Position numbers and translations under genes: made by a program. Below, piece by piece: positions 1 to 37,955 of a stretch of DNA of 37,955 bases. The stretch lies in NCBI GenBank assembly GCA_014360055.1, contig JACIYH010000002.1, positions 102,673-140,627 on the forward strand, written 5' to 3'. This DNA comes from Bacillota bacterium. GTDB taxonomy: Bacteria; Bacillota; Sulfobacillia; JACIYH01. A model generated the notes under the pieces. That model saw nothing but the letters and a program-made list of their open reading frames with translations. It was not told where the DNA came from and did no database searches. Within the stretch, counting starts at the first letter, position 1; the number at the start of each line of letters is the position of its first letter.

Positions 1-357
1 GTGCCCGGCGATCTGGACCTCTCCCGCCTGGTGGAGACCCTGTGCGGCCTGCTCAAGCGCAAGCCACCCGTGCTGGAGATGGCCCGACGCCGGCTCAGCG
101 TGCGCCAGAAGATGCGGCAGATCATGTGGCATGTGCGGCGGAATCCGGCCGGCGTGCGCTTTGCCAGCCTGCTGGGGCGGGTGGTGGTGAGGGAAGAAGT
201 GGTGGTCACCTTCCTGGCCCTGTTGGAACTCCTGCGCCAGCGGCGGGTGACGGTGCGCCAGGAGCAATTGTTCGGCGAGATATTCATCTTCCCCGCAGGG
301 AGGGAGACACCGGGTGCCCAGGGACGCGGATCAGGTACCGTCCCCGCCACCGCCTGA
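1..357 (+). CDS. scpA: Segregation and condensation protein A, C-terminal part (truncated by window start)
   Basis: ORF open at left edge; C-terminal winged-helix-like sequence (..FASLLGRVVVREEVVVTFLALLELLRQRRVTVRQEQLFGEIFI..), directly followed by scpB. Confidence 0.85.
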   Translation: MPGDLDLSRLVETLCGLLKRKPPVLEMARRRLSVRQKMRQIMWHVRRNPAGVRFASLLGRVVVREEVVVTFLALLELLRQRRVTVRQEQLFGEIFIFPAGRETPGAQGRGSGTVPATA

Positions 358-988
358 CGGGCAGCCACCCTGCCCGCCCGAAGGGCAGGCGCCGTCGCCG
401 TCGCCCGCTGACAAGCAGGTGCCGCGTCCGTCCCACGAGGAGGCGCCGTGCCCGGCGCCCCCCGACGATCTGGTGGCGGTGTGCGAGGCGCTGTTGTGGG
501 CTTCCCCGGCTCCCCTCACCGCCGCCCAGGTGGCCGCGCTCACGGCCGCGCCCGAGGGTGAGGTGGCACGGGCCATGGACGCCCTGGAAAGCCGTTTCCG
601 TGCTTCGGGGAGCGCCCTGCAGGTGCAGAAGGCGGCCGGGGGCTACCAGATCACCACGCACCCCCGCTTTGCCCCGTACATAGAGAAGCTGTTGCGACCG
701 CGCCCCCAGCCCCTCTCTCAGGCGGCCCTGGAGACCCTGGCCGTGGTGGCGTACCTGCAGCCGGTTACCAGGGCGGAAGTGGAGGCGGTGCGGGGCGTCG
801 ACTGCGACGGGGTGCTGCGCACCCTGGTGGAACGCCGACTGGTGCGTGAGGTGGGCCGCAAGGACGCCGTGGGGCGGCCGGTGCTCTACGGCACCACGCC
901 CGAGTTCCTCCGCCTGCTGGGGCTGGAAGATCTCGGGCAGTTGCCTCCCCTCGATACCTGGGCAAGCCATCCGGGGGACGAAACCTGA
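314..988 (+). CDS. scpB: Segregation and condensation protein B with Pro-rich N-terminal extension
   Basis: ScpB-type sequence (AALETLAVVAYLQPVTRAEVEAVRGVDCDGVLRTLVERRLVREVGRKDAVGRPVLYGTTPEFL); overlaps scpA end. Confidence 0.93.
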   Translation: MPRDADQVPSPPPPDGQPPCPPEGQAPSPSPADKQVPRPSHEEAPCPAPPDDLVAVCEALLWASPAPLTAAQVAALTAAPEGEVARAMDALESRFRASGSALQVQKAAGGYQITTHPRFAPYIEKLLRPRPQPLSQAALETLAVVAYLQPVTRAEVEAVRGVDCDGVLRTLVERRLVREVGRKDAVGRPVLYGTTPEFLRLLGLEDLGQLPPLDTWASHPGDET

Positions 989-1052
989 TTCTGGGCAAGC
1001 CATCCGGGGCCGGCGGATACCCATCCTTTTCTGGGCAAGCTATCCGGGGGAC
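958..1052 (+). repeat. Three direct copies of ctgggcaagcYatccgggg(gac), ~20-22 bp
   Basis: Copies at 958-979, 991-1010 and 1031-1052; the first encodes the last codons of scpB. Confidence 0.9.
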
Positions 1053-1072
1053 GGACACCGATCCTCGTCTGG

Positions 1073-1696
1073 ATGATAGTGGGAGTTGTCCTGGTGCTGC
1101 TCGGCCTGGCTCTGCTGGTACCCTGGCCGCTGCGGATCGAGTTGCGGGCCGGATGGGGAGAAGGTGAGCCCCTCTACCTGCGGGCCGAGGCCGCGGTGTG
1201 GGGTCGCCCGGTGTTGAGGGGGCGCCTTCCCGCCCCACGCGGGCGGGACGGCAGACGCCACCCGTTGGGGGCGCGCGTGCGCGGTCTGCTGGGGGGGCGC
1301 GTGCGCCGCCTGCTGGCGCCGCATAAGGACGGTGCCGGGGTGGCGGCCCTGGCCCGGGCCCTGGTGCCGGCGGCGCGGTATCTCCGGCGCCACGTGCGGG
1401 TGCTGCGGCTGAGGTGGCAGACCCGGGTGGGCCTGGAGGAGGCCGAACTGTGCGCGCTGGCTGCCACCGCGCTCCAGTTGGGGCAGAGTGCCGCCGCCCT
1501 GGGCGCCTCGGGCGCTCACCCCGCCTCTCCCCTGGAAATTCGCGTGTTTCCCGACTACCGCTGGTTCGGTGTGGATAGCTGGCTGGATTGCGTTTTCAGG
1601 GTGTCCCCGCTCCGGGTTCTACTGGCCGGGGTGCGGCTGGTACTGGCCCTGCGGCGTGCCACATCGCATAGCCGGCCAACGGGACGCCCATGCTAA
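1073..1696 (+). CDS. DUF2953-like membrane-anchored protein
   Basis: N-terminal TM segment; position between scpB and ytfJ typical of sporulating Clostridia. Confidence 0.75.
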   Translation: MIVGVVLVLLGLALLVPWPLRIELRAGWGEGEPLYLRAEAAVWGRPVLRGRLPAPRGRDGRRHPLGARVRGLLGGRVRRLLAPHKDGAGVAALARALVPAARYLRRHVRVLRLRWQTRVGLEEAELCALAATALQLGQSAAALGASGAHPASPLEIRVFPDYRWFGVDSWLDCVFRVSPLRVLLAGVRLVLALRRATSHSRPTGRPC

Positions 1697-1746
1697 GAGC
1701 GGGCGGTCCCCTGTTGTGCCATCCGCCCGGGAAGGGGTTGGAGGTC

Positions 1747-2238
1747 GTGCCCGAGCATCCCATCGCTACCCTGATGAAGACGGCCATGGAGAACATCCGC
1801 CAGATGGTGAACGTGGGCACGGTGGTGGGCGATGCCGTGGAGACACCCGACGGTTCCGTCATCGTGCCCGTTTCGCGGGTCAGTTTCGGCTTCGCGGCCG
1901 GAGGCGGCGAGTACGAGATCGGGGGCGGTAACTCACGGGGGGGAGCAGGGGGTGGTGGCGGGGGCGAGGAGGGGCCCCTGCCCTTTGCGGGCGGGAGCGG
2001 AGGCGGGGTCACCGTGCAGCCCGTCGGGTTCCTGGTGGTGGGGCAGGGGAATGTGCGTCTGCTGCCCGTCGACCGCAGCGCCGTATACGACCGCCTCATC
2101 GACATGGCGCCCCAGGTGATCGACCAGGTGTGGTCGCTGGCCCAGGGTGGCGCCGGACGCCTGCGTGGCCGCGCACGCCAGGAGGGTGAGCGGGGTGAGC
2201 GGGGCGGCAACGAGTCGGGGCGCTACCGTCCCGCCTAG
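1747..2238 (+). CDS. ytfJ: Sporulation protein YtfJ/GerW family (ORF extends to ATG 1690; GTG 1747 more likely start)
   Basis: HPIATLMKTAMENIRQMVNVGTVVGDAVETPDGSVIVPVSRVSFGFAAGGGEY... with Gly-rich linker; conserved C-terminal DRSAVYDRLIDMAPQVIDQV. Confidence 0.9.
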   Translation: MPEHPIATLMKTAMENIRQMVNVGTVVGDAVETPDGSVIVPVSRVSFGFAAGGGEYEIGGGNSRGGAGGGGGGEEGPLPFAGGSGGGVTVQPVGFLVVGQGNVRLLPVDRSAVYDRLIDMAPQVIDQVWSLAQGGAGRLRGRARQEGERGERGGNESGRYRPA

Positions 2239-2252
2239 CGGGTGGCCGGGCC

Positions 2253-3050
2253 ATGCGCAGCCTCTGGAAGGGTAGCATCTCCTTTGGCCTGGTGAACATC
2301 CCGGTACGCCTTTATGCTGCCACCGAGGACCGCGATGTGCACTTCCACCTCCTGCACCGGGAGTGCCGGACCCCCATCCGTTACCAGCGCTTTTGCCCCA
2401 CCTGCGGGGAGACTGTACCCCCGGACCAGGTGGTGCGCGCCTACGAGTGGCAGCGCGACGTCTACGTGCCCGTCGAGGATGATGAGCTCGAGCGCCTGCC
2501 GCCTGCCGCCCAGCGCACCATCCGCATCCTGGACTTTGTGGACCTGTCCGAAATCGACCCCCTCTATTTCGACCGTTCGTATTACCTGGAACCCATGGAG
2601 GGTGCGGAGCGATCCTACACCCTCCTGCGCCGTGCCATGCGGGAGGCGGGGCGGGTGGCCGTGGCCCAGGTGGCCTTCCGCCAGAAGGAACACCTGGCCT
2701 CCGTGCGCCTGTATGGGGAACGTGTGCTGGTACTGGAAACCATGCACTATCCCGACGAGGTGCGCGATCCCTCTCCCCTGCACGGCATACAGGAAGAGGC
2801 GGAGATCGATCCGCGCGAACTGGAGCTGGCTCACACCCTTATCGAGCGGCTCACGGTACGCTTCGACCCCGGGAAGTACCGCGACCGTTACCGGGAGGCC
2901 CTGCTGGAACTGGTCGCCCGCAAGGCGCAGGGGCAGAGATGGGAGTTGCCGCGCCCGCAGGAACCGGTGGGCGTAGAGAGCCTGCTGGAGGCCCTGCGGG
3001 AAAGCGTGCGCATGGCGGAAGCCGGCGCTGCCGCCGGGGCCCGGAAGTAG
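2253..3050 (+). CDS. ku: Bacterial Ku, non-homologous end-joining protein
   Basis: MRSLWKGSISFGLVNIPVRLYAATEDRDVHFHLLHRECRTPIRY..., canonical bacterial Ku N-terminus and core. Confidence 0.97.
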   Translation: MRSLWKGSISFGLVNIPVRLYAATEDRDVHFHLLHRECRTPIRYQRFCPTCGETVPPDQVVRAYEWQRDVYVPVEDDELERLPPAAQRTIRILDFVDLSEIDPLYFDRSYYLEPMEGAERSYTLLRRAMREAGRVAVAQVAFRQKEHLASVRLYGERVLVLETMHYPDEVRDPSPLHGIQEEAEIDPRELELAHTLIERLTVRFDPGKYRDRYREALLELVARKAQGQRWELPRPQEPVGVESLLEALRESVRMAEAGAAAGARK

Positions 3051-3058
3051 GAGATCTC

Positions 3059-4150
3059 ATGCCGCTGCGTCCGGGCCAGGTGCGCCCCATGCTGGCCTAC
3101 GCCGTTCCCCGGCCCTTCGATTCCCCCCGTCACCTCTTCGAACCCAAATGGGACGGTTACCGCTGCCTGGTGTTCGTGGAGGGAGGGGAGATCCGCCTGC
3201 AGAGCCGCAACCTGCGTGACATCACGGCGGATTTTCCCTCCCTTCAGGGGTTACACCGGCTGATGGATGCAGGCCAGGCGGTGGTGGACGGGGAGATCAC
3301 CGCCTGGGAGGGAGGCCGGCCCTCCTTCTCGGCCCTGCAGGCGCGCACGGGCCGGGTGGTGTTTGTCGCCTTCGACCTGCTCGAACTGGAAGGGAGTCCC
3401 TTGATGGAGCACCCCCTGGAGGAGCGACGTGCTGCCCTCGAGCGCGTGCTGGCCGGTGCACTCCCCGGCCAGGGAGAGAGGGACCTGGTCCTCTCCCCCG
3501 CGGTCCCCGAGAGGGGGTGCCACCTCTTTCACCAGGCCGCCAGTCTGGGCCTGGAGGGGGTGGTGGGGAAGGAGCGGGGGAGCCCCTACCTGCCCGGCCA
3601 GCGTTCCCGCCACTGGCTCAAGGTCAAGGTGAGGCGGACGGCCGACTGCGTCATCGTGGGCTACCGGCTGGCCCCCGGGGGTGAACTGGGCTCCCTGGTA
3701 CTGGCCGTCCCCGGGCAGGAGGGTGGGGGATGGCAGATCGTGGGGCACGTGGGGACGGGCTGGGACCGTGCCACCGGGGCCCGCGTGCTCTCCCTGCTAC
3801 GCCTGCTACCACCAGGTCCCGCTCCCGCCCGCCTGCCCCCCGAGTTCCGGAGGGGGGTAACCTGGGTGGAACCCCGGGTAGTGTGCAGCGTGGCCTACCT
3901 GGAGGTTACCCGCGATGGTATGTTGCGGCACACCAGCTTCCTGGGCCTGCGGCCCGACCTGGAGCCCGAAGCCGCCGGGCTAGAGCGTTTTCTGCCCCAG
4001 GCGCCGCCCGCGCCGCAGGGGGCGGGTCACAGCCGGGTCGGGCGGGGGGCGGGCGAGGGCGGATCGCCGGACGAAAATGGACCGCCGGGCGAGGACGGAC
4101 TGCGGGGCGGGGACGGCGCGGGCCGGGAACCCGTGCGCGGCGGGGGGTGA
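3059..4150 (+). CDS. ligD: ATP-dependent DNA ligase, LigD ligase-domain type
   Basis: Adenylation motif EPKWDGYR, C-terminal OB-fold region; start ATG 3059 after Ku; low-complexity C-terminus. Confidence 0.95.
   Translation: MPLRPGQVRPMLAYAVPRPFDSPRHLFEPKWDGYRCLVFVEGGEIRLQSRNLRDITADFPSLQGLHRLMDAGQAVVDGEITAWEGGRPSFSALQARTGRVVFVAFDLLELEGSPLMEHPLEERRAALERVLAGALPGQGERDLVLSPAVPERGCHLFHQAASLGLEGVVGKERGSPYLPGQRSRHWLKVKVRRTADCVIVGYRLAPGGELGSLVLAVPGQEGGGWQIVGHVGTGWDRATGARVLSLLRLLPPGPAPARLPPEFRRGVTWVEPRVVCSVAYLEVTRDGMLRHTSFLGLRPDLEPEAAGLERFLPQAPPAPQGAGHSRVGRGAGEGGSPDENGPPGEDGLRGGDGAGREPVRGGG
4061..4132 (+). repeat. In-frame 18-bp (6-codon) degenerate tandem repeat at ligase 3' end
   Basis: Encodes GSPDEN/GPPGED/GLRGGD/GAGREP at 4061, 4079, 4097, 4115. 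Confidence 0.75.
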
Positions 4151-4156
4151 GAAGGC

Positions 4157-5080
4157 ATGGCAGGCACCACGGGCCGGCGGGTGCTGGTGGACGGCCGCGA
4201 GTTACGCTTCACCAACCTGGACAAACTGCTCTGGCCGGCGGACGGCATCCGCAAGGCGGACCTCATCGAGTATTACCTCAACGTGGCGGGCGTTCTCCTG
4301 CGTCACCTCGAGGGCCGTCCCCTCACCTTCACCCGATATCCCGACGGGATCGAAGGGGAGTCGTTTTACCAGAAAGATTTGCCGCAGCATGCTCCCGCGT
4401 GGATACGGGTGTTCCCGTACCAGGGTGAGGAGCACCTCATCCGCTTCGTACTCGCTGCTGACCGGGCCACCCTGGCCTGGGCGGGGAACCTGGCCTGCCT
4501 GGAGATACATCCCGCTCCCTGGCGCCTGCCCCATGTGGACCGGCCCGACCGGCTGGTGATCGACCTCGACCCGGCACCACCCGCCACCTTCGACCATGCC
4601 CGGCGGGTGGCCGTCATGGTGCGCACCCTGCTCGAACAGTTGGGGATCAGGGGTTTCCCCAAGACCTCCGGGGCCACCGGAATCCACGTCTTCATCCCCC
4701 TGGTGCCCGAGGCGGGCCCGGAGGAGGTGACCCGCGTAGCGGAGACGCTGGCCCGCCTGCTGCACGCCGCCCGACCCGACCTGATCACCCTGGAGAGGGC
4801 GGTGAAGGAACGCACCGGGAAAGTCTACGTGGATTACCTCCAGAACGCACGCGGCAAAACCATGGTCGCCCCGTACAGCCCGCGGCCTTTGCCCGGGGCA
4901 CCCGTATCCGCCCCCTTCTCCTGGGGGGAGCTGGAAACCATTGACCCGAAGGAGTTCACGCTGCGTACCATGCCCGACTTGCTCGCGCGCCGGGGCGACC
5001 TGGCCGCGGGGCTCCTGGGGCCCGGCCACCGCCTGTCGGAGATCGCCGCCCGCCTGAGCGGGGCCCCGCCTCCCGCCTGA
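4157..5080 (+). CDS. ligD: LigD polymerase (primase-like) domain protein, stand-alone
   Basis: LRFTNLDKLLWPADGIRKADLIEYY, LVIDLDP catalytic motif, FPKTSGATGIHVFIPL. Confidence 0.95.
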   Translation: MAGTTGRRVLVDGRELRFTNLDKLLWPADGIRKADLIEYYLNVAGVLLRHLEGRPLTFTRYPDGIEGESFYQKDLPQHAPAWIRVFPYQGEEHLIRFVLAADRATLAWAGNLACLEIHPAPWRLPHVDRPDRLVIDLDPAPPATFDHARRVAVMVRTLLEQLGIRGFPKTSGATGIHVFIPLVPEAGPEEVTRVAETLARLLHAARPDLITLERAVKERTGKVYVDYLQNARGKTMVAPYSPRPLPGAPVSAPFSWGELETIDPKEFTLRTMPDLLARRGDLAAGLLGPGHRLSEIAARLSGAPPPA

Positions 5081-5098
5081 ACGCGGGAGGCCCGCGGC

Positions 5099-5485
5099 AA
5101 CCTTCGCACCGGCCACCACGCATCCCTGCAGAACCCACCCGGACCTTTCGGCCCGGATGGATCCTTACGGAACACGTGGTAACCTTGGCTCGCCTGCCTG
5201 GAGTCCCGTCGGCACGGACCGGTCCGCACCTCTCGGCACGCGACCGATCTCGCCCGGCCCCAGGTCAGGCTTAGCTCGACCACCATGGACCGTTCCTCGG
5301 GCCCACCACGCGCCCTTGGGCACGTGGCAGTACCCTAAAGGGCCCATGATGATCTGCGCTCCGGCCACTGCCGCCCATCGTCAGCGAGGAATTCTCGTGC
5401 ACCCAGGACGGCAGTGACCTTTGCCCGGCCACCACACGTCCCCTTGGGGAACGTGCAGCAGCCTTCGCCCGGCTACCGCGGACCT
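5099..5485. repeat. Degenerate repeated motif (acCTTYGCCCGGCYACCACRCR) in long intergenic region
   Basis: Related units near 5099-5122, 5295-5332, 5418-5460, 5460-5482; two are followed by CCC-TT-GGG micro-hairpins and ACGTG. Confidence 0.5.
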
Positions 5486-5648
5486 CGTTAGCTATTGTGC
5501 CCCGGTCCCGGTGCTTTAACCGTAGTAGGGACAGGAAATCCCCCTCCGGTGGTGTCTCCCGGCCAGCGCAGCACGCGACGGGTGCGCGTGTTTGTCATGC
5601 CAGCACGCGCCAGTCTAGCGCTGAGAGGCCACACATAAGGTTTGCCGG

Positions 5649-6242
5649 GTGATGGCTTTGTTGAACGCCATTTGGCTTTTCTTGATCGTAACGGGTACCG
5701 TCACGGCGGCGGCCCGGGGCAGGGTGGACCTGCTTACCTCCCAGGTATTCGCCTCGGCCGAGCAGGCGGTGGAGTACACCGTGGAGATGGCGGGTGCCCT
5801 CTGCCTCTGGATGGGCGTGCTGCGCATAGCGGAGAGGGCGGGCCTGCTGGAACTGCTGGCGCGAGGGGTGGCGCGCCTGCTGGGACCCCTCTTCCCGGAT
5901 GTGCCCCGGGGTGACCCCGTGCTGGGTACCATGGCCATGAACCTGAGTGCCAACATCCTGGGGGTGGGCAGTGCCGCCACTCCCTTCGGGCTGGCCGCCA
6001 TGAAGCGACTGCAGGAACTGAACCCCCGGCCCCTGGAAGCGTCGCGCGCCATGTGTACGTTCCTTGCCCTCAACTCGTCGGTTCTGCTCCTGGTCCCCTC
6101 GGCACTGCTGGCAGTGCGCTCCGCCTGCGGTTCCCCGCAGCCGGCCGCGGTGGTACCCGTCATCGCCATGGTAACGGCTACCTCGTGGGCCAGCTGCATC
6201 TTGCTTGACGCCTTCGTGCGCTGGCGGAGGAGGGAAGGTTGA
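5649..6242 (+). CDS. spmA: Spore maturation protein A
   Basis: LNAIWLFLIVTGTVTAAARGRVDLLTSQVF...DPVLGTMAMNLSANILGVGSAATPFGLAAMKRLQELNP; followed by spmB. Confidence 0.95.
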   Translation: MMALLNAIWLFLIVTGTVTAAARGRVDLLTSQVFASAEQAVEYTVEMAGALCLWMGVLRIAERAGLLELLARGVARLLGPLFPDVPRGDPVLGTMAMNLSANILGVGSAATPFGLAAMKRLQELNPRPLEASRAMCTFLALNSSVLLLVPSALLAVRSACGSPQPAAVVPVIAMVTATSWASCILLDAFVRWRRREG

Positions 6243-6775
6243 TGGGCGAAGCTCTGGCCCAGGCCAGTCGCTGGATGGTGCCCATCCTCCTCGTGTCAAT
6301 CCCCCTGTACGGGCTGGTCAGGCGGGTACCCGTGTACGACGCTTTCGTGGAGGGAGCGGCAGAGGGGCTGAAGGTGTCCGTGCGCATCCTGCCCTACCTG
6401 GTGGCCATCATGGTGGCCCTGGCCGCTCTCCGCACGTCGGGCCTGCTGGAGGTGCTCCAGGCCCTGCTGGGCCCCTTCCTGGGAGGTTGGGGGATCCCCG
6501 CCGACATACTGCCGCTGGTGCTCATCCGCCCCCTGTCCGGCAGCGGGGCACTGGCGGTGACCACCGATCTCCTCAGGCGGTACGGGCCCGACAGCCCGGC
6601 CGGCCTGCTCGCCTCCGTCCTGCAAGGATCCACCGACACTACGTTCTATGTGCTCAGTCTGTATCTGGGTTCGGTGGGCGTGCGCAACCCGCGCTACGCC
6701 CTGGGCGTGTGCCTCTTCGGTGACGCCGTTGCCTTCGCAGCCGGTGTGGTGCTGTGGAACTTACTGCTCCGGTGA
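6242..6775 (+). CDS. spmB: Spore maturation protein B
   Basis: VPVYDAFVEGAAEGLKVSVRILPYLVAIMVALAALRTSG...LPLVLIRPLSGSGALAVTTDLLRRYGPDSPAG; TGATG overlap with spmA. Confidence 0.95.
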   Translation: MGEALAQASRWMVPILLVSIPLYGLVRRVPVYDAFVEGAAEGLKVSVRILPYLVAIMVALAALRTSGLLEVLQALLGPFLGGWGIPADILPLVLIRPLSGSGALAVTTDLLRRYGPDSPAGLLASVLQGSTDTTFYVLSLYLGSVGVRNPRYALGVCLFGDAVAFAAGVVLWNLLLR

Positions 6776-6941
6776 TGGTGCCCCCCGCCATTGCAGGCCG
6801 GCAGGATTCCTCGCCCCGATGACGAATAGGACAAGCAGAGGAGCTACTAATCATTGATGAGGAGCGGGGGGTGGGAACGGGCGGGGCAAACGGGGTTCGA
6901 GGGAGGTCGCACCATTTCAGGACAGGAGGTGAGGGATCGGA

Positions 6942-8336
6942 ATGGTACCCACGTTGACTCCCTACCACTGGGTCTACCTGGCCTTCGTCCTCGTAGTGCT
7001 CATCTTCATGATCAAGCGACGCGACCCCGTGGTGGTGTGCCTGCTGGGTATCCTGGCGGTGAGCTGGGTTGCCTCGGGCAGCCTGGTAAGGGCTATCCGC
7101 AGCACTTTCGACGGCGTGGTGTTCGCCGGGCAGGACCTCTTCAGTACCATAGCGGTCATCTCGGTGATCGTGGCCATGTCGCGCGTGCTCAACGAGATCG
7201 GCGCCATGGAGCGCATGATAGCGCCCTTCCGCGGCTTCATGCGCACGCCCGCCCTGGCCTACTTCGGCAGTGCGGTGATCATGTTCGTGTTCTCCCTGTT
7301 CTTCTGGCCCTCGCCGGCCACGGCCCTCGTGGGGGCAGTACTCATGCCTGCCGCCGTAGCCGCGGGGTTGCCGGCCATCGGCTTCGCCTCGGCCATCAAC
7401 CTGGCCGGTCACGGCGCCGCCCTGTCCGGTGACTTCGTCATCCAGGGCGCGCCCCGCATCACCAGCTCTTCGGCGGGTATTCCCGTCAACGACGTCATCG
7501 TGGCTTCCTGGCCGCTGGTGCTGGTGTCGGGCGTGACGGCCCTCATCGTGGGGTACATCCTGCTGCGCCGCGACATGGCGGCGGGGAAGATCACCGGTGT
7601 GAACCTGACCGGCCGCCTGGAAGTGGAGAAACAGGAGGTCGTGCCCGGCAGCGAAAAGGCATCGCGCACGGCGGCCATCGTGGTACCCATAGCCTTCCTG
7701 CTCGACGTGGTGGGCATGTTTGTGTTCGACCTGCGGGGCGGCGATGCCACCGCCCTGGTGGGCGGCACCGCTTTCGTTATGATGGCCCTCTTCTCCTTCT
7801 GGGCGCTGGGGGACAAGGCTCTGGAGAGGTTCACCCAGCACCTGGTGGAGGGGTTCATCTTCGGCATGAGGGTGTTCGGTCCTGTGCTGCCCATCTACGG
7901 CTTCTTCGTGATGGGAGAGGTATCACCATTTAAGGCCATTGTGGGCGATTTCCTGCCCCAGGGCAGCCTGGGCATTTTCGGTGACTTCGGAGCGGCACTG
8001 GCGGCAGCCATACCCCTGAACGTGGTGGCAGCCGCCATCGGCCAGACCGTGGTGGGTTCCATCACCGGGCTGGATGGCTCTGGTTTCTCGGGGCTGAACC
8101 TGGCCGGTTCCACGGCCAAGGTGTTCGCCACCGCCACCGGTCGCAGCCTGGCCACCCTTACCGCCATGGGCCAGCTGGGCGGAATCTGGGTGGGCGGCGG
8201 CACCCTCATCCCGTGGGCGGTACTGCCGGTGTCCGGTATCACGGGCGTCTCACCCATGGACCTCACCCGGCGCAACTTCCTGCCCACGGTAGCTGCTCTG
8301 GCGGCGGCTACCATCTTGACCATGTTCCTGGCTTAG
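6942..8336 (+). CDS. Multi-TM ion/organic acid transporter (ion-transporter-superfamily type), specificity unknown
   Basis: ~11-12 hydrophobic segments; NLAGHGAALSGDFVIQG and internal repeat AAIGQTVVGSITGLDGSGFSGLNLAGSTAKVFATATG; RBS aggaggtga upstream of ATG. Confidence 0.75.
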   Translation: MVPTLTPYHWVYLAFVLVVLIFMIKRRDPVVVCLLGILAVSWVASGSLVRAIRSTFDGVVFAGQDLFSTIAVISVIVAMSRVLNEIGAMERMIAPFRGFMRTPALAYFGSAVIMFVFSLFFWPSPATALVGAVLMPAAVAAGLPAIGFASAINLAGHGAALSGDFVIQGAPRITSSSAGIPVNDVIVASWPLVLVSGVTALIVGYILLRRDMAAGKITGVNLTGRLEVEKQEVVPGSEKASRTAAIVVPIAFLLDVVGMFVFDLRGGDATALVGGTAFVMMALFSFWALGDKALERFTQHLVEGFIFGMRVFGPVLPIYGFFVMGEVSPFKAIVGDFLPQGSLGIFGDFGAALAAAIPLNVVAAAIGQTVVGSITGLDGSGFSGLNLAGSTAKVFATATGRSLATLTAMGQLGGIWVGGGTLIPWAVLPVSGITGVSPMDLTRRNFLPTVAALAAATILTMFLA

Positions 8337-8346
8337 GGCCAAACTG

Positions 8347-8369
8347 GGGAGGGGGAGCTTGCCCCTCCC
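8347..8369 (+). terminator. GC-rich hairpin between transporter and FAD enzyme (attenuator or weak terminator candidate)
   Basis: GGGAGGGG-gagcttg-CCCCTCCC perfect 8-bp stem; no U-tract. Confidence 0.35.
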
Positions 8370-8398
8370 CCTCCCATGCGACGAAAGGGGTGAACGGC

Positions 8399-9745
8399 GT
8401 GGCACGCGTGGTGGTGGTCGGCGGAGGGTGGGCCGGCTGCGCCGCCGCTCTGGCCGCGCGCAAGGTGGGGGCGGAAGTGGTGTTGCTGGAGCGCACCGAC
8501 CAACTGCTCGGTACGGGGCTGGTGGGCGGCATCATGCGCAACAACGGCCGCTACACCGCCGCCGAGGAGATGATCGCCCTGGGGGCGGGTGAACTGTTTC
8601 TGGCCTGCGACGCGGTGGCCAGACACCGCGGCATCGAGTTCCCGGGGCACAAGCATGCCACGCTCTACGACGTGGCCCGCATCGAGCCCCGCGTCCGCGC
8701 GCTGCTGATGGAAGCCGGAGTGGAGGTACACCTGCAGCACCGGGTCACCGGCGTCCGCGTGGAGGGCGACCGGCTGGCGGCGGTGGAGGCGGGTGCCGCC
8801 GGGGAGAAGACGGTCTGGGAGGGCGATGCCTTCGTGGACGCCACCGGCAGCGCCGGCCCCCAGGGGAACTGCACCCGCTACGGGCACGGCTGCTGCATGT
8901 GCATCCTGCGCTGTCCCTCCTTCGGGCCGCGGGTGAGCGTGGCCGATAAGGCGGGGGTCAGGGAGAAGATGGGGCGCACGCCCACGGGCCAGGTGGGCTC
9001 CATGAGCGGCTCCTGCAAGATCCTCAAGGATTCCCTGGCTCCGGACCTGCAGCGGGTGCTCGACCGTGACGGGGTGCTGGTGTTGCCGCTGCCCGCGGAA
9101 CTGCGCAAGGCCGACCTCTCCAAGAAGGCCTGCCAGCAGTACGCCCTGCCCGACTTCGCGGAGAACCTGATCCTGCTCGATACCGGGCACGCCAAGCTCA
9201 TGACCAGCTACTTCCCGCTGGAGGCGCTGCGCTCCGTACCCGGCCTGGAGAACGCCCGCTACGAGGACCCCTACGCTGCCGGGGTGGGCAACTCCATCCG
9301 CTATCTGGCCATGAGTCCGCACGATGAGGCACTCAAGGTGGAAGGGGTGGCCAACCTCTTCTGCGGCGGGGAGAAGGCGGGCCCGCTGGTGGGCCACACG
9401 GAGGCCATCTGCACGGGGACCCTGGCCGGGTTCAACGCCGCCCGCCATGCGCAGGGGCTGCCCCCGCTGGTGCTGCCCACCAGCCTGGCGGTCGGGGACG
9501 CCATCGTCCAGGTCACCGAACGGATGCGCGGGCCGGAGGAAGGCCTTACCGAGAAGTACACCTTCTCGGGCTCTGTGTACTTCGCCCGCATGAAAGCCCT
9601 GGGGCTGTACACCACCGACCGGGGGCAGATCCGGCAGCGGGTACGGCAGGCGGGGCTGGAGGGCGTGTTCTCCGGGCTGGCGCGGGCGGAGGCAGCGGCC
9701 AGCCGGGACCGGAGGGAGGTGCAGGGTGTCGGGAGAGAAGCGTGA
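8399..9745 (+). CDS. FAD-dependent oxidoreductase, GidA/TrmFO-like fold, Cys-rich insertion
   Basis: VARVVVVGGGWAGCAAALAARKVGAEVVLLER Rossmann; NLFCGGEKAGPLVGHTEAICTGTLAGFNAAR; Cys cluster CTRYGHGCCMCILRC; GTG 8399 with aaaggggtga RBS. Confidence 0.8.
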   Translation: MARVVVVGGGWAGCAAALAARKVGAEVVLLERTDQLLGTGLVGGIMRNNGRYTAAEEMIALGAGELFLACDAVARHRGIEFPGHKHATLYDVARIEPRVRALLMEAGVEVHLQHRVTGVRVEGDRLAAVEAGAAGEKTVWEGDAFVDATGSAGPQGNCTRYGHGCCMCILRCPSFGPRVSVADKAGVREKMGRTPTGQVGSMSGSCKILKDSLAPDLQRVLDRDGVLVLPLPAELRKADLSKKACQQYALPDFAENLILLDTGHAKLMTSYFPLEALRSVPGLENARYEDPYAAGVGNSIRYLAMSPHDEALKVEGVANLFCGGEKAGPLVGHTEAICTGTLAGFNAARHAQGLPPLVLPTSLAVGDAIVQVTERMRGPEEGLTEKYTFSGSVYFARMKALGLYTTDRGQIRQRVRQAGLEGVFSGLARAEAAASRDRREVQGVGREA

Positions 9746-10172
9746 TCCCTACCTGAGGGGGCAGCAGCCCCCGGCGCGGTTCGTGCGACACCGCCCGGTC
9801 ACCGGCGTGGTGGTGGCGGTGCTGGCGGGTTCCCTGCCCGACCGGGGGCTGGAACTGATTCCCCAGCCCTCGCGGGTGCTGTGCCGGGGTGAGGTGCACG
9901 AACTCATCCTCACGACTGAGGAAGCCGCGCCGGGTTCCCGCGTGGACGCCATCTCCTACCTGGGTTTCTTCGAAGTAAAACAGGGAGGGGTGGTGGTGGT
10001 GGGGGACGACCTGCGCGTACGGGGGTCGGTGATCGGGGAGATAGCGGGCTTCGACGCCACCCACCTGCCCAATCACCTCAACGTGGTCGTGCGGGGGAAG
10101 GTGGCCCTGGACGGGCTGGCCTGGCGCTTCGGGCTGGGCGACCCGGTGGTGATCGGCGGCCCTGCGGCCTGA
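9726..10172 (+). CDS. Conserved hypothetical protein, overlapping the FAD enzyme
   Basis: 148-aa ORF in GTG-start overlap with the previous gene; coding-like composition; no family recognised with certainty. Confidence 0.65.
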   Translation: MSGEKRDPYLRGQQPPARFVRHRPVTGVVVAVLAGSLPDRGLELIPQPSRVLCRGEVHELILTTEEAAPGSRVDAISYLGFFEVKQGGVVVVGDDLRVRGSVIGEIAGFDATHLPNHLNVVVRGKVALDGLAWRFGLGDPVVIGGPAA

Positions 10173-10179
10173 GTGGCGG

Positions 10180-10278
10180 TGGGGCCGGTGGCCCTGCAGC
10201 TTGAACGACCGCTGGGGCCGGTGGCCCTGGGGTCTGAAGGACCGATAGGGCCGGTTGCGCCCGGGCAGGGTTGGCGTA
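10180..10278 (+). repeat. 33-bp tandem repeat, 3 degenerate copies, intergenic
   Basis: tggggccggtggccctgcagcttgaacgaccgc / tggggccggtggccctggggtctgaaggaccga / tagggccggttgcgcccgggcagggttggcgta. Confidence 0.85.
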
Positions 10279-10290
10279 GGGGCGCCAGCC
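10269..10290 (+). other. Inverted repeat / hairpin ggttggcg-tagggg-cgccagcc upstream of PLP enzyme
   Basis: 8-bp stem with one G.T pair, 6-nt loop. Confidence 0.4.
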
Positions 10291-10333
10291 CACGGGTGAT
10301 GGTAAAAGGCGACGTACATCGGGAGGGGTGAAG

Positions 10334-11791
10334 ATGGGTTTCTCTTACCGGTTTCAACTTTACCGTTACCTGCAGCAGAATGCCGGCCGCATCTACGAGG
10401 AGATGCGGAAGGCCGCCGACGAGATAGGGATTCCGCCCGAGTTGCGCGGTAAGTTCGGGCTCACGGGCGCGATTTCAGGCGCTCCCGCCCCCCTGCGCCG
10501 GGACATCCTGGAGGCGAGCGAGAAGGGGGCCGGCGAGGTCATCCCCCTCGCCCGCCTGGTGGACGAGATCAGGGAGATCGTCAAGGATGTCTACGGGGAT
10601 GAATGGGACGTCTGCCCCGTGAACACCTGTGAGGCGGGCCTCTGGGTTTCTTTCGACTGCCTGTGCACGCCGCCCAACCTGGGCCGGGGGGACAACTACC
10701 GGGCCCGCTATATCGCCCCCTATGAGAAGCACCTGCACCACCAGGGGGCGTACGGCCGGCCCTTCCCGCCGCGGTACAAGGACATACTGGCCGACCGCGG
10801 CTGCACGGCCGGAGAACTGGGCTTCTACGGTAAGCGCCTCAACAACCTGGATACGGTCATCGTACCCCTGCCGGGGGCCCGTTACCCCAATCACGGCATC
10901 AAGTACTACCCGGTGCCCTTCATGCTGGACGTGGACCCCGAAGCCAGCCGTGCGGCCCTGGCCGAGGCGGCCGATCGCCACCGCGACCTCCTCACCGGGT
11001 TCACTTCCCTGGGCTACGACACCCCGGGCTACGGGTACGGGGTGAAGGACGAAAAAGGCACCCCTGTGCTGCTCAAGCACATCGGGGAACTGGCCCGCCG
11101 CTACAACGTGCCCTATGTGGTGGACAATGCGTGGGGCCTGCCCTTCGTGGGAACCGACCCCCGTGCCATCGGCGCGGATGTGATGGTCTACAGCATGGAT
11201 AAGGCCTCCGGGGCGGCCACCAGCGGGCTCATCATCGGGCGGGAAGACGTCATGGTCCCCATCCGCCGGGCGCTGGGCATGCACGGAGATCGCTACGGCA
11301 CCATTGCCTCCTACGGCAAGGCGGCCTATGTCACCCAGGACCCGGGGAAAGAGGCGCTCCTCACCCAGATCCAGGCCCTCAAGGTGCTGCGCGACCGGCC
11401 CGAGGTGCTCACCCGCCCGGTCGATGATCTGGAGGCCATCGTGCGCGAGGAACTGGCCGCGCTGCCCGCGAAGGTGCGCGCCGGCCTGGTGGTCAGCAAG
11501 TCCTACAACTCTGGCACGGTGGAGATCAACTACGAGCGCACCTGGCAGGACGGCATCGGTTTGCCCGTCTTCTCCATCGAGGACATGTACGCGGGCAGCC
11601 ACCTCATCCAGACCGGTCTCTCCCAGATGGGGATCATCCCTACCATCTGCTACGACGCCAACATCTTCATCTCGCCCGGCATGGGCACCAGCGACCCGGA
11701 GGGCAACCTCATCCCTGACCGTATGCGCCTGGCGGTGCGGGGGCTGGTGCGCGTCCTGGACATCCTGGCCCGCTGGGCAGGCCTGTCCTGA
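10334..11791 (+). CDS. Fold-type-I PLP-dependent enzyme (SelA/SepCysS-like or lyase/aminotransferase-like), function unknown
   Basis: VPYVVDNAWGLPFVGTDPRAIGADVMVYSMDKASGAATSGLIIG: Asp plus putative Schiff-base Lys in SMDK; ATG 10334 with ggagggg RBS (GTG 10328 also possible). Confidence 0.75.
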   Translation: MGFSYRFQLYRYLQQNAGRIYEEMRKAADEIGIPPELRGKFGLTGAISGAPAPLRRDILEASEKGAGEVIPLARLVDEIREIVKDVYGDEWDVCPVNTCEAGLWVSFDCLCTPPNLGRGDNYRARYIAPYEKHLHHQGAYGRPFPPRYKDILADRGCTAGELGFYGKRLNNLDTVIVPLPGARYPNHGIKYYPVPFMLDVDPEASRAALAEAADRHRDLLTGFTSLGYDTPGYGYGVKDEKGTPVLLKHIGELARRYNVPYVVDNAWGLPFVGTDPRAIGADVMVYSMDKASGAATSGLIIGREDVMVPIRRALGMHGDRYGTIASYGKAAYVTQDPGKEALLTQIQALKVLRDRPEVLTRPVDDLEAIVREELAALPAKVRAGLVVSKSYNSGTVEINYERTWQDGIGLPVFSIEDMYAGSHLIQTGLSQMGIIPTICYDANIFISPGMGTSDPEGNLIPDRMRLAVRGLVRVLDILARWAGLS

Positions 11792-11842
11792 GGCGGCCCC
11801 TTGAGTGCGGCCCCGGGCAGGGGAAAGGTGCGGTAGCCTGGA

Positions 11843-12583
11843 GTGGAGCGGGAACTGGAATACCTGACACTGAAGGCGATCGGCGAGTCTTCCCAACCCG
11901 TTGGTTCCTGGGGGTTGCGGGACGAACTGGCACGGCTGGGCATCTCGCTTTCGGAGGCCACGGCCGGGCGCATCCTGCGCGAGATGGACAAGCGCGGTTT
12001 CACCGAGCGGCGGGGTTTCCGGGGCCGGGTGCTCACCCCCCAGGGGCGGGAGCGCCTGGAGACCCTGGCCCGCGAGCACCATACCTCCAGGAACAGAAAG
12101 GCCTTCCTGGATGCCCTGCGGGCCCGCAACCGCGAGCAGTTGCTCGAGATCCTGGAGGCGCGGCGCGCCATCGAAAGTGAGGTGGCCCGCCTGGCGGCCT
12201 TGCGCGCGGGTCCGGACCTGCTGGAGGAAATGGGGCGGGTGGTTGACCGCCACCAGGCTCAGGTGTCCGGGCATCGTACCGGATGGCAGGAGGACGTCTC
12301 CTTCCACCGCCTGCTGGCACGTGCGGCCGGTAACCGGCTGCTGCTCGCGGCCAGCGAATTGGTGCGCGAGGAAGGCCAGTTGTCCCCCCTGCTGGAGTAT
12401 ATCCGCGGCCGGGTGGGCAGCGTCATGGTGGCCGACCACCGCGCCATCCTGGAACGGGTGAGAGCGCGCGATCCCGAGGGAGCGGCCCGGAGCATGGCGC
12501 GCCACATCGATAACGTCATCGCCGACGTGGTCAGGTTCTGGGAGCAGAACCCGGAGGGCCAGGGTGAGAATACGTCCGGTTAG
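11843..12583 (+). CDS. Transcriptional regulator: N-terminal winged helix (NrpR/RNase R-type wHTH-like) plus C-terminal FCD-like ligand domain
   Basis: LRDELARLGISLSEATAGRILREMDKRGFTERRGFRGRVLTPQGRERLETLA, then LLEILEARRAIESEVARLAALRA...EDVSFHRLLARAAGNRLL...VADHRAILERVRARDPEGAARSMARHIDNV. Confidence 0.8.
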   Translation: MERELEYLTLKAIGESSQPVGSWGLRDELARLGISLSEATAGRILREMDKRGFTERRGFRGRVLTPQGRERLETLAREHHTSRNRKAFLDALRARNREQLLEILEARRAIESEVARLAALRAGPDLLEEMGRVVDRHQAQVSGHRTGWQEDVSFHRLLARAAGNRLLLAASELVREEGQLSPLLEYIRGRVGSVMVADHRAILERVRARDPEGAARSMARHIDNVIADVVRFWEQNPEGQGENTSG

Positions 12584-12590
12584 CCGGGGT

Positions 12591-12629
12591 GAGAGCACCC
12601 GGTTGACAACCGCGCTCTCGTCCGGGTGC
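12591..12629 (+). promoter_or_regulatory. Overlapping inverted repeats (candidate operator and/or attenuator) ahead of the B12 mutase genes
   Basis: Perfect palindrome CGGTTG-A-CAACCG (12600-12612) nested in GAGAGC (12591-12596)/GCTCTC (12614-12619); competing 8-bp IR GCACCCGG (12595-12602)/CCGGGTGC (12622-12629). Confidence 0.5.
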
Positions 12630-12663
12630 AGCTGATCATCAAAGATGAGCAGGAGGACCGGCG

Positions 12664-12906
12664 ATGGGTGGGGCACTGGATCGCGTGGCAGATGCCCTCG
12701 ATGTGGAAACGTTCCTGGTGGGGGATAGCGAGGAGGAGTGCCTGCGGCTGGCCCGCAGGCTCATGGAGGAACTGGGGCTGCCGGACCACGACGTCATTTC
12801 GCTTCAGTTCCGGGGGCTGGGGGCACGGGTGCGGGTGCGGGCTTACCTGTACCGGCCCGGGGGCGAATACGGCTGGTTGAAAGAAGGGAACGCCAGTGGC
12901 GGCTAG
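12664..12906 (+). CDS. Small protein resembling the dimerisation domain that precedes the B12 domain in OraE/KamE
   Basis: EECLRLARRLMEELGLPDHDVISLQFRGLGARVRVRAYLYRPG; compare OraE region AAIEFAKKMNLEEVEVINREV..EGTRIELKGRVPF (recalled, not aligned); RBS gatgagcaggagg; overlaps next gene by 11 bp. Confidence 0.65.
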   Translation: MGGALDRVADALDVETFLVGDSEEECLRLARRLMEELGLPDHDVISLQFRGLGARVRVRAYLYRPGGEYGWLKEGNASGG

Positions 12907-14731
12907 CCCGGCCACAGCGCCGCGCACCCGACGGGTCTTGCTGGCCCCCCTCGACCCCGTCCATGACGTGGGGCTGAAACTGATCAAGAAGCAGTTGGAG
13001 GCACGGGGGCACCAGGTGACGCTGCTGCCTCCCGACCTCACCCCCGAAGAGGTAACCCGGGCGGCCCTCGCAGGCCGCTATGACTGCCTGCTGGTCAGCC
13101 GCACGGTGGGTTACGAGTCGGCGGAAATCCTGGCCCGGCTGGCCGATCTGCTGGACGGGGCCGGGCTCAGGCCCCGGATGCGCGTCGCGGTGGGCGGCAT
13201 GGCGGTGCGGCCGGAACTGGCCGCCGAAATGGGGTTCGACGCCGGTTTCGGACCGGGCACGCCCCCCGAGGCGGCGGTGGCTTTCGTGGAGGAAGCCCCG
13301 CCCCGCCATGACGAAGAAGCCCTCAGCCTGCAGAAGCCTGACCTGTGCGCGCTTTACAGCTACCACTGGAAGGACACGGTCATCGGTGACGCCGCCCGCG
13401 AACTGGCCCGGGGGATCGTGGCCTGGGCCGAGGGGGCGCGCACCCCCGGCAGCGAGCGGGCGGCGGTGGCCCAGGCCATGCTGGTAGCGGATGAAGGCGA
13501 GCGCCTGCGGCTGGAAGAGGAGTACCTCCACCTGTGCGGAGATGAGGTGGTGGCCATGAGGCGCGGGCAGCCGCCCCCTCATGGCCGCCTGATCGGAGAA
13601 GAAGAAAAAAGGCGTGCGCTGGGCCTGTTCGCCCGGGGCAGGGGGTGGCAGCCCCTCACCGTTACCGGCTACCAGCGCCTTCCAGTGGTTTTCGTGCAGT
13701 ACGGTACCGGCTGCCCCGTCATGGACGCCCTGCACGCGGTGGTGGCGGCCCGCTGGGGGGCGCAGGGAACCGTACACTTCGACCCGGCCTGGAGCGCCCG
13801 CCAGGAGGGGTTGCCGCGCGGGCTGGTGGCCTGGAGCGCGGACGGTACTTTTTACACGCCGGAGAACCTGCAGTTCTTCCGGGAGGCCACCGGGAACGAC
13901 CTGCTATGGCAGGTGAGGGCCCACCGGGGCCTCAACACGCCGGAGACGGTGGTGTGGGCAGCGGCCGCCGGGGCGGACCTCACCAAGATCAACCCGGTGT
14001 ACGGTTCCCTGGGCGGAGGTACCGACCCCGAGCGGCTGCTGGTGGATGCGGTGGCGGCCATGCGCCTGGCCGCACGCTACGGCCTGCCCTTCGACGTGGT
14101 GACCAACGAGGAACTGGGCGGCGTCCCCGCCCACAAAGCCATAGCGGGAATGCTGGCGGTGGTGGCCACGGCCCTGGAACTGGGGGCCCGCCCCATCCTG
14201 CAACCACTGTTCTGCTATTCCCCTGAGGCCATGCTCGAGGGGTACATGGAGCAGGACTACGTGGACTGGAACGCTGCCAAGGTGATCGCCCTGCGGCGCA
14301 TCATCGACGCTCCCATCTGGCCGGGGGCGCCCATCGGGTTCCTGACCCACACGGAAGAGAGGGTGCAATCGGCGGTGACCACCTCGCTGCACGCGGGGCT
14401 GGCCGCCTCCCTGGGGGTGGACGCCATCACCATAGCCTCCACGGACGAGGCATACTCCCGCGGCCCCATCACGGCGGCGGCGCGGGTGGACTCCCTGCGT
14501 GCCGTGGGGGAGGTGTTCCGCTTCCTGGGTGAGGCCCGGGTTTCCCCCACCACCCGTGCGGAAAAGCTGGCCGAACAGCTACTTGAGGGGGTGGCCGGCA
14601 CGCTGCGCGACGCCCTGCGGCAGCCTTCCTTCTGCCAGGCTCTTTACGCGGGGGTGTTCGGCACCCGTGAAGAAGGGGGTAACCCGGGGCGGGCGGGCAG
14701 AGGTACGGTGACCCGCTCCGCTCCCCAATAG
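12896..14731 (+). CDS. Cobalamin-dependent mutase-like protein: N-terminal B12-binding Rossmann domain fused to glutamate-mutase-like TIM barrel
   Basis: VLLAPLDPVHDVGLKLIKKQLEARGHQVTLLPP...YDCLLVSRTVGYES...MRVAVGGMAVRPELAAEMGFDAGFGPGT; barrel region VFVQYGTGCPVMDALHAVVAARWG...DLLWQVRAHRGLNTPETVVWAAAAGADLTKINPVYGSLGGGT...VTNEELGGVPAHKAIAGMLAVVATALELGARPIL. Confidence 0.75.
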   Translation: MAASPATAPRTRRVLLAPLDPVHDVGLKLIKKQLEARGHQVTLLPPDLTPEEVTRAALAGRYDCLLVSRTVGYESAEILARLADLLDGAGLRPRMRVAVGGMAVRPELAAEMGFDAGFGPGTPPEAAVAFVEEAPPRHDEEALSLQKPDLCALYSYHWKDTVIGDAARELARGIVAWAEGARTPGSERAAVAQAMLVADEGERLRLEEEYLHLCGDEVVAMRRGQPPPHGRLIGEEEKRRALGLFARGRGWQPLTVTGYQRLPVVFVQYGTGCPVMDALHAVVAARWGAQGTVHFDPAWSARQEGLPRGLVAWSADGTFYTPENLQFFREATGNDLLWQVRAHRGLNTPETVVWAAAAGADLTKINPVYGSLGGGTDPERLLVDAVAAMRLAARYGLPFDVVTNEELGGVPAHKAIAGMLAVVATALELGARPILQPLFCYSPEAMLEGYMEQDYVDWNAAKVIALRRIIDAPIWPGAPIGFLTHTEERVQSAVTTSLHAGLAASLGVDAITIASTDEAYSRGPITAAARVDSLRAVGEVFRFLGEARVSPTTRAEKLAEQLLEGVAGTLRDALRQPSFCQALYAGVFGTREEGGNPGRAGRGTVTRSAPQ

Positions 14732-14734
14732 AAG

Positions 14735-15940
14735 ATGAACCCTGCGGTCCTGGGTTGCGTGGGCACGGCCAAGAACACCGGCAAGACCACGGCTCTCACC
14801 GCCATCCTGGGGGAGGCGCGCCGGCACGGGTACCGGCCGGCCCTCACCAGCATCGGGTACGATGGCGAAGAGCTGGACAACCTGACCGGGCTTCCCAAGC
14901 CGCGGGTGGACGTGGAGCCTGGCGACCTGGTGGCCAGTGCCCTCCCGTGCCTGGAGCGCGCACCTGCAGGGTGGGACGTGGTGGCCGATTGCGGGGTGGC
15001 CACCGCCCTGGGTCCCCTGGTTCTGGCCCGGGTGACCTCCCCCGGCCGGGTGATCCTGGCCGGCCCCGCGCATCGACGGGGGCTGGCGACACTGTGCCGG
15101 TTGCTGGCCGCCCGGCGGGAAGCCGACCTCGTGTTGGTGGACGGGTCTTTCGGCCGGCTTTCGCCCCTGGCCAGGGCCCACGGTATGGTACTTTCCACGG
15201 GGGCGGCCCGTTCCCGTGACCTCGATGCCCTGGGCAGGGAGGCACGGGCCATTGCCGGACTGCTCTCCCTGCCGCGGGAAAGGCTCCGGGGGCTCCCCGG
15301 ACGGCGCCCCCGCCTGTTCCGCCACCTGGGGGCGGAAGAGGGCGAGGAGGCAGCCCGCCTGCTGGCCACGGGCCGGGATGTGCTGGTCGCGGGGATGGTC
15401 ACCCCGGCGGGACTGGCCCGCGTGGCGCACGCCCTGCGCCCGCCCCCCGGCGTGCCCGAGACCCGGACGTCAGGTGGGGTGGCGGGGGGGCCCGGCGCGC
15501 CCGAGGCGCAGGGGTGGGGCCGCCTGGTATTCACCGACCCGGTGCAACTGCTGCTGGCGGGCAAACCCGAGCAGGTCAGTGACGTCGTTTGCCGGATTAT
15601 CTCCCGGGGAGTCCGTTTGGCGGTGGGCAGCGGGCCTGCTATACTGGCGGTGACGGCCAACCCCTACTATCCCGTGCCCCTGGGCGGGGGCCGCTTCCGG
15701 GCCGGCGCGGTGGACGCAGGAGCGCTGCGGACATCCCTCGAGGAGCACCTGGGGGCAGGGGTACCGGTGGTGGACGTGCTCCGGGACGGGCCGGACCGCC
15801 TTTGGCGGGTGGTGGAGGAGAGATTGCTTGCTCGAGGACCGCGGGCGCGTGGACCGGCTGAACCGCTACCTGGCACGGTGCGGGCTGGGTTCCCGGCGCA
15901 AATGCGAGGAACTGATCCGGGCGGGCCGGGTACGGGTTGA
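14735..15940 (+). CDS. P-loop NTPase, putative aminomutase reactivase/chaperone (KamB-like)
   Basis: Walker A GTAKNTGKTTALTAIL near N-terminus; DLVLVDGSFGR; immediately downstream of the B12 mutase (3-bp gap). Confidence 0.6.
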   Translation: MNPAVLGCVGTAKNTGKTTALTAILGEARRHGYRPALTSIGYDGEELDNLTGLPKPRVDVEPGDLVASALPCLERAPAGWDVVADCGVATALGPLVLARVTSPGRVILAGPAHRRGLATLCRLLAARREADLVLVDGSFGRLSPLARAHGMVLSTGAARSRDLDALGREARAIAGLLSLPRERLRGLPGRRPRLFRHLGAEEGEEAARLLATGRDVLVAGMVTPAGLARVAHALRPPPGVPETRTSGGVAGGPGAPEAQGWGRLVFTDPVQLLLAGKPEQVSDVVCRIISRGVRLAVGSGPAILAVTANPYYPVPLGGGRFRAGAVDAGALRTSLEEHLGAGVPVVDVLRDGPDRLWRVVEERLLARGPRARGPAEPLPGTVRAGFPAQMRGTDPGGPGTG

Positions 15941-16658
15941 CGGGGAAGTGGCAGTGCACCCGGGCGTGACAGTGGACCCCGGCCAGCGGGTGACCGTGGA
16001 TGGCAAGTTGGTGCGGCCCGAGGAGCATGTTTACATCGTTTTACATAAACCCGCGGGGTACGTCAGCACGGTGCGAGATCCCCGGGGTCGGCCCACGGTG
16101 CTCGACCTGGTGAGGTCCGACGCCCGCCTCTTCCCGGTGGGGAGACTGGACTGGGATGCCACCGGCCTGCTCCTGCTCACCAACGACGGGGAGATGGCCT
16201 TTCGCCTCACCCATCCCCGCTTCGGCGTGCCCCGCACCTACCGGGCCCTGGTGCGGGGATGTCCCTCGCCGCGTGCCCTGGCCCGTCTGCGCCGGGGGGT
16301 GGAAGTGGGGGGGAAGCCCACCGCCCCCGCCCGGGTAAAGGTGCTGGGCCGGGAGGGAAATGCCACCTGGCTGGAGATCACGGTGCACGAGGGCAGGTAC
16401 CACCAGGTCAAGCTGATGGGGGAGGCGGTGGGTCACCCGGTGCTGCGCCTCACCCGGGTGAGGATGGGTCCCCTCCGCCTGGGCCGCCTCCCGCCCGGCC
16501 GGTTCCGCCACCTCACCGCGCGGGAACTGGCGGCGCTGCGCCAGGCGGTGGACCTGGCACGCCCGGCGGGTATGGTGCGGCAGGAAACCCCTGCAAAGGC
16601 GCGAATATCAAGGCCCAGGGGGGAACGGCATGGAGAAATGGGCCCTGGTCGTGATTGA
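15849..16658 (+). CDS. rluB: Pseudouridine synthase, RluB/RsuA family
   Basis: S4 domain VDRLNRYLARCGLGSRRKCEELIRAGRVRVDG; VGRLDWDATGLLLLTNDGEMAFRLTHPR catalytic motif; start GTG 15849 likely (ORF to 15828). Confidence 0.95.
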   Translation: MDRLNRYLARCGLGSRRKCEELIRAGRVRVDGEVAVHPGVTVDPGQRVTVDGKLVRPEEHVYIVLHKPAGYVSTVRDPRGRPTVLDLVRSDARLFPVGRLDWDATGLLLLTNDGEMAFRLTHPRFGVPRTYRALVRGCPSPRALARLRRGVEVGGKPTAPARVKVLGREGNATWLEITVHEGRYHQVKLMGEAVGHPVLRLTRVRMGPLRLGRLPPGRFRHLTARELAALRQAVDLARPAGMVRQETPAKARISRPRGERHGEMGPGRD

Positions 16659-17151
16659 CATGCTGCGCGACTTCGTGGCCGAGGAGGGCAGCCTGTATTG
16701 CGGCCCGGCCGCCTCCGCCCTGGTGGACCGGGTGGCGCGGGAGATCGAGGCCGCCCGCGAGGCCGGGGCACCCGTGGTATACGTGTGCGACCGCCACCTT
16801 CCCGATGACCCCGAGTTCAACATGTTCCCACCCCACTGCGTGGCGGGTTCCCCGGGAGCCCAGGTGGTGCCCGCACTGGCCCCCCGTCCCGGTGACCGGG
16901 TGATCCCCAAGCGGAGATTCAGCGGGTTCTTCGGCACCGACCTGGACCTCACCCTGCGCGAACTGGGCGTGGGCAGGCTGCGCCTGGTGGGTGTGTGCAC
17001 CAACATCTGCGTCCTCTATACGGCCGCCGATGCCCGCATGAGGGGATACGAGGTCGAGGTGCCCCGCGATAAAGTGGCCTCGTTCGATCCCGGTGCCCAC
17101 GAGTGGGCCCTCGAACAGATGGAAAAGGTGCTGGGGGTACGGGTGCAGTAG
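16630..17151 (+). CDS. Isochorismatase-family cysteine hydrolase, probable nicotinamidase
   Basis: ALVVIDMLRDFV (Asp), KRRFSGFFGTDLD (Lys), LVGVCTNICVLYTAADA (Cys); next to pncB-type gene. Confidence 0.88.
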   Translation: MEKWALVVIDMLRDFVAEEGSLYCGPAASALVDRVAREIEAAREAGAPVVYVCDRHLPDDPEFNMFPPHCVAGSPGAQVVPALAPRPGDRVIPKRRFSGFFGTDLDLTLRELGVGRLRLVGVCTNICVLYTAADARMRGYEVEVPRDKVASFDPGAHEWALEQMEKVLGVRVQ

Positions 17152-17174
17152 CCCCATCCAGCGCGAGCGGAGGG

Positions 17175-18212
17175 ATGACGTTGCAGGAGTTCCTGAACCT
17201 CTCGGAAGTACCTGACTTCGACCCCGGGCCCCGTTTGCTCCATTCCGCCACCCCTGAGGAAGTGGCCAGGGGAGCTACCACGGACATCTACTTTCTGCGC
17301 ACCTACGAGATCCTGCGGCGTCTCGGGAAACTGGACACGCCGGTGGTGGCCGAGATCTTCACCAGCCGGGCGGGGGTGATGGCCGGGGTGACGGAATGCC
17401 GGCAACTCCTCACCGGACGCGGGGTGGAGGTATGGGCCCTGCCGGAGGGCGAGGAATTCACTCAAAAAGAAGTGGTGATGCGCATATCTGGTCCCTACGG
17501 GGCTTTTGGCCTGCTGGAAACCCCCCTCCTGGGCATCCTGGCCTCCAACTGTGCCTGGGCGACCGCGGCGCGGGAGTGTCGCCGGGCGGCGGGCGACAAG
17601 CCCGTGATCTGCTTCGGGGCGCGGCACGTGCACCCGGCGGTCGCCCCCGTCATGGAAAGGGCCGCGCTGGTGGGAGGGGCCAGTGGAGCCAGTTGCATCA
17701 TGGCCGCGCGCCTGGCGGGACGGCTCCCGTCCGGCACCATCCCTCACGCCGCCATCCTCATCGTGGGGGACACCGTGGAGGTGGCGCGGGCTTACGACCG
17801 CTACATGCCGCCCGACGCGCCCCGCATAATACTCGTCGATACCTTCAAGGACGAAGCAGAAGAGTCGCTGCGGGTGGCACGGGCACTGGGACCGGCCCTC
17901 GACGGAGTGCGGCTGGACACCCCTGCGGAGCGGGGGGGCGTGACACCCGAACTGGTGCAGGAAGTGAGGCAGCGCCTGGATCAGGCCGGTTTCCGTGACG
18001 TGAAGATCTTCGTGTCCGGTGGGCTTGACCCCGCCCGCATTGCTCTGCTGTCGCAGGCCGGCGCCGATGCCTTCGGGGTGGGCAGCTACATCTCCGGGAG
18101 CCGGCCCATAGACATGACCATGGACCTCAAGGAGGTGGCCGGGCAACCTGTGGCCAAGCGGGGTCGCATCCCGGGGATCACCCCCGCCACCCGGCTGCAG
18201 AAGATCCTGTGA
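17175..18212 (+). CDS. pncB: Nicotinate phosphoribosyltransferase
   Basis: TDIYFLRTYEIL..., GARHVHPAVAPVMERAALVGGASGASC, IPHAAILIVGD, FVSGGLDPARIALLSQAGADAFGVGSYIS. Confidence 0.9.
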   Translation: MTLQEFLNLSEVPDFDPGPRLLHSATPEEVARGATTDIYFLRTYEILRRLGKLDTPVVAEIFTSRAGVMAGVTECRQLLTGRGVEVWALPEGEEFTQKEVVMRISGPYGAFGLLETPLLGILASNCAWATAARECRRAAGDKPVICFGARHVHPAVAPVMERAALVGGASGASCIMAARLAGRLPSGTIPHAAILIVGDTVEVARAYDRYMPPDAPRIILVDTFKDEAEESLRVARALGPALDGVRLDTPAERGGVTPELVQEVRQRLDQAGFRDVKIFVSGGLDPARIALLSQAGADAFGVGSYISGSRPIDMTMDLKEVAGQPVAKRGRIPGITPATRLQKIL

Positions 18213-18460
18213 GAGACAGGGGCAGGGAGGAACCTACCCGCGTTTTCCGGCGTCCCACCGGCGGCCGCACCACTTCCCCGGCCCGGCGCAAGGCTGCCGC
18301 ACGGGCACGTTCCCCCGGGCGCGGGGCGGTGCGCCGGGGCGGGGTGGCCGTCCCCGGGTGGAACCCGTTTGCCCGGCCGGGGCTCTTCCTCGCCGTCACT
18401 GCGGGCGTTTTCCTCCTCGGGCTCATACTCGGCTTCGTACTGGGCCTGCGGGGCCATTAA
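18209..18460 (+). CDS. Small Arg-rich protein with single C-terminal TM segment
   Basis: 83 aa, very basic N-terminus, LFLAVTAGVFLLGLILGFVLGL; GTG overlaps pncB stop. Confidence 0.5.
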   Translation: MRDRGREEPTRVFRRPTGGRTTSPARRKAAARARSPGRGAVRRGGVAVPGWNPFARPGLFLAVTAGVFLLGLILGFVLGLRGH

Positions 18461-18475
18461 CCGGCACCCTATGGC

Positions 18476-19384
18476 GTGGAGGTGCGTGCATTGGGTGCTG
18501 CCTACCTGAACCTCGACCCCGGGGCGATCAGAGCCCGGGCGGAGGCCGCCTGGGAACTGGCCGATCCGTGCCGGCTGTGCCCCCGGGAATGCGGCGTGCG
18601 GCGCCGGGCAGGACAGGTGGGGGTGTGCCGGACGGGCGAGCAGGCGGTTGTGTCCAGCTACGGGCCCCACTTCGGTGAAGAACCGCCCCTCACGGGCTGG
18701 CGGGGCTCGGGGACCATCTTTTTCGGCCACTGCAATCTGCGCTGCCTGTACTGCCAGAACTACCAGATCAGCCAGGAGGGGGAAGGACGGGAGGCGAGTC
18801 CGCTGGAACTGGCCCAGATGATGCTTACCCTGGAACACTGGGGATGCCACAATATCAACCTGGTCAGTCCCACCCACGTGATCCCACAGATCCTCTCCGC
18901 TTTGGAAATTGCAGCAACCCGTGGTCTTTCCGTCCCGCTGGTGTATAATACGGGCGGGTATGACGCCGTCCCCGCCTTGCGTCTGCTGGAAGGCGTCGTG
19001 GACATCTACATGCCCGACATGAAATACGCGGACCCAGAAGTGGGGAAGAGGCTGTCCGGCATACCTGACTACCCGCAGCGTAACCGGGAGGCCGTGCGGG
19101 AGATGCACCGCCAGGTGGGTGACCTGGTGATAGAGAACGGGCTGGCCACGCGCGGCCTGCTCGTGCGCCACCTGGTGCTGCCCCACGACCTGGCGGGGAC
19201 AGAAGAGGTGGTGCGTTTCCTGGCGGAAGAGATCTCCCCGCGCACCTACCTGAACGTTATGGGGCAGTATCGGCCATGTTACCGTGCCCGGGAAGTCGGC
19301 GAACTGGCCCGGCCCGTGAGCAGACCGGAGTACGTGCGGGCGGTGGCCATAGCACGAAGGGCCGGGCTGCGGCTGGCCGGGTGA
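18476..19384 (+). CDS. Radical SAM protein (PFL-activase-like, COG1313-type)
   Basis: CRLCPRECGVRR...GTIFFGHCNLRCLYCQNYQISQ (CxxxCxxC); DIYMPDMKYADPEVGKRLSGIPDYP. Confidence 0.92.
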   Translation: MEVRALGAAYLNLDPGAIRARAEAAWELADPCRLCPRECGVRRRAGQVGVCRTGEQAVVSSYGPHFGEEPPLTGWRGSGTIFFGHCNLRCLYCQNYQISQEGEGREASPLELAQMMLTLEHWGCHNINLVSPTHVIPQILSALEIAATRGLSVPLVYNTGGYDAVPALRLLEGVVDIYMPDMKYADPEVGKRLSGIPDYPQRNREAVREMHRQVGDLVIENGLATRGLLVRHLVLPHDLAGTEEVVRFLAEEISPRTYLNVMGQYRPCYRAREVGELARPVSRPEYVRAVAIARRAGLRLAG

Positions 19385-19451
19385 CCCGTGCGGGTGGGCC
19401 GGTTCCCCCGGACTGTCCCGGACACTGGAGAGGTGTCTCCCCTACACGCGC

Positions 19452-20165
19452 ATGACGGACGGAAGAGGGAAAGAACCGATCATTGTCGAAAGGAAAGGCC
19501 AAAAGGGCCGCCGGGGAAGGCTTGTCGCCATCGACGGACCGGCGGGAGCGGGAAAAAGTACGGTGGCCAGGCGGGTGGCGGATAGGCTGGGTTACCTGTA
19601 TATCGATACCGGGGGTATGTACCGGGCCCTCACTTTGAAGGCCCTGCGGGTGGGTGTGGACCCCGGCGACGGGGCGGCCGTGGCCCGGCTGGCCTCGTCC
19701 ACGCGTATCTCCGTGGATTCCTCGGGGCGCATCCTCCTCGACGGCGAGGACGTCACGGCCGCGATCCGGTGTCCCGCCGTCTCCGCTGCCGTGAGCCGGG
19801 TGGCCGGGTGGCCTGCCGTGCGGAAGATCCTCACCCGGCGCATGCGGGAACTGGCCGGGTGTGGTGGAGCGGTGCTGGAGGGACGTGATGTGGGGACCTG
19901 CGTCGTCCCGCACGCCGACTGCAAGGTGTTCCTGACCGCCTCCCCGGAAGAAAGGGCAAAGCGCAGGTGGCGGGAACTCAGGGAGGCGGGGTACGCGGTG
20001 TCCCTCGCGGAGGTGTACGAGAACCTCGTTACCCGCGACCGCGCGGACTCCAGCCGGGGGTTGGCGCCGCTTACGGTTGCGGAGGACGCGGTGGTGATTG
20101 ACACCACGGATCTGGACGTGGAGGAGACGGTGGAGGCGGTGTTGCGGCTGTGCACGGACCGGTGA
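19452..20165 (+). CDS. cmk: Cytidylate kinase
   Basis: LVAIDGPAGAGKSTVARRVADRLGYLYIDTGGMYRALTLKAL. Confidence 0.96.
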   Translation: MTDGRGKEPIIVERKGQKGRRGRLVAIDGPAGAGKSTVARRVADRLGYLYIDTGGMYRALTLKALRVGVDPGDGAAVARLASSTRISVDSSGRILLDGEDVTAAIRCPAVSAAVSRVAGWPAVRKILTRRMRELAGCGGAVLEGRDVGTCVVPHADCKVFLTASPEERAKRRWRELREAGYAVSLAEVYENLVTRDRADSSRGLAPLTVAEDAVVIDTTDLDVEETVEAVLRLCTDR

Positions 20166-20788
20166 CCCTGTCCTACCGGCTGGCCAGAACCCTGGTGACG
20201 GCCGCCCTGAAGGTGCTCTTCTTCTGGAGGGTGGAAGGACGCGAGCACATTCCCCCCGAGGGACCTGTGCTTTTGTGTTGCAACCACCTGAGTGCATGGG
20301 ACCCCCCCGTGGTGGGTTGCGCCGCCACCCGCCAGGTGTACTTCATGGCCAAACGGGAACTCTGGCGCATACCGGTGCTGCGCACGGTGATCACCGCCCT
20401 GGGCGCCTATCCGGTTGATCGCGACCGGGTGGACATCTCCACCGTGCGCAGGTCACTCCAGATCCTGGAACAGGGCGGGACCCTCGGGCTCTTTCCCGAA
20501 GGGACGAGGAGCCGCACGGGTCGGTTGGGGCCCCTCCGCAGCGGGGCTGCCAAGCTGGCTTTGCGTACGGGGGCCGCGGTGGTCCCCATGGCCATCATCG
20601 GCCCCTACCGGTGGTTCCGACCCCTCTATGTACGGATCGGCAAGCCCCTCTACTTCGGCCGAGATAGCGACCCCAGCCGGGAGAAGGTGCGGGCGGTCCG
20701 GGACGAGATAGCGCGGGCGTTAGGGGCGCTGCTGGAGGGCTCCAATTCTGTCGAGGCAGGCAAACGTCGTGAAGGTACTGTTGGCTAG
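20150..20788 (+). CDS. plsC: 1-acyl-sn-glycerol-3-phosphate acyltransferase
   Basis: NHLSAWDPP (HX4D), LFPEGTRSRTG; between cmk and ispH. Confidence 0.95.
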   Translation: MHGPVTLSYRLARTLVTAALKVLFFWRVEGREHIPPEGPVLLCCNHLSAWDPPVVGCAATRQVYFMAKRELWRIPVLRTVITALGAYPVDRDRVDISTVRRSLQILEQGGTLGLFPEGTRSRTGRLGPLRSGAAKLALRTGAAVVPMAIIGPYRWFRPLYVRIGKPLYFGRDSDPSREKVRAVRDEIARALGALLEGSNSVEAGKRREGTVG

Positions 20789-23021
20789 GCACTTTGGCTT
20801 CTGTTTCGGGGTGGAGAGGGCGGTCCACATGGCCCGGGAGGCCGCGGGGCGGGGGCCCCTGGCCAGTCTCGGGCCGCTTATCCACAACCGGCGGGTAGTC
20901 GCCGAACTGGAGGCGGCCGGGGTCAGGTGGGTTTCCGCCCTGGACGATGTTGAGGGAACCGTGATCTTCCGCACCCACGGAGTGGGTCCGTCCCTATACG
21001 AAGAGGCCCGCCGGAGGGGACTGGAGGTTCTGGACGCCACCTGTCCCTTCGTCCGGCGCGCCCGCGAGGAGGCCCTGCGGCTCGCCGAGCAGGGCTACCG
21101 CGTCCTGGTGGTGGGTGATCCTTCCCATCCCGAGATCCAGGCGCTGGTGGAGTGGCTGCAAGGCCGGGCTACGGTGGTGAGGGGTCCGGAAGAGATCGGA
21201 GGCTTACCTGCCGCAGGGCGCGTGGGCCTGGTGGCGCAAACCACCCTGCCGGCCGGCATCCTCGAGAGCGTGGCGAGCGCGCTGCGCGAACGGGGCGCCG
21301 AAGTCAGGGTGGCCAACACCATTTGCACCGCTACGGCCCAGAGGCAGCAGGCCGCCCGGGAGGTGGCCGCGCAGTCCGACCTCGTACTGGTGGTGGGTGA
21401 CCCGGGCAGTGCCAACACCCGGCGCCTGCTGGAGATAGCGAGGGAGGCCGGTTGCGCCACCCACCTGGTCCAGGGGGCGGACGAGATCGACGCGGGCTGG
21501 CTGCGGGAGGTCGACACAGTGGGCATCGTTGCGGGGGCTTCCACCCCGGAATGGGCTATAAAGGAGGTCGTGGCCAAAGTGCAGGAGCTAGGTGGGGAGG
21601 ATCGTAAGGATCTGGAGGGGGTTTCCGAACAGGCGGCTGGCCTGGAGGCGACGCTGCTGACCGAACGGGAGCCGGCTACCCCGGTGGCAAGCCTGGGACA
21701 GGAGGAGGAGGTCCCGGAGGCGACGGAGGAACCGGGGGCCCCTGAGGTGGAGGCCGAGGACGTGACGGCGCAGGGCGAGGCATCGGTCACAGATGCTGCT
21801 GCGGAGGCACCGGTAGAAGGCGAGGCCGCAGATGCTGCTGCGGAGGCGCCGGGAGAAGGCGAGACGGCAGTCGTCGAGGATGAGGCGGTCCTGCTCGAGG
21901 AGAGCCTGGCACTGCTGCAACCCGGGGACCTGGTGCAGGGGCGGGTGATGGAGGTTACCCCCGAGGGCGTGCTCGTGGACGTGGGATACAAGTCCGAGGG
22001 CATCATCCCGCTGGGAGAGCTGGCCCGGCGGCGTTTCAATTCCCCTGAAGAAATCGTTCGCCCCGGGGACGAAATCACCGTCTACGTGCTCTCGGTGGAC
22101 AACCAGGAACAGGTCCTCAAGCTCTCCAAGAAGCGGGCGGACGAGATCCTCGCCTGGGACGGGCTCAAGCAGGCCCGTGACGAGGGCAGGGTTCTGGAGG
22201 CGGAGGTCATCCAGGAGGTCAAGGGCGGCCTGGTCGTGGACGTGGGTCTGCGGGGTTTTGTCCCCGCCTCTCAGATCGAGCGGGGCTATGTCCAGGACCT
22301 CAGCAAGTACGTGGGGAAGAAGCTGCGCCTCAAGGTCATCGAGCTTGAGCGCAGCAAGGGTCGCTGCATCCTGTCCCAGAGGGTGGTACTCGAGGAAGAG
22401 CGTCGGCGCAAGCGGGAGCAGACCTGGGCCACCATCGCCGAGGGCCAGATTCTTACCGGTACCGTGAAGAGCCTCACCGACTTCGGGGCCTTCATCGACG
22501 TGGGCGGGGTAGACGGGCTGCTGCACGTCTCCGAGATGTCGTGGGGACGTGTGAACCACCCCTCCGAGGTGCTGCAGGTGGGCCAGGAGGTGAACGTGAT
22601 GGTGCTGCGCCTGGACAGGGAGAAGGGAAAGATCTCCCTGGGCCTGAAGCAGACCATGTCCGACCCCTGGCAGTCCGTGCAGGAACGTTACCCGGTGGGG
22701 AGCGTGGTCACCGGGCGGGTGACCAGGCTGGCCCCCTTCGGTGCCTTCGTCGAACTGGAGCCGGGGGTGGAGGGGCTCGTCCACCTCTCCGAGTTGTCCA
22801 GCGACCGCGTCTCCCGGGCCGACGAGGTCCTCAACGTGGGGGAAGAGGTTAAGGTCAAGGTCCTGAGGGTCCGCTCTCACGACCGCCGCATCGGCCTCTC
22901 CCTACGCCAGGTCCTCCAGGACCAGGAGCGGGCCGAGATCAAGCGGTTCCTGAGTTCGGGCAACACGGCACCGCTCAGCACGGCTGTGAGCGAGGTGCTC
23001 AACAACAAAGAGAGCCACTGA
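20769..23021 (+). CDS. ispH: Bifunctional 4-hydroxy-3-methylbut-2-enyl diphosphate reductase / ribosomal protein S1-like fusion
   Basis: IspH Cys motifs FGFCFGVERAV, DATCPFV, NTICTAT; then acidic linker and four S1 repeats. Confidence 0.95.
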   Translation: MKVLLARHFGFCFGVERAVHMAREAAGRGPLASLGPLIHNRRVVAELEAAGVRWVSALDDVEGTVIFRTHGVGPSLYEEARRRGLEVLDATCPFVRRAREEALRLAEQGYRVLVVGDPSHPEIQALVEWLQGRATVVRGPEEIGGLPAAGRVGLVAQTTLPAGILESVASALRERGAEVRVANTICTATAQRQQAAREVAAQSDLVLVVGDPGSANTRRLLEIAREAGCATHLVQGADEIDAGWLREVDTVGIVAGASTPEWAIKEVVAKVQELGGEDRKDLEGVSEQAAGLEATLLTEREPATPVASLGQEEEVPEATEEPGAPEVEAEDVTAQGEASVTDAAAEAPVEGEAADAAAEAPGEGETAVVEDEAVLLEESLALLQPGDLVQGRVMEVTPEGVLVDVGYKSEGIIPLGELARRRFNSPEEIVRPGDEITVYVLSVDNQEQVLKLSKKRADEILAWDGLKQARDEGRVLEAEVIQEVKGGLVVDVGLRGFVPASQIERGYVQDLSKYVGKKLRLKVIELERSKGRCILSQRVVLEEERRRKREQTWATIAEGQILTGTVKSLTDFGAFIDVGGVDGLLHVSEMSWGRVNHPSEVLQVGQEVNVMVLRLDREKGKISLGLKQTMSDPWQSVQERYPVGSVVTGRVTRLAPFGAFVELEPGVEGLVHLSELSSDRVSRADEVLNVGEEVKVKVLRVRSHDRRIGLSLRQVLQDQERAEIKRFLSSGNTAPLSTAVSEVLNNKESH
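21791..21868 (+). repeat. 39-bp in-frame duplication in acidic linker between IspH and S1 parts
   Basis: agatgctgctgcggaggc... at 21791 and 21830; encodes DAAAEAPVEGEA / DAAAEAPGEGET. Confidence 0.85.
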
Positions 23022-23054
23022 GGACTTCTGAATGCTACGGTCCCCGGCGGCATA

Positions 23055-23087
23055 GGCCCCTCCGGGCCAGGGCAAGCTAGGCTTGCC
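23055..23087 (+). terminator. Two adjacent hairpins after ispH-rpsA, possible terminator
   Basis: GGCCC-ctcc-GGGCC (23055-23068) and GGCAAGC-tag-GCTTGCC (23071-23087); no T-tract. Confidence 0.35.
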
Positions 23088-23105
23088 TGAGCAGGGGGTG
23101 GGTCT

Positions 23106-23720
23106 GTGCCCTGGGGATCCGTGTTGTTGCTCGCAGTGGCCGTACTCATCTACCTGGGGGCCGGTCACCGGGTGCTCGACCGCATGCGCCTGAGTGACCG
23201 CGCCGCCCTCGGCATCATACTGGTCATGGCCGCCGGGAGCCTGGTGAACTTCCGCCTGGTACCTCCCCCGCGAGAGCTGGTGATTAACGTGGGCGGGGGC
23301 CTGGTTCCCCTGGCGGTCAGCATCTATCTGCTTGCCACGGCGGACACGGCCGGGGAGAAAGGCCGGGGAACGCTGGCGGCTGTCTTAGCCGGGGGAGCGG
23401 TGTACCTGCTGGGGCGGGTGCTCCCTCCCGAGGAACAGACCATGTGGGTTGACCCCTCGTACATCTTCGGTCCCGTGGCCGGCGTCATCGCGTACCTGGC
23501 CGGGCGGTCGCGCCGTGCTGCTTTCGCCGCCGGGGCCACCGGTACCATCCTGGCCGACCTGGGCCACTGGGCGGAAGGGTTTGCCCGGCCCTATCCCACC
23601 CGCACCTGGGTTGGGGGAGCGGGGGCTTTCGACGCCGTGGTGATCGCGGCCTTCCTGGCGGTGGCGCTGGCGGAACTGGCCGGGGAGGTGCGCGAGAGAG
23701 TACGCGCCCGGGCCCCCTAG
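23106..23720 (+). CDS. DUF1614-like integral membrane protein
   Basis: Multi-TM; PPRELVINVGGGLVPLAVSIYLL...WVDPSYIFGPVAGVIAYLAGRSRRAAFAAGATGTILADLGH. Confidence 0.7.
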   Translation: MPWGSVLLLAVAVLIYLGAGHRVLDRMRLSDRAALGIILVMAAGSLVNFRLVPPPRELVINVGGGLVPLAVSIYLLATADTAGEKGRGTLAAVLAGGAVYLLGRVLPPEEQTMWVDPSYIFGPVAGVIAYLAGRSRRAAFAAGATGTILADLGHWAEGFARPYPTRTWVGGAGAFDAVVIAAFLAVALAELAGEVRERVRARAP

Positions 23721-23811
23721 TTCAGGGCCTCGCAATCGGCAAGGCCTGACCATGGCACCGCCGCGGGCGGCGGGGGGATTACGGGCGGGGCGGCCCGGAT
23801 ATCATACGGTG

Positions 23812-25065
23812 TGGGTGGATCTTGTGCAGGATTTCCAGGTACTCCAGCGGGGTGGTCACCAGGGCGGTCATCGGGGGCGGCTGAGGAAGGCGCTGTTGGT
23901 GGCGGCGTGTGCGCTCGTCGTCATCACGTGGGGGCCGGGCACCGGCGGCGTGCGGGCGGAAGAGGAGTTCTCTCCGCCCCAGTACATGGTGGTGGTGGAC
24001 GAGCAGGGCGGCCACATATGGTCCACCGGCCACGTGCTGCGGCCGGGCGACGAAATCCTGGCTTCTGACAACCGGCGTTACCGCGTCGTGCGCACGGATA
24101 AAACCCGGGCGGTCGCGCGACTGGTAGGCGAGGAGGACCTGGGTTCGCTTCTCACCCCGGAAGACGAGGCCGCCATCGCCCGGTTGCTGGGGGAAGCCCG
24201 TCCCGGTGCGCGCCCCTCCTTCTGGGCGCACACCTGGCGCAATACTATCCGTGGCACCGGCCGGCTGGTGCCGGCGGTGGCGGTCGCGGCGGCGGCTCCA
24301 GCCAAAGTCGTAGGACTGTACCATACAAACAGCGACGAATCCTACGAGCCCAACCAGGGGACTGCCAGCGTGGAGGGTAAGGGTGGGGTGTTCGCGGTCG
24401 GGGCCAGCCTGGCCTCCCGCCTTAAGGAAAAGGGGATCACGCCCATACACGACATGAACGTTTACCTGCCGCACGATGGCAGGGCTTACGAACGCTCGCG
24501 CCGGGGGGCGGCGGCGCTGGCGGCCTCCCGGCCCCTGGCCATCCTGGATGTGCACCGTGACTCCGGGCCGGCCCAGGACTACCTGCGCAACATCGCGGGG
24601 CAACTCACCAGCCAGGTCACGATCGTCGTCGGTCGCCAGAACCCCCAGGCTTCTGCCAACGGTTCCTTTGCGGAGCGGCTCAAGGCGGCCGCCGACCGCA
24701 TGTACCCCGGACTGGTACGGGGCATCCTGTACACGAGCGGGAAATTCAATCAGGATGTCCATCCGCGCAACATCCTCATCGAAGTGGGGACGGAAAAGGT
24801 CACCCAGGAGCAGGCCCAGCGCGGGGCCTCCCTGCTGGCGGATGCCATCCCCGTAGCAGCGGGGATGGCGGGACCTGCGGTGGGGGCGGGTCGCGAGGCG
24901 GCAGGCGCCCTGCGCGCCCTGTGGTGGATACTGGGACTGGGGGGCCTGCTGGGGGGTGCCTACCTGTGGTTGAGTAGCGGGAGTTGGGAGGAGGCCCGGC
25001 ACCGCCTGCAACGCTGGCTGAATGAAGTGACCCTGCGCGGTGGTCGCGGGAATGACCGGCGCTAG
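23812..25065 (+). CDS. spoIIP: Stage II sporulation protein P (ORF open from 23752)
   Basis: GLYHTNSDESYEPNQGTASVEGKGGVFAVGASLASRLKEKGI, LDVHRDSGP, NILIEVGTEKVTQEQAQRGASLLADAI. Confidence 0.92.
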   Translation, partial: WVDLVQDFQVLQRGGHQGGHRGRLRKALLVAACALVVITWGPGTGGVRAEEEFSPPQYMVVVDEQGGHIWSTGHVLRPGDEILASDNRRYRVVRTDKTRAVARLVGEEDLGSLLTPEDEAAIARLLGEARPGARPSFWAHTWRNTIRGTGRLVPAVAVAAAAPAKVVGLYHTNSDESYEPNQGTASVEGKGGVFAVGASLASRLKEKGITPIHDMNVYLPHDGRAYERSRRGAAALAASRPLAILDVHRDSGPAQDYLRNIAGQLTSQVTIVVGRQNPQASANGSFAERLKAAADRMYPGLVRGILYTSGKFNQDVHPRNILIEVGTEKVTQEQAQRGASLLADAIPVAAGMAGPAVGAGREAAGALRALWWILGLGGLLGGAYLWLSSGSWEEARHRLQRWLNEVTLRGGRGNDRR

Positions 25066-25744
25066 GCGAGTGGCGCTGCGTTTGCGGCCGGGGCAGCCCG
25101 GCCGCCTCGTGCCCCTGGGCACCGATGGAGAGGGAAGGGAAGAATATATCCTCCACGTGGGACGGCACATGGACCTGGCGGCCCGGGTGGTCTCGGCCTG
25201 GGCGCACATCCTGGCCCCCGGTCGGGTACAGGTCCTTCTGCCCAATGGCAGGCCGGCGCCGTCCCCTCCTGCGGCCGAACCGGTGTCCGACGGGACACGT
25301 TGCGTGGTGTACCACTGTTTCGGTGGGGCTCACACCTCGGTGGTGGCCGCTGCCATTCACCTGGGCCTGCTCCCCACACGGCCGTCCTGGCATGAGGTGG
25401 CCGCTTTTCCCCTGTTTGACCGCACGCCCACTCGCGACCGGGGCTGGCCCCTGTACCTGGGCACCGACGAGCGGGGCCGCCGGGTGTACGCCATGGGCAG
25501 GGGCAGGGATGGCCGGAGTGCGGCCCTGGTGCTCGACGGCCTTCTGCGGGCCCTGCACCTGGACGGCCGCCTGGTGAACCACGACACCCTCGTCTGCGCC
25601 GGGCCCCTCACCAAGCTGGGGGGATACCTTTCCCGGCGGTTGGGACTGGTCCGGCCAGGACGCACCCTGGCTGCCGTGGGTGTCACGAGGGACATCCCCC
25701 GGCTGCTGCGCGTGGTGGAGCAGGCCCGCGGGTCCCCCGGGTGA
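25052..25744 (+). CDS. DUF3189 family protein
   Basis: RCVVYHCFGGAHTSVVAAAIHLGLLP...; adjacent to spoIIP. Confidence 0.85.
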   Translation: MTGARRVALRLRPGQPGRLVPLGTDGEGREEYILHVGRHMDLAARVVSAWAHILAPGRVQVLLPNGRPAPSPPAAEPVSDGTRCVVYHCFGGAHTSVVAAAIHLGLLPTRPSWHEVAAFPLFDRTPTRDRGWPLYLGTDERGRRVYAMGRGRDGRSAALVLDGLLRALHLDGRLVNHDTLVCAGPLTKLGGYLSRRLGLVRPGRTLAAVGVTRDIPRLLRVVEQARGSPG

Positions 25745-25815
25745 CGGCCCCCGGCCCGGGTGATCTCTGCCGGCCCGCTGCGACAGCGGGAGTCTTCCCC
25801 GGCGGGCGAAGACGG

Positions 25816-25843
25816 TTGACTGGCGCGGGGCCTCGGCTATAAT
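25816..25843 (+). promoter_or_regulatory. Sigma-A-type promoter TTGACT-N16-TATAAT
   Basis: TTGACT 25816-25821, TATAAT 25838-25843; start codon GTG at 25853. Confidence 0.75.
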
Positions 25844-25852
25844 GCCGGTGGA

Positions 25853-27175
25853 GTGCAGAACGGCGTACTGATCGAACGCGTGGAATATGGGGCTACGGGC
25901 TGGCGCCTGGGGATACGCCCGGGCGACCGGTTGCTGGCGGTCAATGGCAGGTCCCCCTGCGACTGGCTCGATTTCCGCTTTGAGGTCGCTGCACCCAGGG
26001 TCTCCCTGCACCTGTGGCGGGAAGGGGTGGGCGCCTACCGGGTCGAGACCGCCAAGGATTGGGACGACGACCTGGGCCTGGGGTTCCGGGACCCCCTCTT
26101 CGACGGGCTGCGGACCTGCCGCAACCGGTGTCTCTTCTGCTTCCTCGACCAACTGCCGCCCGGGTTACGGCCCACCCTCTACGTGCGCGACGACGATTAC
26201 CGCCTTTCCTTCCTTGAGGGCAACTACGTTACCCTGACCAATGTGGGGCCGGCCGACGTGGAACGCATCGTGCGCCAGCGGCTCAGTCCCCTGCGGGTTT
26301 CCATCCAGGCCACCGACCCTGCGGTCAGGCGAAGGCTGCTACGCTGCCCGCCGCCGGGGGAGATCTTGCCCCTGCTGAAAAGACTGGTGGAGGCAGGGAT
26401 CGCCATCCACGGCCAGGTGGTGTTGTGTCCCGGATACAACGACGGGGATGTGCTGGAGGCCACCTGGCGGGACCTCGAGCCTCTGGTGCCGGGACTTTCC
26501 TCCCTGGCCGTGGTGCCCGTGGGCCTGTCGCGCTACCATCGCCGAGGCCTGGCACCCCTGGACGGGGCGGGTGCAGCGGCCCTGGTGGAGTGGGCGGAGC
26601 CGCACCAGGCGCGCCTGCGGCGCCGCTGGGGCCGGGCGGTGCTTTACCTGGCTGACGAAATATACCTGCGGGCCGGGTTGCCCATCCCCCCGGCCGCTCA
26701 TTACGACGGTTTCCCCCAGTGGGAGAACGGGGTGGGCATGGTGGCCGGATTTCTGGCCGCCTGGGCCCGGCAGCGGTCCCACCTGCCCCGGAGGCACCCC
26801 CGCGGCCGGTTCCGGGTTACCATCGCCACCGGCAGGGCGGCGGCGCCGGTGCTGCGTCAGGTGGCCGAGGATCTGGGTGCGGTGGGCGGCCTGGAAGCCA
26901 ACCTGGTGGCCGTCCCCTCGCCCTTCTGGGGCGAGGGGGTGGATGTGGCCGGACTCCTCACCGGCAGCGACCTGGAGGCGGCGCTGGCGCCCCGCAGAAC
27001 GGGGCTGGGTGACCTGGTGCTGGTGCCCGGCACGGCTGTGGACGGGGCCGGCCGTTTCCTGGATGACGTCACCGTCGCGGATCTGGCCGTCACGCTGGGG
27101 ATACCCGTGCGGGCGGTCCCGCCCCGCCCGAGCGCCCTGAGGCGGGTCGCCCTGGGATGGGAGGCGCAGCGGTGA
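25853..27175 (+). CDS. DUF512 family protein (N-terminal PDZ-like, CxxxCxxC Fe-S/radical-SAM-like)
   Basis: LIERVEYGATGWRLGIRPGDRLLAVNGRSPCDWLDFRFE...GLRTCRNRCLFCFLDQLPPGLRPTLYVRDDDYRLSFLEGNYVTLTN. Confidence 0.93.
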   Translation: MQNGVLIERVEYGATGWRLGIRPGDRLLAVNGRSPCDWLDFRFEVAAPRVSLHLWREGVGAYRVETAKDWDDDLGLGFRDPLFDGLRTCRNRCLFCFLDQLPPGLRPTLYVRDDDYRLSFLEGNYVTLTNVGPADVERIVRQRLSPLRVSIQATDPAVRRRLLRCPPPGEILPLLKRLVEAGIAIHGQVVLCPGYNDGDVLEATWRDLEPLVPGLSSLAVVPVGLSRYHRRGLAPLDGAGAAALVEWAEPHQARLRRRWGRAVLYLADEIYLRAGLPIPPAAHYDGFPQWENGVGMVAGFLAAWARQRSHLPRRHPRGRFRVTIATGRAAAPVLRQVAEDLGAVGGLEANLVAVPSPFWGEGVDVAGLLTGSDLEAALAPRRTGLGDLVLVPGTAVDGAGRFLDDVTVADLAVTLGIPVRAVPPRPSALRRVALGWEAQR

Positions 27176-28509
27176 GCAGACCCCTGGTGGCCCTGGTGGG
27201 AAGGCCCAACGTGGGCAAATCCGCCCTCTTCAACCGCATCGCGGGCGAGAGGCGGTCCATCGTGGAAGAAACGCCGGGGGTCACCCGCGATCCCGTGTAT
27301 GCCGACGCCGACTGGGCGGGGCGGGAAATGGTGCTGGTGGATACGGGGGGTATCGCCGAGGGCGGCATCGACCTGGCCCGGGAGGTGAGAGAGCAGGCCG
27401 AGGCCGCGGTGGCGGCAGCCGACCTGGTGATCCTGGTGGTAGACGTCACCGAAGGGGTGCATCCCCTTGACGCAGAAGTAGCCGACTTCCTGCGCCGGGC
27501 GGGCAAGACGGTGCTGGTGGCGGCCAACAAGGCCGATAACAGCGAACGCGCGCAGGCGGCAGCGGAATTCTACCGGCTGGGGCTGGGTGACCCCCTGCCC
27601 GTATCGGCCCTGCACGGTCGCGGGGTGGGTGACCTGCTGGACCGGGTGGTCTCCCTGCTGCCTGCACCGGGCGAGGAAGCACCGGCCCCGGCCCCGGCGG
27701 AACAGGCGGTGCGGGTGGCGGTGGTGGGGCGTCCCAACGCCGGTAAGTCGTCCCTGGTAAATGGTCTGCTGGGGGAGAAGCGCCTGATCGTGTCCGAGGT
27801 GCCCGGGACCACCCGGGACGCGGTGGACTGCCTGTTGCACCGGGGCGAACGGACCTACATCTTCGTCGATACTGCCGGGGTGCGGCGGCCCGATCGCATC
27901 AACCGCACCCTGGAACGCTACGCCGTCATGCGGGCGCTGCGCGCCATCGATCGGGCCGAAGTGGCCTTGCTGGTGGTAGACGCCAGCCTGGGCGTGGCGC
28001 ACCAGGACCAACGCCTGGCCGGCTACATACACGAGAGCGGCCGGGCCCTGGTGGTGGTCCTCAACAAGTGGGACCTCGTCCCGCCCGGGGAAAGCCAGCG
28101 GGTGATGGCCCGGGCCGCCGCGGCGCTCTCCTTCGTTGCCTACGCTCCCCTGCGGGTGGTTTCCGCACGGACCGGACGGGGCCTGTCCGGGCTCCTGGAG
28201 GTCGTGGACGGGGTGGTGGCCGCTCACCGCCGGCGCGTGCCGGACAGCGCCCTCCGCCAGCTCCTGGCCGACGCGGTGGGGCGCACCCCGCCTCCGGGAG
28301 GGGTGTCGATCCGCTCTCTCCGCCAGGTGGCTGTCGCCCCGCCCACTTTCGTGGTGGCGGCCAGCCAGCCCGATGCCCTCCCCCCCTCCTACCGGCGCTA
28401 CCTGGAAACCAGGTTGCGTGAAGCCTTCGGGTGGGAAGGCACTCCCCTGCGCATTGTCTGGCGCCCGTCCCGGGAAGGGATGTCTACCCGGACGGGCAGG
28501 CGCATATAG
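27172..28509 (+). CDS. der: Ribosome-associated GTPase Der (EngA), two GTPase domains
   Basis: VALVGRPNVGKSALFNRIAGERRSIVEETPGVTRD and VAVVGRPNAGKSSLVNGLLGEKRLIVSEVPGTTRDAVD; GTGA overlap with upstream gene. Confidence 0.97.
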   Translation: MSRPLVALVGRPNVGKSALFNRIAGERRSIVEETPGVTRDPVYADADWAGREMVLVDTGGIAEGGIDLAREVREQAEAAVAAADLVILVVDVTEGVHPLDAEVADFLRRAGKTVLVAANKADNSERAQAAAEFYRLGLGDPLPVSALHGRGVGDLLDRVVSLLPAPGEEAPAPAPAEQAVRVAVVGRPNAGKSSLVNGLLGEKRLIVSEVPGTTRDAVDCLLHRGERTYIFVDTAGVRRPDRINRTLERYAVMRALRAIDRAEVALLVVDASLGVAHQDQRLAGYIHESGRALVVVLNKWDLVPPGESQRVMARAAAALSFVAYAPLRVVSARTGRGLSGLLEVVDGVVAAHRRRVPDSALRQLLADAVGRTPPPGGVSIRSLRQVAVAPPTFVVAASQPDALPPSYRRYLETRLREAFGWEGTPLRIVWRPSREGMSTRTGRRI

Positions 28510-28560
28510 TGGAGGAGAAAGGCGCCAGACTGCCAGCATGTGCCGGGGAGGAGAAAGGCC

Positions 28561-30039
28561 ATGGAGAAGTTCGATATCCTGCGGGATATGGCCGAACGCA
28601 CGGGGGGTGAAGTTTATATCGGCGGGGTCGGTCCCGTGCGGTCGGGGAAGTCCACTTTCATCCGGCGGTTCATGGAGCTTCTGGTGTTGCCCCACATAGA
28701 AGATCTCCATGACCGCGAGCGCGCCGTGGACGCCCTTCCCCAGGCCGGTGCCGGTCGCCTGGTGATGACCACCGAGCCCAAGTTCATACCCGACGACGCC
28801 GTAGAGGTGACCCTGCGGGAGAACATCACCATGAAGGTGCGCATGGTGGACTGCCCGGGTTACCCCATCCCCGGTGCCCTGGGATATGAGGAGGACGGCC
28901 TCCCCCGCATGGTGCAGACCCCCTGGGTGGAGGAACCCATCCCCTTCCCCGAGGCAGCCGAACTGGGTACCCGCAAGGTGGTCACCGAGCACTCCACCCT
29001 GGCCCTGGTGATAACCACCGACGGCTCCATCGTGGATCTGCCCCGGTCGGCATACGCCGAGCCGGAGGCGCGCCTGGTGAGCGAACTCAAGGAACTGGGC
29101 AAACCGTTCCTGGTGGTACTCAACTCCACCCGTCCCGACGACCCCGCCACCCGGGAACTGGCGGGGGAGCTGGAAGCCGCCTACGATGTCTCGGTGGTAC
29201 CGGTCAACGCGGCCGCCATGGACCTGGACGATATCTACCTGGTGATGGAGCAGGCGCTGTACGAGTTCCCCGTCACCGAGGTGACCGTGAAGCTGCCGCG
29301 CTGGGTGGAGGAGTTGGGCCGCGAGCACTGGCTGTACCGTCGTTTTGCGGAGACCGTGGAGGAAGTCATCCCGGGCGTCAGGCGCGTGCGTGACGTGGAT
29401 ACCTGCATCACGCGCCTGCGCGAGAGCGACCTGGTGGCGGACGTGAACCTGGAGTCGCTGGAACTGGGCACGGGGCGGGCGGCCCTGGACCTGACGGCGG
29501 GGGAAGAACAGTTCTACCGGGTGCTCGAAGAGATGTCCGGCTATGGCATGGAAGGTAAGCACGATCTCGTGCGCGCCATGAAAGAACTGGTCCACGCCAA
29601 GCGCGAATATGACAAGGTGGCCGAAGGGTTGCAGGAGTTGTGGCAGACCGGTTACGGGGTGGTGCCGCCCCGTTTCGAGGACATGAAGTTCGACGAACCG
29701 CAACTCATCCGGCAGGGTAACCGCTTCGGGGTCAGGCTGCGGGCGGTGGCCCCCTCCATCCACATGATCAGGGCCGACGTCACCACCGAGATAACCCCGG
29801 TGATCGGAACCGAGAAGCAGTCCGAGGAACTGCTGCGCAGCCTGCTCGTGCAGTTCGAAGACGAACCGCAGAAGATCTGGCAGGCCCACCTCTTCGGTAA
29901 GTCCCTGGAGCAACTGGTACGGGAAGGGATGCAGAGCAAGCTCTACCGGATGCCCGAGCACGCCCAGGCCAAACTGCAGGAGACCCTCACCCGCATCGTC
30001 AACGAAGGCACGGGAGGTCTCATCTGCATCATCCTCTGA
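28561..30039 (+). CDS. spoIVA: Stage IV sporulation protein A (spore coat morphogenetic ATPase)
   Basis: MEKFDILRDMAERTGGEVYIGGVGPVRSGKSTFIRRFMELLVLPHI; C-terminal GGLICIIL. Confidence 0.97.
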   Translation: MEKFDILRDMAERTGGEVYIGGVGPVRSGKSTFIRRFMELLVLPHIEDLHDRERAVDALPQAGAGRLVMTTEPKFIPDDAVEVTLRENITMKVRMVDCPGYPIPGALGYEEDGLPRMVQTPWVEEPIPFPEAAELGTRKVVTEHSTLALVITTDGSIVDLPRSAYAEPEARLVSELKELGKPFLVVLNSTRPDDPATRELAGELEAAYDVSVVPVNAAAMDLDDIYLVMEQALYEFPVTEVTVKLPRWVEELGREHWLYRRFAETVEEVIPGVRRVRDVDTCITRLRESDLVADVNLESLELGTGRAALDLTAGEEQFYRVLEEMSGYGMEGKHDLVRAMKELVHAKREYDKVAEGLQELWQTGYGVVPPRFEDMKFDEPQLIRQGNRFGVRLRAVAPSIHMIRADVTTEITPVIGTEKQSEELLRSLLVQFEDEPQKIWQAHLFGKSLEQLVREGMQSKLYRMPEHAQAKLQETLTRIVNEGTGGLICIIL

Positions 30040-30104
30040 CGTCCGGAGACGCCCCTCCCATCTGTCCGGAAACGGCACAGTCAGGCTGTCACGCCTCGCG
30101 CAGG

Positions 30105-30141
30105 GCGGGCGGAAGTGGTGCTCAGCGCCATTTCCGCCCGC
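30105..30141 (+). terminator. Strong hairpin downstream of spoIVA
   Basis: gcgggcggaagtgg-tgctcagcg-ccatttccgcccgc: 14-bp stem with one G.U; no clear U-tract. Confidence 0.45.
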
Positions 30142-30299
30142 GCGCTTCTGGGCCGGGTGTAGCGCCTGCGCGACCAAGCCGTGCGGACGCCCCGCTCTGC
30201 AACAATACGAGCGGCGGAGTGGCTGCGATTAAAGGAAAAGGCAGGTCGCTGTCGAATAGGATACCCGTCGGAAAGGCCAGCAGTGCGAAAGGAGGTGCC

Positions 30300-30575
30300 G
30301 TGGTGACCAAGGCGGATCTGGTTGATAAAGTGGCCGAGAAGACCGGGTTCACCAAGAAGGACTCGGCCCGTTTCGTGGAGGCTTTGTTCGAGGCCCTGTC
30401 GGAGGGCCTGGCGGCCGGCAACAAGATCGCGGTGGTAGGTTTTGGTACGTTTTCCGTCCGCAAGCGGGCGGCCCGCAAGGGACGCAACCCGCGCACGGGG
30501 ACGGAGATCAAGATCGCGGCCCGCAAGGTGCCGGTGTTCCGCCCGGGGAAGGCATTGAGGGAAGCCGTACGTTAA
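30300..30575 (+). CDS. hup: HU family DNA-binding protein
   Basis: VTKADLVDKVAEKTGFTKKDSARFVEALFEALSEGLAAGNKIAVVGFGTFSVRKRAARKGRNPRTG; RBS aaaggaggtg; start GTG 30300 or 30303. Confidence 0.96.
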   Translation: MVTKADLVDKVAEKTGFTKKDSARFVEALFEALSEGLAAGNKIAVVGFGTFSVRKRAARKGRNPRTGTEIKIAARKVPVFRPGKALREAVR

Positions 30576-30620
30576 CCCGTCCGGCGCAGCCCGGGAAAGC
30601 GCACATATGCTCGCGGCAGT

Positions 30621-30643
30621 GGGGGCGATGCACGTCGTCCCCC
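30621..30643 (+). terminator. Hairpin after hup, possible terminator
   Basis: GGGGGCGA-tgcacg-TCG(t)CCCCC, 8 bp with one bulge. Confidence 0.35.
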
Positions 30644-30658
30644 ATTCATGGGTGCAGG

Positions 30659-30687
30659 TTGCGTTCTCGCCGGTCATCCCGTATAAT
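30659..30687 (+). promoter_or_regulatory. Promoter for tRNA-Pro (TTGCGT-N17-TATAAT)
   Basis: -35 TTGCGT 30659-30664, -10 TATAAT 30682-30687, 14 bp before tRNA. Confidence 0.7.
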
Positions 30688-30701
30688 CTAGACGTAAAGG
30701 T

Positions 30702-30778
<77 letters not shown>

Positions 30779-30802
30779 TCTTTTTGTATGGGGGAGTGCT
30801 CT

Positions 30803-31630
30803 GTGGACGAACACCGTGCCCGGCTGGTGCGGGCGAAGACAGGTGCCGGCGTCTTTTACGGAGTGGTGGAAGGAGACCGGGTCTTGCTGGCAGGTGCGCG
30901 GTGGCCGTGGGATCGTCCGGACTGGACCGCCTACCTGCACGGGGAGGGGCCGTGCCCGCGCAACCTGCCCTACATACCGCTCGGTGAGGCGGAACTGCTC
31001 TGTCCGGTCGAGCCCACGAAGGTGGTGGCAGTCGGCCTCAACTACCGGGACCACGCGCGCGAGGTGGGGGCGGCCCTGCCCCAGGAGCCGGTACTGTTCC
31101 TCAAGCCGGCCACCTCCGTGGTGGGGCCCGGTGAGCCCGTCGTGCTCCCCGCGGTGTCCCGCCGCGTTGATTACGAGGCGGAGTTGGCCGTGGTCATCGG
31201 CCGCCGGGCGAGACAGGTCACGGTGGGACAGGCCCCCGACTGCATGCTGGGGTTCACCTGCGGCAACGACGTCACCGCCCGCGACCTGCAGCAGAAGGAC
31301 GGGCAGTGGACCCGGTCCAAGTCCTTCGATACGTTTTGCCCGCTGGGTCCCTGGGTGGTGCCGGGCCTGGACCCGTCCGCGCTGCAGGTGATCTGCCGGG
31401 TCAACGGACAGGTCCGCCAGCGGGGGAACACGCGCGAACTCATCTTCACCGTGGCGGAACTCGTGTCCTTCGTCTCCGAAGTGATGACCCTGGAACCCGG
31501 CGATGTGCTGCTCACTGGCACGCCGGCCGGCATCGGCCCCCTGCAACCCGGAGACACGGTCGAGGTGGAGGTGGAGGGGGTGGGGGTGCTGGTGAACCCG
31601 GTAAAGATTGTGGTTGACACCCCCTCTTAG
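30803..31630 (+). CDS. Fumarylacetoacetate hydrolase family protein (ORF from 30788)
   Basis: PTKVVAVGLNYRDHAREVGAALPQEPVLFLKPATSVVGPGEPV...YEAELAVVIGRRAR...GFTCGNDVTARDLQ. Confidence 0.93.
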   Translation: MDEHRARLVRAKTGAGVFYGVVEGDRVLLAGARWPWDRPDWTAYLHGEGPCPRNLPYIPLGEAELLCPVEPTKVVAVGLNYRDHAREVGAALPQEPVLFLKPATSVVGPGEPVVLPAVSRRVDYEAELAVVIGRRARQVTVGQAPDCMLGFTCGNDVTARDLQQKDGQWTRSKSFDTFCPLGPWVVPGLDPSALQVICRVNGQVRQRGNTRELIFTVAELVSFVSEVMTLEPGDVLLTGTPAGIGPLQPGDTVEVEVEGVGVLVNPVKIVVDTPS

Positions 31631-31641
31631 TCTGCTAAAAT
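31614..31641 (+). promoter_or_regulatory. Sigma-A-type promoter TTGACA-N16-TAAAAT for speD, overlapping the FAH gene 3' end
   Basis: TTGACA 31614-31619; TAAAAT 31636-31641; speD start 31723. Confidence 0.7.
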
Positions 31642-31722
31642 CATCGTGGAATTGGCTGCCGGGCCGCTCCCCGGGGCCGTTCCCGTATTAGGGATTCCTG
31701 CCGAAAGGGGGCTGGGAATGAG

Positions 31723-32106
31723 ATGCAAGCCCTGGGCCGTCACGTGCTGGCGGAAGTCTACGGTTGTGACCCGCACGTCCTCGATGACGTCGGAGCCGTA
31801 GAACGTATCCTGGTTCGGGCGGCTCACGAAGCCGGTGCAGAGATACGGGAAACGGTGTTCCACAAGTTCAGCCCGCAGGGTGTCTCCGGCGTGGTGGTGA
31901 TCTCCGAATCCCACCTGGCCGTGCATACCTGGCCGGAACTCGGGTATGCGGCGGTAGACGTGTTCACCTGCGGGGAGCGCGTAGACCCCTGGCTGGCCTG
32001 CGACCTCATCGTGTCGGGTTTCCGGGCCTCGCACATGACCGCCACGGAGAGCAAAAGGGGGATACTGCTGGCCCAGCAGCCGGCGGCCATGGCGGCAGGG
32101 TCGTAG
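31723..32106 (+). CDS. speD: S-adenosylmethionine decarboxylase proenzyme
   Basis: [20 protein letters not shown]...[43 protein letters not shown] processing site. Confidence 0.96.
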
Positions 32107-32190
32107 CGGTCGGGGGCGATCACAAGGAGGACGGTGAGATCTTGCGCCCTAGACGCAAGCGCAAAGGGAGCAAGGATCCGCACACTGGTG

Positions 32191-32225
32191 GCCCTACGGC
32201 GCACGGGGCGGCGGTGCCGTAGGGC
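32191..32225 (+). other. Perfect 10-bp inverted repeat / hairpin between speD and M42 peptidase
   Basis: GCCCTACGGC (32191-32200) ... GCCGTAGGGC (32216-32225), 15-nt loop. Confidence 0.6.
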
Positions 32226-32249
32226 TGCTGTTACATAGGGAGGGTTATT

Positions 32250-33308
32250 ATGCTCGACCTTTTGCGGGATCTGACCATGGCCACCGGCCTGCCCGCCTTC
32301 GAACACGAGGTGCGGGCGGTGCTCAGGAAGTACCTTGCAGACGAGGTGATAGAGCAGGATCGCCTGGGCAGCCTGATCGCCCGCCGCGAAGGGAAGGCCG
32401 GTGGGCCCCGGGTAATGCTGGCCGGCCACATGGACGAAGTGGGGTTCATGGTCACCCACATCACCGAGAAGGGCTTCCTCCGTTTTCAGACCCTGGGGGG
32501 GTGGTGGGAGCACGTCATGCTGGCCCAGCGTGTCCTGGTAAAGGGGCGTGAGGGAGACGTGCCCGGCATCATTGGCGCCAAGCCTCCCCATATCCTGAGC
32601 CCCGACGACCGCAAGAAGATGGTGGAGAAGAAGGACATGTTCATCGACGTGGGGGCCTCCTCGCGCGAAGAGGTCTCCCGCATGGGCATCCGGCCGGGTG
32701 ATCCGGTGGTACCCGACTCGCCCTTCCAGGTGATGAAGAACGGACGCTTCCTCATGGCCAAGGCCTGGGACGACCGGGTGGGCTGCGCCATGTTCGTGGA
32801 GGTCCTCCGGCGCCTGCGGGGAACCCATCACCCCAACACCGTGTACGGCGTGGGGACGGTCCAGGAGGAGGTGGGGCTGCGAGGAGCCACCACCAGCGCC
32901 CACGTGGTGAACCCCGACGTGGCCTTCGCCCTGGAGGTGGACATCGCCGGGGATACCCCGGGCATCGCCGAACACGAGGCCCAGGCCAGGCTGGGAGGCG
33001 GCCCCAGCATCATCCTCTACGACGGCTCCATGGTTCCCAACTTCCGCCTGCGCGACCTGGTGATCGAGACGGCGGAGAAGGAGGGCATCCCCTGGCAGGT
33101 GAATGCCATGCCGGGCGGGGGCACCGATGCCGGCCGCATCCACATCAACGCCGCCGGGGTGCCCAGCCTGGTGATCGGGGTGCCCGCGCGTTACATCCAC
33201 AGTCACACGGGCATCATCGACCGGGAAGACTTCGAGAAGGCGGTCCAGCTCCTTCTGGCGGTGATAGGGCGGCTGGATGAGCGCACGGTGGCTTCCCTGG
33301 TGGAATAG
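32250..33308 (+). CDS. M42 family metallopeptidase (glutamyl aminopeptidase/endoglucanase-like)
   Basis: [53 protein letters not shown] aggagg. Confidence 0.93.
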
Positions 33309-33329
33309 TTGCGGCAGGAGGGAATTCGC

Positions 33330-33785
33330 TTGGAGCGCACCCTGGTGCTGGTCAAACCCGACGGAGTACAACGGGGGCTGGTGGGGGAAGTCATCTCTCG
33401 CCTGGAGAGAAAGGGACTGCGGCTGGTGGGCCTCAAGCTGATGCGGGTGACCCGCGAGCTGGCCGAGCGCCATTACGATGTTCACCGGGGGAAGCCTTTC
33501 TTCCCCGGCCTCATCGAGTTCATCACCTCCGGTCCGGTGGTGGCCATGGTGTGGGAGGGACCCCAGGCGGTGGCGGTGGTGCGCAACCTCATGGGCGCCA
33601 CCGACGCGCGCAAGGCCGCCCCCGGTACCATCCGGGGCGACCTGGCGCTCGACGTGGGCCACAACCTGGTGCACGGGTCCGACTCGGAGGAAACCGCCGC
33701 CCGCGAGGTGAACCTGTTCTTCTCGGAAGACGAAATCGTCACCTGGCGAAAGGTGGATGAGTCCTGGACGTGGCCCGGGGAATGA
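33330..33785 (+). CDS. ndk: Nucleoside diphosphate kinase
   Basis: [56 protein letters not shown] start after caggaggg RBS. Confidence 0.96.
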
Positions 33786-34585
33786 TCCTGGTCGGGACAT
33801 CGGGCTTCTCGTATGAGGACTGGCGGGGGGTGTTCTACCCTCCCGACCTGGGCACGCGGGAGATGCTGGGATATTACAGCCAGCATTTCCCCGTGGTGGA
33901 ACTGGACTTTACGTACTACCGCATGCCCTCCCCGCGCACCATGGCCCAGATCGAGCGCAAGACCGGGCCCGGCTTCACCTTCTGCGTGAAGGCCTACCGG
34001 GAGATGACCCACGAACGGCCGGATGACGCGGGAGAACTCCGTTCCCTGTGCCGCCAGTTCGCCTCTGCCCTGGAGCCCATGAGTGAGGCCGGCAAGCTGG
34101 GGTGCGTGCTGGTACAGTTCCCCTGGAGCTTCGGGCCCGGCCCGGCCAACCTGCAGTTCGTGCAGAGCCTCCCCGAACTCCTCCCGGATTTGCCCCTGGT
34201 GGTGGAGTTCCGCAACAACGGGTGGATATCGGACGATACCCGGCGGGTGCTGCGGGAGGCCGGCCTGGGGTTCTGCGCCGTGGACGAGCCCCGCCTCAAG
34301 GGGCTCATGCCTCCCCTGGCCTGGGTCACCTCACCCGTTTCCTACGTGCGTTTCCACGGCCGTAACGCCAGGAAGTGGTGGAAGCACGAGCACGCCTGGG
34401 AGCGTTACGACTACCTCTACTCCGAGGAAGAACTGAAGTCCTGGGTACCCAGGATCCGGGAAATGGCAGACCAGGCAGAGCGCACGTACGTACTGTTCAA
34501 CAACTGCCACGCCGGCCAGGCGGCCAAAAACGCGTCCATGATGCAACTCCTCTTGTCCGCTGATCTGCCCGCCTGCGGTGCCTGA
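33782..34585 (+). CDS. DUF72 family protein
   Basis: [23 protein letters not shown]...[24 protein letters not shown]...YVRFHGRN...[16 protein letters not shown] overlap with ndk. Confidence 0.95.
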
Positions 34586-34600
34586 GCGCGCAAGGCGCGG

Positions 34601-35797
34601 TCAGAGGGCGGTCAGGAGGAAGAGGGCGACCACGCCGGCCACATTGATGGCCACCGGCGGGAGCAGGTACCGGTAGGCCTGACCCAGGCTCACCGCGAAA
34701 TAGCGGTTGGTGAGGACCAGGCACATGTGCAAAGGGGAGACCAGGTAGAACTGGAAGGTGAGGCCGAAGATCAGGCAGACGTAGGCTACCAGTTCCCCAC
34801 CGGAAGGTACCAGCGGCAGTAGGGCGGGGAGGGCGATACCCAGCCCCGCCACCGGGTTGGCAGTGAGGAATCCGGAGAGGGCGGAGACAAGGGCGGTGGC
34901 GCACAGGGGAGACCCCGCGCTGGCGGAAGCGATGGTGGCCGCCAGGCCGGGGGTTTCCCTGACCAGGGCGGCGAACACCATGATTATCTCCGTGGCCAGG
35001 GGCATTTCCCAGTCCATGCTGGCCCGCACTGCGGCCCCGGTCAGCGTACCCTGCCGGCGGGCCACCAGACAGGCCAGGGCCACGCCCGCCACCAGTGCGA
35101 GGGGAAGCCGTAAACCTGCCCCCAGGAAGAGACCCACGCTCACGAAGATGGGGGAGGCGGTGACCGCGAAATCGAGGGCTTCCTGCCGCCAGGGGCGGTA
35201 CTCGGCCTTCTCCTGAGTCCCCCCTCGCAGGAAGAGGAGGGCGGTGGTGAGCAGAGCAAGCGGGGTGAGGGGCCATTGGTGCCCGATTATGCGGGAAACG
35301 GTAAGCCCGGAGAGGTGGGCGCAGAGGATAAGGGAGGGGCTGAAGGGGAACACAAAGAACCAGGCATGGCGCAGGAGGACATTGGCAGCGGCCTTGCGTG
35401 CCGGGGACAGCCCCAGGGACTCGCCCAGGCCGTCCACCATGGGGGCGGACATGCCGGCTCCCCCCGGTACCGGCAGGCAGCCCAGGATGCCCGGCACCAG
35501 GGCGAAGGCGATCCGGTCGCTGCGCAGCGTTCCCGCCAGGGCCCTGCTCATGGGGGGGAGCAGCCCGGTGTTCTTAAGCAGCCCCGCCAGCAGGGTAATG
35601 AGGGCCACGGTGGCCACCAGTTCCAGGGTGCCGGGAGCCACCGCCGCCCGCAAGGCAGCGGCGGGGGCGGAGGGACGCCCTGCGGAGGAGAGGAGGAGGA
35701 TGGCGGTGGCCGCCGAGATGGTGATCCAGAGGCGGACGCGGAGGGTGGCCAGGATGATGATGGCAGCGAAGGCAGCAGCGAGTCCTAACGTCTCCAA
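34601..35797 (-). CDS. DUF401 family multi-TM permease
   Basis: Hydrophobic throughout; LLKNTGLLPPMSRAL, PGILGCLPVPGGAGMSAPMVDGL. Confidence 0.85.
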   Translation of the reverse strand: METLGLAAAFAAIIILATLRVRLWITISAATAILLLSSAGRPSAPAAALRAAVAPGTLELVATVALITLLAGLLKNTGLLPPMSRALAGTLRSDRIAFALVPGILGCLPVPGGAGMSAPMVDGLGESLGLSPARKAAANVLLRHAWFFVFPFSPSLILCAHLSGLTVSRIIGHQWPLTPLALLTTALLFLRGGTQEKAEYRPWRQEALDFAVTASPIFVSVGLFLGAGLRLPLALVAGVALACLVARRQGTLTGAAVRASMDWEMPLATEIIMVFAALVRETPGLAATIASASAGSPLCATALVSALSGFLTANPVAGLGIALPALLPLVPSGGELVAYVCLIFGLTFQFYLVSPLHMCLVLTNRYFAVSLGQAYRYLLPPVAINVAGVVALFLLTAL

Positions 35798-35978
35798 AGG
35801 CGAATTCCCTCTCTCCCCTTAGCTACTTCGCGCCCCGAAGCAAGGTTCCTGCGGCGAGAGGGCCGGTCCCACAACGGGCGCCCCTGCGCCACAGTGTAAG
35901 CCCCGTCCCACGTTTGGCACCGCGCTGAGGTACGGTGAGTTGGCCGGCGGTTCACCGCCTGGCGGGAAGGAGGAGCCC

Positions 35979-37031
35979 GTGCGTACACGCAGACTGGGAA
36001 AGACCGGACTGGAGGTCTCCGTCATCGGGTTCGGTGGCATCCCCATCATCACGGCCCCCGACGAAGAAGCGGAGCAGGTGGTGCGACGGGCCTACGACCT
36101 GGGCGTCACGCTGTATGACACCGCCCGAGCCTACCAGCGGAGCGACCCGACTGTTTCCGCCAGCGAGGACAAGATCGGCCGCGCGCTGGCACCCGTGCGC
36201 GACCGGGTGGTGATCTGCACCAAGACCCAGGCCACCGACGCCGCCGGCACGCGCGCCCACCTGGAAGAAAGCCTGAGGCGGCTGAGATCTGACTACGTGG
36301 ACGTGTGGATGTTCCACTCCGTGGATCGCCTGAGCACCTGGGAGACCATCCGCGGCCCGGGGGGCGCCCTGGAGACCATGGTGCGGGCCCGGGAGGAGGG
36401 CAAAGTGCGCTTCGCGGGCATAAGCGGACACCGGCCGGATCTCCTCCTGGACATACTGAGGGACTGGCGCTTCGAGGTGGTGATGGTCCCCGTCAACATA
36501 GTGGACCGCTACATCTACCGGGCAGAAGAGACCCTGCTCCCTTACTGCCGCGAGCACGAGATCGGGGTGCTGGCCATGAAGCCCCTGGCGGGAGGAGCCC
36601 TGCGTGAGCAGGCCACCCTGGCCCTGCGTTACTGCCTGGGACAGGCGGTGACCTGCGCGGTGCCGGGCATGGGCACCCTGGCCGAGGTGGAAACCGATGC
36701 CGCCGTGGGCGAAGACCCCCGCCCCCTCACCCCCGAGGAGGAAGAGGACTTGTGGCGGCGCGGACGGGCCCTGGGCCTGGACTTCTGCCGCCAGTGCGGC
36801 TACTGCCTGCCCTGCACGGCCGGCATCTCCATCCCGGCCGTCTTCCGGCTGGACGGGTACTTCACCCGCTACGGCCAGGAGGAGTGGGCCCGGCAGCAGT
36901 ACCTGGCCCTTGACCCCCAGGCCGACGCCTGTGCCGAATGCGGTGAGTGCGAAGAACGTTGCCCCTACCGCCTCCCCATCCGGGAGAAGCTCAAGCAGGC
37001 CCACCAGAGGCTGGCGGGCGTGCCGGGATGA
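35979..37031 (+). CDS. Aldo/keto reductase with C-terminal 4Fe-4S-type cysteine motifs
   Basis: RRLGKTGLEVSVIGFGGIPI, VTLYDTARAYQRS; C-terminal CRQCGYCLPC and CAECGECEERCPY; GTG after aaggagg. Confidence 0.93.
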   Translation: MRTRRLGKTGLEVSVIGFGGIPIITAPDEEAEQVVRRAYDLGVTLYDTARAYQRSDPTVSASEDKIGRALAPVRDRVVICTKTQATDAAGTRAHLEESLRRLRSDYVDVWMFHSVDRLSTWETIRGPGGALETMVRAREEGKVRFAGISGHRPDLLLDILRDWRFEVVMVPVNIVDRYIYRAEETLLPYCREHEIGVLAMKPLAGGALREQATLALRYCLGQAVTCAVPGMGTLAEVETDAAVGEDPRPLTPEEEEDLWRRGRALGLDFCRQCGYCLPCTAGISIPAVFRLDGYFTRYGQEEWARQQYLALDPQADACAECGECEERCPYRLPIREKLKQAHQRLAGVPG

Positions 37032-37779
37032 CCTGCGGGCGCGCCGGCATGACGGGCGGGCGCGCCGGCATGACCACGCCCCGCAGGTAGCGGGGTACCA
37101 CCCGGCTGCGGTCGAACTCCAGGCAGAAGGCGACGTCTTCCCCGTAGCCCAGCCTGAGCAGGTTGCTGCCGGCCGGGACGCCGGCGAAGAAGGAGTACCA
37201 GTCCTCCAGGGAGGCGGCCAGGCCGGCCGCCTCGCGGGCGCGCGGGGAGAGACAGGCCCCCTGTGTGGCCAGCCGGTCGGAAAGCAGGCCCGCCACCGCC
37301 ACGTCCTCAGGCGCCACCCCGCCTTCCCGCCCCGAACAGGCGAGCACCACGCGGCGCGGGCGCCGGGTGAGCAGCACGTCCAACACCGCCCCCGCATTGC
37401 GGAGGCAGGCGCACAGGGTGACCCGGGCCGGCCGGCATGCGCGCAGCGCGCGCGTGCCGTTGGTGGTGGTGAAGAAAACCACCCGGCCCCGGACGCGCTC
37501 GGGCAGGTAGCTCTGGGGCGAGTTGCCCAGGTCGAAGCCGGGTATGGGGTGGCAGCCGCGTTCCCCGGCGAGCAGGGTATCCCGCCCGTACCCCGGCCAG
37601 CGGGCGGCCAGCGCACGGGCCTCGTCTGGCTCCAGGACGGGCACGATGCCGCGGCATCCCGCCTCGAGGGCAGCGGTGATGGTGGTGGTAGCCCGTAGCA
37701 CATCGATCACCACCGCCCAGCTATCCCTGACCGCCTCCGGTACGATGTCCTGCGCGCGCAGGATCAGGTCGACCTCCAC
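36991..37779 (-). CDS. comB: 2-phosphosulfolactate phosphatase family (ComB-like)
   Basis: AVVIDVLRATTTITAALEAGCRGIVPV; GERGCHPIPGFDLGNSPQSY; FFTTTNGTRAL; C-terminus is a 7-aa repeat. Confidence 0.9.
   Translation of the reverse strand: MEVDLILRAQDIVPEAVRDSWAVVIDVLRATTTITAALEAGCRGIVPVLEPDEARALAARWPGYGRDTLLAGERGCHPIPGFDLGNSPQSYLPERVRGRVVFFTTTNGTRALRACRPARVTLCACLRNAGAVLDVLLTRRPRRVVLACSGREGGVAPEDVAVAGLLSDRLATQGACLSPRAREAAGLAASLEDWYSFFAGVPAGSNLLRLGYGEDVAFCLEFDRSRVVPRYLRGVVMPARPPVMPARPQVIPARPPASGGPA
37014..37076. repeat. Three tandem 21-bp repeats across the convergent aldo/keto reductase / comB ends
   Basis: gcgggcgtgccgggatgacct / gcgggcgcgccggcatgacgg / gcgggcgcgccggcatgacca; read as VMPARPP, VMPARPQ, VIPARPP in comB. 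Confidence 0.92.
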
Positions 37780-37870
37780 CTTGTCTTGCCTCCTCGCGGA
37801 TGACGCCGGAGCCCGGCTGCTGGCGGAAGGCAGCGACCCCCCACTCCTTGGGGATGAGGTCGGCCTCCAC
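37721..37870 (-). CDS. Possible 49-aa leader ORF upstream of and overlapping comB in another frame
   Basis: GTG preceded by gaggaggcgaaacaag; VEADLIPKEWGVAAFRQQPGSGVIREEARQGGGRPDPARAGHRTGGGQG*. Confidence 0.35.
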   Translation of the reverse strand: MEADLIPKEWGVAAFRQQPGSGVIREEARQGGGRPDPARAGHRTGGGQG

Positions 37871-37890
37871 CTTGTTTCGCCTCCTCGCGG
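37766..37890. repeat. Duplicated ~34-bp RBS + start-codon block upstream of comB
   Basis: aggtcgacctccaccttgtcttgcctcctcgcgg (37766-37799) and aggtcggcctccaccttgtttcgcctcctcgcgg (37857-37890), 3 mismatches, 91-bp offset. Confidence 0.9.
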
Positions 37891-37922
37891 CAGTATATCA
37901 TAACCTGGCGAGGTGTTGACCG

Positions 37923-37955
37923 GTGCTGGTCCTGCTCACCAACGACGACGGCATC
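37923..37955 (+). CDS. surE: SurE 5'-nucleotidase N-terminus (truncated by window end)
   Basis: GTG CTG GTC CTG CTC ACC AAC GAC GAC GGC ATC = (M)LVLLTNDDGI, characteristic SurE N-terminus; only 11 codons visible. Confidence 0.75.
   Translation, partial: MLVLLTNDDGI

Follow-up and report, generated by a model that had tools for sequence, protein, structure and literature searches.

We think it somewhat probable that genes 6–8 of an eight-gene cluster in the window (the whole stretch of 37,955 nucleotides that was analysed) represent a third branch of the lineage of lysine 5,6-aminomutase (KamDE) and D-ornithine 4,5-aminomutase (OraSE), and that this branch serves an amino-acid route without relying on PLP. 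The central protein, gene 7, carries a KamD-type TIM barrel which, judged from sequence, has lost its PLP site. The cluster comprises the following genes:

Gene 1, 6942..8336, + strand: putative membrane transporter, distant CitMHS/ion-transporter type (no Pfam match itself; assigned from the matches of relatives)
Gene 2, 8390..9745, + strand: GidA-like FAD protein, probable oxidoreductase (PF01134, E 1.3e-31; start set by alignment)
Gene 3, 9726..10172, + strand: DUF6917 protein (PF21891, E 1.4e-42)
Gene 4, 10328..11791, + strand: fold-type-I PLP enzyme of its own subfamily, probable lyase (weak family matches)
Gene 5, 11843..12583, + strand: FCD-domain transcriptional regulator (PF07729, E 1.3e-24)
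Gene 6, 12664..12906, + strand: small subunit, candidate detached N-terminal dimerisation domain of KamE (weak hhalign match to KamE)
Gene 7, 12896..14731, + strand: B12-binding Rossmann domain fused to a KamD-type TIM barrel (PF02310; hhalign; AlphaFold/Foldseek)
Gene 8, 14735..15940, + strand: P-loop protein related to the lysine 5,6-aminomutase reactivase KamB (NF052386, E 1.4e-49)

Genes 6 and 7 overlap by 11 bp, and a gap of 3 bp separates genes 7 and 8. The open reading frame of gene 2 was listed from 8213, but an alignment of orthologues (n = 26) placed its start near 8390, so that genes 1 and 2 do not overlap. Several relatives also carry genes 9 (RsuA-type pseudouridine synthase) and 10 (nicotinate phosphoribosyltransferase) next to the cluster, accompanied by further genes from outside it; both appear to belong to the host backbone. 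Neither a B12 riboswitch nor another known RNA was found near the cluster, and a promoter and terminator scan around it was uninformative. Elsewhere in the window (20769-23021), a gene encodes LytB (IspH) fused to several S1 RNA-binding domains.

A search of contigs from one genome per species, with the alignment of gene 7 as query, revealed 80 distinct loci in named genomes, some of them clipped by contig ends. The gene 7 relatives shared 46–58% identity and mostly lay beside the same partners. They were found in at least three phyla (Bacillota, Thermotogota and Atribacteria), including Thermovorax subterraneus, Fervidicola ferrireducens, Heliorestis acidaminivorans, Heliobacterium chlorum, Sporomusa, Desulfovirgula, Desulfosporosinus, Paenibacillus and Pseudothermotoga. 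Gene 6 was recovered at 68/80 loci (some were missed by ORF tiling) and was located immediately 5′ of gene 7 in nearly all cases. Genes 4 and 8 were each present at 64/80 loci, followed by gene 5 (53/80), DUF6917 (52/80), gene 2 (49/80), RidA (42/80) and gene 1 (23/80); some of the 16 loci without the gene 8 reactivase lie near contig ends. Since the same families occur together at most of these loci from other genomes, the arrangement is not due to chance. Gene 7 occurred in 17 of 61 genomes from the same class (in one as a contig-end fragment), and every one of these also possessed gene 4 and DUF6917, while the 44 genomes lacking gene 7 contained gene 4 in two cases (one partial) and DUF6917 in four (one weak). 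Fisher tests, which ignore kinship between the genomes, gave p = 3e-13 for gene 4 and 1e-11 for DUF6917. In some genomes gene 4 and DUF6917 reside on other contigs than gene 7, showing that the co-occurrence does not arise from linkage alone. The preliminary description had proposed eight co-directional genes that form a B12/PLP/flavin cassette with a reactivase, outside any characterised pathway, and had staked this on conservation in other genomes. All eight open reading frames were indeed present on the + strand at 6942-15940, the neighbourhood search found the cluster conserved (80 loci, at least three phyla) and no curated family matches the cassette as a whole. The uptake-and-rearrangement route for an amino-acid-like compound suggested at the same time is plausible in the light of the present data.

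To place gene 7, which consists of a B12-binding Rossmann domain (residues about 12-133) and a TIM barrel (about 160-610), we compared a profile of 97 gene 7 proteins (one of them in fact a true KamD, from locus L039) with a profile of 11 KamD proteins from relatives. The hhalign comparison aligned the full barrel over 437 columns (probability 100, E 6e-45). Against single sequences, the gene 7 profile matched one KamD with E 9e-30, and a GlmE sequence gave no match (E 0.3). The closest match of the B12 domain was KamE (hhalign E 1.2e-17), and the domain scored against methyltransferase corrinoid proteins as well. Its axial His23 is present in 96/96 relatives, with the Asp of the B12 motif DxHxxG shifted or replaced (LDPVHDVG). 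An AlphaFold model of gene 7 (pLDDT 87.9, pTM 0.83) retrieved the alpha subunit of lysine 5,6-aminomutase first in a Foldseek search (8t0v_A, E 5e-18), with ornithine 4,5-aminomutase and then glutamate mutase behind it. The best-scoring structures were 8t0v_A, 1xrs_A and 3kow. In a barrel tree of 25 gene 7, 11 KamD and 4 OraE sequences, each of the three groups was monophyletic, and the gene 7 clade, for which a local support of 0.59 was reported, branched on a long stem beside KamD and OraE. Gene 7 scored below the curated cut-offs for Lys_5_6_beta (44 bits, cut-off 280) and OraE (30 bits, cut-off 800); the only curated model above its cut-off was the generic B12-binding domain (PF02310), and the GlmE barrel model PF06368 gave no Pfam match. 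No true KamD or OraE was found elsewhere in the genome of the window, where a search with PF09043 came back empty; eight related genomes contain KamD, OraE and a gene 7 relative together. Searches of the open-access literature yielded no paper on such a B12 enzyme, nor any on KamB-type reactivases or new AdoCbl mutases that covers the gene 7 family.

In lysine 5,6-aminomutase, PLP is contacted by Lys144 of KamE and by Arg184, Ser189, Tyr236, Ser238, Tyr263, Arg268 and Asn299 of KamD (PMC3958899). We mapped these positions onto 96 gene 7 relatives, the remaining row of the alignment being the true KamD from L039. Gene 7 and KamD share about 21% identity, and the equivalences derive from one profile alignment, with most of them in well aligned motifs; the equivalent of Glu341, whose placement in gene 7 is not confident, was left out of the comparison. 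In 96/96 relatives, KamD R184, S189, Y236, S238 and N299 are replaced by D296, A301, A342, R344 and E405, respectively, and R268 corresponds to G or A at position 374, so that five of the six replacements are invariant. The sole survivor of the seven listed barrel contacts is the stacking tyrosine Y263, kept as Y369 in 96/96 relatives. The loop bearing the PLP lysine (Lys144 in KamE, Lys629 in OraE) falls into an alignment gap and is absent from gene 7. The listed barrel contacts are kept in 11/11 KamD proteins, and their motifs persist in the KamD–OraE alignment. The active site of a TIM barrel lies at the C-terminal ends of its strands, and this is where the invariant residues of gene 7 are found in the model (strands 291-294, 337-339, 362-364 and 399-402). 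Among them, K364 marks the end of strand 4, and the invariant R344 follows strand 3. As read from the alignment, these changes are a coherent rebuilding of the site, not its decay. The exchange of the PLP site for invariant charged residues suggests that gene 7 most likely acts without PLP.

The two genes flanking gene 7 point to the same lineage, gene 6 weakly. Gene 6, without a match in family searches or to the OraE profile, showed a weak hhalign match to KamE residues about 21-57 (probability 53%, E 1.4e-4). Gene 8 matched the KamB model NF052386 over its N-terminal half only and below the cut-off (169 bits, cut-off 210), which identifies it as a KamB relative, not an equivalog. With gene 8 and, weakly, gene 6 being Kam-like, the core resembles a re-cut KamE/KamD/KamB set instead of an unrelated assembly: it looks like the KamE N-terminus, the KamE B12 domain fused to KamD, and KamB, in a new cut and order. 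These results bear on the core genes as previously described. The P-loop putative reactivase was borne out by the resemblance of gene 8 to KamB, and the small dimerisation-domain protein in part, the match of gene 6 being to the dimerisation part of KamE but weak. The glutamate-mutase-like barrel assigned to gene 7, together with the statement that a KamD-type PLP barrel was missing, had to be revised: the profile comparison and the fold search group the barrel with KamD, and a glutamate-mutase barrel was rejected for want of a GlmE sequence match and because of the weaker fold score.

Compared with KamDE/KamB, the cluster shares the KamD-type barrel, the KamE-type B12 domain with its axial His, the adjoining KamB-like P-loop protein and possibly a dimerisation subunit. 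Unlike in KamDE, however, the B12 domain is fused ahead of the barrel, the dimerisation part is a gene of its own, and the PLP-lysine loop and all barrel contacts save the stacking Tyr are gone. OraSE likewise combines barrel and B12 domain in one chain with a small partner subunit, but in the opposite domain order (barrel, then B12, in OraE) and with the PLP residues that gene 7 has lost; no ortA or ortB was recognised with gene 7. With glutamate mutase (GlmES) the system shares an AdoCbl mutase barrel with a B12 domain and the proposed PLP-free amino-acid chemistry, whereas GlmS and GlmE are built differently and the gene 7 barrel has no detectable sequence kinship to GlmE. On sequence grounds, gene 7 is thus clearly of the aminomutase lineage, yet fails its defining PLP features.

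The remaining genes suggest the metabolic context. Gene 1 had no match in family searches; 2/16 relatives in its group weakly match CitMHS, and loci elsewhere carry TRAP, branched-chain ABC or dicarboxylate symporter genes in the neighbourhood (named by sequence inspection). Gene 2 scored far below the cut-offs of the MnmG/TrmFO models and possesses invariant Cys residues (CxxC...C and others; n = 26). Gene 3 is a clear member of DUF6917 (145 bits, cut-off 27), a family with invariant HE and D..H..NHxN motifs on which no paper was found in the open-access literature searched. Its AlphaFold model is all-beta (pLDDT 92) and found no fold match among PDB structures (best E 0.58), so the modelled fold is possibly an unsolved one. 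Gene 4 gave only weak family matches, being distant to cysteine desulfurase, SelA, DgaE and methionine gamma-lyase; its relatives (n = 33, 53–93% identity) retain an invariant D266 and K292. A PDB profile search with genes 1 and 4 returned no informative relative.

Further partners are seen only in other genomes. At many loci, DUF6917 and gene 4 are separated by a RidA-family gene, and in Desulfovirgula thermocuniculi (L061:5934-6839) DUF6917 and RidA are naturally fused; an apparent RidA fusion of gene 4 (L092) was traced to a wrongly extended start. The genome of the window encodes RidA outside the cluster as well as a CobA-type adenosyltransferase; a PduO-type adenosyltransferase is absent. 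In Thermotogota, the order is YheO-like regulator, RidA, DUF6917, gene 4, gene 2, gene 1, DapF and genes 6, 7 and 8. Some Thermotogota and Atribacteria carry diaminopimelate dehydrogenase (Ddh; TIGR01921, 297 bits, cut-off 181) and DapF (TIGR00652, 241 bits, cut-off 115) immediately before genes 6-7-8; DapF with Ddh, or DapF alone, was found in Thermotogota, Atribacteria and UASB270. Where gene 4 is missing from an Atribacteria cluster (L100), a D-cysteine-desulfhydrase-family enzyme is present, and the Paenibacillus cluster encodes methionine-gamma-lyase-family and ornithine-cyclodeaminase-family enzymes. The Paenibacillus methionine-gamma-lyase-family protein matched gene 4 weakly around the PLP site and the Atribacteria protein did not match it, so both look like separate enzymes in the same place. 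In another Atribacterium, the cluster further includes one gene each of the DHDPS and Asp/Glu-racemase families as well as DAO/Fer2 flavoproteins. At three loci (L059:2233-4959, L158 and L160), the B12 core is accompanied by a TRAP transporter, an Asp/Glu-racemase-like gene and a set resembling D-hydroxyproline/opine dehydrogenase subunits; at three others (L088:1478-3648, L026 and L033), the vicinity of the cluster contains a NIF3-like gene together with a membrane gene. DUF6917 also occurs with no B12 mutase nearby, adjoining a diaminopimelate-dehydrogenase-like gene (L202:6831-8288) or an aspartate-dehydrogenase-like gene (L205:6250-7513), and going by these neighbours the family may play a role in amino-acid oxidation or imine handling generally.

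Lyase-type PLP enzymes, racemases and D-amino-acid dehydrogenases all point to an alpha-amino acid. The core cluster shows no evident CoA enzymes and the PLP contacts are missing, which makes glutamate mutase the nearest chemical analogue. The enzyme would consist of a small, probably dimerisation, subunit, the fused B12/barrel protein and a reactivase that exchanges damaged B12. In the barrel, the PLP site would have been swapped for invariant Asp, Arg, Glu and Lys residues, which would suit the binding of carboxylates. The substrate would be a free alpha-amino acid that probably bears a second carboxylate and is isomerised directly by the adenosyl radical as in glutamate mutase, although this type of chemistry is less certain and assigned by analogy. 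In some genomes a racemase (DapF or Asp/Glu type) would supply the right enantiomer. The gene 4 enzyme might then eliminate a group from the amino acid, and RidA, perhaps with DUF6917, would hydrolyse the enamine or imine to the 2-oxo acid; enamines and imines set free by PLP lyases or amino-acid oxidases are known substrates for hydrolysis by RidA. A redox step could be provided by the GidA-like flavoenzyme or the diaminopimelate-dehydrogenase-like enzyme. We infer the absence of bound PLP, the kind of shift and the order of these steps from the features above. The chances are about even, in our estimate, that this PLP-free third class subjects an alpha-amino acid to a radical rearrangement not described before, in an equally undescribed pathway that involves RidA and DUF6917 and extends over at least three phyla. 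The shifted or replaced Asp of the B12 motif and the loci that lack a reactivase weigh against our reading of genes 6–8.

PLP could still bind despite the lost contacts if K364, R344 and Y369 formed an alternative site. In such a rebuilt site, K364 would be the aldimine lysine, R344 would face the pyridine nitrogen as in alanine racemase and Y369 would stack, and gene 7 would be a PLP-dependent aminomutase after all, moving the amino group of a new substrate. K364 and R344 are invariant and the Y263 equivalent is kept throughout, the characterised KamD and OraE relatives use PLP, and DapF and Ddh are reminiscent of the racemase and dehydrogenase reactions in the routes for lysine and ornithine. 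We nevertheless regard this as rather unlikely, with the phosphate-binding Arg184, Ser189 and Arg268 as well as the lysine loop all lost. DapF and Ddh, both above cut-off within clusters, raise the idea of a diaminopimelate breakdown route with a mutase acting on diaminopimelate or a derivative. The DHDPS-family gene in one Atribacterium cluster agrees with this, and the genomes of L100 and L088 each encode two copies of DapF, one in the cluster and one elsewhere. However, most Bacillota clusters, that of the window included, lack DapF and Ddh, and relatives of these enzymes can take other substrates; we consider this route unlikely, and it would be compatible with the PLP-free mutase.

Two further readings would take gene 7 out of the mutases. 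The lyase-like PLP enzymes and RidA in the neighbourhood would suit an eliminase or another B12 radical enzyme of the ammonia lyase/dehydratase type acting on an amino acid, but the barrel and the His-on B12 domain belong to the mutase lineage, and the known eliminases bind B12 base-on or are members of other families, which makes this improbable. A corrinoid methyltransferase or regulatory B12 protein, suggested by the scores of the B12 domain against methyltransferase corrinoid proteins, deserves very little credence in view of the KamD-type barrel and the KamB-like reactivase, and none of the neighbourhoods inspected contained a recognisable methyltransferase gene.

The repertoire of known AdoCbl-dependent rearrangements is small, and PLP is considered essential within the aminomutase lineage. 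If the PLP-free reading of genes 6–8 is true, a widespread PLP-less relative would offer a natural experiment on the kinship of radical aminomutases and carbon-skeleton mutases. It would also imply a new amino-acid route in anaerobes, many of them from hot or subsurface habitats, and would give DUF6917 a pathway.
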